NCBI GenBank assembly: GCA_019428905.1
Contig: JAHYJN010000016.1
Span: 1-52,112 of the forward strand
Source: Candidatus Brevefilum sp.
Lineage (GTDB): Bacteria; Chloroflexota; Anaerolineae; Anaerolineales; Anaerolineaceae
Reading direction: 5' to 3'
Length of the DNA stretch: 52,112 nucleotides
Positions within the stretch are counted from its first letter, which is position 1. Each line of letters begins with the position of its first letter. This document shows, piece after piece, positions 1 through 52,112 of the stretch. Made by a program: the position numbers and the translations under genes. The notes beneath the pieces are model-generated. The model was not told the origin of the DNA. It saw nothing but the letters and a program-made list of their open reading frames with translations, and searched no databases.

Positions 1-872
1 TGGGCGCGGCTGACATCCGCCTGGTTGGTGTGCACGTCGGCTTTATGAAAAGGCTGGTAGCTGATCTGGGCGCGCTTACCGATGCGCGCTTCCAACATGC
101 GGATCAGGTGATTGATGGTGATCACTTCATGCCCTCCAAGGTTGATCACCTCGTATCCCAGGGGCTTGAGCGCCCGGATCGTGCCGCGGGCGATATCATC
201 CAAATAGGTAAAGCCGCGCGATTGCTCCCCATCACCGTTGACGATCACCGGCTTGCCTTCCGTGATCCACTGGCAAAAACGGAACATGACCATGTCCGGC
301 CGCCCGGCCGGGCCATAAACCGTGAAATATCGCAAGACGCTCACATCAATCCCATACAGGTGATGGTAAGCATACGCCATCGCTTCAGCGCCCTTTTTGC
401 TGGCGGCATACGGCTGCAGGGGATGGTTCGTATCATCATCCTCGTTGAAGGGCGGCTCGGATTCTTCGGCGTACAGGCTGGAGGTCGATGCCAGGATAAA
501 CTTGTGCACCGGCCGTTGCCGGCACAACTCCAGCAGGTTCAAGGTGCCGATCATATTCGTCTCAACATATACCCAGGGATCGGTCAGGCTGGTGCGCACG
601 CCAGCCCGGGCTGCCAGGTTGATCACCCCGGCCACATCATCCGGCAGCCAATCTGCCAGCGTATCAATGGTTAAGCGATCCGAAATATCCGCCTGCAGGA
701 AGTGAAAATTCGGTAAATTTTGCAAGCGCTTCAGGCGGTATTCCTTCAAGCGCACGTCGTAAGCGTCGTTCATATTGTCCACGCTATATACGTGATGGCC
801 GGCATCGATCAACAGCTCCGCGACACGGAAGGCGATAAAACCCGCTGCACCTGTCAGGAGGTAATTGGCCAT
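1..872 (-). CDS. NAD-dependent sugar-nucleotide epimerase (extended SDR), C-terminus cut by window edge
   Basis: About 290 residues are visible and the reading frame runs off the left edge. The N-terminal Rossmann signature is TGAAGFIA (residues 7-14), with Ala where the family usually has Gly, followed by a DNMNDAYD segment like UDP-glucuronate 4-epimerases. The SDR catalytic pair is Y155-x3-K159 (YAASK), and the sugar-side loop VYGPAGRPDM is present. Enzymes of this type invert C4 of UDP-glucuronate or UDP-HexNAc in the cytoplasm to supply polysaccharide precursors. The start ATG shares one base with the TGA of the upstream dehydrogenase, so the two are translationally coupled and probably act in sequence. 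The exact sugar cannot be fixed from sequence; UDP-glucuronate 4-epimerase or a WbpP/TviC-like UDP-HexNAc epimerase are the candidates. Confidence 0.85.
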   Translation of the reverse strand, partial: MANYLLTGAAGFIAFRVAELLIDAGHHVYSVDNMNDAYDVRLKEYRLKRLQNLPNFHFLQADISDRLTIDTLADWLPDDVAGVINLAARAGVRTSLTDPWVYVETNMIGTLNLLELCRQRPVHKFILASTSSLYAEESEPPFNEDDDTNHPLQPYAASKKGAEAMAYAYHHLYGIDVSVLRYFTVYGPAGRPDMVMFRFCQWITEGKPVIVNGDGEQSRGFTYLDDIARGTIRALKPLGYEVINLGGHEVITINHLIRMLEARIGKRAQISYQPFHKADVHTNQADVSRA

Positions 873-2191
873 CAGAGCCTCACGACCTTGGGATGATCTT
901 TCCCAGCCTGGCCCAGGGCGTTGCGGGTGTCAACGATCAATTGGGCTCGTTCGAGGATCGCCCCATAGTCATATTGCTTGTGGTTGGTGATGATGGCCAC
1001 ACAATCTGCCGCCGCCACCTCTTCCATCAAATCCATCACAGATACCATCAACAAGCCGTCGTGGTTTAAGTGGGGGATAAAGGGGTCATGATACCTGACA
1101 TCTGCACCCTTTTCCTGTAGGAGGTGGATCACATCCAGGGCAGGCGATTCGCGCAAGTCATCGATATCGGGCTTGTAAGCGATCCCCAAAATCAGCACCC
1201 GGCTGCCGTTGATCGGCTTCTTGTGCAGGTTAAGGGCATCCTGGATTTTGCCCAGGGTATAGCGGGGCATGTTGGTGTTGATCTCAGAGGCCAACTCGAT
1301 AAAACGGGCATTGTAGTTCAACGACCTGAGCTTCCACGAAAGGTAAAGCGGGTCAATCGGGATGCAGTGACCGCCCAGACCGGGGCCGGGTGTGAACTTC
1401 ATAAAACCAAAGGGTTTGGTGGCTGCCGCTTCGATCACCTCCCACACATCGATGTTGAGACGGTCGCACATGATGGCCAATTCGTTGACCATGCCAATGT
1501 TGATCATGCGGAAGGTATTTTCGAGGAGTTTGGTCATCTCGGCCACTTCGCAGGTGGAAACGGGCACGATCGTATCCAGGGCTTGGTCATACCAGGCAGC
1601 CGCCACCTCACCGCAATCCGGGGTGATCCCGCCGATCACCTTGGGGGTGTTGATCGTCGTCCAATCCTCCCGGCCGGGGTCCACCCGCTCCGGTGAGAAC
1701 GCCAGGAAGAAATCATCACACACCGACAGACCGCTGGTGGCTTCCAGCACCGGCAGGATCATCTCGCGTGTTGTGCCGGGATAGGTGCTCGATTCCAGCA
1801 CGACCACCATACCCGGGTGCAGGTAAGGCGCCAGGCTCTGGGAGGCAGAAGCAATAAAGGACAGGTCCGGGTCCCCGGTCTTGCGCAAGGGTGTCGGGAC
1901 GCAGATCGAGACGGCGTCAACCGCCCCCAACACGGCATAATCGGTACTGGCGGATAGCTTACCAGCGTCCACCAGCGCTCTGACCCGCTCGGATGCCACA
2001 TCCAGGATGTAGCTCTCCCCCCGGTTGATGGCCGCGACTTTGTCCTCGTCAGGGTCCACACCGACCACGGTAAAGCCAGCTTCAGCGAAAACAACCGACA
2101 GGGGCAACCCAACGTAACCGATACCGATCACACCGATGCGGGCAGTGCGGTCTTGAAATTTTAGCAGCAGTTTATCTTTGATCGTGTTCAT
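872..2191 (-). CDS. UDP-sugar 6-dehydrogenase (UDP-N-acetylglucosamine/ManNAc dehydrogenase type)
   Basis: A 439-residue NAD-dependent nucleotide-sugar dehydrogenase that oxidises C6 of a UDP-sugar to the uronic acid. Visible motifs are the Rossmann GIGYVGLP (23-30), SPERV (E168), the catalytic-lysine region EMTKLLENTF (K221) and the catalytic Cys276 in LGGHCIPIDP. GGHCIPxDP is typical of the WbpA/WecC/TviB branch, whereas UDP-glucose dehydrogenases usually read GGSCFPKD, so an N-acetylhexosamine substrate is favoured. I chose the ATG at 2191, which has AAAGGA about 7 nt upstream; an in-frame TTG at 2224 lacks a Shine-Dalgarno sequence. It is coupled to the following epimerase, together forming a WbpA-WbpP-like or TviB-TviC-like precursor module. 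Confidence 0.92.
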   Translation of the reverse strand: MNTIKDKLLLKFQDRTARIGVIGIGYVGLPLSVVFAEAGFTVVGVDPDEDKVAAINRGESYILDVASERVRALVDAGKLSASTDYAVLGAVDAVSICVPTPLRKTGDPDLSFIASASQSLAPYLHPGMVVVLESSTYPGTTREMILPVLEATSGLSVCDDFFLAFSPERVDPGREDWTTINTPKVIGGITPDCGEVAAAWYDQALDTIVPVSTCEVAEMTKLLENTFRMINIGMVNELAIMCDRLNIDVWEVIEAAATKPFGFMKFTPGPGLGGHCIPIDPLYLSWKLRSLNYNARFIELASEINTNMPRYTLGKIQDALNLHKKPINGSRVLILGIAYKPDIDDLRESPALDVIHLLQEKGADVRYHDPFIPHLNHDGLLMVSVMDLMEEVAAADCVAIITNHKQYDYGAILERAQLIVDTRNALGQAGKDHPKVVRL

Positions 2192-2401
2192 GCCATTATC
2201 CTTTGTTCGGGAGTAACTACTCAACGTGCGAGTAAATTGGAGGTGTGGTGTGGCGGCTTCGCCCCTTCAGAATTAGGACTCTCTGAGCAGTTACAGTCAG
2301 GTTTTGAATTCAAGAAAGAATTTTATCATATGCCAGGTCAGTGCGATGTGGATTAATTAATTTTCAATAAAGCCAATCGAATTCAAATTAGATACGATCG
2401 T

Positions 2402-2425
2402 AGCGGCGTAGCCTGCTACGCCGCT
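2402..2425 (-). terminator. Perfect 11-bp hairpin downstream of udg
   Basis: Positions 2402-2412 and 2415-2425 are exact reverse complements separated by 2 nt. The hairpin lies in the 2192-2478 gap, after the udg stop and before the UDP-sugar dehydrogenase gene. There is no T-run on either side, so it may be a Rho-assisted terminator or an mRNA 3'-end stabiliser rather than a classical intrinsic terminator. The rest of the gap is AT-rich and holds one copy of a recurring TGAGCAGTTAC motif (2284-2294). A weak -10-like TATGAT lies on the minus strand, but no convincing promoter. Confidence 0.45.
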
Positions 2426-2478
2426 GCGTCTATACCACTAACAACCATCAGGCCATTGATACATCACGAATTATTCTT

Positions 2479-3138
2479 CTAAAATAAGCTCAACTGTTCA
2501 GCATCATTGTCCTGCGGTAAGTCTTCCCCAGGGGTCTCCTGGCCCACCTCGTTTTGGCTGACCAGTCGCTGACGGGCACTCCTTGCTTTCTTGAGCAACC
2601 CTGAGAGTTTGATAAAGTCTTCCTTAACCACACTTCGCAGGGAGGGTTGATGTAGTGCCGCTGCTGGGTGATACATCGGGATCACCATCCGCCCGGTAGA
2701 CCAAAATTCTCTGCCGTGAATGAGGCTGATTTTGCCGTTATTAATAAAGTGCCCCATCGACACCCGACCCAGGGTCACAATGACATCTGGATCGATGGTG
2801 GCAATTTGACGTTCAAGATAGGGTTTGCACGCCTCAAGCTCCTCGGGTTCCGGGTCACGGTTGCCAGGCGGGCGGCATTTGACCACATTGGTGATAAACA
2901 CCTCATCCCGATTTAAACCGGCATCCTCCAATAGCTCATCTAAAAATGTTCCCGCCGCGCCGACAAAGGGCAACCCTTGCTCGTTTTCATGAAAACCCGG
3001 TCCTTCGCCAATGAACAAAACCTTGGTGTAGGCATTACCAACCCCCGGGACGGCATTCTTTCGGGAATGGTGCAATTTACAGCGCGTGCACACTTTGGTC
3101 TGTTCCGCGATTTCATTTAAGATTTCTTCAGGCGTCAC
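2479..3138 (-). CDS. Type-4 uracil-DNA glycosylase (Fe-S)
   Basis: A 219-residue family 4 uracil-DNA glycosylase, which excises deaminated cytosine from DNA in base-excision repair. The four cluster-ligand cysteines of this family are visible: C17 and C20 (CTRC), C88 (KCRPPGNRDP) and C104 (EACKPYL). The active-site motif is GEGPG (44-48) and the C-terminal motif is HPAAAL. The GTG at 3138 is the likely start: GGAGG sits 6 nt upstream and it yields the usual MTPEE-type N-terminus. A longer frame from 3201 would overlap rimI and has no ribosome site. It is the last gene of the tsaE-tsaB-rimI-udg run, 37 nt after rimI. The C-terminal tail of about 25 residues is acidic and Gln-rich and outside the catalytic fold. 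Confidence 0.92.
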   Translation of the reverse strand: MTPEEILNEIAEQTKVCTRCKLHHSRKNAVPGVGNAYTKVLFIGEGPGFHENEQGLPFVGAAGTFLDELLEDAGLNRDEVFITNVVKCRPPGNRDPEPEELEACKPYLERQIATIDPDVIVTLGRVSMGHFINNGKISLIHGREFWSTGRMVIPMYHPAAALHQPSLRSVVKEDFIKLSGLLKKARSARQRLVSQNEVGQETPGEDLPQDNDAEQLSLF

Positions 3139-3175
3139 AATTAACCTCCAATCGTTCTCAAAGCACCTAACAATC

Positions 3176-3694
3176 TTATCCGCCTTCAACCAATTCAGCA
3201 AGTTTTACAGGGTCGAAGTGCGACAGGGTCATCAGCACCGCATCTTCGCCGGTGTCTTGGTAATACCCTTTTCGCATCCCCACCGCTTCAAAACCAAACT
3301 TTCGATACAAGCTCTGAGCAGGGTGGTTGTTAGCCCTGACCTCCAAATAAGCCTGGGCAGCGCCAGCCTGGGCGCACGCCAGCAGCACCTTTGCCAGCAG
3401 CCGCTGTGCAATCCCTCGCTGACGGTACCCGGGGTGGACGGCCAGCGTGCTGATGTGCGCTTCATCGAGGATCAACCAGACGACGATCGCCGCAACCAGT
3501 ACTGGCGGATGATTGGGTTCGACCCACTCCGCCACCCAGCATAAGGCATTTTGATTGCGTGTTAGTTCATAATGAAAGGCTTGTTTAGGCCAGGGCGTGG
3601 GAAATGAGGCCTGGTCAATGGCTTCGACCTGGTCTAAATCTGCCAGGGTCATCTCCCGCAGGACAAGGCCTGACCCGCCAGGCGTTTCAGACAT
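3176..3694 (-). CDS. rimI: RimI-type ribosomal protein S18-alanine N-acetyltransferase
   Basis: A 172-residue GNAT-fold acetyltransferase. The acetyl-CoA loop is the RQRGIAQRLL segment (Q/RxxGxG/A type), preceded by the strand AHISTLAVHPGYR and followed by EVRANNHPAQSLYRKFGFEAVGMRKGYY, the typical RimI signature ending in a YY pair. RimI acetylates the N-terminal Ala of ribosomal protein S18. The gene starts 1 nt after the tsaB stop, the standard tsaB-rimI arrangement, which supports the family call over a generic GNAT. It is 10-20 residues longer than E. coli RimI because of a short N-terminal extension. Confidence 0.88.
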   Translation of the reverse strand: MSETPGGSGLVLREMTLADLDQVEAIDQASFPTPWPKQAFHYELTRNQNALCWVAEWVEPNHPPVLVAAIVVWLILDEAHISTLAVHPGYRQRGIAQRLLAKVLLACAQAGAAQAYLEVRANNHPAQSLYRKFGFEAVGMRKGYYQDTGEDAVLMTLSHFDPVKLAELVEGG

Positions 3695-3695
3695 C

Positions 3696-4364
3696 TCAAT
3701 CGGGAATAGGATTGGTCGTACTCAGGTAGATCGGCGCCAGGCTGACCGGGTCATCAGACCCACCCCCTGCCAACCGCTCCCAGCCTAAGGCTGCTAGGAA
3801 CCCTGCCCGCCTGACACAACGCTCAGGTGGGGCGAGGATCGCATTTTTCCAGCGACGGCCGATAATCACCCGGGCTTCCTCAGAAAGCTCACCGCAGACC
3901 AGGGTGGGTGAGTCAATCGTCTTCACCAGATCCTTCGCTTCTATCACCTGCGGGTCGTCCTGGGCTGCCCACGCGCCCCCCTGCACCTGGTAGGTGGCGT
4001 AAGCCAAACGCCGCCTGCCTGCATGCAGGACCGCGATCATCGGGCGCTCATCCAGGGGCTGTGCCGAGGCAATCACGTCCAATGAGGGCACACCAGCCAT
4101 TGGGATGTTCAACGCCAGCGACATCCCCTTGGTAAGCGCTAACCCGATCCGCAAGCTGGTAAAGGAGCCGGGCCCAATCGCCACCGCAATCCCAGTTAGG
4201 TCTTGTGGGGAGGTACCGGTCTGCTTGAAGACGCGGTTGATGGCAGGGGCTAATTCCACGGTGTGATGATGCTGACTCTCCCATGTGCTTTCATAGCGCA
4301 CATAAGTGCCATCAAACAGCGCCAGGCTGATCCACGAAGTTGATGTATCAAGAGCAATTAACAC
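3696..4364 (-). CDS. tsaB: tRNA t6A37 threonylcarbamoyltransferase complex subunit TsaB
   Basis: A 222-residue ASKHA-fold protein beginning MLIALDTSTSWISLALFDG, the classic TsaB/YeaZ N-terminus. GPGSFTSLRIGLALTKGMSLAL (about residues 68-89) and GVPSLDVIA are hallmark motifs. TsaB is the non-catalytic partner that assembles with TsaD and TsaE to add threonylcarbamoyl to A37 of ANN-decoding tRNAs. The start ATG overlaps the last base of tsaE, so the two are translationally coupled. TsaD and TsaC are not in this window. Confidence 0.93.
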   Translation of the reverse strand: MLIALDTSTSWISLALFDGTYVRYESTWESQHHHTVELAPAINRVFKQTGTSPQDLTGIAVAIGPGSFTSLRIGLALTKGMSLALNIPMAGVPSLDVIASAQPLDERPMIAVLHAGRRRLAYATYQVQGGAWAAQDDPQVIEAKDLVKTIDSPTLVCGELSEEARVIIGRRWKNAILAPPERCVRRAGFLAALGWERLAGGGSDDPVSLAPIYLSTTNPIPD

Positions 4365-4861
4365 TAGAAAACTCCATATATCTTGCGCCGTAAATTTTCA
4401 ACCATTGATTCGTAACGTTTGCCCTGTGAGACAAGCAGCATGGTTCGTTGCTCGAGCGCTGAAAAAGATAGGCGAATCCAAAGATGCTCACCCGGCAGGG
4501 CGTCTTTAATCCGGTCAGCCCATTCAATCACCATCGACCCCTGGGTTAGCATGCGATCCAGGTCAAGGGATTCTGCCTCCAGCGCACTCTCCAAACGGTA
4601 AGCATCCAGGTGAAACAGCCGCTCTTTGCCCGGGCGGCGGTATTCGTTCACGAGTACATAGGTCGGGCTTGTGACCGGGTCCAGCGTGCCCCAACCCTGT
4701 CCGATACCCTGGACAAGGGTGGTCTTTCCGCTGCCGAGATCCCCCTCCAAACAAATCACATCACCCGTCTCCAGATACCCACCCAGGTGGATGCCCAGCC
4801 GCCGGGTCTGATCAGGGCTGTGGCTGAAAAATTCAAAATTACGATCATCTAATATTGGCAT
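4364..4861 (-). CDS. tsaE: tRNA t6A37 biosynthesis ATPase TsaE
   Basis: A 165-residue P-loop ATPase. The Walker A motif GDLGSGKTT lies near residues 40-48 with the preceding CLEGDLGSGK strand typical of TsaE, then TSPTYVLVNEY (switch-like) and VIEWADRI (the conserved EW...D signature). It powers turnover of the TsaBDE complex. It is the first gene of tsaE-tsaB-rimI-udg. Upstream on the minus strand a TATGAT hexamer ends about 14 nt before the ATG, but no good -35 was found, so transcription may also come from the preceding glycosyltransferase gene. Confidence 0.92.
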   Translation of the reverse strand: MPILDDRNFEFFSHSPDQTRRLGIHLGGYLETGDVICLEGDLGSGKTTLVQGIGQGWGTLDPVTSPTYVLVNEYRRPGKERLFHLDAYRLESALEAESLDLDRMLTQGSMVIEWADRIKDALPGEHLWIRLSFSALEQRTMLLVSQGKRYESMVENLRRKIYGVF

Positions 4862-4890
4862 AATGATTAACTACTATCATATCAGATTTA

Positions 4891-6012
4891 TCACGGTTTA
4901 ACCATGGAAATGATCTTATCAGCGATGTTCTTCGCGGCATCCGGTCGCGCCAGGCTTTTCGATGTCAGGGCGATCTGTGCGCGGATTTCCGGGTTTTCAA
5001 TCCAAAGCCGCAGGGTTTCAACAACCTGTTCCGGGGTGGGTGCCCACACGCCAGCGCCTTTATCCACCACATAATCTACGTTGCCTTCTTCCTGTCCGGG
5101 CATACGCGTGTAAAGGACCATCGGCAACCCGGCTGTGAAAGCCTCGCTGATCGTGCCTGGCCCGGCCTTGGTGACAATCACATCCGCCGCATTCATCAAG
5201 TCTGGCATGGAATCGACAAAACCAAGGATTTCATGCGAAATCGTCAACGGCTTTTTCTCAAGATTACGCTGTAAAGCCTCATTGCGCCCAGTGATGATTA
5301 CCAGCTTCAGGTCCAATTGTGCCCGATCCACAGCACGCACCACATCTTCAAGCGGACCCATCCCCTCCCCGCCGCCCACCATCAAAACGACCGGCAAATC
5401 ATGCGGCCAGCCAAAAGCGCTCCTTAGCTGTGCTTTTGGCGCAGTGGGATGGCGAAATTTATCCGAGATCGGCTGGCCAATCACCTCGATCCGATCCTCA
5501 TCCATCCCAATTTCAATGCCGCGCTGCCAAGCCTCCTGCGTTGGGACCAGTGTCAGGGTGGCATCGTTGTTGTACCAAAATACATGCGTTGAAACCATAT
5601 CTGTGACCACAATCACATAGGGCTTAAGTCCAAGTTCCAATGTTCGTAAAATTGGAGTGTTGATGATCGGGTGCACAGAAAGGATCAAATCACAGGGATG
5701 TTCGTTTACCAAGTCCTTGGCAGCGGAACGGATATAAGGCCAGAGCCCATCATATACGACTTTTGAACGGTATTTACCATTGCTGAGTTTATATCCCAGT
5801 TCCCACAGGTTGGGCACCTGCGCCATGTGCGCATAGGTGGAAGGGGCTCGATCAAAGGGTGGCGGGGCGTACGCCACAAAAAAGTCCAACATCTCGGTTG
5901 TGACCTGTCCAGGATGATAGATGTCCAAAGCTTCGATGATCGCTTTGGCTGCGCTGCGGTGTCCCCCGCCAGTATCGGAAAAAAGAAACAGGATATGGGG
6001 TTTTTTATTCAT
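4891..6012 (-). CDS. MGDG-synthase/MurG-like lipid glycosyltransferase (GT28 family)
   Basis: A 373-residue two-domain GT-B glycosyltransferase. The N-terminus after the chosen ATG reads [19 protein letters not shown], the diagnostic start of the monogalactosyldiacylglycerol synthase / UgtP family. The C-terminal domain has the donor-binding region [24 protein letters not shown]. Such enzymes add a hexose from a nucleotide sugar to diacylglycerol at the inner membrane face to make glycolipids. The start at 6012 overlaps the DUF951 gene by 8 nt (ATGAATAA) with GGGGAG upstream; a longer in-frame start at 6045 would intrude further into DUF951. A glycerolipid acyltransferase lies close upstream, supporting a membrane-lipid role. 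The precise sugar and acceptor are unknown. Confidence 0.85.
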
Positions 6013-6217
6013 TTGATGCGTCAATCTCCCCAGCTTTACGAACAATTGTCTTCATGCGGTTTTTTAACACCCGCCGCTCAAGCAGCACTCGCCGACCGCA
6101 GCTAAGGCACTCCAGGCCAATATCCGCCCCTAAGCGCACCACCCGCCATTCATACCCACCGCAGGGATGCGGCTTGCGCAAACGCAGAATATCGCCTAAA
6201 TCAAGTTCCGGTAACAC
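6005..6217 (-). CDS. DUF951 family small protein
   Basis: A 70-residue protein with the DUF951 signature: [18 protein letters not shown], then [21 protein letters not shown] and LKNRMKTI. The KPHPCG and CxxC elements suggest a small zinc- or nucleic-acid-binding protein; function is unknown. I chose GTG 6217 over an upstream ATG at 6250 for two reasons. It gives the usual family length of about 65-70 residues, and a TATAAT box (6224-6229) ends exactly 6 nt before it, placing the predicted transcription start on the GTG itself (leaderless mRNA). The gene overlaps the glycosyltransferase by 8 nt, so the two form an operon. Confidence 0.85.
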
Positions 6218-6223
6218 ATTTGG

Positions 6224-6229
6224 ATTATA
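6224..6229 (-). promoter_or_regulatory. Extended -10 promoter, leaderless start for DUF951
   Basis: On the minus strand the sequence reads TGG-TATAAT, an extended -10 element, followed by CCAAAT and then GTG. The expected +1, 7 nt after the box, is the G of the start codon. No clear -35 hexamer is visible at 16-18 nt, as is common with extended -10 promoters. Confidence 0.6.
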
Positions 6230-6343
6230 CCATCCGACGGATAAGCCCATCCTGTGCCGTGCAGGGTGCCAAGATGAAAAATTTTTACCCAGCCCAAACT
6301 CTGGTCAGTGCTCAAAAATTCGCAACATCGGTTGGAGAACGGG

Positions 6344-7018
6344 TTATTCCGCCTCCTCAGCCAGCAATTCCTTCAAGCGGGGGTGATCCGCATAAAAACC
6401 GCGGTACTCAGGGGGCAGCAAGGCGGCAATCCGGCACATGATTTCATCTGTATTATCCGACAGCCAGGCTTGACGGTCATTGGGATCCATTTCCGGTAGA
6501 TAATAAGGCTTTCCAGCCCGAATGGTGACGGGCGGCCGGCGCAGTTTCATCCAATGCTCGTAGATTTTATCGGTGCCGATGATGCCCACCGGCAAGATCG
6601 GGACGGATGCCTGGGCTGCCATCACCGCCGCACCTTGTTTGCCTTCTAACAAACCAACAGCGCCATGGCTGCGAGTGCCCTCCGGTGCAATGCCGATCAC
6701 CTCACCCCTTCTTAAAACGCTCAAAACTTCACGTAACGCTGAAAAATCAATCTTTTCGCGGTCCATCCAGATGATCGTGCCGATTTTCTCCAGGACCCAC
6801 TTAAAAAAGGGCTTTTTCTCGTACTTGTTTGCCACAATGGCTACCAAATCTGTCCGGTCGCTCATTGCCATCAGCATAGGCACATCCAAACGGCTGATAT
6901 GGTTTGTCGTCATCAGCAAACCGCCCTCTGGGGGGATCAGCTCGGCGTTCAACACCTGGAATTTTGTCAATTTCTTGATCAGAAAGAAAACGATTGAAAA
7001 TAAAGGCTTTTCAGTCAT
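6344..7018 (-). CDS. plsC: 1-acyl-sn-glycerol-3-phosphate acyltransferase (PlsC family)
   Basis: A 224-residue acyltransferase that converts lysophosphatidate to phosphatidate in phospholipid synthesis. The catalytic NHISRLD (the NHx4D motif, about residues 40-46) and the substrate motif PEGTRS are both intact. The ribosome site lies in a small self-complementary sequence, GGAGGTCCTCC (7025-7035), about 12 nt from the ATG. The 93-nt gap to the DUF951 gene holds nothing recognisable beyond that gene's promoter. It follows the PrsW protease gene by 60 nt on the same strand. Confidence 0.9.
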
Positions 7019-7078
7019 AATTCTGGAGGACCTCCGCTTTAAGGTAAACCCTTAACAACCAAATTCGTTCTGCCAAGA

Positions 7079-8350
7079 TCAAATTCCGCCTTCTTCCTGG
7101 CTTTCGACCGTGGAGAGCACATCCGCACTTTCCCCTATGCGTAAATGCTTGTTGATCAAAAACAAGCCGATGATGGACATGATCAATAAGACAACCACCG
7201 GTGCATGAGAAACCAGCAATTGTAGGGATGTGGGCTCGCTTTCCAGGATCAATAAGGGCACCACACCAGAAATTACTGCCATGATGTTCCAAACTCCGTG
7301 CAAAACAAACGCACCCAGAGTGGTCAAGGCCAGAAAAGCCCACTTGCGTTTTTGCCAGGCGACTGCCAGCCCCCAGCCCACCAGGCCTGAGGCTAACATA
7401 TGCAGCACGCCTGTGCCCGCCCGCCCAATAGCCATGAACAACCATTCTTCCGCCAGTAGAACCGTTGTAAAGTAAAACACATTCTCCATCAAGGCAAAAC
7501 CGGCACCGCACAGCAACCCCCCGACAAAACCCTCTTGGGGGGTCAGCTTACGCCCTGCCAGCGTCCACAATGCCAGGGGTTTGATCACCTCTTCAATAAT
7601 GGGGATAATCCCACCAAAAATCGCTAAAGCCCAGAAAATAATACTGGGCTGTAAAATGTACGGCCTGAGAAACTGGATCATGGCGTCTAGATTGTCACCG
7701 CGAGCCATAACTTGGTTCGCCAGGTAGGCAATATCCCGTTGGATTTGTGGGTCAACTTCGGCACGGATGCTCACGTAAACCCAGCCCAGCCCCCCCAGGA
7801 TCACAATAGCGATCAACTCCGCCAAAATAACCAAAATGGGCAGCAAGGTGATGCTAAAGCCAAATATGCGCCACTTGCGCATATGCGACCCGCCTGGCAG
7901 ACCGCTTTGGGCGGCATTGAAAATCCATAAGATGGGCAATCCGGCCACCAGTACGTTGATCGGCCCCAGCAAAAACGCAGCCAGACCTTCCTGGCTGGTG
8001 ATCCACCAACCCAACAGGACCAAAACGGGCCAGACCAAGATCACCCAACGCAACCCTTTGCTCAAAGTCGGGCGGGTAAGATCCAGCCAACCGGGGACGG
8101 GCTTACCCTGTAAGTTATAAATGCTCAACAGCAAAATAGGGACGAGCATCAATCCGCCCAAAATCGATGTCCAGAAAAACAATCCAATGGACACGCTTTC
8201 AGGCATGCTGATGATCGGGTCCAGGAAGGATGTCAGGAAGAAGACGCCCAGTGCCAGCGCCTGCACAATGAAAAACAGGATCCCTAAGGCACTGATCACC
8301 AGGGTTAAAATGACTCGCCAGTTTTTACCTGGCGAATGCATTTCTGTCAT
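7079..8350 (-). CDS. PrsW-family intramembrane metalloprotease
   Basis: A 423-residue polytopic membrane protein with about eight to ten hydrophobic segments. The PrsW/CAAX-protease-like glutamate motif is EEVIKPLAL, followed by LMENVFYF, an HMLASGLVGW helix and the final LHGVWN. These together carry the Glu, Asn and His residues expected to bind the metal. B. subtilis PrsW cleaves anti-sigma factor RsiW, but the target here is unknown. It is longer than PrsW (about 218 residues) because of an extra N-terminal multi-TM region. I chose ATG 8350 with AGGGG upstream over an in-frame TTG at 8353. The gene begins 21 nt after the thioredoxin-cyclophilin lipoprotein gene, so the two are probably co-transcribed. 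Confidence 0.85.
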   Translation of the reverse strand: MTEMHSPGKNWRVILTLVISALGILFFIVQALALGVFFLTSFLDPIISMPESVSIGLFFWTSILGGLMLVPILLLSIYNLQGKPVPGWLDLTRPTLSKGLRWVILVWPVLVLLGWWITSQEGLAAFLLGPINVLVAGLPILWIFNAAQSGLPGGSHMRKWRIFGFSITLLPILVILAELIAIVILGGLGWVYVSIRAEVDPQIQRDIAYLANQVMARGDNLDAMIQFLRPYILQPSIIFWALAIFGGIIPIIEEVIKPLALWTLAGRKLTPQEGFVGGLLCGAGFALMENVFYFTTVLLAEEWLFMAIGRAGTGVLHMLASGLVGWGLAVAWQKRKWAFLALTTLGAFVLHGVWNIMAVISGVVPLLILESEPTSLQLLVSHAPVVVLLIMSIIGLFLINKHLRIGESADVLSTVESQEEGGI

Positions 8351-8371
8351 CAATTAGCCCCTATCCACGAA

Positions 8372-9649
8372 TTATTTTTCAACGATCTCAATCCCGTTGA
8401 TGATTGTAGCATCATCAAAACCAACCGCCGTCTGGGGATCACGCAAGGCGATCTTGTCTAACATTTCCAGGCTCCCCTGGGCAACCTCACCAAAGATGGT
8501 ATAGCCGCCATCCAGGTTGGTCACCGGCGCTAGGGTGATGAAGAATTGGCTCCCATTTGTGTCCACACCCGCATTAGCCATTCCCAGGATGCCCGGGCGG
8601 TCAAAGGACAGGTCGTTATCCGTTTCGTTGACAAATTTATACCCGGGACCGACCACACCCAACCCCGAGGGGTCGCCAGCTTGGGCAACAAACCCGGGTA
8701 ACACACGATGGAAGTAGACCTCATCAAACCAGCCGTTTTGGGCTAAGAAGACGAAGGAATTCACCGCAATCGGTGCGACATCTGCATACAATTCAATCTC
8801 GATCTCACCGGCGCTGGTATCCAATATGGCTGTATAAGACCGGTCCGGGTCGATCACCCAGGGCGGACAGGATGCAAACCCGCCAAACTCATGAATGCCG
8901 ACCAGGCTGAACAGATCCGGCTTGTTCTCTCTGAAAATGCGGCCGTTAACCACCACGGTGGGCGTATAATTCAAGCCCAGTGTCAACCGCTCTGTGGTTG
9001 TCTCTTCCAACCAGGCTCTTTTTTCCTCGTTCAGTAAGTCCTGCCGGAATTGGTCAACATCCAGTTCAAAGAGTTGCGCCTGATCAACGATCCAATTCAC
9101 AAACATCTCTTCTGTCAGTTGATTCCACTGCCCTTGGGAAAGATACAGTAAATCATGCATTTCCCAGAATTTTCCCTGGGCACCCGCTGCTTCAGCAGCC
9201 ATGCCAGAAATAAAAGCTAGACCGTGGATTGATGGCAGAGGCAGGTGCCTAAATACGATTTTGATCGAATTTGGAAAGTATTCATATAAAGAACCCGAAA
9301 ATTGGGCAAAATTAACACAGGCTGGACACTGAAAATCGGCATATTCGAAGATCGTGATGGGCGCGTCGGGGTTGCCCTTAACCCAATCATCCTCGCGTAA
9401 CGGAGGAAGCTGGTCAATAATGGCTTGGTAATAATCTGTTTCTGCCGTTGTCTGATAACCATAGACCGTTGAACAGGGCATCTGGTCTTCTGTCCACTCG
9501 GGCTCGGGTTCACGCACAACCTCTGGAAGGATCTCTCCTGATGCCTCAGCCTCTACCCCGGGTGCGTCAACCGGTTCAACAGTCTTTGGTGCACAAGCCG
9601 AAACCAGCAAAGCGCCTAACAAGAATACGAATAAAATTTTTCTAGGCAT
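8372..9649 (-). CDS. Lipoprotein fusing DsbA-like thioredoxin domain and cyclophilin peptidyl-prolyl isomerase
   Basis: A 425-residue exported lipoprotein. The signal peptide ends in the lipobox LVSAC (Cys19). An acidic linker precedes a DsbA/thioredoxin_4-like domain (about 80-265): ITIFEYADFQCPAC with redox C108-x2-C111, and a cis-proline loop YTPTVVVNG. The C-terminal cyclophilin domain (about 280-425) retains FHRVLPGFVAQAGDP, SQFFITL and YTIFGEV, the catalytic and peptide-binding motifs. Outside the membrane it could form or shuffle disulfides and also isomerise prolyl bonds, acting as an all-in-one folding factor. The start at 9649 has AGAGAGG 7 nt upstream and gives a proper signal peptide, unlike the longer frame from 9715. 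Both domains look catalytically intact. Confidence 0.9.
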   Translation of the reverse strand: MPRKILFVFLLGALLVSACAPKTVEPVDAPGVEAEASGEILPEVVREPEPEWTEDQMPCSTVYGYQTTAETDYYQAIIDQLPPLREDDWVKGNPDAPITIFEYADFQCPACVNFAQFSGSLYEYFPNSIKIVFRHLPLPSIHGLAFISGMAAEAAGAQGKFWEMHDLLYLSQGQWNQLTEEMFVNWIVDQAQLFELDVDQFRQDLLNEEKRAWLEETTTERLTLGLNYTPTVVVNGRIFRENKPDLFSLVGIHEFGGFASCPPWVIDPDRSYTAILDTSAGEIEIELYADVAPIAVNSFVFLAQNGWFDEVYFHRVLPGFVAQAGDPSGLGVVGPGYKFVNETDNDLSFDRPGILGMANAGVDTNGSQFFITLAPVTNLDGGYTIFGEVAQGSLEMLDKIALRDPQTAVGFDDATIINGIEIVEK

Positions 9650-9740
9650 TAACAACCTCTCTTCTTGATGTGATTTTAATAACTGCTCAAGCTTACCTGC
9701 TTTTGAAGGCTCCATTAGGCGCTGAGTGGTTACTAATTTT

Positions 9741-9767
9741 ATTATAATCCCACAGCATACCGATCAA
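9741..9767 (-). promoter_or_regulatory. Promoter for the thioredoxin-cyclophilin/PrsW genes
   Basis: Minus-strand TTGATC (9762-9767), a 15-nt spacer and a perfect TATAAT (9741-9746). This predicts a start near 9734 and a leader of about 85 nt to the ATG at 9649. The spacer is shorter than the optimal 17 nt. Confidence 0.45.
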
Positions 9768-9781
9768 TACCAGTGGGGTGA

Positions 9782-10402
9782 TCAACCAAGCTCAAGCCGG
9801 GTCAGGATGGCCTTTCGCAGGGCTTGCTGTACGCGATCCTTTTCTTCAGTGGCATCGACGATAATCCACCGCTCAGGTTCTGCTTCGGCCAGGGCAAAAT
9901 AGCCTTGTCGAACGCGCTCATGGAAAGCTAGGGCATACGCGTCTAGGCGGTTCCATTCTGAGCTATTATCACGTTTGCGCGCCATCCCCACTTCCACCGG
10001 CACATCCACCAGCAAGGTTAGATCAGGTTTCAAACCACCGGTTGAAAAATGAAGCAAGGCTTGCAGCGTTTCTAGGTCAGTCTTATGCCCAAACCCCTGG
10101 TAAGCCAGGGTCGAATCGCCAAAGCGGTCGCACAGTACAACTTTCCCAGCCGTCAATGCCGGGCGGATGACCTCATCCACATGCTGGGCACGGGCTGCCA
10201 GGAACAGCAAAATCTCCGTGCGGGGGATGATGGACACATTTTTCAGGTTCATCAGGATTTCGCGGATCTGGTCGCCTACAGCGGTCCCACCGGGTTCACG
10301 CGTGACGAGCACATCGTAACCCGCAGCGCGTAAATAGCCTGCCAGCGCTGGGAGCTGGGAGGTTTTACCGCTGCCCTCCGGCCCTTCCAAGGTAATAAAC
10401 AT
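9782..10402 (-). CDS. tmk: Thymidylate kinase
   Basis: A 206-residue kinase that phosphorylates dTMP to dTDP. The P-loop is GPEGSGKT (residues 7-14), then REPGGT, the DR/LID-region CDRFGDSTLAYQG and KPDLTLLVDVPVEVGMARK. The length matches the bacterial norm of about 205-210. It starts 2 nt after the R3H ATPase gene, so it is the last gene of the pdxST operon. Confidence 0.95.
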   Translation of the reverse strand: MFITLEGPEGSGKTSQLPALAGYLRAAGYDVLVTREPGGTAVGDQIREILMNLKNVSIIPRTEILLFLAARAQHVDEVIRPALTAGKVVLCDRFGDSTLAYQGFGHKTDLETLQALLHFSTGGLKPDLTLLVDVPVEVGMARKRDNSSEWNRLDAYALAFHERVRQGYFALAEAEPERWIIVDATEEKDRVQQALRKAILTRLELG

Positions 10403-10404
10403 GG

Positions 10405-12036
10405 TTATTCTCGAAAAATCCTCACATGCCGATTGGGTTCTTGTCCATAAGAATGGGATACCAGGTCTGCCTGGCGTGCCATTTCATGCTGCAAACGTCG
10501 GATCGTGGATGTGGCTGGCGCCAAGTCAATCCAGCGTTCGCCATTCAACACAGCCTGGATGGCGGCCTGGGTCTGGTCGACATATGCGCGCTCCTGGCTC
10601 GGCCGCCCATCACTGCTGGTGAGATTGAATAAATCGACCAGGAACTGCTCCATCTGTTGGCTGGTATTGGAGCGTAAGACAAAAATAGGCATCCCGCGCT
10701 GTTCGGCTTCAACCACAGGTTGCTGACGTTCGCGGTAATAACGGCGCAGGGTCAACAGGGTATCCGCATCTTTGAGATTGCGCACGATCCTGGCCGGTAC
10801 ATTCAGCTGTTTGGCGGCTTGAATCAGGCGGTTGCGTGCCACGCCAAATGGGTAAATATCCACCGGTTTGAGCGCCTGGCTTTCCCCATCCACCATAGCC
10901 AGCGCTCCTTCAACTGTTTCCGTGCGTTGATCGCCCGTCTGCACCCGCTGGCTGCCCGTTGAGCGGCTAAAGGGAGCGGTATCCCGCTTGTTGCTCCTGT
11001 TCAGGGCCTGGGCGGCGGTGCCGACCTTGGGGGGGGCTGGCTTTTGCACGTGGATCTTGTTTTCATCATCGCGGTAGCGAATCTCAGGCGCGAGGGGATA
11101 ACCCCGTAAAAGTGCATCCACGGCAGCCGCCACATCGCTTTGGACAGCAATTCGGTTACGGTCCTGAATTTCAACCAGGACGTCAAAGGTTGGGGGTGCC
11201 CGCCGTTCAAGCACGGTCTTCTGGGTGCCGCGCCGGCGTGCTTCTTCATCCGAGAGGGTCACCGACTCAATCCCACCGACCAGGTCCGATAAGGTCGGGT
11301 TGAGCAGCAGGTTTTCGAGGGTGTTACCATGGGCCGTGCCGATCAGCTGAACCCCGCGTTCCGCAATTGTCCGGGCAGCCATAGCTTCCAATTCACGCCC
11401 GATCTCATCGATCACGATCACCTCGGGATTGTGGTTCTCCACAGCTTCAATCATTACCTCGTGCTGCAGGGAGGGCTTGGCAACCTGCATCCGCCGAGCT
11501 GCGCCGATGGCTGGATGGGGGACATCTCCATCGCCGCCGATTTCATTGCTGGTATCCACAATGATCACCCGTGCGCTTTCAGCCAGGATGCGTGCCGCTT
11601 CTCGCAGGATGGTGGTCTTGCCCACCCCGGGACGCCCTAAGATGAGGATGCTGGCGCCTGATTCGATCAGGTCTTGAATGATATCGCTGGTGCCATAGAC
11701 CGCACGCCCGATGCGGCAGGTTAGCCCCACCACTTCCTGGCGGCGGTTGCGGATGGCAGAGATGCGGTGCAGGGTGCGTTCGATGCCTGCGCGGTTATCC
11801 GCGTCAAACTCGCTGATGGCATGTGTGAGCTCTTTGATATCCTCATAAGTGACCTCTTGTTCGCTCAACACAGCTTCACGAAGAACAAAGCGCGCTTTAG
11901 GTCGGCGCCCTAAGTCCATCACAATTTCTAACAGGTTGTCGCTGTCATCCAGCTCTCGCACGACCTCTGAAATGCGCGGCGGCAATTTATCCAGCAGCAA
12001 GTCCAGGTCATCTGTAATTTTTTGATGTTCTAACAT
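10405..12036 (-). CDS. SpoIIIAA/Ycf45-like AAA ATPase with C-terminal R3H domain
   Basis: A 543-residue protein. Residues about 60-300 form a P-loop ATPase with Walker [10 protein letters not shown] (134-142), the [14 protein letters not shown] segment, Walker B VIVIDEIG and [12 protein letters not shown], as in SpoIIIAA and the plastid/cyanobacterial Ycf45 proteins. A variable linker follows. The last 45 residues form an R3H domain with the RxxxH signature at R513-H517, expected to bind single-stranded nucleic acid. No function is established for this architecture. Tight coupling to tmk (2 nt) hints at nucleic-acid or dNTP-linked work but does not prove it. The start has AAGG just upstream. 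Confidence 0.85.
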
Positions 12037-12067
12037 AACCTTAATTAATTATTCTTTCCAATTATTT

Positions 12068-12142
12068 TTACGCCAATGGCATAATTCCTAATTCTATCCC
12101 AAATTTATTAACAACGTCTTTAATTGAAGGTTCATCCGCCAT
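12068..12142 (-). CDS. Possible 24-residue peptide between two operon genes
   Basis: An ATG 6 nt after the stop of the GNAT-like gene opens a 24-codon frame ending in TAA before the R3H ATPase gene. There is no Shine-Dalgarno sequence and the composition is unremarkable, so translation would depend on re-initiation. It may be chance. The same gap contains a TAGAAT hexamer without a good -35. Confidence 0.15.
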   Translation of the reverse strand: MADEPSIKDVVNKFGIELGIMPLA

Positions 12143-12148
12143 ATTCGA

Positions 12149-13093
12149 TCAATTCCGATGGTTCTTGATCGGTGCATAAGGCACAGTTGGTTCGCGATTG
12201 CCATTTTCAATCGCCGCAAAGGAAAACTCAGCTTTCACCCGCTGCTGCAGCGCAATATACCGGACCAATAAGGCTTGCTCAGGGCCGGGTACAGCGGAAA
12301 GATCCAACAATGCATGCTCCACCCACGGCTGGTATGACCGGACGGTGACATAGATCGAACGTCCAGTGCGATCCGGCACGGCCTCAATCATCCCCCTTAG
12401 CAAGTCAGCAATCTCCTCTTTCGCTTGCGGCAGGATTACCGGCAGCACCCAAATACCCAGCGGGCCGTAGACCAGGTCAGCATACGCTTGCAGGTCACCC
12501 TTTTTGTCATAGTACACCAGCCCCAAGGTTTCTCGCCGTGTCAGGGGTTCAACCGGCTGGACCAGGGGCGGCACCAGGGTGTGATACAGGCAACGCATGG
12601 CGTGAATATCCCCACTGGTCCACCTCCGCCACCGGTTTTCACCATTCGCCAGTGCCTTTTCCGCAATCAGGCATTTGAAGACCTGCTGCTTTGCCAATAC
12701 GGAAAAACCTGCTTGTCGGAAGGACACAAACCAGGGGGAATCTGTATCCAGGTCAGCGATGACCTGTTTAGCGCCCCAGCTGCCTGCTTGCTTGACCAGG
12801 CCTTCCAATAAAGGCACCAGGTGTTGCGTGTCGCCACCTTCCGGCTGCAGCAGGTAATTGATATGGGCGCCGCTAATTTTGGATGATTGGTACACCTGTC
12901 CAACGCTTTTGACACCGCCTTCTGCAGGCTGGTACACGCCGGTAAAAAGATGGTCGGTAGGACGGATGGCTAACAGTAAATGGGTTGGGGTTAAGGGTTT
13001 GCCGCGCGTCAGCAGCAGGATGTTATCCAGGCAGGTTATCTGACTTCGGTGTTTGATAAGATACGGCCAGTCATACCACAGGATCGAACGCAC
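12149..13093 (-). CDS. Uncharacterised protein, GNAT-like
   Basis: A 314-residue cytoplasmic protein I do not recognise as a named family. The first half looks like an acetyltransferase fold: a strand segment GAHINYLLQPEGGD, a helix PLLEGLVKQAGSWGAKQVIADL, then SPWFVSFRQAGFSVLAKQQVFK, which resembles the last strand-helix-strand of GNAT proteins. The second half (WRRWTSGDIHAMRCLYHTLVPP onward) could be a second, degenerate GNAT-like unit. The acetyl-CoA-binding Q/RxxGxG/A loop is not obvious. The start is GTG 13093 with AAGGT about 8 nt upstream. It sits 2 nt after pdxT and before the R3H ATPase, inside the pdxST-tmk operon. The GNAT relation is inference. Confidence 0.7.
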   Translation of the reverse strand: MRSILWYDWPYLIKHRSQITCLDNILLLTRGKPLTPTHLLLAIRPTDHLFTGVYQPAEGGVKSVGQVYQSSKISGAHINYLLQPEGGDTQHLVPLLEGLVKQAGSWGAKQVIADLDTDSPWFVSFRQAGFSVLAKQQVFKCLIAEKALANGENRWRRWTSGDIHAMRCLYHTLVPPLVQPVEPLTRRETLGLVYYDKKGDLQAYADLVYGPLGIWVLPVILPQAKEEIADLLRGMIEAVPDRTGRSIYVTVRSYQPWVEHALLDLSAVPGPEQALLVRYIALQQRVKAEFSFAAIENGNREPTVPYAPIKNHRN

Positions 13094-13095
13094 GC

Positions 13096-13671
13096 TTATG
13101 ACCTTGCTAATGCCGAAAAATACTGGTGAAAGCGAGGGTCAGGGGTCAGCTCTGGATGGAAAGATGTCGCCAGCAGTTTTCCTTGCTGGGCAGCGACAAT
13201 CCGCCCATCAGGCAGTGTCAATAGGGTTTTCGCTTCACCAGCTACAGATTTGATAATCGGCGCACGGATAAAGATGGCATGATAGGGGTGGTCCTGACCA
13301 TCTTCAAAGAACGGCACCGGTAAATCGATCTCAAAACTATCCACCTGCCGACCAAAGGCATTGCGCTCTACGGTGATATCCATCAAGTGCAGTAACGGCT
13401 GGTCACGATGAACATCTTTGGAGAGGAAGATGGCACCCGCACAGGTGCCCCAAATGGCGTGTGTTTTACTAAATTCACGCAAAGGGTGGATCAACCCAAA
13501 GGCTTCAGCCAACTTTCCGATGGTCGTCGACTCGCCGCCTGGGATAATCAATCCATCCAAGCCCGAAAGGTCACCCGGCAGCCTAACCAGGCGCGGCATA
13601 ACACCAATGGTCTGTAATACTCCCACATGTTCGATGAAATCGCCCTGCAGGGCAAGGACGCCAATATTCAT
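13096..13671 (-). CDS. pdxT: Pyridoxal 5'-phosphate synthase glutaminase subunit
   Basis: A 191-residue class I glutamine amidotransferase that hydrolyses glutamine and passes ammonia to PdxS. Diagnostic motifs are IGVLALQGDFIEHV at the N-terminus, GGESTTIGKL, the nucleophile Cys in WGTCAGAIFLS, and the His-Glu dyad in FHPELTPD. The length is normal. It lies 24 nt after pdxS; no strong Shine-Dalgarno sequence is visible. Confidence 0.96.
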   Translation of the reverse strand: MNIGVLALQGDFIEHVGVLQTIGVMPRLVRLPGDLSGLDGLIIPGGESTTIGKLAEAFGLIHPLREFSKTHAIWGTCAGAIFLSKDVHRDQPLLHLMDITVERNAFGRQVDSFEIDLPVPFFEDGQDHPYHAIFIRAPIIKSVAGEAKTLLTLPDGRIVAAQQGKLLATSFHPELTPDPRFHQYFSALARS

Positions 13672-13695
13672 GGGTTCGCTTGAGCCAGGCGCTGG

Positions 13696-14583
13696 TTACC
13701 AGCCGCGCGTTGATATCAAATCGGACTCAGGGATATCGGTCACCTGGCGGCCTACCATTGGCTCACCCAGGTTACGGCTGATTTCTGCCAGGATCTTCGG
13801 ATCCTGATAATGCGTCGTGGCTTTAACGATCGCATCCGCCCGCTTGGCAGGTTCACCGGATTTAAATATGCCTGAACCCACAAATACGCCATCTACGCCC
13901 AACTGCATCATCAAAGCGGCATCCGCAGGGGTCGCGATCCCGCCCGCAGCGAAATTGACCACCGGCAGTCGTCCCAGTTCCCGGGTTTCTTTAACCAGTT
14001 CAAAGGGGGCGCCGATCTCCTTAGCAAAGGACATCAGCTCCTCTTCCGCCATATTCTGCAAGCGACGAATCTCACCCAGCACGCTGCGCGCATGACGGAC
14101 TGCTTCAACGATGTCACCGGTTCCGGCTTCACCCTTGGTACGGATCATGGCAGCGCCCTCACCAATCCGGCGTAGGGCTTCACCCAGGTTGCGGCAGCCG
14201 CAGACGAAGGGCACTTTGAAGTTGTGTTTATAGATGTGATGTGCCTCATCAGCCGGGGTCAGGACCTCAGATTCGTCGATGTAATCCACACCGAGGGATT
14301 CCAGGATCTGGGCTTCAACAAAATGGCCAATACGGCATTTTGCCATCACCGGGATTGAAACGGCATCCATGATCTGGATGATCAATTCAGGGTCGCTCAT
14401 TCGGGCAACACCACCATCAGCACGGATGTCCGCCGGGACGCGCTCCAGCGCCATCACAGCCACCGCACCAGCATCTTCGGCGATCTTGGCATGATCGGCC
14501 GTGACCACATCCATAATCACGCCGCCTTTTAACATTTGCGCCAGCCCTTTTTTGACCTTAAATGTTGCGACCAGTTGTTCCAT
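13696..14583 (-). CDS. pdxS: Pyridoxal 5'-phosphate synthase lyase subunit
   Basis: A 295-residue (beta/alpha)8 enzyme that makes PLP from ribose 5-phosphate, glyceraldehyde 3-phosphate and ammonia. The sequence [20 protein letters not shown], the [10 protein letters not shown] segment, and [19 protein letters not shown] are canonical. The start at 14583 has GGAGG just upstream and gives the standard family length; a longer frame from 14640 would run through the promoter. It leads the leftward operon pdxS-pdxT-GNAT-like-R3H ATPase-tmk. Confidence 0.97.
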
Positions 14584-14611
14584 AGCACCTCCAAAAATAA
14601 TATTCACACAA

Positions 14612-14640
14612 ATTCTACCACGCGGGTGATTAACGGACAA
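14612..14640 (-). promoter_or_regulatory. Sigma-70-type promoter for pdxS operon
   Basis: On the minus strand TTGTCC (14635-14640), exactly 17 nt, then TAGAAT (14612-14617) preceded by TGG (extended -10). The predicted start is near 14605, leaving a leader of about 22 nt before the pdxS ATG with its GGAGG. Confidence 0.7.
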
Positions 14641-14757
14641 TAAAAACCATCATTCTGATAATATCAGCGGCATTAAACAAAAAATGATCGTAACTAATCT
14701 GCGTGCAAGGGCACCCTTCAGCAGTGGGGATGCCTGAAAAGTTACGATTGGGGTAGG

Positions 14758-15546
14758 TTAGATATCATCAATATAGCGAGTGTCTTCCAGGGCGTCTTTA
14801 ACCTGACCTTTACCAGTCCCCGCTTCCTGGTCGGCATGCTTGGCTTCCATTTCCGCGGCTTCGGCTGCTCTGAGCGCTTCAGGGGTAGCACGCGTGGTCA
14901 TGCTCCATTGGCCGCAATGCTCACAGCGATCAAACTTTCCCACACCAAGGTTGATCCCCCAAATGTGGCGTGGGAACGCCCGTCCGCACTTTGGGCAGAT
15001 GGCCCCGCCCAACAATCCATATTGGTGCACTTCTCCCGGCTGAAGGGTATGCCCAGGCTTGCGCTTAAAGACCAGGAACTGCACCAGGCCGAAAATCACC
15101 AGAGCCAGGATCAAAGCGCCGCCAATGCCGATAAACAGGGTGGTCATGCTTCCCCGTTCCTCTTCCGGGCTGATGAAGTTTAACCCAACCGAACGGGTGG
15201 TGATCGTGGAGCCATCAAGCAGAAACACCTTGGCACTGAGCTGGTGCATGCCAAACCCAAAATTATCGGTGTGGAATTTGAAGCGAAACGGCGCCTCCTC
15301 CACAGTTGCCATCTCCTCGCCATCGATCAGAAACACCACGGAGGCTACCTGGCTCTCATCTCCGGATAAGCTGATGGTGAAGGTGCCCCGCACATTGCTT
15401 CCGGCGCCATAGCCGAAGTCCCTGCGTAAACGGATGTCATAATCACTCGCTTGGGCGTTGACGGGATAGGTCACAACTGCCAATAATATACCTAAGATGA
15501 GGATACTCACCCAAAATGACTTCTTCATCATAAAAAATCCCATCAT
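14758..15546 (-). CDS. Membrane protein with extracellular Ig-like domain and cytoplasmic zinc ribbon, ABC-exporter partner
   Basis: A 262-residue protein. It has a Sec signal peptide (cleavage likely after VNA, about residue 31) and an extracellular beta-rich domain (about 33-127) resembling bacterial Ig-like folds (VVFLIDGEEMATVEEAPFRFKF). One TM helix spans about 137-160, followed by a cytoplasmic zinc ribbon (C184/C187 and C208/C211) and an Ala/Glu-rich tail. Its start overlaps the ABC permease stop by 4 nt (ATGA), so it is coupled to the transporter and may sense or couple to its substrate. A second start at 15528 is possible. No named family was recognised; domain calls are by appearance. 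Confidence 0.75.
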   Translation of the reverse strand: MMGFFMMKKSFWVSILILGILLAVVTYPVNAQASDYDIRLRRDFGYGAGSNVRGTFTISLSGDESQVASVVFLIDGEEMATVEEAPFRFKFHTDNFGFGMHQLSAKVFLLDGSTITTRSVGLNFISPEEERGSMTTLFIGIGGALILALVIFGLVQFLVFKRKPGHTLQPGEVHQYGLLGGAICPKCGRAFPRHIWGINLGVGKFDRCEHCGQWSMTTRATPEALRAAEAAEMEAKHADQEAGTGKGQVKDALEDTRYIDDI

Positions 15547-16340
15547 TTCCAGCGGGTAAGGATCGTTTCACGTTCAAAGATCGTCACACCCAGATAAATC
15601 ATACCGATATCAACAAGTACCATCGCAGCAATATAGCTCAACATCACAAACAGATCAATCACAATGATTCCAGCCAGTTGGGCAAATAATGCCGCCATGA
15701 TCGGGATGATCAGCAGAACGGAGATCTGCTCTGCTACCCGCGGGTCATTGACCCGGGAGGACACAAACAGGGCAAAATTCACCGCTGCAATAGCCATTAA
15801 AGGGCCTGCCACCATGACCGCCAGCAGCCAGGTGGGGCCGATGATATAACGGAAGACGACCTGGCTAACCCCAAGCATCGGTAATCCTAACAGGAATATC
15901 CCGAAGGAAAGCCACCCTGCCATGATCGCTGGAATGGCCGCAGCCAGGCTTTTACCTGCCAGCAACTCAAAAGTTGTGATCGGTGTGGCCAACAAGGGCT
16001 CCAGGCTGCGGGTGGTTTTCTCACCAACAACACTATACGCAGCAATGGTGACGGGGATAATCACTGGCAGCATCATGAACAACAGCAGGTACATGTTAAT
16101 CAGGTAGACCTGCATACAATCACTGGCAGTCATATCCGTTCCACACTCGGACAAAAATCCGGCCGGCACATCTGCCAAATCGCCAGCCACATCTCCACCC
16201 ATACTTTGCCCGGTGAAGTATAACGTCGCCAGAGGCAAAGCCACAAAAATGAGCGGGACGAAGATCATCGTGAACAACACCATCCGGTTCTGAAAGACTT
16301 CAGCCCATTCTTTTTTGATAATGATCAAAATATGCTTCAT
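15543..16340 (-). CDS. ABC-2 type transporter permease (NatB-like)
   Basis: A 265-residue inner-membrane permease with six predicted hydrophobic segments and a large loop after the first. The central GEKTTRSLEPLLATPITTFELLAGKSLAAAIPAI region is the hallmark of ABC-2 permeases of the NatB/CcmB-like group. It probably pairs with the ATPase gene, which it overlaps by 4 nt. The exported substrate is not evident. Confidence 0.9.
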   Translation of the reverse strand: MKHILIIIKKEWAEVFQNRMVLFTMIFVPLIFVALPLATLYFTGQSMGGDVAGDLADVPAGFLSECGTDMTASDCMQVYLINMYLLLFMMLPVIIPVTIAAYSVVGEKTTRSLEPLLATPITTFELLAGKSLAAAIPAIMAGWLSFGIFLLGLPMLGVSQVVFRYIIGPTWLLAVMVAGPLMAIAAVNFALFVSSRVNDPRVAEQISVLLIIPIMAALFAQLAGIIVIDLFVMLSYIAAMVLVDIGMIYLGVTIFERETILTRWK

Positions 16341-17281
16341 GATTTTGCTACCTCATCCTGATTTTCACCCATGGTTTGCAAATAAATCTCTTCCAATGAG
16401 CGACGCAGCTCGCCAACAAACTGCACATCTGCACCCTGCGCTACTAATGTGCGAATGATATGTGGATTCTGGTTTGCCGGGTTTTCCAACGCAATCACCA
16501 ATTTATTGTCGATCAAGCTGACATCACTGACACCCTCCAAGGAGGACACCAACGGGATCCAGGATGGGTCCACACTGCGCAAATGGAACACAACCTTACG
16601 ACCAAACAGCTTCAGGCGTAAGTTTTGGGGCGTATCAACTTCAATTAAGTTTGTCCGGAAGATGCCAATGCGGTCGCACAGACGATCAGCCTCGTTGAGG
16701 TTGTGGGTACACATGAAAATCGTCCGCCCTTGGCTGCGCAGGTCCTCGATAAAAGACCGCACCAGCTTGGCGGCTTCTGGATCCAGCCCACTGGTCGGCT
16801 CGTCGAGAAACAGCAAGCGCGGTTCATGCAGCAGCGCTCGACAAATGGCCAGCTTTTGACGCATCCCCTTAGAAAAGCTGCCGACCGGGTCATCGCGGCG
16901 TGACCACAACCCCAGCATTTGCAAGTACTTTTTTAACTGGCCTTCGACATCTTCGACATCGTATAAGTTGGCATAAATCGCCAGGTTTTTCGCAGCGCTC
17001 AGGCGGTCATACATCCCCGGGCTTTCTGTCAACAACCCCACCGATCGGCGAATATCCTGGTCGTTCAAGCCCAGTTCGTATCCGCACACCCGGGCTGTTC
17101 CAGAGGTCGGTCCGATCAGGCTGGTCAGCATGCGGATGGTGGTGGTCTTCCCGGCGCCGTTAGGTCCCAGGAAGCCAAAGACTTCGCCTTCCCGAACGGT
17201 TAAGGTCAAGTCGACCACTGCGGGGATATCGGCCCCTTTTTTAATCTTAAATATCTTGGTAAGCGAGTTGGTTTCAATCAT
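16337..17281 (-). CDS. ABC transporter ATP-binding protein (NatA-like)
   Basis: A 314-residue ATPase with Walker A GPNGAGKTTT, the signature SKGMRQKLAIC (an SxGxxQ variant of LSGGQ), Walker B LLFLDEPTSGLDPEA and the H-loop CTHNL. The C-terminal extension of about 80 residues, after the nucleotide-binding domain, is the usual DUF4162-like regulatory tail of this group. It is the first gene of the ATPase-permease-Ig/zinc-ribbon operon. A TATACT hexamer at 17333-17338 (minus strand) could be its -10, but no -35 was found. Confidence 0.92.
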   Translation of the reverse strand: MIETNSLTKIFKIKKGADIPAVVDLTLTVREGEVFGFLGPNGAGKTTTIRMLTSLIGPTSGTARVCGYELGLNDQDIRRSVGLLTESPGMYDRLSAAKNLAIYANLYDVEDVEGQLKKYLQMLGLWSRRDDPVGSFSKGMRQKLAICRALLHEPRLLFLDEPTSGLDPEAAKLVRSFIEDLRSQGRTIFMCTHNLNEADRLCDRIGIFRTNLIEVDTPQNLRLKLFGRKVVFHLRSVDPSWIPLVSSLEGVSDVSLIDNKLVIALENPANQNPHIIRTLVAQGADVQFVGELRRSLEEIYLQTMGENQDEVAKS

Positions 17282-17340
17282 TTTCTAATTTTTCTTCCAT
17301 CATGACAGTGGATAGCGCATTTATTCGGGGTAAGTATAAC

Positions 17341-17967
17341 CTAAGAAAAAGCCAGCCAGTACGCGGCCACGCCAAAAGCCACCGCCACATTCAGCGAAGC
17401 TTTCGACCCGACCATCGGCAGCGCCAGCACCAGATCACACAGCTCGAGCAATCCGGGGTCGACCCCGGCCTGTTCATTGCCTACAACCAGTAATAATGGG
17501 TCTGTTCCAAAACATTGAAGGTCAACGTCAAATATGGGGACGGCCTGCGGCGTCGTTTCCAGCACTAACAGCCTGAAGCCCTCAGCTTGCAGATCTTGCG
17601 CCAATGCACATGCATCCGGGTGAGATGACCAGGGGATGGTCAATTCAGAACCTAACGCCGTTTTCCCTACAGCCATGTTTTCGGTCGGATTGGGTGTGAT
17701 GCCGCCTAAATACAGGTGTGCAGCACCGACTCCGTCCGCCGTGCGGAAAATGGCACCGGTGTTATATGCGCTGCGCAGGTTATCCAGCAATACGCTGATG
17801 CGCCGCTTTGGTTGCAGTTCAGATAAAGTTTGACGGTGCTGGTAAGAAGACCCCACCCGTATCATCGGGGCGCCGCACCGGGGACAATACGCTCCGCGAT
17901 ATAAAGCTGGGTCAATAGGCAGCCGTAGACCGCATTCAGGATGGGTACACTGCCGGATTTCAAACAT
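17341..17967 (-). CDS. TrmH/SpoU-family RNA 2'-O-methyltransferase with N-terminal zinc ribbon
   Basis: A 208-residue SPOUT methyltransferase. The N-terminal 35 residues hold a zinc-ribbon-like C7/C12 and C28/C31 arrangement. The catalytic domain shows motif 1 NLRSAYNTGAIFRTADG, motif 2 LLVVGNEQAGVD and motif 3 LALPMVGSKASLNVAVAFGV, the knot that binds SAM. The family 2'-O-methylates ribose in tRNA or rRNA, but the target here is unknown. The ribosome site GGAAG lies 7 nt before the ATG. The zinc ribbon may help select RNA, which is inference. Confidence 0.88.
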   Translation of the reverse strand: MFEIRQCTHPECGLRLPIDPALYRGAYCPRCGAPMIRVGSSYQHRQTLSELQPKRRISVLLDNLRSAYNTGAIFRTADGVGAAHLYLGGITPNPTENMAVGKTALGSELTIPWSSHPDACALAQDLQAEGFRLLVLETTPQAVPIFDVDLQCFGTDPLLLVVGNEQAGVDPGLLELCDLVLALPMVGSKASLNVAVAFGVAAYWLAFS

Positions 17968-18267
17968 CTAACACTTCCATACCATTCTCAGTCATTTATA
18001 TTTGATATAACAGCTGGTGGTGGGGACCCAAATCCCTCGCCCACTGAGCAGTTACGATTGGATCATGATTTTGGGGTAATTTTATCGCGATTCCCCCGGA
18101 ACTTTGAGACCCACAGCCTGTTGGCCGTTCGTTTGGCGGTTAAAAGCCAAACGCCTGGGTGAGGGGGGCACCCAGACGTTTGACAGTGATAAATATATCA
18201 CAGGGAACTACCAAATGCAAGGTTTGTAACATTAGAATATGGTTAGAGTTTTTATGAAATTAAAAGA
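17968..18267. other. 300-bp intergenic region with hairpins and a palindrome
   Basis: No open frame of note. It holds one AGCAGTTACGATTGG-type motif (18045-18061) shared with other gaps. It also holds a hairpin 18130-18153 (8-bp stem), the terminator described separately, and a perfect GTGATA/TATCAC palindrome with a 4-nt loop (18186-18201). A plus-strand TTGACA at 18180-18185 abuts the palindrome but has no matching -10. Confidence 0.5.
18149..18181 (-). terminator. Intrinsic-type terminator of the roadblock/Y1 gene
   Basis: Read on the minus strand, an arm at 18169-18181 pairs with 18149-18161 (13 bp with one U-G wobble, 7-nt loop rich in C) and is followed by TTTGGCTTTT. It lies about 90 nt after the stop at 18268. 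The distal arm can instead pair with 18130-18137, so two alternative structures exist. Confidence 0.6.
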
Positions 18268-19536
18268 CTAATCAACAAGAGATTCTTGCGTGACCCGGCT
18301 GCGGGAGATATGGGTGACCAGTACCTGGGTAGGAAATTCCCTGTTTTGCGTGTCCACCAAGTAGCCCGGCGACCAAAAATCCTGGGTTGAGTTGCCCGCC
18401 TGCAGATCTGGTAAGGCATTGAAGATGCGTTCTGAAGTCCAGTGCCTGACCACGCCCAACAAATCGCGTATCAGGCACTCAGGGAAATCGAGCAGGGTCC
18501 ACTTGAGATAGTCTGGACGCACCGACAGCGAAGCCAGCTCCCAACCGTAGATTTCGCATAAGGCCGGGAACCACTCACGCAGGTGAAGCGCCAGCTCGCC
18601 GAGCAGGTAATGGTCCTTCAATCGTGGGACCAGGTAGAAGGTGGTATCCATCACCGTTTCTTCCAGGGTCTTAGTGTCTTCATCACAGGAGCCTAGATAG
18701 GGTTCATCAGGAAATGGATCGTGATAAGTAATGGATGGTCGATCTTTAAGGGCGTTTTGGGAGCGTTGGCGCTGATCAGCATCCTGGATGATGCTCACTA
18801 GGTCGTCATCGAGTGGGGACATTTGGTCCCCTAACTGCGCAGTGAGATGGTCCACACGATGGTCAATTTCCTGGTCAACATCAAGTTCAGCCTCAGCTAG
18901 TTCCACTTCCGACGGCAAGAGCGCGTCCAATGGCTGCCAGCGCAGCCCATCCGGCTGTGACTCTTGTTCCTCTCCTGTAAATTTATTTTCAGGGGCTCCT
19001 GGTGGAGCTAACGGTTCCTCAGGCACAATCTCATCCTCAATTTGCCCAGCCATCTTATTTTCAATTTGCCATCCTTCAGGAACCGTTTTGGCGGTTTCAG
19101 GCGGAACGGGCTTTGACGTAGGCTGCCCTGTTAATTGCAAGGATTGTTCCAAACGGTCGTCAGCGCTACCTGTGTTTTCGTCAAAAACCGTGACCAGTCG
19201 CATCAAACCTTCCATTTCCCGCCGCATGTGTTTCAAGGAAATCTCCATCGGGAAGGCCAGGCTTAACAGGTAATCGCCGCTGGGGGTAGTCCTGACACGC
19301 AAACAGTGAAATTGACCGTCTAGCGACAGTACCACTTGGCGATCAAGATCCCCCTGTTCCCATCCCAGCCAATGGCGCTGTACCGCATCAGCAAATTCCT
19401 GAAAGCCTTCAGGGCTCAATCGCCCATATTTTGCAATGATCATATCATCGTGAATTAAGATCATCGCTGTTGCCCTGGCGCGCTTAAGGTACTGCTCAAC
19501 TTCCGGGGAATGAAACCCCTTAGATAGATGGGACAT
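18268..19536 (-). CDS. Roadblock-like domain fused to a degenerate IS200/Y1 transposase-like domain
   Basis: A 422-residue protein. Residues about 5-120 resemble a roadblock/LC7 domain (ATAMILIHDDMIIAKYGRLS, then a strand around DGDYLLSLAFP-type residues and a final helix). Residues about 130-297 are an acidic, low-complexity linker. Residues 298-422 align without large gaps to IS200/IS605 TnpA. The matching parts are a helix LHLREWFPALCEIYG, then ELASLSVRPDYLKWTLLDFP at the HUH strand, a long helix, and DFWSPGYLVDT for the conserved (L/F)WSPGYFVST motif. The catalytic HUH is replaced by Y343-L-K345 and the nucleophilic Tyr position appears to be His409. It is therefore probably a domesticated, non-transposing DNA/RNA-binding module. 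Roadblock domains scaffold GTPases, but none is adjacent. Confidence 0.7.
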   Translation of the reverse strand: MSHLSKGFHSPEVEQYLKRARATAMILIHDDMIIAKYGRLSPEGFQEFADAVQRHWLGWEQGDLDRQVVLSLDGQFHCLRVRTTPSGDYLLSLAFPMEISLKHMRREMEGLMRLVTVFDENTGSADDRLEQSLQLTGQPTSKPVPPETAKTVPEGWQIENKMAGQIEDEIVPEEPLAPPGAPENKFTGEEQESQPDGLRWQPLDALLPSEVELAEAELDVDQEIDHRVDHLTAQLGDQMSPLDDDLVSIIQDADQRQRSQNALKDRPSITYHDPFPDEPYLGSCDEDTKTLEETVMDTTFYLVPRLKDHYLLGELALHLREWFPALCEIYGWELASLSVRPDYLKWTLLDFPECLIRDLLGVVRHWTSERIFNALPDLQAGNSTQDFWSPGYLVDTQNREFPTQVLVTHISRSRVTQESLVD

Positions 19537-19577
19537 GATACTCAGCGACCTGAATTCTGCTGCATGGCACTAAATCC

Positions 19578-19607
19578 ATTATAAGATCAAAAACATGCTG
19601 TGAGCAA
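19578..19607 (-). promoter_or_regulatory. Promoter for the roadblock/Y1 fusion gene
   Basis: Minus-strand TTGCTC (19602-19607), an 18-nt spacer and a perfect TATAAT (19578-19583). The expected start is near 19571, a leader of about 35 nt. The inverted repeat at 19612-19635 lies just upstream of the -35 position. Confidence 0.5.
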
Positions 19608-19919
19608 ATTTCACCAACCAAAAGATTAGTTGGTGCGTTAAATTATACTGGCACATTGCCTCACAAATAATCTTACTCTAGAAGGACACGTTGCCTTAAA
19701 AATTATGTTACTCAAGACCAGATCAAAATGGGGAAGACCAACTCGCATTTTGCCATTCCAATTTCAGCCTCCTTCATATAAACCCCTTTTATTCTGCAGT
19801 ATAAATGCAGTATCATTTAAAAAAGAAATCATACCTACGATGTTTGAAGGGATAGGTCGGTGTCAGTATGGTTGTCAGGATTGACGAAGTTCCGACAAAA
19901 TCCCTAAACTCGACCCTTT

Positions 19920-19925
19920 TATAAT
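19920..19925 (+). promoter_or_regulatory. -10 box for the pdh operon
   Basis: A perfect TATAAT at 19920-19925 gives a start near 19932 and a leader of about 36 nt to the pdhA ATG, which has AGGAGG. No good -35 stands at 16-18 nt. A separate TTGACG (19881-19886) with TAAACT 18 nt on is an alternative. Confidence 0.45.
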
Positions 19926-19967
19926 TGATATATCTCATTGGATTGGTGATCACATCAGGAGGTAAAA

Positions 19968-20951
19968 ATGCCGCTTTCCAGGGAACAAAAGAAAGAAATG
20001 TTCTGGATGATGCTGCTCTCCAGGCGATTGGATGAACGCGCCTGGGTGCTGCATCGCCAGGGAAAAATCGCCTTTCATATTTCCGGTATCGGGCAAGAAG
20101 CAGCCCAGGTCGGTGCCGTGTATGCGATTGAAAAAGGCAAAGACTGGCTGGTGCCCTATTACCGCGACCTGGCAATGGTGATTGCTATGGGAATGAGCCC
20201 ATCCGAATTTGTGAGGAGCTTGATGGGCAAAGCCCAAGAACCCACTTCCGGGGCACGGCAGATGCCCAGCCACTTCAGCCTGCACCATGCCAAAGTCCTC
20301 AGCCATTCTGCACCCGTTGCCACGCAATCGCCGCATGCTTCGGGCATCGGACTCGGGATTAAGCTGGATGGTGGGGACGAGGTCGTACTCACCACAATCG
20401 GCGAGGGTTCGACCTCCCAGGGTGAGTGGTACGAGGCAGTCAACTTCGCTGCAATCCACAGCCTGCCCGTGGTATTCCTGGTAGAAAACAACCGGTATGC
20501 CATTTCTGTCCCCCAGGAAAAGCAGATGGCGGTCAGCAGTGCTGCCGATAAAGCCTGCGGCCTGGGTTTGCCGGGGATCGAGGTGGATGGGACTGACATG
20601 TTCGAAGTATACGATGCCGTAGCAGAAGCCGTGGCAAATGCCCGGCAGGGGAAGGGACCTTCTGTCATCGAGGCAAAGATGTACCGCCTGACCCCCCACT
20701 CCTCCGATGATGACGACCGCAGTTACCGCACCCGTGAGGAAGTTGAAGAATTTAAAAAGCAAGACCCGCTGATTATGATGAAAAACCAATTCATCGAACA
20801 GGGTCTGATGACAGAAGAAGAATATAACAATCTAGAAGACAAAGCAAAAAAGATGGTGGACGAAGCGGTCGAAGAAGCCACCAAGGCCCCCTATCCAAAA
20901 GGGGCAGACGCAGCAACCCCAGTTTATGCTGAGGAGGTAAAAAATGACTGA
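19968..20951 (+). CDS. pdhA: 2-oxoacid dehydrogenase complex E1 alpha subunit
   Basis: A 327-residue thiamine-diphosphate enzyme subunit. The ThDP motif runs from GEG (145-147; the family usually has GDG) to the terminal NN (174-175) in VENNRYAIS. FHISGIGQEAAQVG and VPYYRDLAM are conserved around the active site, and TPHSSDDDDRSYR corresponds to the phosphorylation-loop region. With E1 beta it decarboxylates a 2-oxoacid and acylates the lipoyl arm of E2. The ribosome site is AGGAGG. Substrate cannot be fixed: pyruvate, acetoin and branched-chain enzymes share this short two-subunit E1. The whole complex E1a-E1b-E2-E3 follows in order. Confidence 0.92.
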   Translation: MPLSREQKKEMFWMMLLSRRLDERAWVLHRQGKIAFHISGIGQEAAQVGAVYAIEKGKDWLVPYYRDLAMVIAMGMSPSEFVRSLMGKAQEPTSGARQMPSHFSLHHAKVLSHSAPVATQSPHASGIGLGIKLDGGDEVVLTTIGEGSTSQGEWYEAVNFAAIHSLPVVFLVENNRYAISVPQEKQMAVSSAADKACGLGLPGIEVDGTDMFEVYDAVAEAVANARQGKGPSVIEAKMYRLTPHSSDDDDRSYRTREEVEEFKKQDPLIMMKNQFIEQGLMTEEEYNNLEDKAKKMVDEAVEEATKAPYPKGADAATPVYAEEVKND

Positions 20952-21933
20952 AATTACCATGATCGAGGCAATTCGCCAAGCGATGGATGAGGAATTAGGG
21001 CGTGATGAACGTGTCTTCATCATTGGCGAGGATGTGGGTGTGCGTGGCGGCGTCTTTAGAGCGACCCAAGGCCTATTTGAAAAGTACGGCGAAGACCGCG
21101 TGATCGATTCACCGCTGGCAGAATTGACCATTGTCGGTGTGGGTATTGGGGCTGCTGTGTATGGGAAGCGCCCTATCTGTGAGATCCAGTTTGCCGACTT
21201 CATCTACCCGGCCTTTAACCAGATCGTCAGTGAAGCTGCAAAAATGTATTATCGGTCCAACGGCCAATGGTCGGTCCCAATGGTCATCCGCGCCCCCTAC
21301 GGCGGCGGGATTGGCGGCGGGTTGTACCATTCACAAAGCGTGGAAGCCTTCTTCACCCAGGTACCCGGGTTAAAGGTTGTCATCCCTTCCAACCCCTACG
21401 ATGCCAAAGGACTGCTCAAATCTGCTGTCCGTGACCCGAACCCGGTGCTGTTCTTTGAGCCCAAGAAGGGTTACCGCCTGATCAAAGGCGAGGTGCCGGA
21501 GGATGATCAGGAATACACCGTCCCGATCGGACCTGCCAAAGTCACCCGGCCGGGGCAGGATCTAACCGTTTTTGCTTATGGGATGATGCATCATTATGCA
21601 CTACAAGCCGCAGAGACAGTTGCCAGTGAGGGAATTGATGTTGAGGTCGTCGATCTTCGCACCTTGTACCCGGTCGATCGCGAGACGATATTGGAATCTG
21701 TTCGAAAAACCAGTAAAGCCCTGATCGTTCATGAGGATAACTTGACCGGTGGATACGGTGCCGAGATTGCTGCAACGATCGCGGAGTGGGGCTTCATGAA
21801 CCTGGATGCACCCGTCAGGCGTCTGGCTGGCCCAGATGTGCCGGCAGTACCGTTCAGCCACCCCATGCAAGAATGGTTTATGATCAATCCAGATAAGATC
21901 GCGGTTGCAATCCGTGATCTGGCTGCATTTTAG
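20944..21933 (+). CDS. pdhB: 2-oxoacid dehydrogenase complex E1 beta subunit
   Basis: A 329-residue transketolase-like partner of E1 alpha. The start IEAIRQAMDEELGRDERVFIIGEDVG, then FADFIYPAFNQIVSEAAKM, APYGGGIGGGLYHSQS and the C-terminal DLRTLYPVDRETI are canonical. It overlaps pdhA by 8 nt with GAGGAGG upstream, ensuring equal translation of the heterotetramer subunits. Confidence 0.95.
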   Translation: MTEITMIEAIRQAMDEELGRDERVFIIGEDVGVRGGVFRATQGLFEKYGEDRVIDSPLAELTIVGVGIGAAVYGKRPICEIQFADFIYPAFNQIVSEAAKMYYRSNGQWSVPMVIRAPYGGGIGGGLYHSQSVEAFFTQVPGLKVVIPSNPYDAKGLLKSAVRDPNPVLFFEPKKGYRLIKGEVPEDDQEYTVPIGPAKVTRPGQDLTVFAYGMMHHYALQAAETVASEGIDVEVVDLRTLYPVDRETILESVRKTSKALIVHEDNLTGGYGAEIAATIAEWGFMNLDAPVRRLAGPDVPAVPFSHPMQEWFMINPDKIAVAIRDLAAF

Positions 21934-21958
21934 GCAGCCTTTGATAAAAGGAGGAAGG

Positions 21959-23257
21959 ATGCCTACCAAAGTCATTATGCCCAAATTGGGCGAATCGATT
22001 GTCGAAGGAACGGTCACTGGTTGGCTGAAACAAGAGGGGGATAAAATTGCGGAATATGAATCGCTGCTGGATGTTGAAACCGATAAGGTTACAACCGAAG
22101 TTCCCAGCCCAGCGAGCGGTACATTACTGAAAATCCTTGTCCCGGAGGGTGAAACCGTCGCAGTCGACACCATCTTGGCGTGGATCGGCGAACCTGGTGA
22201 GGAAATTCCCGATAAGGGTGAAACGGTCACACATGACCACGAGCCGCATGAAACGCCGGATAGTGAGTCGATCACCGACGAACCGGTAATTCAAACCCCC
22301 GCAGGTAGGGATGAGGACCTGGGTTACATCTCACCAGTTGTGGCCCGCTTGGCACGAGAAAAGAAAGTAGATTTACACAAAGTCAAGGGCACGGGCATGG
22401 ATGGACGGATCACCAAGAAGGACCTTCAAGCCTATATCAAGGAACGCACAGGTGAAGAAGAGGTAGAAGTGCCAATCTGGGAGACACCAGCGGACGGTGA
22501 CCTGTTCCGTCCAACCGAACTGGTGTTTGCCAAGCAAGCGGAACAACCCCCTCGCGTCAGCCAGGCAGAGCCCAGCGTGCTACCCAGTGAGACCCTTTCA
22601 CTTTCTCCAATGCGAAAACGGATTGCTGAGCACATGCAGCACAGCAAGCGCACAGCGCCCCACGTCACAACGGTGATGGAAGCAGATCTGAGCCAGGTGG
22701 CACGTCACCGTGAGACCGCCAAGCTGGAAGCCGGCAGCGGGGTGCACCTGACCTATACTGCCTATTTCCTGGCTGCCATCGTCACGGGGTTGAAAGCCGT
22801 CCCCCTGGCAAATTCGTCCTGGACGGATGCGGGCATCCGTGTCCACAAACAGATCAACCTCAGCATGGCGGTCGCCCTACCCTCAGGCGGGTTGATCGTC
22901 CCCGTGATTAAAAATGCCGACGAGCTCTCACTGATCGGGCTCGCTAAAAAGATCAACGACCTGGCTGAACGCGCTCGGAAAGGCAAACTCGAACCGGATG
23001 AGGTTCAAAACGGCACCTTTACCCTGACGAACCACGGTACCAAGGGCTCATTATTTGCCACACCGATCATCAATCAGCCGCAAAGCGGTATCCTGGGTGC
23101 TGGTCTGATCCAGAAAAGGCCGGTTGTCGTCAACGATGCCATCGCCATCAAGCCCATGGTATACCTGAGCTATTCATTTGACCATCGCATCCTCGACGGT
23201 GCCTCAGCCGACACTTTCCTGGCACACGTCGTGCATGCCCTAGAAAACTGGCAGTAA
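21959..23257 (+). CDS. pdhC: Dihydrolipoamide acyltransferase (E2)
   Basis: A 432-residue E2 core enzyme. One lipoyl domain carries the lipoylation site K43 in DVETDKVTTEV. An acidic/Pro linker leads to the peripheral subunit-binding domain YISPVVARLAREKKVDLHKV (about 122-160), a second linker, and the catalytic domain ending in HRILDG (H409, D413). The start at 21959 has AAAGGAGGAAGG; an upstream in-frame ATG at 21905 would overlap pdhB and precede the lipoyl domain with an unrelated stretch. It receives the acyl group from E1 and passes it to CoA. Confidence 0.95.
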   Translation: MPTKVIMPKLGESIVEGTVTGWLKQEGDKIAEYESLLDVETDKVTTEVPSPASGTLLKILVPEGETVAVDTILAWIGEPGEEIPDKGETVTHDHEPHETPDSESITDEPVIQTPAGRDEDLGYISPVVARLAREKKVDLHKVKGTGMDGRITKKDLQAYIKERTGEEEVEVPIWETPADGDLFRPTELVFAKQAEQPPRVSQAEPSVLPSETLSLSPMRKRIAEHMQHSKRTAPHVTTVMEADLSQVARHRETAKLEAGSGVHLTYTAYFLAAIVTGLKAVPLANSSWTDAGIRVHKQINLSMAVALPSGGLIVPVIKNADELSLIGLAKKINDLAERARKGKLEPDEVQNGTFTLTNHGTKGSLFATPIINQPQSGILGAGLIQKRPVVVNDAIAIKPMVYLSYSFDHRILDGASADTFLAHVVHALENWQ

Positions 23258-23280
23258 CCGTAAACATCCTGTTTACAAAA

Positions 23281-23310
23281 TGCCAACACAAATGCCAACT
23301 TCGGTATAAT
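23281..23310 (+). promoter_or_regulatory. Internal promoter for lpdA with repeated TGCCAAC
   Basis: A perfect TATAAT (23305-23310) lies in the 129-bp gap before lpdA. Two TGCCAAC copies (23281-23287 and 23293-23299, 12-bp period) cover the -35 area, where no TTGACA-like hexamer is present. This fits an activator-dependent promoter, giving E3 its own expression. The leader would be about 70 nt. Confidence 0.5.
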
Positions 23311-23386
23311 GAAATGGTCATGCTGCTGTAATGAATCATAGATAAAAACTTTTACGAAAATAATTAAGAAAGGGAGACCCCATCTC

Positions 23387-24784
23387 ATGAAAGAATATGA
23401 TGTTATCGTAATCGGTGCTGGACCCGGCGGTTATGTTGCCGCCATCCGCAGCGCCCAACTTGGTAAGAAAACCGCCATCGTGGAAAAACGCTTCCTGGGC
23501 GGTGTGTGTTTAAACATCGGCTGCATCCCCTCCAAAGCCTTACTGAAAAACGCCGATGTCGCCCACACCCTGCGGGAGCGGGGCAAGGAATTCGGCTTCA
23601 AGGTTGAAAACCTCGAGCTGGATTACAGCGTGGCCTATGACCGCAGCCGCAAGGTCTCAGACCGCCTGGTGCGCGGCGTCGGCTTCTTGATGAAGAAGAA
23701 CAAAATCGATGTGCACATGGGCGAGGCCAAACTGACCGCCAAGGACACCGTGGAGGTAACCCCGGAAGAAGGCGATGTGGAAACCCTCAAAGCCAAGGAC
23801 ATCATCATCGCCACCGGTGCACATACCTTCACCATCCCCGGGGTGGAACTGGATGGCGAAAAGGTGATCGATTACGAGACCGCCATCCTGCGCGATACCC
23901 TACCCACATCCACAGTCATCATCGGCGGCGGCGCCATCGGCGTCGAATTTGCCACTATCTGGAACGCCTACGGCGTTGAGGTAACCATCATCGAAATGCT
24001 GGATACGCTCCTGCCTTTGGAAGACGAAGCGGTCGGCAAGGAGCTCGAAAAAGCCTATAAGAAGCGCGGCATCAAGGTGATGACCGGATCCAAGGTCAAG
24101 GGCGTGGAGACCACCAAGAAGGGCACAAAAGTTACCGTCGAGACCAAAGATGGTGAAGAGTCCATCGAAGCCGACCTGACCCTGGTGGCGATTGGGTTCA
24201 AACCCAACAGCCGGGGGTTCGGCCTGGAAGAGGTTGGCGTGAAACTGAGCGACAGGGGCCATATCGAAATTGACGAACGTATGGCGACCAATGTCAAAGG
24301 CATTTGGGCTGTTGGCGATGTGACCGGCAAGCTGCTTCTGGCCCATGTCGCCCAGGCCATGGGTGTGGTTGCCGCAGAGAATATCGCTGGCGTTGAAACC
24401 GTCACCCTTGACTATGACATGATGCCCCGGGCGACATACTGCCACCCGCAGACGGCCTCCTTCGGCTATACCGAAGCCCAGGCGGTGGAAAAGGGCTACG
24501 ACGTCTCCGTCGGTGAGTTCCCCTTCCAGGCCAATGGGAAAGCCCTGGGGCTGGGCGACTACGCCGGCTTCGTCAAGATCGTCAGCGACAAAAAATACGG
24601 TGAGATCCTCGGCGCGCAAATGGTTGGGCCGGATGTGTCCGAACTGCTGCCCGAGCTGACCCTGGCGCAGCGCTTTGAGCTCACCACGCACGAGATCGGC
24701 CGCAACGTGCATGCCCACCCCACCCTGACCGAAGCGATCATGGAAGCAGCGGAAGGTGCAGAAGGCGAATCCATTCACATTTAA
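23387..24784 (+). CDS. lpdA: Dihydrolipoamide dehydrogenase (E3)
   Basis: A 465-residue FAD flavoprotein that re-oxidises the lipoyl arm with NAD. It shows the FAD motif [19 protein letters not shown], the redox disulfide C41-x4-C46 in [13 protein letters not shown], the NAD motif [19 protein letters not shown] and the C-terminal catalytic [10 protein letters not shown]. Length is normal. It lies 129 nt after E2 and probably has its own promoter. E3 can also serve glycine cleavage or other 2-oxoacid complexes. Confidence 0.96.
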
Positions 24785-24832
24785 GCAGATGTGACTATAA
24801 TTTAATCAACAGGCGGACCACAATCCCCGAAA

Positions 24833-24862
24833 ATAGCGCCCCTGCGAAAGCAAGGGCGCTAT
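24833..24862. terminator. 13-bp hairpin with GAAA tetraloop between convergent genes
   Basis: Arms 24833-24845 and 24850-24862 pair at 12 of 13 positions and are closed by a GAAA (GNRA) loop. It lies between lpdA (plus) and the rad50/sbcC gene (minus). On the minus strand it is followed by TTTTC, on the plus strand by no T-run, so it could terminate the leftward operon better than lpdA. Confidence 0.55.
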
Positions 24863-24985
24863 GGATTCTGGCTTGATTAATTGTGAATAGTCCCGTTCCG
24901 CTTCGCTACAGGGAGGCTACGCACTGAATGGTGAATGGGAGTTCAATCCCCGTAGATCACGTTTTCAACCGCACTACAACGAATA

Positions 24986-25041
24986 CCTAATACCCAATAC
25001 CCAATACCTAATACCCAATACCTAATTCCCAATACCTAATT
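24986..25041. repeat. Heptanucleotide tandem repeat (CCYAATA), 8 copies
   Basis: Eight consecutive 7-bp units alternate between CCTAATA/CCTAATT and CCCAATA with no indels. They lie between the convergent lpdA and rad50/sbcC genes, ending about 10 bp from the sbcC stop codon. Period and composition recall the short tandemly repeated repetitive (STRR) heptamers of filamentous cyanobacteria. It is not CRISPR-like. Confidence 0.85.
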
Positions 25042-25051
25042 CCTGTCGTCC

Positions 25052-27631
25052 TTACATCACCCGCAACTGTGACCCCTCGGCGGTCTTTTCCACCTCAATG
25101 CGGGTGGGGAAAGCATCCTTGAGCTCATCCAAATGCGTGATGACCAAGATCTTCTCAAAATCATCCTTCACCAGGTTGATCGCCTCCACCAGGCGCTGAC
25201 GCCCCTGGGTATCCTGGCTGCCAAAACCCTCATCGACGACTAGGGTCTGCAAGCGGGCGCCTGCCCGGCGGGCCAGCACCTGCGACAGCGCCAGCCGGAT
25301 CGAAAAATTAACCCGGAAGGCCTCGCCGCCGGAGAACATTTCATAATCCCGCTCGCCCACATTATCGCTGATGACCATGTCTAGCGTCTCTTTACGATCC
25401 TCACGGCTGGCATCCTTGTACTCTCGCTGGGTGACAAAATTGAACGACATCCGCCCATTACTCAAACGGGAGAGCAAGGTGTTGGTGGTTTCCTCAATTT
25501 CCGGCAGGGCTTGCTCGATCAACAAGGCCGGGATGCCGTCCTTGCCGAAGGCACGCTCGAGCTGTCTCAGATCCGCAATCCCCTGGGTCATCTCCTCCCG
25601 TTCCTCCAGAAGGGCGTCCTTCCTTTCCTCCTGAACAGCCAAAATTCTGACTCGCCCCTCCGCCACGCCGACTTCCTGACGGAGAATATTTTCTTGCTCC
25701 TGGATGTCAAACAGATCAGATTCTGCTTGCAACAGGTCAGGTAAGCCCGCTTCAGAAGCGGCAAGCTTAGCAGCCGCCTCACTAAAAGCAGTGGTTCGAT
25801 TTTCCAACTCTTTCTCTTTTTCAATTTTTTGGGCTTCGAGATCGGCAATTTCCCGCTCAATCGGCGCCAGAGCCGCCCTAGCCTGATGAACTTTCACCCG
25901 GGCTTCTTCTGCCTGACGCCCTTCCTTTTCTGTCTGACGTAATTTCTCGTGGGCATCCAAATCATAACCCAAAGCTTCTAAATCGGCTTTGATCTCTTCC
26001 AACTGCCGACGGGCATCTTGAGCGTAGGTTTCTTCATCTAAAATTTGGGTGATTTCCTTCAAACGCGGCAAGCCCTTTGCGTTCCAAATTTTTTCCTGGT
26101 CTGCTAATCCAATCAGCTTGTTTTTGATTTGATCAACCTTGCGATTAGCTTCTCGCAGTTCACCCTCACTGTTCTTAAGATCTGCCAGTTGAGATCCCAT
26201 TTTCTTAAGCTCAGATTCAAAGTTCTTTACTAAATCGCTGTTGTCACGATAGCGCGCCCGCATGGTCTCGCGTTCTGCAGTTAGTGCTTCGACGAGCTGC
26301 TTACGATCTTGATTGCTGAGTGGTTTTTGGCAAACCGGACATTCGGCTGATTCCGCGCTCGCCAATTGTTCTATCCGCGTGCCTAATTTCAGACCTTCAT
26401 CCTTCAGGCGGGGGTTTTCCGCTTTTGCTTCAGCATAACGAGCCTGTAATTGACGGATTTCCTCATCCAACTGGTCTCGCCGGCTGATTTTTTCTTGCGC
26501 CTTTTCGATCGCTTCCTCTGCCGCTCCCAGTTGTGCCTCAAGACCAGCCCGCGCTTCCAGAGCGCTTTCTAAATCTTGATTTTGTGATTCAAGGCTATGT
26601 CTTTCCTGCTGAAGGCGCGCTGCTTCTGCATGAATCCTTCGTAATGGCTCTTGCCGCAGGGCTTCATGCTGGTGGTATGCTTGAGCCAATTCCTCCATGC
26701 TGCTCAATGCTGCACGGGCATTCTGCCAGGCCTGGTAGGCCGCTTCAATCTGATCCGCTTCTGCCAGAACGGCTAGATGACCCGTTCTTTCCTCTTTCCG
26801 CTGTTTTAAAGTATCTGCAATGCGCTCTAGATCACGCTGTGCGCTTTCAAACTGCAGCCTTAAGGATTCCACCAATTTCCGCTGTTCTTGCAGCAATACA
26901 TGCAGACGTTGCACATTTTCAAGAATTTTCGCTTGAGATTTTCGCTGTTCAGCCAGGTTAGCCAGGCGGGCTTGTAATGCTTCCAAGCGTTCTTTGCGTT
27001 CGGGACCCTCATCCAACTCAACCTGGATTTCGCTCAAACGCCCATCCAGCACCCCCAGGTCCTTTTCCAGGTCACGCCGCCGCAGGTTGGCAGCCTCGCG
27101 GTAGGATTCCCAGATTTCTAGCCCAAGGATATTGCTCAGGATCCGTTTCCGGTCAGCCGGCCGGGCTGTGGCGAACTGGTCTGCCTTGCCCTGCAAAAAG
27201 AAGGAGGCGTTGGTAAAGGTATCAAAATCCATCCGCAGGGTATCTTCGATCTTCTTATCCGTCTCGCGCAAGGTGCGCTCGGTGAGGGGCTTCCAGCGAC
27301 CTTCATCACCATCTCCCGCTATGGACCAGATAAAAAACTCCACTGCAGAGGTCTTGCCGCGTGGGTTGACGCGCTGCACCCGGTAGCGGTTGCCCTCGTA
27401 ATCAAAATCCAGGGTGACCTGGGCTGCTTTCACCTCAGGATGGTTGTTGATCACGGATTCATCCCGCTTGCGCGCCACCCCAAACAGCGCCCAGGTGATG
27501 GCGTCCAACAGGGCGGACTTCCCCGCCCCATTCTCGCCGGAGATGCATGCCAGGCTGAAGCTTGTAAAATCTAATACCACTGGCTGGCGATAAGACAGAA
27601 AACCTTCAATTTTTAATTTAACAGGGATCAT
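25052..27631 (-). CDS. Rad50/SbcC-like SMC-family ATPase
   Basis: An 859-residue SMC-type DNA repair ATPase. Walker A is GENGAGKS (32-39). Two long coiled-coil arms flank the zinc hook CPVC (C431, C434). The signature is MFSGGEAFRVN and Walker B is LVVDEGFGSQ (D800, E801), followed by VITHLDEL. In Rad50/SbcC complexes the coiled coil tethers DNA ends while the ATP heads gate the Mre11/SbcD nuclease. No SbcD gene is next to it. Instead it starts 1 nt after herA, with NurA at the head of the same operon. The coiled-coil half (25.6-26.9 kb) is visibly more AT-rich than the two head regions. Confidence 0.9.
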   Translation of the reverse strand: MIPVKLKIEGFLSYRQPVVLDFTSFSLACISGENGAGKSALLDAITWALFGVARKRDESVINNHPEVKAAQVTLDFDYEGNRYRVQRVNPRGKTSAVEFFIWSIAGDGDEGRWKPLTERTLRETDKKIEDTLRMDFDTFTNASFFLQGKADQFATARPADRKRILSNILGLEIWESYREAANLRRRDLEKDLGVLDGRLSEIQVELDEGPERKERLEALQARLANLAEQRKSQAKILENVQRLHVLLQEQRKLVESLRLQFESAQRDLERIADTLKQRKEERTGHLAVLAEADQIEAAYQAWQNARAALSSMEELAQAYHQHEALRQEPLRRIHAEAARLQQERHSLESQNQDLESALEARAGLEAQLGAAEEAIEKAQEKISRRDQLDEEIRQLQARYAEAKAENPRLKDEGLKLGTRIEQLASAESAECPVCQKPLSNQDRKQLVEALTAERETMRARYRDNSDLVKNFESELKKMGSQLADLKNSEGELREANRKVDQIKNKLIGLADQEKIWNAKGLPRLKEITQILDEETYAQDARRQLEEIKADLEALGYDLDAHEKLRQTEKEGRQAEEARVKVHQARAALAPIEREIADLEAQKIEKEKELENRTTAFSEAAAKLAASEAGLPDLLQAESDLFDIQEQENILRQEVGVAEGRVRILAVQEERKDALLEEREEMTQGIADLRQLERAFGKDGIPALLIEQALPEIEETTNTLLSRLSNGRMSFNFVTQREYKDASREDRKETLDMVISDNVGERDYEMFSGGEAFRVNFSIRLALSQVLARRAGARLQTLVVDEGFGSQDTQGRQRLVEAINLVKDDFEKILVITHLDELKDAFPTRIEVEKTAEGSQLRVM

Positions 27632-27632
27632 A

Positions 27633-29354
27633 TCAATAACCTAATTCGCCCAGGATATCCTGGTTGCTGCGTTTGGATGGCTTGCCGAGTAAATCCTCCC
27701 AAAAGGCATCGTCATAGCGGCGGGAGTGCACCACGATCGGCATCGGCACGCCCCAACCCAACATCAACACCTCTTCCTTGGGCTGGAGCCGGGCCAGCAT
27801 CCCCCGCAAGGCCTCACGACCCGCCAACCCGGTCAGCACCGCCTGGATATCATCTGCGTCCCCCAGCCAGCCGGTGATGCGGGTCCCTAACTGGGACATG
27901 ACCTCATCATAAATCTGCGATGGGCGCTGGTCAATGATCAGCAGGGTGACGTAGTACTTGCGCATCTCGCGTGCGATCGTGCTGAATGTCGTCTGGGCAG
28001 CCATTTCGCGGTTGAGGAGTTTGTGCGCCTCCTCCACCACGATCACCAGCGGCCGCGGTTCCTCCGCCCCCTGGTGCCCGCTGCGGAAATCATTGGTGCG
28101 CTCCTCCCACACTCGCCGGATGCGCCGGGTGAGCAAATTGGAGACAAACAAATAATCCAGGTCGCTCTCATGCTTGCCAAAGGAGAGCACAATGTGCTGG
28201 CCATGATCCAGGTTTTCGATCATCTGCCCCAGGGCATTACCTGCCGGCTCTTCTACAATATACGGGGCGTTGAACAACCGCCGAAGCTTTGAGTGCAAGG
28301 CTTCGGCTGCCCCAGGATGCACACCCGCACGGGTCGCCCAGGCTTCCACGCTGTCCGGCGCCGGGACGCGCTTGCCCTCTTCATCTTCAACAAAAGCATG
28401 CACCCGCATGTGTTTAAACGCCTGAAACCAGTCAGTTTGGAAGGAAGAACGTAAAGCTTCGAGCGTGGTGGGGGTCGTTTCCCGCAGGTTCAATTCCTGC
28501 GAAAGCATCAGGATATCCTCGGGCAGGATATCCGCTTCAGCGATCTCCAGGTGGTAATCTGGGCTTTTGCCGCGGATGGTTGCACCCCGACCCAACCCGA
28601 CCATGCGCACCTTGGCCGGGAATTTACCTTTCAAACCGGGCACACGCAGGCCGGTATCCGAAGCGGTGTCATCAGGGCCATATTCATTGTGCATATCAAA
28701 GATCAGCACCGCCGTCTGATCGCGTTTGATCAAGCCGGCCAAAATAACCCGGGTCAGGAAGGACTTGCCTGTGCCGGTCGCGCCAAAGATGCCGGAGGAG
28801 CGCTGCACGAGCTTATCCAGGTTGACGCACACCGGATGCCCCTGCTCGAGGGTGTCACCGATGCGAAAGAAACCCGCTTTACCCTCCGTCCCAAAGATTT
28901 CCGCAATATCCCCGGCGCGTGCCAAGCGGACCTCAGCGTGATGCTGCGGGACGGTTTTGACCGGTTCCGGTCGGATTTGCTCATCCATCACCTGCTGGAA
29001 CCAGGCAGCATAGCCAGGATCATCCGGTTCTGGACCTTGCTCCATCATCAAGGCCGCCATGATCTCCAGATTGGTGTACAGTGTTTGCCCATGCAGCAGT
29101 TTTGCCAGCGGCGGTGAGAGGCGCGCCTGGCTGTGTTCATCCGCAAAGCGCGGATCAGTCGCCCCCAACTGCAAGTCAGTCACCAAGCCGTAGAACAACC
29201 AACCGCCGCTCTCCACAACCACAAACGCCCCTTCCTGGACGTGCTGTGCCGGCACCGTCAAGCGCGCTTGCAGGTTGGCCTTTAACCCGCCGCCGACAAT
29301 ATAGCCAATCGGTCCTGTCTCTTCTGGTGCCCTTGGATTAATTTCTTCGCTCAT
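27633..29354 (-). CDS. herA: HerA-like hexameric DNA translocase ATPase
   Basis: A 573-residue FtsK/HerA-family ATPase. The N-terminal HAS-barrel (about 15-70, IGYIVGGGLKANLQARLTV) precedes Walker A GATGTGKS (191-198) and LIFDMHNEYG. Walker B is PLVIVVEEAHKLL (E441, E442), followed by the conserved TIAREMRKYYVTLLIIDQRPSQI and SQLGTRI segments. In archaea HerA hexamers drive the NurA nuclease in resecting double-strand breaks. The start has GGAAGG upstream, 48 nt after fic, and the stop is directly next to the rad50/sbcC start. The pairing with NurA two genes upstream makes the repair role likely, though HerA-nuclease pairs also occur in anti-phage systems. Confidence 0.9.
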   Translation of the reverse strand: MSEEINPRAPEETGPIGYIVGGGLKANLQARLTVPAQHVQEGAFVVVESGGWLFYGLVTDLQLGATDPRFADEHSQARLSPPLAKLLHGQTLYTNLEIMAALMMEQGPEPDDPGYAAWFQQVMDEQIRPEPVKTVPQHHAEVRLARAGDIAEIFGTEGKAGFFRIGDTLEQGHPVCVNLDKLVQRSSGIFGATGTGKSFLTRVILAGLIKRDQTAVLIFDMHNEYGPDDTASDTGLRVPGLKGKFPAKVRMVGLGRGATIRGKSPDYHLEIAEADILPEDILMLSQELNLRETTPTTLEALRSSFQTDWFQAFKHMRVHAFVEDEEGKRVPAPDSVEAWATRAGVHPGAAEALHSKLRRLFNAPYIVEEPAGNALGQMIENLDHGQHIVLSFGKHESDLDYLFVSNLLTRRIRRVWEERTNDFRSGHQGAEEPRPLVIVVEEAHKLLNREMAAQTTFSTIAREMRKYYVTLLIIDQRPSQIYDEVMSQLGTRITGWLGDADDIQAVLTGLAGREALRGMLARLQPKEEVLMLGWGVPMPIVVHSRRYDDAFWEDLLGKPSKRSNQDILGELGY

Positions 29355-29402
29355 GATTGCCTTCCGTAACCCATCGAGTAAACCCGCAAAAATAAAACCC
29401 GA

Positions 29403-30791
29403 TTATTGATCGAGCCATGTTTTAATCATAGCATCCATGTGTGTGACGAACCATTCTCTAAATCTCAATTTAGCCTGTTGCAGATCGACATCCACGTCTT
29501 CCATCATCGACCCAATTTGCCTGCCAAACTGGTAATGGAGTGCGGCATAGAGCTTCTCCGGGGTTTGATGCGCCCCGATGCTGCCCAGGTACAGCCTGAG
29601 CACGCCCAGCGTCCGGTTTTGGAAATTGATTGCAACCGTGACTCGCTCTCCCCCAGGGACCATTTGCCAATCATCTGGCAGCCGTAGGTTTTTGTGGATG
29701 CTCTGATATGAGACAAACTCAAACTCATCCCCTAAAGAACCCTTATCGGTGAGAACCTGTGCCAGGGATGCCTGGTATTTATTGAGCAGGTCTTCAGCGC
29801 TTTCCTGCCACGCTTGGATGATCAGATTCGTGTGATCAATCAACGCCTGATCAGGCTGGGTTTCTAAATATGACATGTTTGCTCCTTCTTGAATAGAACC
29901 TTTTCTTTGATTTAAACCGATAATCTCAACTTGCGATAGAGACTTATTGATGATGTCTTTTTGTTTCTCGGCCATAAATTTAATCAAAGGCAGTAATTGA
30001 CCCTCATCAGCAGTTTCCAAGGCATTGATATACAGAGCGCGTTCTTCATCGCGCACCACAAAGGGGAAACTTCCCGCGCGCAGAAAAACAAGCGACGCCA
30101 GTGCCCGTGCTACCCGTCCGTTACCATCCTGAAAGGGATGAATTTGCGTAAAGCGGTGGTGTAAGAAGGCTGCTTCGACTTCAGGATGGATATTCTTCTC
30201 TAAATGACGTGTGTTCATTTCAATCAATCGGTCCATTTCAGCAGGGACATGCTCGGGAGGGCAATATTCATGAATTGAATCATCTTTTTGTAACGGATTG
30301 TTCGGCCATTTTTTCCAATCGCCCTTGATCAGGGTCATCTCGACCAACTTGCCTTCCGGGGTTAGAGCAACGGTTGTGTCTTGGTGGCGTGTAAAGGTTT
30401 GATGCATCTCTCGGATATAAGAAAGGGTCAGTTTGCGACTTTGACTCACAAAATCAAATAACCCTTCGATCACATCGTGCTGATCCTGAAGCATTGCAGC
30501 AACCAGTTCAGGGTCACGATTGGTACTGCTGTGCGAGATCAATTTTGCACTGATACCATGTTTGATTAGGGTTTCAGTCATCCCCTTCGTTAGTGTGTAC
30601 AATCCTTCGATTTTACCAGTTTCAATAGCCCACTCACGGCTGATTTCGCTCATCATTTTTTCTAGCGTGGACTTGGAAATTTCAACACGGACCTCTCCCC
30701 ATTTTTCCACCAGGTGACGGAAAACCGGGTCAGCGTAGGTGAGGAGTTCCTCAGGAATATCTTTGATGGGTTCCCAAAACACTTTTGGCAT
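29403..30791 (-). CDS. Fic/DOC family AMP-transferase, class II (N-terminal inhibitory helix)
   Basis: A 462-residue Fic protein. The catalytic motif HPFQDGNGR (218-226) is complete, including His218. An N-terminal inhibitory helix motif T58-x3-E62-G63 matches the class II [S/T]xxxE[G/N] pattern, so activity is probably autoinhibited. A DUF4172-like N-terminus and an unassigned C-terminal 150 residues flank the core. Fic enzymes usually AMPylate a Ser/Thr/Tyr hydroxyl of a target protein. The GC content is clearly lower than in herA and nurA around it, which suggests later insertion into the repair operon. The ribosome site is GAGGGAAG, 27 nt after the HAS-barrel gene. Confidence 0.92.
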   Translation of the reverse strand: MPKVFWEPIKDIPEELLTYADPVFRHLVEKWGEVRVEISKSTLEKMMSEISREWAIETGKIEGLYTLTKGMTETLIKHGISAKLISHSSTNRDPELVAAMLQDQHDVIEGLFDFVSQSRKLTLSYIREMHQTFTRHQDTTVALTPEGKLVEMTLIKGDWKKWPNNPLQKDDSIHEYCPPEHVPAEMDRLIEMNTRHLEKNIHPEVEAAFLHHRFTQIHPFQDGNGRVARALASLVFLRAGSFPFVVRDEERALYINALETADEGQLLPLIKFMAEKQKDIINKSLSQVEIIGLNQRKGSIQEGANMSYLETQPDQALIDHTNLIIQAWQESAEDLLNKYQASLAQVLTDKGSLGDEFEFVSYQSIHKNLRLPDDWQMVPGGERVTVAINFQNRTLGVLRLYLGSIGAHQTPEKLYAALHYQFGRQIGSMMEDVDVDLQQAKLRFREWFVTHMDAMIKTWLDQ

Positions 30792-30818
30792 TCTTCCCTC
30801 GATTTTTTGAATCCAGCC

Positions 30819-31415
30819 TCAAATCTCGCCTGCTGCCCCAAGCAGGTTCATCAAGCCCTGGTAGTCGTCGCGCAAAATCGCGATCAGCTCATGCAGAGCA
30901 GCATCAAACCAGGCCTGGTTTCCGGCCGCCGCCTGCGCTGAGCGGGCGGTCATCAGGTGCGCTGCTAGCAGCTCATCCACCGGTTTGTCCCGATCCCGCA
31001 GTAGATGGCGAAAATACCCAAAGCGCCCTGCCCCCGTGAAGCGCACGATTTCATCCGGCGAACACAGGTAAATCGTATCCAGGGATAACGGCGGTCGCGG
31101 CGGTAACAGGTGGAAAATCCGGTTATCTTTTTCGTACCCAAGGGCTAACACGCCGATCTCCACCGGCACATTGCGGTTTTCACGGTTATCCCGCAGTACC
31201 TCTTCGGGCACATCTTCAGCCGTGATCAGCTGGCGCACCAGGCCGTCATCCTCGATGTGGATATCGTAAATCAAACCGTAAACGTCGTATCCTGCCTCCA
31301 AGGGCACCCGCACCAGGGCGCCAAAACTGGGTGCATTCAACTGGTTAACCCGGCATCCGACCACAAACCCGGTCGTCCCCGAACGTAATAACCGTCCAAT
31401 TTCAATCCCGCTCAT
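30819..31415 (-). CDS. HAS-barrel-like protein of the NurA-HerA operon
   Basis: A 198-residue protein between nurA and fic. The N-terminal half (TTGFVVGCRVNQLNAPSFGALVRVPLEAGYDVYGLIYDI) has the pattern of the HAS-barrel that opens HerA. The second half is helical and unassigned. There is no P-loop, so it would act as a loader or adaptor docking NurA or HerA rather than as an ATPase; this is inference. Its ATG overlaps the nurA stop by 4 nt (ATGA), so stoichiometric synthesis with NurA is expected. Confidence 0.7.
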   Translation of the reverse strand: MSGIEIGRLLRSGTTGFVVGCRVNQLNAPSFGALVRVPLEAGYDVYGLIYDIHIEDDGLVRQLITAEDVPEEVLRDNRENRNVPVEIGVLALGYEKDNRIFHLLPPRPPLSLDTIYLCSPDEIVRFTGAGRFGYFRHLLRDRDKPVDELLAAHLMTARSAQAAAGNQAWFDAALHELIAILRDDYQGLMNLLGAAGEI

Positions 31416-32599
31416 CCCTGGTACCTCGTTTTCTGTGTGGGAAGGTCCTTATGATACTGCTTATAAGATTTCTCGTCGATGGGAATACCCCGTTGATTGA
31501 AAGCTGCGACGATCATCTCCTCCACATGCTCGCTTTCCTGCAGGGATACGATCGCCTCTTCGTGCGCCCGGTGGAGGAGATAAGGGTAAGGTCGGGTGCC
31601 CATCATGGCAGCACCCTCAACCAGCACCCCCTGCAGCGTGCCGAGCAGCGCTTTATCCCTGGCGACCCACCCCGGGATCTCCACCCGGACCAGGTGTGGC
31701 CGTCCAGGCAGCCCAACATTCAAATAAAAGAAATGCAGCGCCAGGTCACCCCCAAAACGCCGGGCGATTTCTGATTGGATGCCAAACACAGCTGAGCGGT
31801 CCCCAGGATTTTGCAGGATCGTTGAGAGCAAATGGACGTCGTTGACCCCTACAAAACGCCGGCGGCGCTGGTTGAAGGCAGATAATTCATCCTCATCCAG
31901 CTGGGCTAGCTCTAGCAGCCGCCCAATCAGGTCACTGCCGGGTTTATCGACATAGCCCAGGGTCATCAAATTGCGCTGATGGGTGACCGACAAAACCTCC
32001 AGGTAGCGATCCAGGGTTTGGTTAAAACCCGCTACCTCCTGGGGCTCACGGTACAGCTCCAACGGCCCATCGGTCATTGAAACGGCCGGGTAGACCAAGT
32101 CGTCCGCCAGTTCAAGCAAGGCTTCACGCTCGCGCAGGTCACGTTTGAGGGCCACCATCCCCTCGGAAATCATCCCGCCGTTGGGAAGAAACACCGCATC
32201 AAAATCCAGCAGTTGGCTGTGCGTAAAGATCTTGGGCGCCTGGCCGGAACCGCGCACCATTTTGACCACCGCCACGTTGATCACACAAAACGCCACCCTG
32301 GCATGCCGGCTGGGGTTGATCTGCGATCCATCCGCAGCCAAAACCGTGAAGGTTTCCGGCAAAGCGGGGCAGCGTACTGCTAAATTCAACGGCTCTTCAG
32401 TGGGCAAGGCACACCGCAACCGGGGGACCAGCTCAGCTGCCCTGCCTGCCCGCTCACGCAGCTCATCCAGGCGATCGGCATAGGCTTCAATCAGGTTGGT
32501 AACCTCCTGCTGGCGAATGGCGATCTTCTCCTTACGCGCCCTGGCTTGGGCGCTGAAGTCGTTGAGCTTCCTCTGGATATCGATCAGGTTGACGGGCAT
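31412..32599 (-). CDS. nurA: NurA-domain 5'-3' nuclease
   Basis: A 395-residue NurA nuclease. An N-terminal helical segment leads to the metal-binding aspartate D90 in TVLAADGSQI, the family signature, with a second acidic site in VSMTDGPLEL (about residue 195) and a C-terminal HRAHEEAIVS. NurA digests DNA ends with HerA. It is the first gene of the operon. The ribosome site is GAGGAAAG, and a strong promoter lies 30-60 nt upstream. Length and fold order match bacterial and archaeal NurA proteins. Confidence 0.88.
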   Translation of the reverse strand: MPVNLIDIQRKLNDFSAQARARKEKIAIRQQEVTNLIEAYADRLDELRERAGRAAELVPRLRCALPTEEPLNLAVRCPALPETFTVLAADGSQINPSRHARVAFCVINVAVVKMVRGSGQAPKIFTHSQLLDFDAVFLPNGGMISEGMVALKRDLREREALLELADDLVYPAVSMTDGPLELYREPQEVAGFNQTLDRYLEVLSVTHQRNLMTLGYVDKPGSDLIGRLLELAQLDEDELSAFNQRRRRFVGVNDVHLLSTILQNPGDRSAVFGIQSEIARRFGGDLALHFFYLNVGLPGRPHLVRVEIPGWVARDKALLGTLQGVLVEGAAMMGTRPYPYLLHRAHEEAIVSLQESEHVEEMIVAAFNQRGIPIDEKSYKQYHKDLPTQKTRYQG

Positions 32600-32634
32600 G
32601 CTTTCCTCAAAATGATTGGAACATTTGTTTTATT

Positions 32635-32663
32635 ATTTTACAATATCTTGTATGGGCTGACAA
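32635..32663 (-). promoter_or_regulatory. Sigma-70-type promoter for the nurA-herA-rad50 operon
   Basis: Minus-strand TTGTCA (32658-32663), exactly 17 nt, TAAAAT (32635-32640), each hexamer one base off consensus. The predicted start is near 32628, a leader of about 29 nt. It is divergent from the FMN riboswitch promoter; the gap between them (32664-32823) shows nothing further. Confidence 0.7.
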
Positions 32664-32823
32664 GCACCCTACTAATTATAACGAGAGTTCAAAAAACCAT
32701 TGGAGGGTCAAACCAAAATAGGAGCAGTTCACCCATCGCCTCCCTGAAAATACCAGTAAACGAATTTGATAAACAAATCAAGGTGTTGGCTGCCAGATTT
32801 TTCCTTCATTCCCCCTTGATTTA

Positions 32824-32852
32824 TTGACAGCACTGGGCGCAGCGGATATACT
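32824..32852 (+). promoter_or_regulatory. Strong sigma-70-type promoter for the FMN riboswitch transcript
   Basis: A perfect TTGACA (32824-32829), exactly 17 nt, TATACT (32847-32852). The start would be near 32859, about 14 nt before the riboswitch P1 stem. Confidence 0.8.
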
Positions 32853-32872
32853 TCTACCAGAACATAACCAAT

Positions 32873-33016
32873 AACCTTCGGGGCAGGGTGCGGGCCTTAA
32901 AACCCAATTCCCGACCGGTGGTACTCCCAAAAAGGGACAGCCCACGAGCGTCAAAATCGACGCATGAACCGGTGGAAAGCCGGTGCCGGCGGTAACAGTC
33001 CGAATGAAAGAAGGTT
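32873..33016 (+). ncRNA. FMN riboswitch (RFN element)
   Basis: The conserved RFN blocks appear in order: the 5' P1 arm with CTTCGGGGCAGGGTG, then AATTCCCGACCGGTGGT, then AGCCCACGAGCG, a variable P4/P5 arm, GAACCGGT...GCCGGTGCCGGCGGT, and AGTCCGAATGAAAGAAGG. P1 forms between 32873-32878 (AACCTT) and 33011-33016 (AAGGTT). FMN binding should favour the downstream terminator and shut off the importer genes. Confidence 0.95.
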
Positions 33017-33042
33017 GATACATCCTTTGGATGTTAACGAAT

Positions 33043-33071
33043 GCCCCGAAAAGATGAACCGGGGCTTTTTT
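33043..33071 (+). terminator. Riboswitch expression-platform terminator
   Basis: GCCCCG (33043-33048) pairs with CGGGGC (33060-33065) and is followed by six T (33066-33071). The start codon of the permease begins 2 nt later, so terminator, putative GGGG ribosome site and start codon overlap and both transcription and translation could be controlled. A small ACATCC/GGATGT hairpin (33020-33034) lies between aptamer and terminator. Confidence 0.9.
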
Positions 33072-33072
33072 G

Positions 33073-33882
33073 ATGAGGATGGCAGGAACAAAACAAAACA
33101 CAATCCCCTCAAACGGTGGGCTGAAACGCCTGGCTTACCTGGTGGTATCCCTGGCTGCCGGAATCCTGCTGTGGGGACTCCTGACCAGGATCTTGCAGCT
33201 GCCGGCGTTTATCCTCCCTAGTCCAAGCCTGGTCTGGCAGCGCTTTTTGCAGTCCTTGGGGGATGGGCAGCTCATACGCCACACCCTGGCCACCCTCTAC
33301 GAAGTTGTAGCCGGCCTGTTGATTGGCGGTCTGACCGCCACCAGCCTGGGCTACCTGTTGGCCAAATCCACGACTTTAGAGAAGCTATTATCACCCTACC
33401 TGGTCGCCAGCCAATCCATCCCGATTGTGGCTATTGCCCCCCTGCTGGTGATCTGGTTCGGACCGGGTATCTTCTCAAAAATCCTGATCTGCAGCCTGAT
33501 CGTGTTCTTCCCGATTTTAATCAACACCGTTGTCGGTCTGCGAGAAGTTCCGCAAGACTTGCGCGACCTGATGCGCACCTTGAAAGCCTCCCCATTCCAG
33601 ACCTTCTGGAAGCTGGAAGTACCGGCCGCCCTCCCAATTTACCTCGGCGGGCTGCGGGTCGGTGCCACCCTATCGGTGATCGGCGCCGTGGTGGGTGAGC
33701 TGGTCGGTGCAGACCGCGGGTTGGGATTCCTGATCAATGTTGGCCGCGGCCAATACGACACCGCGCTGGTCTTTGTGGCAGTACTCACCCTGATCATCAA
33801 AGCCATGGTCCTTTACGGCCTGGTGTTATTAATAGAAACCCGCTTGTTATCCTGGCAATCCTGGCGCCAGGAGGTACATTAG
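33073..33882 (+). CDS. ribX: Riboflavin ABC importer permease (RibX-like)
   Basis: A membrane permease of about 269 residues in the SsuC/ThiX family with six TM segments. The EAA-type cytoplasmic loop (FQTFWKLEVPAALPIYLGGLRVG) contacts the ATPase. Placement behind an FMN riboswitch together with an NMT1-like binding protein matches the RibXY riboflavin importers described for Chloroflexi. The start is uncertain: ATG 33073 has only GGGG of the terminator arm as a ribosome site, and ATG 33079 is an alternative. Confidence 0.85.
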   Translation: MRMAGTKQNTIPSNGGLKRLAYLVVSLAAGILLWGLLTRILQLPAFILPSPSLVWQRFLQSLGDGQLIRHTLATLYEVVAGLLIGGLTATSLGYLLAKSTTLEKLLSPYLVASQSIPIVAIAPLLVIWFGPGIFSKILICSLIVFFPILINTVVGLREVPQDLRDLMRTLKASPFQTFWKLEVPAALPIYLGGLRVGATLSVIGAVVGELVGADRGLGFLINVGRGQYDTALVFVAVLTLIIKAMVLYGLVLLIETRLLSWQSWRQEVH

Positions 33883-33912
33883 TTCGATTTGTAAATGAAG
33901 GAGCACAACCTG

Positions 33913-34902
33913 ATGAAAGTTCGACCGCTTTTAATCCTGATATCCTTGTTGATGGTCCTCAGCCCGGTTTTAACCGCCTGTCAAACCACCAGCCCGGCAG
34001 GGGAGGCTGAAGTCATCTCCACCCGGCTGACCATGGGGTTCATTCCAAACATCCAGTTCGCACCCATCTATGTGGCCCTTGAGAAAGGTTATTTCAGGGA
34101 TGCAGGTTTTGATGTGCAGCTCGAATATGGCAGCGAAACCGATGCCATTGCCCTGATCGGCGCCGGTGAACAGACCTTTGCCATCGCCAGCGGGGAACAG
34201 ATCTTGCTGGCTCGCGCCCAAGGCCTGCCTGTGGTGTATGTCGCCGCCTGGTACGATGACTACCCCGTGGGGGTGGTCTCACTCAGCGAAGCGCGCATTC
34301 GCGTACCTGAGAACCTAGCCGGTGCGACCATTGGCCTGCCCGGGTTGTACGGCGCAAGCTACATCGGCTTTATCGCCTTGCTCAACGCTGGCGGGCTGAC
34401 CGAAAACGACGTCACCATGCTCTCGATCGGCTTTAACCAGGTGGAGGCCATCGCCACCGGCCAGGTGGGTTCCGCAGTGGTCTACCTTGCCAATGAGCCT
34501 GTTGTCCTGCGGTCAAAGGGGTACGAGGTGGATGTGATTCGGGTGACAGATTATATGCAATTGGTCTCCAACGGGCTGGTCACCAACGAAGACACGCTTG
34601 AGAAGAATCCTGAAATGGTCAGGGCCTTTATTGAAGCGATGCTGAAAGGGATTGCCGACACTGCCAACAACCCTGTGGAAGCCTACGAGATCAGCAAGAA
34701 CTATGTAGAAAACCTTGCCGAAGCCGACACAGACCTGCAGCGAGAAATTCTCGCCCAATCGATCGCCCTATGGCAGACAGACCGCTTGGGATATACCGAG
34801 CCCGCCGGTTGGATCAACATGCAGCAAGTGCTGCTCAGCATGTGCTTGCTCTCAGAACCACAGGATTTAGATCAGGCGTTTACCAATGCACTCCTCCCCT
34901 GA
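33913..34902 (+). CDS. ribY: Riboflavin-binding lipoprotein of ABC importer (RibY-like, NMT1/THI5 fold)
   Basis: A 329-residue lipoprotein. The lipobox is LTAC after a 20-residue hydrophobic signal; the start at 33913 has AAGGAG 9 nt upstream. The mature part shows the NMT1/ThiY-like pattern: LTMGFIPNIQFAPIYVALEKGYFRDAGFDV, then ALIGAGEQTFAIASGEQILLARAQGLPVVYVAAWY. By analogy with ThiY it captures the ligand outside the membrane; riboflavin is inferred from the FMN riboswitch. Confidence 0.85.
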   Translation: MKVRPLLILISLLMVLSPVLTACQTTSPAGEAEVISTRLTMGFIPNIQFAPIYVALEKGYFRDAGFDVQLEYGSETDAIALIGAGEQTFAIASGEQILLARAQGLPVVYVAAWYDDYPVGVVSLSEARIRVPENLAGATIGLPGLYGASYIGFIALLNAGGLTENDVTMLSIGFNQVEAIATGQVGSAVVYLANEPVVLRSKGYEVDVIRVTDYMQLVSNGLVTNEDTLEKNPEMVRAFIEAMLKGIADTANNPVEAYEISKNYVENLAEADTDLQREILAQSIALWQTDRLGYTEPAGWINMQQVLLSMCLLSEPQDLDQAFTNALLP

Positions 34903-35650
34903 ACCAACCCTGCGCGTCAACAACCTGGAGGTCATCTTCAGTGATGCCAGCGGCGTGGTGCATGCCCTGCGCGACCTGACCTTCAACCTACCGCACAATG
35001 GCTTTGTCTCCCTGATCGGGCCATCTGGCAGTGGTAAAAGCACCCTGTTACGAGTACTGGCAGGCCTGGTGCCCCCAACCAATGGTGAAGTGCACTTTAA
35101 TACCAGCCAGCCCAAAGTCGGCATGGTCTTTCAGAAAGCCAACCTGATGCCCTGGCGGCGTGTGCTCGAAAACATCACCCTGCCCTTAGAGTTAGGTGGG
35201 TTGCCCCAGGAAACGATCCTGGCGCGCGCCCATGAGTTGATCAAGCTGGTCGGCCTGGAAGGTTTTGAGCGGGCTTACCCGCGTGATCTCTCGGGCGGGA
35301 TGGCCCAGCGCGTGGCCATCGCCCGCTCACTGATGCAGGACCCCGATATCCTCTTGCTGGATGAGCCCTTCGGCGCGCTGGATGCCCTGACCCGGGAGCG
35401 GATGGGTGATGAACTGCTGCACATCTGGCATGCCCGCCGCAAGACCGTCCTGCTGGTGACCCATTCCATCCCTGAGGCGGTCTACCTCTCAGACCAGGTG
35501 CTGGTGCTCTCTTCACGCCCGGGCAGCATCATCCTTGATTTGCCGGTCGATCTGCCCCGGCCGCGCACAGATGACATGCGCTATTCAGATACCTTCAGCA
35601 AGCTGACCCACACCCTGCGCGATACCCTCCAGGAAGAAAATAACTATTAA
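34886..35650 (+). CDS. ABC importer ATP-binding protein (riboflavin uptake)
   Basis: A 254-residue ATPase of the SsuB/TauB type: Walker A GPSGSGKST, Q-loop MVFQKANLMPW, signature LSGGMAQRVAIARSL, Walker B LLLDEPFGALD and H-loop VTHSIPEA. The start overlaps ribY by 17 nt with no clear ribosome site, so translation is probably coupled. It completes a self-contained permease-binding protein-ATPase importer. Confidence 0.92.
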   Translation: MHSSPEPTLRVNNLEVIFSDASGVVHALRDLTFNLPHNGFVSLIGPSGSGKSTLLRVLAGLVPPTNGEVHFNTSQPKVGMVFQKANLMPWRRVLENITLPLELGGLPQETILARAHELIKLVGLEGFERAYPRDLSGGMAQRVAIARSLMQDPDILLLDEPFGALDALTRERMGDELLHIWHARRKTVLLVTHSIPEAVYLSDQVLVLSSRPGSIILDLPVDLPRPRTDDMRYSDTFSKLTHTLRDTLQEENNY

Positions 35651-35674
35651 TCAACGGGGGATCGTCCTCTCTGT

Positions 35675-36868
35675 TTAATATCTGTCTTTATCAGAAAATC
35701 GCTTGATTTGGATGCGGATCATTATTCCCAACCCGATCAGTGCTGCAGCAAATAACGTCAACAGCATCTGGTACCCACCCCAAAACTCATACACCTGGCC
35801 CAATACCATGGGCAGCACCATCATGCCCAAACCAGATCCTAAAAAGAACAGGCCTGTCACACGTCCTGTCATGTTCAGCTTTGATTCAGCAAAAGATAAT
35901 GTGGTCGGGAAGAGCAACGAGGTGGCTAAACCCATCCCGGCGGAACCCGCCCACATCATCCACAAGCGCAGCGGCCAGATCAAAATCAAGCCCAAAACCA
36001 ACACCAACAAGCTTAAGTTGAACAGCAGCATCGAGGCTAACGAGACTTTTTTCGAGACAGGGATGGCTATCAGCCGTCCCAAGGTGAGAGATCCCCAAAA
36101 GATGGAGGTGATCAACGAAGCGGTCGTCAAATTCGCAATCCCCAACTCCGAGACATAGGTGAAGATCCACCCACCAAATCCAATTTGCACGCCGACGGCA
36201 AAAAAGATCAACAAGATCAACAGGGCGATTAAGCCATGAGTATTCGTCTCAGCTTCACGCTGATCTTGGTTTTTTTCCATATACTGAGGTGATGGATGGG
36301 CCAACAACATCACAAACCCCGGCAAAAACAGGACCACCAAAACCCAGATCGCCCAGGTTAAGCTGCCGCCTGTCCACCCCATAACGGTCGAGAGGATCAG
36401 CGGCGTCAGGATGGCGCCCACGCCAAAGGCAAAATGCAAGGCGTTCATAAATGGGCCAACTCGGGACTGGAAGATCCACACCAAGCTCACGTTTGCCCCA
36501 ACATCTAACAATCCTAAACCCAAACCGAGCCAGAACAGAACCAACAAAAGGGTATCAAACGTTCCCATCAACGGGACGATCAACCCCATCAGCACCATCA
36601 AGGCTATGGATAAAACCATCAGGGTATGGCTCTTAAATCGGTCATACAACCAACTGCCGCCAACGGACCCAAGCATATATCCCAAGTTTTGTGCCGTAAA
36701 GGCAAAACCCATCTGCCCAATCGAGACATTGACTTTATCCGCTAAAAAGGGCAGCAGCGGGCCTAGCAATGAAATTCCGACCCCCACTGAGATCAAACAC
36801 AAGGCATAAGTCAGAAACCTGCGCAATTCACCGGGTGTTTTTACTGAATCGTGTTGATTGTTATTCAA
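35675..36868 (-). CDS. MFS transporter, fucose/glucose-permease-like
   Basis: A 397-residue, 12-TM major facilitator with the pattern GISLLGPLLPFLADKVNVSIGQMGFAFTAQNLGYMLGSVGGSWLYDRF of the FHS (fucose-galactose-glucose:H+ symporter) and MFSD4-like group. The start is TTG 36868 with AAGGAG 5-6 nt upstream; no ATG precedes it sensibly. It follows xylA by about 140 nt on the same strand, so a sugar such as xylose is a plausible substrate, but this is context only. Confidence 0.8.
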   Translation of the reverse strand: MNNNQHDSVKTPGELRRFLTYALCLISVGVGISLLGPLLPFLADKVNVSIGQMGFAFTAQNLGYMLGSVGGSWLYDRFKSHTLMVLSIALMVLMGLIVPLMGTFDTLLLVLFWLGLGLGLLDVGANVSLVWIFQSRVGPFMNALHFAFGVGAILTPLILSTVMGWTGGSLTWAIWVLVVLFLPGFVMLLAHPSPQYMEKNQDQREAETNTHGLIALLILLIFFAVGVQIGFGGWIFTYVSELGIANLTTASLITSIFWGSLTLGRLIAIPVSKKVSLASMLLFNLSLLVLVLGLILIWPLRLWMMWAGSAGMGLATSLLFPTTLSFAESKLNMTGRVTGLFFLGSGLGMMVLPMVLGQVYEFWGGYQMLLTLFAAALIGLGIMIRIQIKRFSDKDRY

Positions 36869-37007
36869 ACTCGCTCCTTGTTAAAGCAATATCCCCACCA
36901 ATCTTATCAGGAAAGCTGGAATCAGGTGCATGCCTCTCTTGTTCCAGCCAAAACTATAACGGTTTCAAACCCGGGTTGAATGGTAAAGATTAGGTAAGCC
37001 TGTTTTT

Positions 37008-38174
37008 TCAGCGCACGCCCAACAACAATTCAATCGTCAACTGGTCCAGCCGTTCATACTGCAAACCGCGTGCGCCCATCGCGTTTCGATCAAAGTGTGC
37101 TTCTTTAAGCGCCTTGGCTTTACCCGATGAATACGCACCAAAGTAGGGGGTCATCGAGCCGTCATCTGCATTAATTTCGTCCAACAGCGATTGGATCTCT
37201 GGATCTTGGTTAAATTGGTCAGCCTTTTCTTTGAGGATCAGATAAGTCCGCATACAACCCAGAGCGAAATCTTTGACTCCAGCATCGTCTTCAGTTCGGT
37301 AGGCATGCGCATCAAAATGCCGCATCCCTGTATAGCCGACGTCTTCCAGGAATTTCACCAGGTAAAAGGCAGCTTTGATATCTCGGGAGCCAAAACGAAA
37401 ATCCTGGTCATAGCGTCCAGGATATTGGTCATTCAAATCGATATGGAACAGCTTGCCCGCTTCCCAAGCCTGGGCAACACCATGCATGAAGTTGATCCCC
37501 GCCATATGCTCATGGGCAACTTCAGGATTGACACCCACCATATCTGGATGGTCCAGCGTTTCAATAAAAGCCAGCATGTGGCCGGTGGTCGGATTGTAAA
37601 GGTCACCGCGAGGTTCATTTGGTTTTGCTTCTAAGGCAAAGCGTAGATTATAACCCTGGTCAAGCGCATACTCACAGAAGAAATTCATTGCCTCCCGATT
37701 GCGCTTGATCGCCTCGACTGGATTCTTGCTGGAATCCGATTCTGTGCCTTCGCGCCCGCCCCAAAAGACATAAACCCCAGCACCAAACTCCACGCCCAAA
37801 TCAATCGCCCTGAGCGTCTTTTGCATAGCATACGCACGCACTTTTGGATCATTAGACGTAAAAGCGCCATCTTTGAAAACTGGGTCATAGAATAAATTCG
37901 TGGTCGCCATGGGCACTGTTAAACCTGTCTCCGCTAAAGCCTTACGAAAGTCCTTTTTGATCGCTTCAGCTTCTGCCGCTGTTGCATCAATGGGGATCAG
38001 GTCATTATCATGAAAATTGACGCCATATGCGCCGACATCGGCCAATAAGTGAACCAATTCCGCGGGTGATTTTGGCTCGCGTGTTGGCGCACCGAAGGGA
38101 TCTCTCCCCGTGCTGCCAACCGTCCACAAACCAAAAGTAAATTGATGCTCAGGTCGGGGAACCAGATTATTCAT
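37008..38174 (-). CDS. xylA: Xylose isomerase (class I)
   Basis: A 388-residue isomerase that interconverts D-xylose and D-xylulose and also glucose/fructose. The catalytic His is in NFHDNDLIP. Metal ligands are visible in [33 protein letters not shown] and [10 protein letters not shown]. The length and N-terminus place it in the shorter class I (Actinobacteria/Thermus-type). The ribosome site is AAGGAGTATAAA-ATG. No xylulokinase is adjacent; the PfkB kinase at 43.7 kb is too remote to assign. A long leader and an operator-like palindrome lie upstream. Confidence 0.95.
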
Positions 38175-38601
38175 TTTATACTCCTTGTTAAATAATATTC
38201 AAACGGGTTGTTTCATATAAAAATCTGAGCAATGCCCTTTACGCCCTTTGGGGTAGCCATAAAACAGGTCGAAATAACAATGTCCCCTGGCGATCAAGCC
38301 GCGCAAAGAAGAAAATGAAACACCGTCAAATTGTCCTTTACCCATTATAATTGGTAAACGAGTAGCTGTTATAAACCGTACATATCGGTATGGTTCTTGG
38401 TGAGTTAGGATAAAAACCACCAGCCAGTCAAGGTTTGATCATGATCAACTGCTATTCGGTAAAGCAGAAGAAGTGTCCAGCCTTATGGCAATACATACCG
38501 ACAGGTTTCTTTGATGTATGTTCGGCAGCTGTTTGGAAAGATTTATTATCTGGTTGATCAGATCGGGACAGTAATCATCACCCGCACAAGGAGGAAAGCC
38601 T
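38175..38601. other. Intergenic region between xylA and the nucleotidyltransferase
   Basis: 427 bp with no convincing gene. It contains the xylA promoter/operator candidate. A minus-strand open frame, 38199-38345 from its first ATG, is rich in Gly, Cys and aromatic residues. That ATG overlaps a TATAAT box and has no ribosome site, so I read it as leader RNA rather than a gene. On the plus strand a GGAGG precedes the nucleotidyltransferase, but no clear promoter was found. Confidence 0.45.
38344..38395 (-). promoter_or_regulatory. Putative xylA promoter with operator-like palindrome
   Basis: Minus-strand TATAAT (38344-38349) predicts a start near 38337 and a leader of about 160 nt. Upstream, 38374-38395 is an imperfect 22-bp palindrome (AACC-N-TAC-N6-GTA-N-GGTT) lying at about -37 to -58, where a sugar-responsive regulator could bind. 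The -35 hexamer is weak. Confidence 0.35.
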
Positions 38602-39615
38602 GTGACAAAACCAATCAAAATAGTGATCCCCATGGCGGGCTTTGGCACCCGCCTGCGCCCCCTTACCTGGAGTAAACCCAAGCCCCTGGTCTCCCTGGCC
38701 GGGAAGACCGTTCTTGATTATCTTATTGATATGTTCGGCTCCGTACCGAACGTCAACCAGGCGGAGTTTGTGTTCATCCTCGGCCCGACAATGGGCGACC
38801 AGATCCAGGACTACACCACCCAACACTACCCGGATTTGCATGTGAACTATCCCATCCAACCCGAAATGAAAGGGCAATCGGATGCATTCTGGCAAGCCCG
38901 GGAGTTTCTAGATGGGCCAATGTTGATGGCCTTCTCCGATACGCTGATCGAGAACGACTTCTCCTTCCTAGCCGATGAGACAGCAGATGCTGTCGCCTGG
39001 GTTAAACCCGTGCCAGACCCGCGCCGATTTGGCGTTGCGGAGGTGGACGAGAACGGTTGGGTCACCAAGTTGTTCGAAAAGCCGAAGGACGTCCATAACA
39101 ACCTGGTTGTGGTCGGATGCTACTACTTCAGTAAGGCTGAAGAACTGCTCTCAGCGATTGAAGAACAAAAACAGCAGGGCATATCGCTGAAAGGCGAATA
39201 TTACCTGGCAGATGCCATCAACATCATGCTGGGGCGCGGCCTAAAAATGCGGGTCGAAACCGTCGAGACCTGGCTGGATGCCGGCACATCGTCGGCGATT
39301 TTGGAAACCAATCGCTTTATGATGGACCACGGACGCGAGAACAGCCGTCAGTGGGCTGACCACCCAGATAGCCTGATCATCCCACCGGTCAACATCCATC
39401 CCGGTGCGCAGATCGTTGATTCTGTATTGGGGCCGCATGTCTCAATCGGGGAAGGCACACAGGTCAAGCGCAGCATCATCAAGGATTCGATCATCGGGTC
39501 GGGGACAAAGATCACGGACAGCAGACTGGAGACTTCGCTGATCGGCCACAACACGACCATCACCGGGCTTTCCGGTAGTTTCAACATCGGTGACGACTGC
39601 CAGGCACAGGGATGA
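38602..39615 (+). CDS. Sugar-phosphate nucleotidyltransferase
   Basis: A 337-residue protein. The N-terminal nucleotidyltransferase domain starts VIPMAGFGTRLRPLTWSKPKPLVSLAGK, the NTP-binding GxGxRLxPxT...KPK motif. The C-terminal 90 residues (hexapeptide-like IHPGAQIVDSVLGPHVSIGEGTQV) form a left-handed beta helix. It resembles RmlA-like glucose-1-phosphate thymidylyltransferases and mannose-1-phosphate guanylyltransferases; the sugar is not determinable. The start is GTG 38602 with AAGGAGGAAAG. It is coupled to the next gene by a 4-nt overlap. Confidence 0.88.
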   Translation: MTKPIKIVIPMAGFGTRLRPLTWSKPKPLVSLAGKTVLDYLIDMFGSVPNVNQAEFVFILGPTMGDQIQDYTTQHYPDLHVNYPIQPEMKGQSDAFWQAREFLDGPMLMAFSDTLIENDFSFLADETADAVAWVKPVPDPRRFGVAEVDENGWVTKLFEKPKDVHNNLVVVGCYYFSKAEELLSAIEEQKQQGISLKGEYYLADAINIMLGRGLKMRVETVETWLDAGTSSAILETNRFMMDHGRENSRQWADHPDSLIIPPVNIHPGAQIVDSVLGPHVSIGEGTQVKRSIIKDSIIGSGTKITDSRLETSLIGHNTTITGLSGSFNIGDDCQAQG

Positions 39616-39842
39616 ACAGCAAAGTCACAGCCTATTCAGGCAGCACCCACCCGGAAACGCCCCGTTCAATCGAATGGGAGGGGCAATCCTACCGCGTCCA
39701 GGCTGTCCTTGAACGCTGGCGGGAACCCCATGGTCTCGGCTTCCTGGTACGCTGCGTACCCGGCGAGAAGATGTTTAAACTTTTTTATCTGATACAAGAG
39801 GACCAATGGCAGATCCAACCTAACTCGAAGAGCGCTTCGTAG
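39612..39842 (+). CDS. Small DUF6504-like protein
   Basis: A 76-residue cytoplasmic protein with an SH3-like beta pattern: PRSIEWEGQSYRVQAVLERWREP, a variable loop, then FKLFYLIQEDQWQIQ. This resembles DUF6504 proteins (short, WRE motif), whose role is unknown. ATGA overlap with the nucleotidyltransferase shows they are one transcript. Confidence 0.65.
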   Translation: MNSKVTAYSGSTHPETPRSIEWEGQSYRVQAVLERWREPHGLGFLVRCVPGEKMFKLFYLIQEDQWQIQPNSKSAS

Positions 39843-39897
39843 TTGGTCTACCGTTGATAAAGACACACCAATCAAACCACGAGCATAAGGAGACTCA

Positions 39898-41058
39898 ATG
39901 CCAAAAAGCTATTTATCACAAGCGGTCAGCACGCTTAAACCCTCGGGCATCCGTAAGTTTTTCGATATCGCAGCCACCATGGAGAATGTTATCTCCTTGG
40001 GCATCGGCGAACCAGATTTTGCCACCCCCCAACCTATCATCGATGCTGGGATCCGTTCGCTGCAGCAGGGTGAGACCCATTACACCTCAAACATGGGCCT
40101 TTTAGAACTGCGCCAGGCGATTTCTGCCAACCTAGAAGATTTATACGGCGTGCATTACGACCCGCTCAGCGAAATTGTTGCCACGGTCGGGGTTTCAGAA
40201 GCCCTCTACCTGGCCTTTACTGCACTCCTCAACCCGGGAGACGAGGTCATCATCCCCACCCCATGCTTTGTATCCTATCAAGCCGAAGTCGCCCTGGCTG
40301 GCGGTGTACCCATCGAAGTTTACACCAACATGGAAGATAACTTTCAACCCAACCCGGCTGTGATTGCAAAAGCGATCACGCCCAAAACCAAAGCCATCCT
40401 CCTAGGGTATCCCAACAACCCCACCGGCGCAGTCGCCAGCCATGAAAACATGCAGGCGATCGCCGATCTGGCCGAACAGCACGATCTGGTGGTCGTCTCC
40501 GACGAAATCTATGACCGCCTGGTTTACAACCACAAGCATGTTTGTTTTCCTGCCCTGCCCGGCATGCATGATCGCACAATCCTGTTGGGCGGCTTTTCGA
40601 AAAGCTATGCCATGACCGGCTGGCGTATCGGATACGCTGCTGGACCGGCAAACCTGATCCAGGGGTTAGTACGCATTCACCAGTATTCGATAATGTCAGC
40701 GCCGACCATTTCACAATACGCAGCCCTCGAAGCCCTGCGGGTAGGTGAACCCTATGTACAGGACATGCTGGCAGAATATGACCGCCGCCGGAAACTGATC
40801 TACAATGGACTAAACGAGCTCGGGCTGCCCACCTTCGAACCCCACGGTGCCTTTTACGTCTTCCCGAATATCCAACACACCGGCATGGACGATGAAACCT
40901 TTGCTGAGCGCCTGCTTAAGGAAGAAGAAGTCGCCGTCGTCCCGGGTTCCTCCTTTGGCCCTGCTGGGGCAGGTTTTGTGCGCTGTTCCTATGCTACCAA
41001 TTACAATCTGATCGAGGCTGCCTTGGAAAAGATCGGCCGCTTCTTAAGAAGGCTCTAA
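39898..41058 (+). CDS. Class I/II PLP-dependent aminotransferase (AspC-like)
   Basis: A 386-residue fold-type I aminotransferase. The PLP lysine is in GGFSKSYAMTGWRIGY; GYPNNPTGA and VVSDEIYDRLVY bind the cofactor; the C-terminal VRCSYATNYNLIEAAL carries the carboxylate-binding Arg. The start YLSQAVSTLKPSGIRKFFDIA is typical of archaeal/Chloroflexi aspartate or aromatic aminotransferases. The ribosome site is AAGGAG. It ends the rightward cluster, followed by an intrinsic terminator. Confidence 0.9.
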   Translation: MPKSYLSQAVSTLKPSGIRKFFDIAATMENVISLGIGEPDFATPQPIIDAGIRSLQQGETHYTSNMGLLELRQAISANLEDLYGVHYDPLSEIVATVGVSEALYLAFTALLNPGDEVIIPTPCFVSYQAEVALAGGVPIEVYTNMEDNFQPNPAVIAKAITPKTKAILLGYPNNPTGAVASHENMQAIADLAEQHDLVVVSDEIYDRLVYNHKHVCFPALPGMHDRTILLGGFSKSYAMTGWRIGYAAGPANLIQGLVRIHQYSIMSAPTISQYAALEALRVGEPYVQDMLAEYDRRRKLIYNGLNELGLPTFEPHGAFYVFPNIQHTGMDDETFAERLLKEEEVAVVPGSSFGPAGAGFVRCSYATNYNLIEAALEKIGRFLRRL

Positions 41059-41158
41059 ACAGGCCACGTTTCATTTCACCTCAGGCATGTGATTTTGGCC
41101 AGCCAGCCCACATTGGAACGGTTGCCACAACATTGATGAGGTCAACACGTAGCAGATA

Positions 41159-41203
41159 AAAGACCGCTCGTCTTCCGCCAGGAAGATCAAAGCGGTCTTT
41201 TTT
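41159..41203 (+). terminator. Intrinsic terminator after the aminotransferase gene
   Basis: AAAGACCGCT (41159-41168) pairs with AGCGGTCTTT (41191-41200), with an inner TCTTCC/GGAAGA stem, and a six-T run (41198-41203). It separates the aminotransferase from the transglutaminase gene's own promoter. The A-run on the 5' side could also support termination on the other strand. Confidence 0.9.
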
Positions 41204-41264
41204 ACTCCCATCATTCAGGGATTGATCTGGGTTCAGGGCCATGCTAGCTTGTCTGAAGTTGCAA

Positions 41265-41293
41265 TTGACGAAATACCTCGAGTTGAATACACT
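41265..41293 (+). promoter_or_regulatory. Promoter for the transglutaminase gene, leaderless
   Basis: TTGACG (41265-41270), exactly 17 nt, TACACT (41288-41293), then 6 nt, then the ATG at 41300. The predicted +1 is the A of the start codon, and no Shine-Dalgarno sequence is present. Confidence 0.65.
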
Positions 41294-41299
41294 TTACCT

Positions 41300-43711
41300 A
41301 TGATTGTTAAGTGGAAGGAACGCACCGCAGAACGATGGTGGGATGTGTGGATCGCCATCTTTGCCATGACGTTGGTCATCATGGTGTCCGGACGCTTATG
41401 GGTCACAGAGTGGACCAGTGACCTGTATATCATTGTGTACCTGACCTTTTTAGCAGGATTAACCGGGTTAGGGCTGGGCTTTAGCCAGTTCTCCCCCATG
41501 GCCTCTGCCCTGATTTCCACCTACTACGGCCTGTTCAGCATCATCTGGCTGCTTGGGTCGACAATTTCCAACGAGATTCCCTGGCGGGAACGCATTCTCA
41601 ACCACGTCGGCTGGCGCCTACGGCTTTCCATCGAGCAATTTAATGCCGGGCAAGCGGTCACAGACCCAATCTTGTTCCTGACCATCATGGCCATCCTGTT
41701 ATGGCTCATGTCATCGACCGCCACATTCATCCTCGTCCGAGAGGGGTCGGTATGGCCTGTCTTGATCCCGCTGGGGATCACCCTGCTGGTGATCAGCCAC
41801 TATGACCAGGACCTCGCCCGCAATATGCGCTTCCTGATGACCTTTATCTTCTTCACCCTGGTAATCCTTGGGCGGATGCATTTTATGCGCCAACGCAAGA
41901 AATGGCGCCAGGAAGGAATTCAAACCACCCCGGAAAATCATGCCGACCTGACCCGGAGTTTGATCATCACAGCCCTGGTTTTGGTGATCTTGGCCTGGAT
42001 CATCCCGATCACGCCCCAACAGATGACCCGCTACACGCAAATGTGGCAGAGCATCACCGAGCCCTGGGACCGCTTCAGGGAACGGTTTGCCGATATCCTG
42101 GTACTTGAAACCGCTACAGAAACAACCCAGACCACCTTCTTTGGTGAAACCCTAGGTTTGGGCACTGGCACGCCCATCAGCGAAGAACCTGTATTCTCCG
42201 TGCAAGTTGACACGCCGCCACCCGCAGGATATCGCAACTACTGGTTTACTCGCAGCTATGACCTTTACGAAGACAATAGATGGTCTTCGACGCCGGGATT
42301 GACACGAATACTGCGCTTTCCAGAAAATTTTGCCATCCCCTATCCCACCTGGGAAGGTGAGCAGCCTGCATCCTACACCTTTACCTCCCAATCCAGCCGG
42401 CTGGCAAACCTATACGCCACCGGCGCACCGACCTGGATCAGCCGTCCGGTAGAAACACTCACCCAAACCCTGTTCGCCACCGGTGAAGATCAAGAACCAA
42501 CGGAAGACCTGGTTGCCCTGCTCGCCGACCCCGAACTGTTTTTCAGTGAAACCTACCAGGTCGAAACGCTGGTCAGCGTGCCTACATCCAGCGATTTGCG
42601 GGGTACAAGCACCGATTATCCCGCCTGGCTGGATCGCTATTTACAATTACCGGATGAATTCTCACCTGCGATCGCTTCACTTGCGGCAAACATCACCACC
42701 GAAGGTGATCATCCCTATGACAAGGCCATGGACATCACCCGTTACCTGCGCATCAACATTGCGTATGCCCGCACGATCCCGCCCGTCCCCCCCGGGGCCG
42801 ATCCAATGGAATGGTTCTTATTTGATGAGCAAGTGGGATTCTGTAATTATTATGCCACCGCCCAGGTGCTGATGCTGCGTTCCTTGGGCATCCCAGCCCG
42901 TTTCGTCGCTGGGTATGCGCAAGGCGAATATGATTCCCAAACACAAACCTACACCGTGCGCAAGCAAGACAGCCATGCATGGCCGGAAGTTTACTTCATC
43001 GATTACGGCTGGATGCCTTTTGAACCAACCGTTGACCAACCAGCCCTGATCCGACCAGCAGGCATTGATCGGACGGACCAGGACAACCTATTGCCAGAAC
43101 GTGATGAAATGCCCCTGATGGATGATGTTTTCGATGAGCCTTTGCCCGAGATAGAAGATCAAGGCGACCTTGGGGCAGAATCCGAACAAATTCCTCCGCG
43201 TTTTGAGGGAAGCCTGATTGTGTGGATTATGCTGGCTGTTGTCTTATTTGTGCTTCTGGCCGGGATCTTCGTCCTGCAGCGTCCCGAGTTATTCAAAATC
43301 GACATCGACCCGCTGCCAGTTCTGATCAAACGCTTGCTCGAAAAGTACGAAAAGCCTGTCCCGAATTGGCTTAACCGCTGGAGCGATTATGCCAGTATGT
43401 CGGCTGCTGAAAGGGCTTACCGCCACCTGTGCCGCGCCATCAAAATAATGGGGCAACCCCTCAATCCATCACATACCCCCTCCGAGCGCGCGGTCGTGTT
43501 GACCAAACTCATCCCCCTATCCTACCAACCCGCCCTGGCAATTATCAGTGAATATCACCTGGACAAATTCAGCACTCACTACATCGATGAAGTCAGTGCT
43601 AGGTCTGCCGGACGCCGCGTGTTGAGTTTAGCTCTCGAAACCAGGGTTAAAGGGTTATTTGATTTTAGTCGCAAGCGGACTTCCTCTCCCGATAAAGAAA
43701 GCCTTTTATAG
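41300..43711 (+). CDS. TgpA-like membrane transglutaminase (DUF3488 + transglutaminase core + DUF4129)
   Basis: An 803-residue integral membrane protein. The N-terminal 200 residues carry about six to seven TM helices (DUF3488-like). An extracellular segment follows, then a transglutaminase core with catalytic Cys515 in QVGFCNYYATAQVLMLRSLGIPARFV and His559 in DSHAWPEVYF, with the third acid expected near YGWMPFEPT. A final TM near residue 645 leads to a cytoplasmic DUF4129-like tail. Homologues usually sit with MoxR and DUF58 genes; here it stands alone. It may cross-link or cleave cell-surface proteins. The start is set by the leaderless promoter. Confidence 0.88.
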   Translation: MIVKWKERTAERWWDVWIAIFAMTLVIMVSGRLWVTEWTSDLYIIVYLTFLAGLTGLGLGFSQFSPMASALISTYYGLFSIIWLLGSTISNEIPWRERILNHVGWRLRLSIEQFNAGQAVTDPILFLTIMAILLWLMSSTATFILVREGSVWPVLIPLGITLLVISHYDQDLARNMRFLMTFIFFTLVILGRMHFMRQRKKWRQEGIQTTPENHADLTRSLIITALVLVILAWIIPITPQQMTRYTQMWQSITEPWDRFRERFADILVLETATETTQTTFFGETLGLGTGTPISEEPVFSVQVDTPPPAGYRNYWFTRSYDLYEDNRWSSTPGLTRILRFPENFAIPYPTWEGEQPASYTFTSQSSRLANLYATGAPTWISRPVETLTQTLFATGEDQEPTEDLVALLADPELFFSETYQVETLVSVPTSSDLRGTSTDYPAWLDRYLQLPDEFSPAIASLAANITTEGDHPYDKAMDITRYLRINIAYARTIPPVPPGADPMEWFLFDEQVGFCNYYATAQVLMLRSLGIPARFVAGYAQGEYDSQTQTYTVRKQDSHAWPEVYFIDYGWMPFEPTVDQPALIRPAGIDRTDQDNLLPERDEMPLMDDVFDEPLPEIEDQGDLGAESEQIPPRFEGSLIVWIMLAVVLFVLLAGIFVLQRPELFKIDIDPLPVLIKRLLEKYEKPVPNWLNRWSDYASMSAAERAYRHLCRAIKIMGQPLNPSHTPSERAVVLTKLIPLSYQPALAIISEYHLDKFSTHYIDEVSARSAGRRVLSLALETRVKGLFDFSRKRTSSPDKESLL

Positions 43712-44731
43712 CTGCCGGATCAGCTCTCGGAGCGCCGAACGGCGCGCGTCAATCAGACCAGGCATGACATCCAGCCCGTAATACACCCCGCTCCCCTCAC
43801 CCACCACGGATGCAGCGATACTGCCCATCAACACCGCTTCCACCGGGTCATAATGTTCCCGGTAACCAGCTAAAAAACCACCTGCGAAGGCATCCTGTGC
43901 CCCGGTTGGGTCGACGGCTTTTGCTTGGTATTGTGGAATAACCCAGCGCTTGCCTGCCTCTCGATCCAGCAAGTAATATCCTGCTGCCTCAGTCTGGATC
44001 AGGATATACTCCGGCCCGATATCCGCTAAAATCCCAGCCATTTCCCATAAATCCGTATGGCGGCCGAGGAATAAGTTGCGGATCTCCGCTTCCGGGGTGA
44101 TGAAGGCAGTAATATCCGACAGCAAACTTGGTAGATCCTCCCAAAAAGCAGGGTCCATATACCCCGGGTACGAAGCAAGGGTGATCGTAGAAGCCTGCCT
44201 TTGCCGAAAAACAGACGGCAGGACAATATGTGAAAGGAAATCAATCGGGCAGATATGCACAGCGCTGGCATCCAGGTAAGGTGCAGGGATATCAGAGAGT
44301 TGGACTGAAACTTTCAGAGGTGTTGTCTTACTGCCAGGAAACGGCATGGGGGGGCGGTAGCCCAGCAGGCTTTTAGGAAAAGTCAGTCCCCGCTGTGCAA
44401 ACTGTTGAATGGGATTCTGGGTGTGGGTGGTCTCCAAATCCTCATATGCTAAAAACCGCCGGGCCTCCAGGTCACCCTGCAGAACTTTGATACCCGTCAG
44501 ATCAAAACCATGCGATTGAAAACCTTCAAGCCATTCCAACGGGTAATCCTGACCGACCCTCGCCAGTAAGCCAGCTTTGCCGCCCCAAATTTTTAACCCA
44601 ACGGCGGCATAAGCCAAATTTCCACCAAACACATCAATTTGGGGCGGACCTGAAAGCGGCAGGATTGTATCCCGGTTCAGACAGCCTGCTAAGACAAATC
44701 GCAATGGATCGTCAGGCAGTTCCATGCTCAT
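43706..44731 (-). CDS. PfkB-family carbohydrate kinase
   Basis: A 341-residue ribokinase-fold sugar or nucleoside kinase. The N-terminal GGNLAYAAVGLKIWGGKAGLLARVGQD is the PfkB-1 type motif. The C-terminal VDPTGAQDAFAGGFLAGY contains the catalytic Asp and anion hole (GAQD in place of the common GAGD). The substrate is unknown. The gene overlaps ppk2 by 4 nt and its stop overlaps the convergent transglutaminase stop by 6 nt. Confidence 0.85.
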   Translation of the reverse strand: MSMELPDDPLRFVLAGCLNRDTILPLSGPPQIDVFGGNLAYAAVGLKIWGGKAGLLARVGQDYPLEWLEGFQSHGFDLTGIKVLQGDLEARRFLAYEDLETTHTQNPIQQFAQRGLTFPKSLLGYRPPMPFPGSKTTPLKVSVQLSDIPAPYLDASAVHICPIDFLSHIVLPSVFRQRQASTITLASYPGYMDPAFWEDLPSLLSDITAFITPEAEIRNLFLGRHTDLWEMAGILADIGPEYILIQTEAAGYYLLDREAGKRWVIPQYQAKAVDPTGAQDAFAGGFLAGYREHYDPVEAVLMGSIAASVVGEGSGVYYGLDVMPGLIDARRSALRELIRQL

Positions 44732-45555
44732 GCCTGGGCGTCCTCAATCATCCCCTCGAGGGTACTGCGGAATGATTCAATCTCCGGCACCGCCTCCGGG
44801 AACTGCATCCCTAGGCTCTTGAGCTTATCCACAATCACCGAGCCAACCACCATGTTCCGATACCATTTGCGGTCGCTGGGTACCACGTACCAGGGCGCCC
44901 AGGGGGTACTGGTCTTACTGAGCATCTCCTCAAAAGCGAGCTGGTAATTTACCCAATGTTTGCGCTCATCCAGGTCTGCCGGGTTGAACTTCCAGCGCTT
45001 ATTTGGCCGGTCCAACCGCGCCAGCAGGCGTTCTGCCTGTCGCTGCTTGCTGATGTGCAAGAAGAATTTGAGGATCACCGCACCTTCATCGACCAGCAGA
45101 CGCTCAAATTCATTGATGTGCTGATAACGCTTCTCCCAAATGGATTCAGGAACTAGGTTTTGTACCCTGACCACCAAGACATCTTCGTAATGAGAACGGT
45201 TGAAAATCACAATATCGCCTTTGGCCGGGGTATGCTGGTGTACCCGCCACAAATAATCCCGGGCCAGTTCATGACGCGTGGGCACCTTAAAGCTGATCAC
45301 ATGCGTTCCCTGGGGGTTAACATCTCCAAAGACATTCCGAATGGTCCCATCTTTACCAGAAGTATCAATGCCCTGCAAAACTATCAAGATCTGCCGCTTG
45401 TTCTCAGCGTACAGCAGCTCTTGCAGGTCCATCAGTTCTTTACGACATTTCTTGAGCTGTGAGCGACCCTTCTTCTTGCTGACCTCCCCTGTATAGTAGC
45501 TTTCGATTTCACCTAGATCCACTTGCGAATTTGGGGGAATGAGATATTGATCCAT
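44728..45555 (-). CDS. ppk2: Polyphosphate kinase 2 (PPK2)
   Basis: A 275-residue PPK2 enzyme that moves phosphate between polyphosphate and nucleotides. Walker A is GIDTSGKDGT; the lid and Walker B region is DIVIFNRSHYEDVLVVRV; RWKFNPADLDERKHW and the C-terminal WYVVPSDRKWYRN are family marks. This GIDTSGKDG / RWKFNPAD type resembles class I or III PPK2 that make ADP or ATP from polyP. The start at 45555 has AAGGAG about 9 nt upstream; an earlier frame from 45636 has none. A TATAAT (45598-45603) lies upstream. Confidence 0.93.
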   Translation of the reverse strand: MDQYLIPPNSQVDLGEIESYYTGEVSKKKGRSQLKKCRKELMDLQELLYAENKRQILIVLQGIDTSGKDGTIRNVFGDVNPQGTHVISFKVPTRHELARDYLWRVHQHTPAKGDIVIFNRSHYEDVLVVRVQNLVPESIWEKRYQHINEFERLLVDEGAVILKFFLHISKQRQAERLLARLDRPNKRWKFNPADLDERKHWVNYQLAFEEMLSKTSTPWAPWYVVPSDRKWYRNMVVGSVIVDKLKSLGMQFPEAVPEIESFRSTLEGMIEDAQA

Positions 45556-45648
45556 TAGCCAGGTCTCCTTGTATCGAATGTCTGTTGTCTTGGGATAATT
45601 ATAATCACCCTGCACAGCTTGAGGGAAACCCCTCATTGGTATAATACG

Positions 45649-46263
45649 TTAATCGAAAAATAGGTGAAAGCCGACCGGTGCGTTGATCGGCCCAAAAGAA
45701 GCATGGCCATCCTGTAAACGTAGAACGGTCACCGATGCCGGGTCGATTTGTAAGCGCTGGAAGGCATCTAGGGGCATTTCCAAAAAGAAGGCGACCGCCA
45801 ACCGGATCATGTCGCAGTGACCGACACACACAATCCAGTCTTTTTCGGCATATGCTGCACTCAACGTCCTCAGTGTGTCTGCAATTCGTGATTGCGCAGC
45901 AGCAAAGGTTTCGCCTTCAGGAAAACGAAAAGTGCTGGGCTGCTCCTGGACCACCTTCCACGATTTTGTCCTTCTGAGCTGTTTGATGGACTTGCCCTGC
46001 CAGGTGCCATAGTCAATTTCCTGCAAACCCGAATTGATTTCCACGGGCAGGTTATGGATGCGTGCAATCGGTTCAGCGGTTTGCTGCGCCCGCTCCAACG
46101 GGCTGGAAATAACGGCTTTGAGCGGCAGCGAGGCCAGCGCTGCGGCGAGCCGCCGTGCCTGGGCTTTGCCATGTTCGTTTAGGTTGACCCCCGGCAGCCT
46201 GCCAGCCAGCTTTTTGCCCACCATGTCATTCTGTCCATGCCTTACCAGTAAAATAGTTGTCAT
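45649..46263 (-). CDS. Histidine phosphatase (phosphoglycerate mutase family)
   Basis: A 204-residue branch-1 histidine phosphatase with the catalytic LVRHGQN near the N-terminus, the second-site SSPLERAQQTA, the acid in LQEIDYGTWQGK and the C-terminal catalytic VGHCDMIRL. It could be an alpha-ribazole phosphatase or a general phosphatase (CobC/GpmB-like); no pathway neighbour decides. The true start is 46263, 1 nt after the rarA stop with GAGGAAG; the longer frame from 46497 is antisense-phase read-through of rarA. Confidence 0.88.
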   Translation of the reverse strand: MTTILLVRHGQNDMVGKKLAGRLPGVNLNEHGKAQARRLAAALASLPLKAVISSPLERAQQTAEPIARIHNLPVEINSGLQEIDYGTWQGKSIKQLRRTKSWKVVQEQPSTFRFPEGETFAAAQSRIADTLRTLSAAYAEKDWIVCVGHCDMIRLAVAFFLEMPLDAFQRLQIDPASVTVLRLQDGHASFGPINAPVGFHLFFD

Positions 46264-46264
46264 C

Positions 46265-47626
46265 TTATGCTTCCTCGTCCCCCATTTGGAGGTCTGCCAG
46301 GGCTTTCGCTTGCGCTTCCCGCCACATGCGCACCCGTTCTTGCACCTGCGCTTCATATCCCTGGTCTGAGGGTTGATAAAACACCTTGCCGACCAGGTTC
46401 TTTGGTAAATATTGTTGCGGCGCCCAATGACCGGGGTGGTTGTGCGGGTAATCATAACCCTGACCATGACCAAAACCTTTGGCATCCCGGCTGGCATCCA
46501 TCAGGTGGATCGGTACAGGTCCAGCGCCGTTCTCTTCAATCTCACCCAAGGCAGCGTGGTAGGCAAAGGCAGAATTCGATTTTGGTGCTGTCGCCAGGTA
46601 GATCGTTGCTTCGGTAATCGGGAAGATCCCCTCAGGCAAACCGATATATTCATACGCCTGGGCCGCTGCGTTGGCCACCACCAATCCCATTGGGTCAGCC
46701 ATGCCGATATCCTCACCGGCCAGCACGATCAGCCGGCGCAAGATAAATCGCGGGTCCTCCCCAGCATACAGCATTTTCGCCAACCAGTATAAAGCCCCAT
46801 CGGGGTCAGAACCACGCACCGATTTAATAAAGGCTGAGATCGTATCATAGTGGGCATCATCCCCCTTATCGTATAACACCGCCCGCTTCTGGATGGATTC
46901 AGAAGCCACATCCAGGTTAATCAGGATCGTACCGTCATCGGCAGGCAGCGTGGTTTCCACCGCCAGTTCGAGGGCGTTCAGGGCATTGCGCGCGTCACCG
47001 CCTGCCATCCGGGTCAGGTGTGCCAGGGCATCTGGTTCAATCACCACCTGGCGCTTGCCATACCCGCGTTCCGGGTCGGCCAGCGCACGCAACAGGATCT
47101 GGCGAATATCCTCCTCACCGAGCGCCTTGATCTCAAAGATGCGTGAACGCGAGACAAGCGCTTTGATCACATCAAAATACGGGTTCTGCGTGGTCGCACC
47201 AATCAGGGTCAGCAAACCCGTCTCAACATGCGGCAGCAGGGCATCCTGCTGGGACTTATTCCACCGATGAACCTCATCAATGAATAGGATGGTACGGCGC
47301 TGGTACAGCTTGCGCCGTTCTATGGCTTCAGCAATCACCCGCCGCAAATCAGCGACACCAGCCAGAACGGCAGAAAGGCTCTCAAAATGGGCTTTGGTGA
47401 GGTTGGAAATCACCCTTGCCAGGGTGGTCTTACCCGTACCCGGGGGACCAGACAGGATGATCGACGAAAACAAACGGTCTGCTTGGATCGCACGCCGCAG
47501 CAAGCGCCCTTCCCCGATGATATGATCCTGACCCAAGATCTCATCCAAGGTCTGGGGACGCATACGGTCAGCCAATGGGGCCTCATGCGTTAGCCGTTCT
47601 TGCATGGCGTGATCAAATAAATCCAT
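46265..47626 (-). CDS. rarA: Replication-associated recombination protein A (RarA/MgsA)
   Basis: A 453-residue AAA+ ATPase of the clamp-loader clade that acts at stalled replication forks. Motifs are MRPQTLDEILGQDHI, Walker A GPPGTGKTTLARV, Walker B ILFIDEVHRWN, sensor 1 IGATTQNPYF and the C-terminal MgsA domain (EDIGMADPMGL, then HPGHWAPQQYLPKN). The gene has no Shine-Dalgarno sequence; its ATG is 6 nt after a -10 box. The histidine phosphatase follows 1 nt later. Confidence 0.95.
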   Translation of the reverse strand: MDLFDHAMQERLTHEAPLADRMRPQTLDEILGQDHIIGEGRLLRRAIQADRLFSSIILSGPPGTGKTTLARVISNLTKAHFESLSAVLAGVADLRRVIAEAIERRKLYQRRTILFIDEVHRWNKSQQDALLPHVETGLLTLIGATTQNPYFDVIKALVSRSRIFEIKALGEEDIRQILLRALADPERGYGKRQVVIEPDALAHLTRMAGGDARNALNALELAVETTLPADDGTILINLDVASESIQKRAVLYDKGDDAHYDTISAFIKSVRGSDPDGALYWLAKMLYAGEDPRFILRRLIVLAGEDIGMADPMGLVVANAAAQAYEYIGLPEGIFPITEATIYLATAPKSNSAFAYHAALGEIEENGAGPVPIHLMDASRDAKGFGHGQGYDYPHNHPGHWAPQQYLPKNLVGKVFYQPSDQGYEAQVQERVRMWREAQAKALADLQMGDEEA

Positions 47627-47632
47627 GGGCTG

Positions 47633-47661
47633 ATTCTACCATGCAGGGGTTAAAATTGGAA
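47633..47661 (-). promoter_or_regulatory. Extended -10 promoter for rarA, leaderless
   Basis: On the minus strand TTCCAA (47656-47661), 17 nt, TGG-TAGAAT (47633-47638), then CAGCCC and the ATG at 47626. The -35 is weak, but the extended -10 is good, and +1 falls on the A of the start codon. Confidence 0.6.
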
Positions 47662-47680
47662 CATTTGTGCACAATAAAAA

Positions 47681-48706
47681 TCAATATCCCAGTTCAAGAT
47701 CGACCAGGTTGTACAGCGGCCGTTCTGCCAGGTAACGTTTGAGGTTTTCAATAAACAAATCTAAGGTCTCTTCATCCAAATAGCGGCTGATGCCGGAAAT
47801 ATGCGGGCTGATAATCACATTTTCCAGGTCCCACAATGGGCTGTTATTGGGCAGGGGTTCCGCTTCAAATACATCCAAAGCCGCCCCGGCGATCTGCTTT
47901 GTCTTTAGCGCCTGGACCAGCGCTGCTTCATCGATCAATCCACCGCGTCCCACGTTGATCACATAAGCGGTATCTTTCATGGCAGCAAATGCAGCTTCAT
48001 CCAGGATATGATGGGTGGCGTCCGTCAGGGGCAAGGCGACCACCACAAAATCAGATTCCCGCAGTAAGCTGTGCAAAGCCTCGATGGGATACAGGCGGTC
48101 AAAGAATTCTCCATGCGGATCGCCCGTTCCTTCTTTGGTATAACCGGAATCTTCAGGATGCATCACATCTTTTTTAGCCGCTAAAACCGTCCCACCAAAG
48201 GGTTTGACCAAACGCGCCACCTGGCGGCCGATGCTGCCGTAACCCAAGATGCCTACTGTGCTGTGACGCAGTTCAAGCGGCGTAAAAGCACGCCGTTTAT
48301 CTTTGGGTTCAGGCCAGCGGTGATCTTTTTGATAGCGAAACATTTTGGGCAGTCTTTGCCCAAAAGCCAGGATCGCCATCAGCACATACTCGGCAATCTG
48401 CCCAGTGATGACACCGCTCATCGTGGTGATGAGCAGATCTCTCCCTTGAAATAGCGAGTGGCCCAGACGCCTATCAACCCCCGCACTTCTAAATTGCACC
48501 CATTTTAACCTGGGCGCCTGTGATGGGTCGGGCAGAATATTCCAGGTATACAGCACATCCACACCTTCCCAGGTTGAGGATAGGATATCCTCCGGCTTGC
48601 TGGCAGGGATGACCGTCAGCTTAATCTGGTCTGAAATTTCACTGATTCGTTTTTCGCCCCCATCGGGTAATGGCGCTGTCGACAGCACATTGATCACTTT
48701 TTTCAT
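47681..48706 (-). CDS. D-isomer-specific 2-hydroxyacid dehydrogenase
   Basis: A 341-residue NAD(P)-dependent dehydrogenase. The nucleotide motif is VGILGYGSIGRQVARLVKPFG; catalytic residues are in VINVGRGGLIDEAAL (Arg), the Glu region AALDVFEAEPLPNNSPLW, and VIISPHISG (His). It is in the glyoxylate/hydroxypyruvate- or phosphoglycerate-dehydrogenase-like group; the substrate is unknown. The ribosome site is GGAAGGA. The upstream gap carries a reverse copy of the CAGCAGTTAC-type motif. Confidence 0.9.
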   Translation of the reverse strand: MKKVINVLSTAPLPDGGEKRISEISDQIKLTVIPASKPEDILSSTWEGVDVLYTWNILPDPSQAPRLKWVQFRSAGVDRRLGHSLFQGRDLLITTMSGVITGQIAEYVLMAILAFGQRLPKMFRYQKDHRWPEPKDKRRAFTPLELRHSTVGILGYGSIGRQVARLVKPFGGTVLAAKKDVMHPEDSGYTKEGTGDPHGEFFDRLYPIEALHSLLRESDFVVVALPLTDATHHILDEAAFAAMKDTAYVINVGRGGLIDEAALVQALKTKQIAGAALDVFEAEPLPNNSPLWDLENVIISPHISGISRYLDEETLDLFIENLKRYLAERPLYNLVDLELGY

Positions 48707-48795
48707 CGTTCCTTCCGGTTCTTGTAACTGCTGAAGGGCAACCTCGCATGCTGAGTCGTTACCGGTTCTTTTAAAAAATTCTACCCCATCACCGG

Positions 48796-49560
48796 TCAGA
48801 TATAGATCCGCTGTGGGTCAAGTTTCTCGCGCAGGATGTACAATTCATCTGCAGTGGGCGGAAGGGTTTCCGGGCAATCTTCAGTAATTTTCAAGGGCCA
48901 GCCGGTATTTTCTCGGGCTTGCTCATAAGTCACCCCGGGATGGATTGCAGCTAAAACCATCTCACCCTGCTCGTCTGGTTTGAGAATGCCAAGGTTGGTG
49001 ACCACAGCCTGGGGTCCGCCACCGCGCACACCCGTTTTGGCCCGCGCATCACCACCGCTCAGAAAACCGATCGAGGTGTGAAAATCAACCCGGGCCGGGA
49101 ATCTGCGCTTTTGGTGGGGGGTGATGATATAACAGCGGTTGGCCCAGGCAGCGATCTCCATCGCGCCGCCAGACCCAGGTAGGCGCACTTTCGGATGCTG
49201 GTAGTCACCAATCACCGTGGCGTTAATATTTCCAAACTGGTCAATTTGTGCACCACCCAAAAAGCCCACATCCACATTGCCGCGCTGAAGGTAGAGTGTG
49301 AAGATATCATACATGCTGCACACCGCTGTGGCGCCGCTAACCAGCGTGGGATCGCCAATTGAAAGCGGCAACCGGGCAGGATGTGCGCCAATCACCCCTG
49401 CCTCATAAATCATTTGCAGGTTAGGGGCGTGCGTCCGCATCGCCAGGTTGCAAGCCAGGTTGGGGATGCCGACACCTACAAAGACCACGTCATGATCCTT
49501 CAACAGGCGGGCGGCATTCACCACCATCAATTCCTGGGGATTGTAGCTTATTTCATCCAT
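48796..49560 (-). CDS. CoA-transferase subunit B (glutaconate CoA-transferase-like)
   Basis: A 254-residue family I CoA-transferase beta subunit. The catalytic Glu is in MIYEAGVIG, which distinguishes it from Glu-lacking IpdB hydrolases; FVGVGIPNLACNLA and FLGGAQIDQFGNINAT are conserved. It pairs with subunit A, 16 nt upstream. The start at 49560 has GAGG about 8 nt before it. It likely moves CoA between acyl acids during fermentation of amino acids or dicarboxylates. Confidence 0.87.
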   Translation of the reverse strand: MDEISYNPQELMVVNAARLLKDHDVVFVGVGIPNLACNLAMRTHAPNLQMIYEAGVIGAHPARLPLSIGDPTLVSGATAVCSMYDIFTLYLQRGNVDVGFLGGAQIDQFGNINATVIGDYQHPKVRLPGSGGAMEIAAWANRCYIITPHQKRRFPARVDFHTSIGFLSGGDARAKTGVRGGGPQAVVTNLGILKPDEQGEMVLAAIHPGVTYEQARENTGWPLKITEDCPETLPPTADELYILREKLDPQRIYI

Positions 49561-49576
49561 GATCATCGCCTCACGT

Positions 49577-50479
49577 TTAATAATCACCATAATTAACCGG
49601 CTGAGACAGCCGTTCACCAGCACTCAATCGCCGGTGGACATCTGGGCCAAGCTTCTCCCAATAAGTCTTCCGGTCGGGCACCCCATACACCCACTCATCA
49701 AGATATGCCTGGACGCTCTCCCCTGTTTTGCTGATCTCATCCCAGGCCAGATATAATTCGTTATCCCGATCATGGTAACCCTGCGTGTAGGAGGGGTGTG
49801 CGCAAAACGGCACATGACATACCGCGCTCACCACCATTCCGGGGATGATGGTGCGGTTGGGGTCGGAACGGATCACCGCCTGATCTACTACCTCCTCCAC
49901 GGTCAGGATCACCCGCTGGCTGGCAAAAGCTGCCAGCTGTTGCTCACCGAGGATGCCCCACACCTGGGCGTTGCCCTGTATATCTGCCCGCTGGACGTGA
50001 ATAATGGCGACATCCGGGGTCAGCGGGGGTACAACCACCACAGATTTGCCCGTGTAGGGGTCCTTCACTTGCTGATAGTTGGGGTTATGTGCCGCTAGGT
50101 CTTCAGCCCCGGTTGGGTTCATCGGCATGAATGGCAGACCGCTGGCGCCAGCCCTCAGCCGGCTGATCATCCCAAAATGGGAATACTCCTCCCAATCGAG
50201 CTGACCGGATTCAATCGCAGACCGCAGAACTCTTAATGAACCCACCCCCGGGTTGCCCATATATGAAAAGATCAACTTGCGTGCACACCCGGCAGCCACC
50301 ATCTGGTCATAGATTAAGTCCGGGGTAGCCCTTGCCAGGGTTAATTCCTTAATACCCTGCCGGATGATCTCGTGTCCGGCAGCAAAGGGAATTAAGTGGG
50401 TGAATCCGCTGGCATACACCAGGTCACCATGATGGACATGCGTCCGAATCGCATCACTCAAGGTAGTCAGTTTAGTCAT
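49577..50479 (-). CDS. CoA-transferase subunit A (glutaconate CoA-transferase-like)
   Basis: A 300-residue family I CoA-transferase alpha subunit. It shows VYASGFTHLIPFAAGHEIIRQG, the YMGNPGVGS substrate loop and VVPPLTPDVAIIHVQRADIQGNAQVWG. The start at 50479 has GGGAGG and overlaps the preceding small membrane protein gene by 8 nt; a longer frame from 50503 is less likely. The partner subunit follows immediately. Confidence 0.87.
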   Translation of the reverse strand: MTKLTTLSDAIRTHVHHGDLVYASGFTHLIPFAAGHEIIRQGIKELTLARATPDLIYDQMVAAGCARKLIFSYMGNPGVGSLRVLRSAIESGQLDWEEYSHFGMISRLRAGASGLPFMPMNPTGAEDLAAHNPNYQQVKDPYTGKSVVVVPPLTPDVAIIHVQRADIQGNAQVWGILGEQQLAAFASQRVILTVEEVVDQAVIRSDPNRTIIPGMVVSAVCHVPFCAHPSYTQGYHDRDNELYLAWDEISKTGESVQAYLDEWVYGVPDRKTYWEKLGPDVHRRLSAGERLSQPVNYGDY

Positions 50480-50741
50480 AGAATCGATCCTCCCAGCCGT
50501 CATCGTTTTTCTGCTCCCCTTGCCGACCCCGTCTTCTAAATAAAGAAAATCGGTTGTTACGGGGCGTTTTTTCCCTGAGCCGGTTCCAAATCAGGTGCCC
50601 CAAAAAGGTCACCACAGATCCAATAAACAACAGGGACAGGGCTGGCTGCTCAGATTGAAGGGCAGCCACACCCACCACCAAGACAATAATCCCAAAGATC
50701 ATCATCAAGCAGCCCAAGCGCGAAAACAGGTAACGGATCAT
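50472..50741 (-). CDS. Small two-TM membrane protein, unknown
   Basis: An 89-residue protein with two TM helices (about 8-28 and 35-52) and a basic, Arg-rich cytoplasmic tail. No family recognised. There is no Shine-Dalgarno sequence; a TAGAAT (50748-50753) stands exactly 6 nt before the ATG, so it could be leaderless, though a -35 is missing. It lies directly after the P5C dehydrogenase terminator and overlaps the CoA-transferase A gene by 8 nt. Confidence 0.65.
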   Translation of the reverse strand: MIRYLFSRLGCLMMIFGIIVLVVGVAALQSEQPALSLLFIGSVVTFLGHLIWNRLREKTPRNNRFSLFRRRGRQGEQKNDDGWEDRFYD

Positions 50742-50750
50742 CTCATCATT

Positions 50751-50786
50751 CTAAAAACCGGATGGCCGCGGACTCGCCATCCGGTT
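50751..50786 (-). terminator. Intrinsic terminator of the P5C dehydrogenase gene
   Basis: Arms 50756-50766 and 50776-50786 are perfect 11-bp complements with a 9-nt loop, and on the minus strand the stem runs into TTTTT (50753-50757). It ends transcription of the P5C dehydrogenase before the small membrane protein gene, which must therefore have its own promoter or rely on read-through. Confidence 0.85.
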
Positions 50787-50811
50787 GGTTCTACATCAGT
50801 TTTCGTAAGGT

Positions 50812-52112
50812 TCAGCCCCGACGAACCTGGTTCTGGATTTGCTCATGCATATACAGGGGCAGGTAATGCAATCCGCCCGCGTTTTTACCGCTGGCGCCTG
50901 ATCCTTTCCAGCCGCCAAAGGGTTGGTACCCAGGCCAGGCACCCGTAGTGGCACCCTGCGGCCGGTTGGCATAAACCACACCTGCCTTGATGTGGTCATA
51001 GAACCAGCCTACCTCATCTTCGGTGCCGTAAAAACCAGCCGTCAGCCCATACTTGGTGCGGTTGGCCAGGGTCATCGCCTCAGACAGGTCTTTTACCGGG
51101 TGGATCATGCTGATCGGCAAGAACATTTCGTGCCGCCATAAGCGATGCTCCAACGGGATGTCGACTGCGATCGTCGGCTGGCAGAAGTATCCCTTGCCGA
51201 GGTCGCCTTCGGTGATCACCTCACCGCCAGCCACCACCCTGCCCGCAGCTTTCAGTTCTGCGCAAAATGTTTTGAAATCTTCATAAGAACCCTTAGCGTT
51301 CACGGGTCCCATATAGGTATCCCGTTCAGCGGGGTCTCCGACCTTGAGCTTGCCGGTTAATTCAACCATCCGTTCCACCAGGGCATCATATACTTCTTGC
51401 TCCACAAACACCCGCGAACAGGCAGAACATTTCTGGCCTTGCAATCCAAAAGATGACCGGACAATGCCGATGGCAGCATCTTCGATATCCGCATGCTTAG
51501 AGACGATGGTCGGATTCTTGCCGCCCATCTCAAGGATGGCCGGACGCACATATTCACCTTCGGCAAAGGTACGATGGATGCCCATGCCGACATCAAAGGA
51601 ACCGGTAAAGGTCAGCCCGTCGACGTCCTTGCTTTCAACCAGCGTATTTCCAACCGTCGAACCCGGGCCGGAAACGAAGTTAACCACACCATCCGGGATG
51701 CCAGCTTGCCGCATACAATCAACCAGTAAGGCTACCGTCCAGGTGGTCGCGGAAGCGGGTTTGATCACCAAAGTATTACCGGTCACCAGGGCAGCCCCGG
51801 CGGGGCCGCCGGTCAGTGCCGCAGGGAAATTGAAGGGGCTGATCACCACCCACACGCCGTAAGGCTTGAGGACCGAGGTGTTGGTGGAGTCAAAGCCCAC
51901 GACGGGGTCTTTGGCCATTTTTGCCCGGTAGCCGCGGTGGGCTTCCATCTGGTCGCAGGAATAGCGGATCAACTCTGCCGTCTCAGCCACATCGCCCAGG
52001 GCTTCCATACGGTTCTTACCAACCTCAAGGGTGACCACCGCGCTGATTTCAAACAGGCGCTGGTCGATCATCTCTGCCGCTTTGCGCAGCAGGTAAACGC
52101 GCTCATCCCAGT
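50812..52112 (-). CDS. 1-pyrroline-5-carboxylate dehydrogenase (N-terminus beyond window)
   Basis: The last 433 residues of an aldehyde dehydrogenase; the frame is open to the right edge, so about 80-90 residues are missing. Catalytic residues are the Glu in ILEMGGKNPTIV and the Cys in GLQGQKCSACSRVFV. VVISPFNFPAALTGGPAGAALVTGN and the C-terminal GATTGAWPGYQPFGGWKGSG are typical of P5C dehydrogenases (RocA/PruA), which oxidise glutamate semialdehyde to glutamate in proline and arginine breakdown. The gene ends in an intrinsic terminator. Confidence 0.92.
   Translation of the reverse strand, partial: WDERVYLLRKAAEMIDQRLFEISAVVTLEVGKNRMEALGDVAETAELIRYSCDQMEAHRGYRAKMAKDPVVGFDSTNTSVLKPYGVWVVISPFNFPAALTGGPAGAALVTGNTLVIKPASATTWTVALLVDCMRQAGIPDGVVNFVSGPGSTVGNTLVESKDVDGLTFTGSFDVGMGIHRTFAEGEYVRPAILEMGGKNPTIVSKHADIEDAAIGIVRSSFGLQGQKCSACSRVFVEQEVYDALVERMVELTGKLKVGDPAERDTYMGPVNAKGSYEDFKTFCAELKAAGRVVAGGEVITEGDLGKGYFCQPTIAVDIPLEHRLWRHEMFLPISMIHPVKDLSEAMTLANRTKYGLTAGFYGTEDEVGWFYDHIKAGVVYANRPQGATTGAWPGYQPFGGWKGSGASGKNAGGLHYLPLYMHEQIQNQVRRG

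Follow-up and report, generated by a model that had tools for sequence, protein, structure and literature searches.

A family of Chloroflexota proteins that join receiver and roadblock domains to a dead IS200/IS605 transposase domain, often beside polA, and its reduced member in Candidatus Brevefilum

The best-known relatives of the protein that we describe here are the TnpA transposases of IS200/IS605 elements such as ISDra2 and IS608, which have in common their fold and a WSPGYFV-like motif. Our family shares both, but it lacks the catalytic set of HUH, Tyr, and Gln, it carries TnpA as a C-terminal module, it shows no sign of mobility that we could find, and the charge of its TnpA domain lies below that of three of four class-1 controls. 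RAYTs (TnpA-REP) are similar to our family in that they are domesticated relatives of Y1 transposases and usually occur once per genome (excerpts of PMC8266576 and PMC6006769). However, RAYTs keep both HUH and Y...NP (excerpt of PMC6006769), while our family has neither and has receiver (REC) and roadblock domains in the same chain. Also unlike RAYTs, the family has no REP partner that we could find, as judged from the one hairpin tested, which adjoins the gene under study and has no second copy in that genome. More broadly, the domesticated Y1 transposases that are surveyed in the excerpted part of PMC6006769 keep HUH and Tyr, whereas in our family the enzyme is dead and has been built into a signalling-type protein as one of its domains.

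On the other side of the protein, MglB and other roadblock/LC7 proteins share the roadblock fold, and a receiver protein also acts in the RomR-MglB-MglA system. Unlike that system, our family puts the receiver and the roadblock in one chain with a dead TnpA domain, and unlike the situation for MglB, we found no MglA-sized GTPase with the Pfam model PF00025 in the genome that we started from (which is 92% complete). Most family members have the fold of response regulator receivers and keep the phospho-accepting Asp, but the acidic pair is mostly replaced by Thr-Pro, the protein that we started from has no receiver at all, and Pfam identifies no known DNA-binding output domain in the 22 family members that we compared to it. 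Among the papers that our searches of the open-licence literature listed, none has a title or abstract on a receiver-roadblock-TnpA protein or on a polA-linked domesticated TnpA, and the excerpts of PMC6006769, PMC5371812, and PMC4316618 do not mention such a protein.

We began with a window of 52,112 nucleotides from a Candidatus Brevefilum genome (contig JAHYJN010000016.1). An initial annotation of one of its genes, made from the sequence alone, had proposed that it encodes a roadblock domain fused to a transposase domain that was domesticated and inactivated. The features of this gene and its surroundings are given in Table 1.

Table 1. Features of the window gene and its downstream flank (residue numbers are those of the window protein)
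Feature	Coordinates	Strand	Basis or remark
ORF, 422 aa (roadblock, linker, dead TnpA)	18268..19536	-	Pfam, AlphaFold, Foldseek
Roadblock/LC7-like fold, residues 11-121	19174..19506	-	AlphaFold model and Foldseek
Low-confidence linker, residues 122-296	18649..19173	-	pLDDT
IS200/IS605 TnpA fold, residues 297-421	18274..18648	-	Pfam and Foldseek
HUH position, Y343-L344-K345	18502..18510	-	Residue comparison
FWSPGYL motif	18358..18378	-	Best conserved motif of the family
Catalytic Tyr position, His409	18310..18312	-	Residue comparison
SpoU-type methylase	17341..17967	-	Downstream in 11/12 loci of the genus, in place of polA
16-pair hairpin 3' of the ORF, then CTTTT (possible terminator)	18146..18184	-	z -5.5, 148 bases folded

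Several lines of evidence place a TnpA domain at the C-terminus. Residues 301-408 match Pfam's Y1_Tnp (E 6.1e-7, with a score of 30 bits where the cut-off is 23), and all six matches in a sequence search of the PDB (up to E 10) are named transposase, the best being 2fyx (1.2e-6). An AlphaFold model, which was built on an alignment of 40 rows, has the TnpA fold that had been expected there. When we compared the model to known structures with Foldseek, TnpA of ISDra2 (2xma) ranked first (2.2e-7), and 2fyx aligned with an rmsd of 2.4 Å. The N-terminal roadblock domain is apparent from its fold: the model has roadblock topology, and Foldseek matched this part to MglB (6hjm, 5.5e-4), to 1j3w (6.6e-4), and to a roadblock/LC7 protein from Streptomyces (3kye, 1.3e-3). 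It is not apparent from sequence, as the protein has no match to Pfam's Robl_LC7, and neither do 21 of the 22 family members. Between the two domains, pLDDT is below 50 across most of residues 128-217 and 263-293, and the linker is probably disordered except for two weakly predicted helices (220-235 and 243-261).

The residues that a Y1 transposase needs are absent from the window protein, which has Y-L-K instead of H-U-H, His instead of the catalytic Tyr (both as originally annotated), and Ser instead of Gln. The same is true across the family: none of 137 distinct homologues has both HUH histidines together with the Tyr and the Gln. The first HUH position is Tyr in 115 of these proteins and His in 12, and the second is Gln in 99 and His in 6. 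Both histidines are kept in just one protein (L090, which has H-L-H), and it has Phe at the Tyr position. At that position Tyr (62 proteins) and Phe (61) interchange, with His in 9 more, and the Gln position, four residues past the Tyr, is Thr in 95 and Gln in 5. Class-level members outside the 137 were inspected by eye, and among these one His remains in L275 and in L276. In contrast to the catalytic positions, the F, W, and L of the family's FWAPGYL motif are kept in 96-99% of the 137 proteins, and the four residues between them in 88-92%. As controls, intact class-1 TnpA from related genomes keep PDHVH and YIENQ or PYIRAQ (L281 and L284), and RAYT-like genes keep PDHIH or PDHVH, plus HYNPVKHG where that region was read (L290). 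The window's own genome has two RAYT-like genes with PDHIH or PDHVH (L290 and L307, at G000:C53:11920-12291 and G000:C113:30457-30825), so motif-intact relatives of TnpA coexist there with the dead domain.

We found a homologue in 63 of 101 genomes (the window's genome and 100 related ones), usually at one place per genome. With those from this search and the best 80 of 155 relatives from a scan of genome contigs (160 candidate stretches), we had 140 proteins. We counted 137 distinct proteins, leaving out L089 (no match) and the identical copies L091, L136, and L143; these were picked by similarity, so they are an uneven draw, and 5 of them are cut at the end of a contig. Searching genome contigs with a single sequence found no relatives, whereas an alignment as the query did find them. 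According to family HMMs, 107 of the 137 proteins have receiver, roadblock, and TnpA domains, 16 have roadblock and TnpA, 11 have TnpA only, and 3 have receiver and TnpA. Pfam alone recovers Y1_Tnp in 22 of 22 members, Response_reg in 15, and Robl_LC7 in 1. An AlphaFold model of a full-length member (L091, 514 aa) has a receiver at 19-132, roadblock topology at 179-288, and TnpA at 387-512, with block pLDDT mostly 86-98 in the three domains and low confidence between them. Foldseek matched this model to ISDra2 TnpA (3.9e-10) and to receivers (about 3e-7), with no roadblock among the matches listed, so the roadblock call rests on the model of the window protein.

Members are also present beyond the order: in several other families of the class we found open frames with receiver, roadblock, and TnpA domains, most of 475 to 1256 aa. 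Our first HMMs gave weak TnpA calls for two of these class-level members (0.047 for L263 and 0.0058 for L264) and none for L279, L275, and L276. As the family members themselves went into the later HMMs, the E-values that these give for them are not independent. Profile searches at the level of the class and the phylum were swamped by receiver domains, with few candidates scored per genome, so absence from other classes should not be read into them. In the linker of the 962-aa homologue at L042:9750-12635, a unit like ALTQEEISAMFAQT is repeated several times in tandem; it may resemble the CheY-binding N-terminal motif of FliM. There are also paralogues that lie away from polA. Five of these have frames of about 180-230 aa with a dead TnpA domain and no detectable receiver or roadblock (L064 from G071, L183, L184, L185, and L186), and another, L167, has roadblock and TnpA. 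The neighbours of L064 and L167 have similar starts (...LLWNR...).

The initial annotation suggested MglA-like GTPases and REP-like hairpins as conserved partners. In the window's genome we found no MglA-sized GTPase with PF00025 and no second copy of the hairpin beside the gene. The conserved partner is instead polA, which encodes DNA polymerase I and was the one outstanding partner when we clustered the neighbours of the 137 loci. In 112 loci polA lies downstream of the family gene and in the same orientation; 109 of these were identified by comparing ORFs and 3 by tblastn (L114, L161, and L090, with gaps of about 100, 20, and 130 bp). Of the 109, 96 are within 300 bp, while the rest are up to 3.6 kb away or overlap slightly; the median gap is 70 bp. 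We identified the gene as polA by comparing it to one representative and from matches to Pfam's 5_3_exonuc_N next to the family gene of G071, G084, and G096. Where loci have family labels, 45 of 59 have the link, and these come from 37 genera, which belong to 12 of the order's families. The 25 loci without polA comprise 12 from the window's genus, 2 paralogues, 2 that are less than 430 bp from the end of their contig, and 9 that we cannot explain. A TPR-like gene (by eye) follows in 83 of the 137 loci. In L151 and L152, a RadA/Sms-like gene (also by eye) on the opposite strand adjoins the family gene where polA would be.

Beyond the order, the link to polA is patchy. Of 17 fused loci there (counting L275 and L276), 9 are directly followed by polA (in families f33 and f60) and 8 are not beside it. 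Among 13 loci for receiver-roadblock proteins without TnpA, 3 are beside polA and 10 are not; one of the three, L181, is within the order, and another of the 13, L189, was called by its receiver in one analysis and by its roadblock in another. Conversely, we surveyed 67 polA loci from the class, 29 of which showed at most 1.5 kb of flank. In 6 of the 67, a receiver-roadblock gene lies upstream of polA, directly in five cases and 1.4 kb away in the sixth.

The dead domains appear to have a single origin. In a tree of 63 TnpA domains, one branch (SH-aLRT 99) separates the 53 family domains, including those of the paralogues L064 and L167, from the 10 controls. The controls are 4 intact domains of class 1, 2 further intact ones, and 4 that are RAYT-like; the tree was made with a quick method and few outgroups. 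The dead domains are also under purifying selection in the seven pairs that we tested: over the last 118 codons, dN/dS is 0.03-0.22 in every pair, i.e., synonymous change exceeds amino-acid change. Together, the fold, the residue tallies, the tree, and the selection agree with the original proposal that a transposase domain was domesticated, inactivated, and joined to a roadblock domain. In an unrooted tree of receiver-roadblock proteins, those that lack TnpA fall into a single clade, apart from the stray L181. This fits either the gain of TnpA by an older receiver-roadblock protein that was already linked to polA or the loss of TnpA.

The other parts of the protein have their own peculiarities. 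Of 143 receivers, 136 keep the phospho-Asp and 109 keep the Lys, but most have Thr-Pro in place of the acidic pair that would bind Mg2+ (at position 25, Thr in 85 and Asp in 25; at position 26, Pro in 72), so the input of the receiver may be something other than ordinary phosphorylation. The linkers are rich in Pro and Glu, with a median net charge of -12. The motif [IL]xx[IL][LMIF]xx[IVMLAP]PxPxP occurs in 73 of 123 linkers, while none of 20 shuffles gave it in more than 1 of the 123; it is likely to be a docking site. Clamp-binding motifs are not enriched in these linkers: a loose version is present in 3 of 123 (shuffles gave 1.2 on average and 5 at most) and a strict version in 1 of 123 (shuffles gave 1 at most). 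The net charge of the TnpA domain has a median of +2 in 125 domains from the order (range -8 to +9). It is -7 in the window protein and negative (down to -13) in 18 of 21 others, of which 2 are from the order, as compared to +9, +10, +13, and +4 in the four intact class-1 TnpA of related genomes. As two TnpA of another group have charges of -1 and -2, charge is not a strict marker. With that reserve, we favour protein docking over nucleic-acid binding because the domain is less positive. The initial annotation had left both signalling and nucleic-acid binding open: the receiver and roadblock domains that the parent family carries are in keeping with signalling, while the charge of the TnpA domain of the window protein weakens the case for nucleic-acid binding.

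The window protein is a reduced and relocated derivative of this family of receiver, roadblock, linker, and dead TnpA. All 12 loci of its genus have lost the receiver, and in 8 of the 12 we could detect a roadblock neither in the ORF nor in the rest of the locus. (We considered whether the gene was split in those members and rejected this, as no roadblock match lies elsewhere in those loci.) The genus does not have polA beside the gene in any of the 12 loci, which is why polA is missing from the window. We did not find the family gene in 4 of the 15 other genomes of the genus. As to the window gene's own signals, a terminator is plausible, given the hairpin and the CTTTT that follows it (Table 1), even though a consensus scan did not list that hairpin. 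The same scan, whose counts are near chance, lists no promoter on the minus strand to match the one that had been proposed. We dropped the hairpin as a REP-like target, as it is not repeated in the genome.

How might such a protein work? Receiver, roadblock, and TnpA folds commonly self-associate in known families, and so we infer a non-catalytic adaptor that is probably dimeric. On balance we lean towards one old domestication that gave rise to such an adaptor, which is linked to polA in most relatives and reduced in the window's genus. A class-1 IS200/IS605 TnpA would have been captured once, early in this class of Chloroflexota; it would have lost its HUH-Tyr-Gln set and been fused in one chain with a receiver-roadblock protein, and the fused gene would since then have been inherited mainly vertically. 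The degenerate receiver may take the input, the roadblock and the dead TnpA domain may dock partners, and the long Pro- and Glu-rich linker with its conserved short motif would join the domains. Because the gene precedes polA in most relatives from the order, we suggest that the protein may recruit or tune DNA polymerase I during lagging-strand or repair synthesis, but adjacency to polA by itself is not a function. The window's genus would have lost the receiver and the position beside polA, as well as the roadblock in 8 of its 12 loci. In yeast two-hybrid experiments the TnpA of IS608 binds the beta clamp, and this TnpA also has affinity for fork-like DNA (excerpts of PMC5371812 and PMC6006769). 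The family might have kept such an affinity for the clamp or the fork, as a surface for the replication machinery may outlive catalysis. More speculatively, the protein could be a disarmed lagging-strand ssDNA transposase that became a regulator or recruiter of Pol I, with the receiver and a roadblock dimer controlling its delivery to forks or repair sites; we offer this as a tentative idea that is somewhat doubtful. If true, this would be an example from bacteria in which the tropism of a mobile element for replication forks was turned into an order-wide host protein for the control of replication and repair.

Other explanations keep some of these elements and discard others. The dead domain might still bind ssDNA hairpins or structured RNA without cutting them and act as a regulator, for instance of the polA operon or of forks. 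The TnpA fold is kept, Pro398, Arg399, and Arg458 (in L091 numbering) are invariant across 57 family sequences, and the order-level domains are mildly positive. But the negative charges in the window protein and in most of the 21 other domains contrast with the intact class-1 enzymes, and the hairpin adjoining the window gene is a single copy, so we think this explanation is unlikely. Alternatively, polA might be a mere accident of frozen gene order, with the protein serving a small GTPase or a two-component system as an adaptor in polarity or signalling and having nothing to do with DNA. The roadblock fold does resemble MglB; the MglA system of Myxococcus includes both MglB and the response regulator RomR (excerpt of PMC4316618); many relatives beyond the order stand away from polA; and 6 of the 10 genomes that we tested have matches to the Arf model (PF00025) in frames of 181-239 aa. 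On the other hand, the other 4 genomes have no short GTPase by this model, and these include the window's genome and G131, which carries a fused gene. We also did not recognize, by eye, any GTPase gene among the conserved neighbours of the 137 loci, and the recurrence of the polA link in 12 families of the order and, outside it, in f33, f60, f22, f23, and f41 counts against this explanation. This explanation too seems improbable to us.

Within the window's genus, the gene might just be a decaying relic without any function. The losses of the receiver, of the roadblock, and of the position beside polA would fit this, as would the genomes in which we did not find the gene, and the part of the window protein outside the TnpA domain shows no constraint when compared to L033 (dN 0.93, dS 1.05). 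However, the ORF is open, and over the last 118 codons dN is well below dS for the window protein and L033 (0.19 and 0.85), for L038 and L039 (0.13 and 1.36), and for L035 and L036 (0.19 and 1.06). We therefore consider a relic to be quite unlikely. Finally, a transposase or nuclease that is active with substitute residues would account for the Tyr that 62 of the 137 proteins keep at its own position and for the H-L-H of L090. It would also agree with NCBIfam's model for IS200/IS605 transposases (NF033573), which matches all 57 of the family proteins that we tested (E of 0.001 or better) and which L091 matches above the curated cut-off. Yet the complete set occurs in none of the 137, Tyr and Phe interchange, the Gln is rare, the gene is usually at one place per genome, and it has no relative among viral contigs. 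Nor does any plasmid or phage record cover 80% of the query; the best matches (for phage, among the matches listed) cover the TnpA part only. An active enzyme is thus extremely improbable.

We prefer, then, the non-catalytic adaptor, and it matters beyond this one gene. Several families of a bacterial class have retained a dead TnpA domain, in one order mostly beside polA, and this gives a testable lead on the control of Pol I in Chloroflexota and on how transposase folds become modules of other proteins. As NF033573 matches every member that we tested, the family is easily hidden under the name of transposase, and the model could be a source of wrong names. Because the window's copy is a reduced derivative, species in which the gene is linked to polA are better suited to functional studies than the window's genus is. 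As to the rest of the window, positions 25052-27631 on the minus strand encode an SbcC/Rad50-type ATPase with a zinc hook and Walker B, whose neighbour cluster is found in 8 of the 137 loci, and near it lies a Fic/DOC domain protein of 462 aa (29403-30791).
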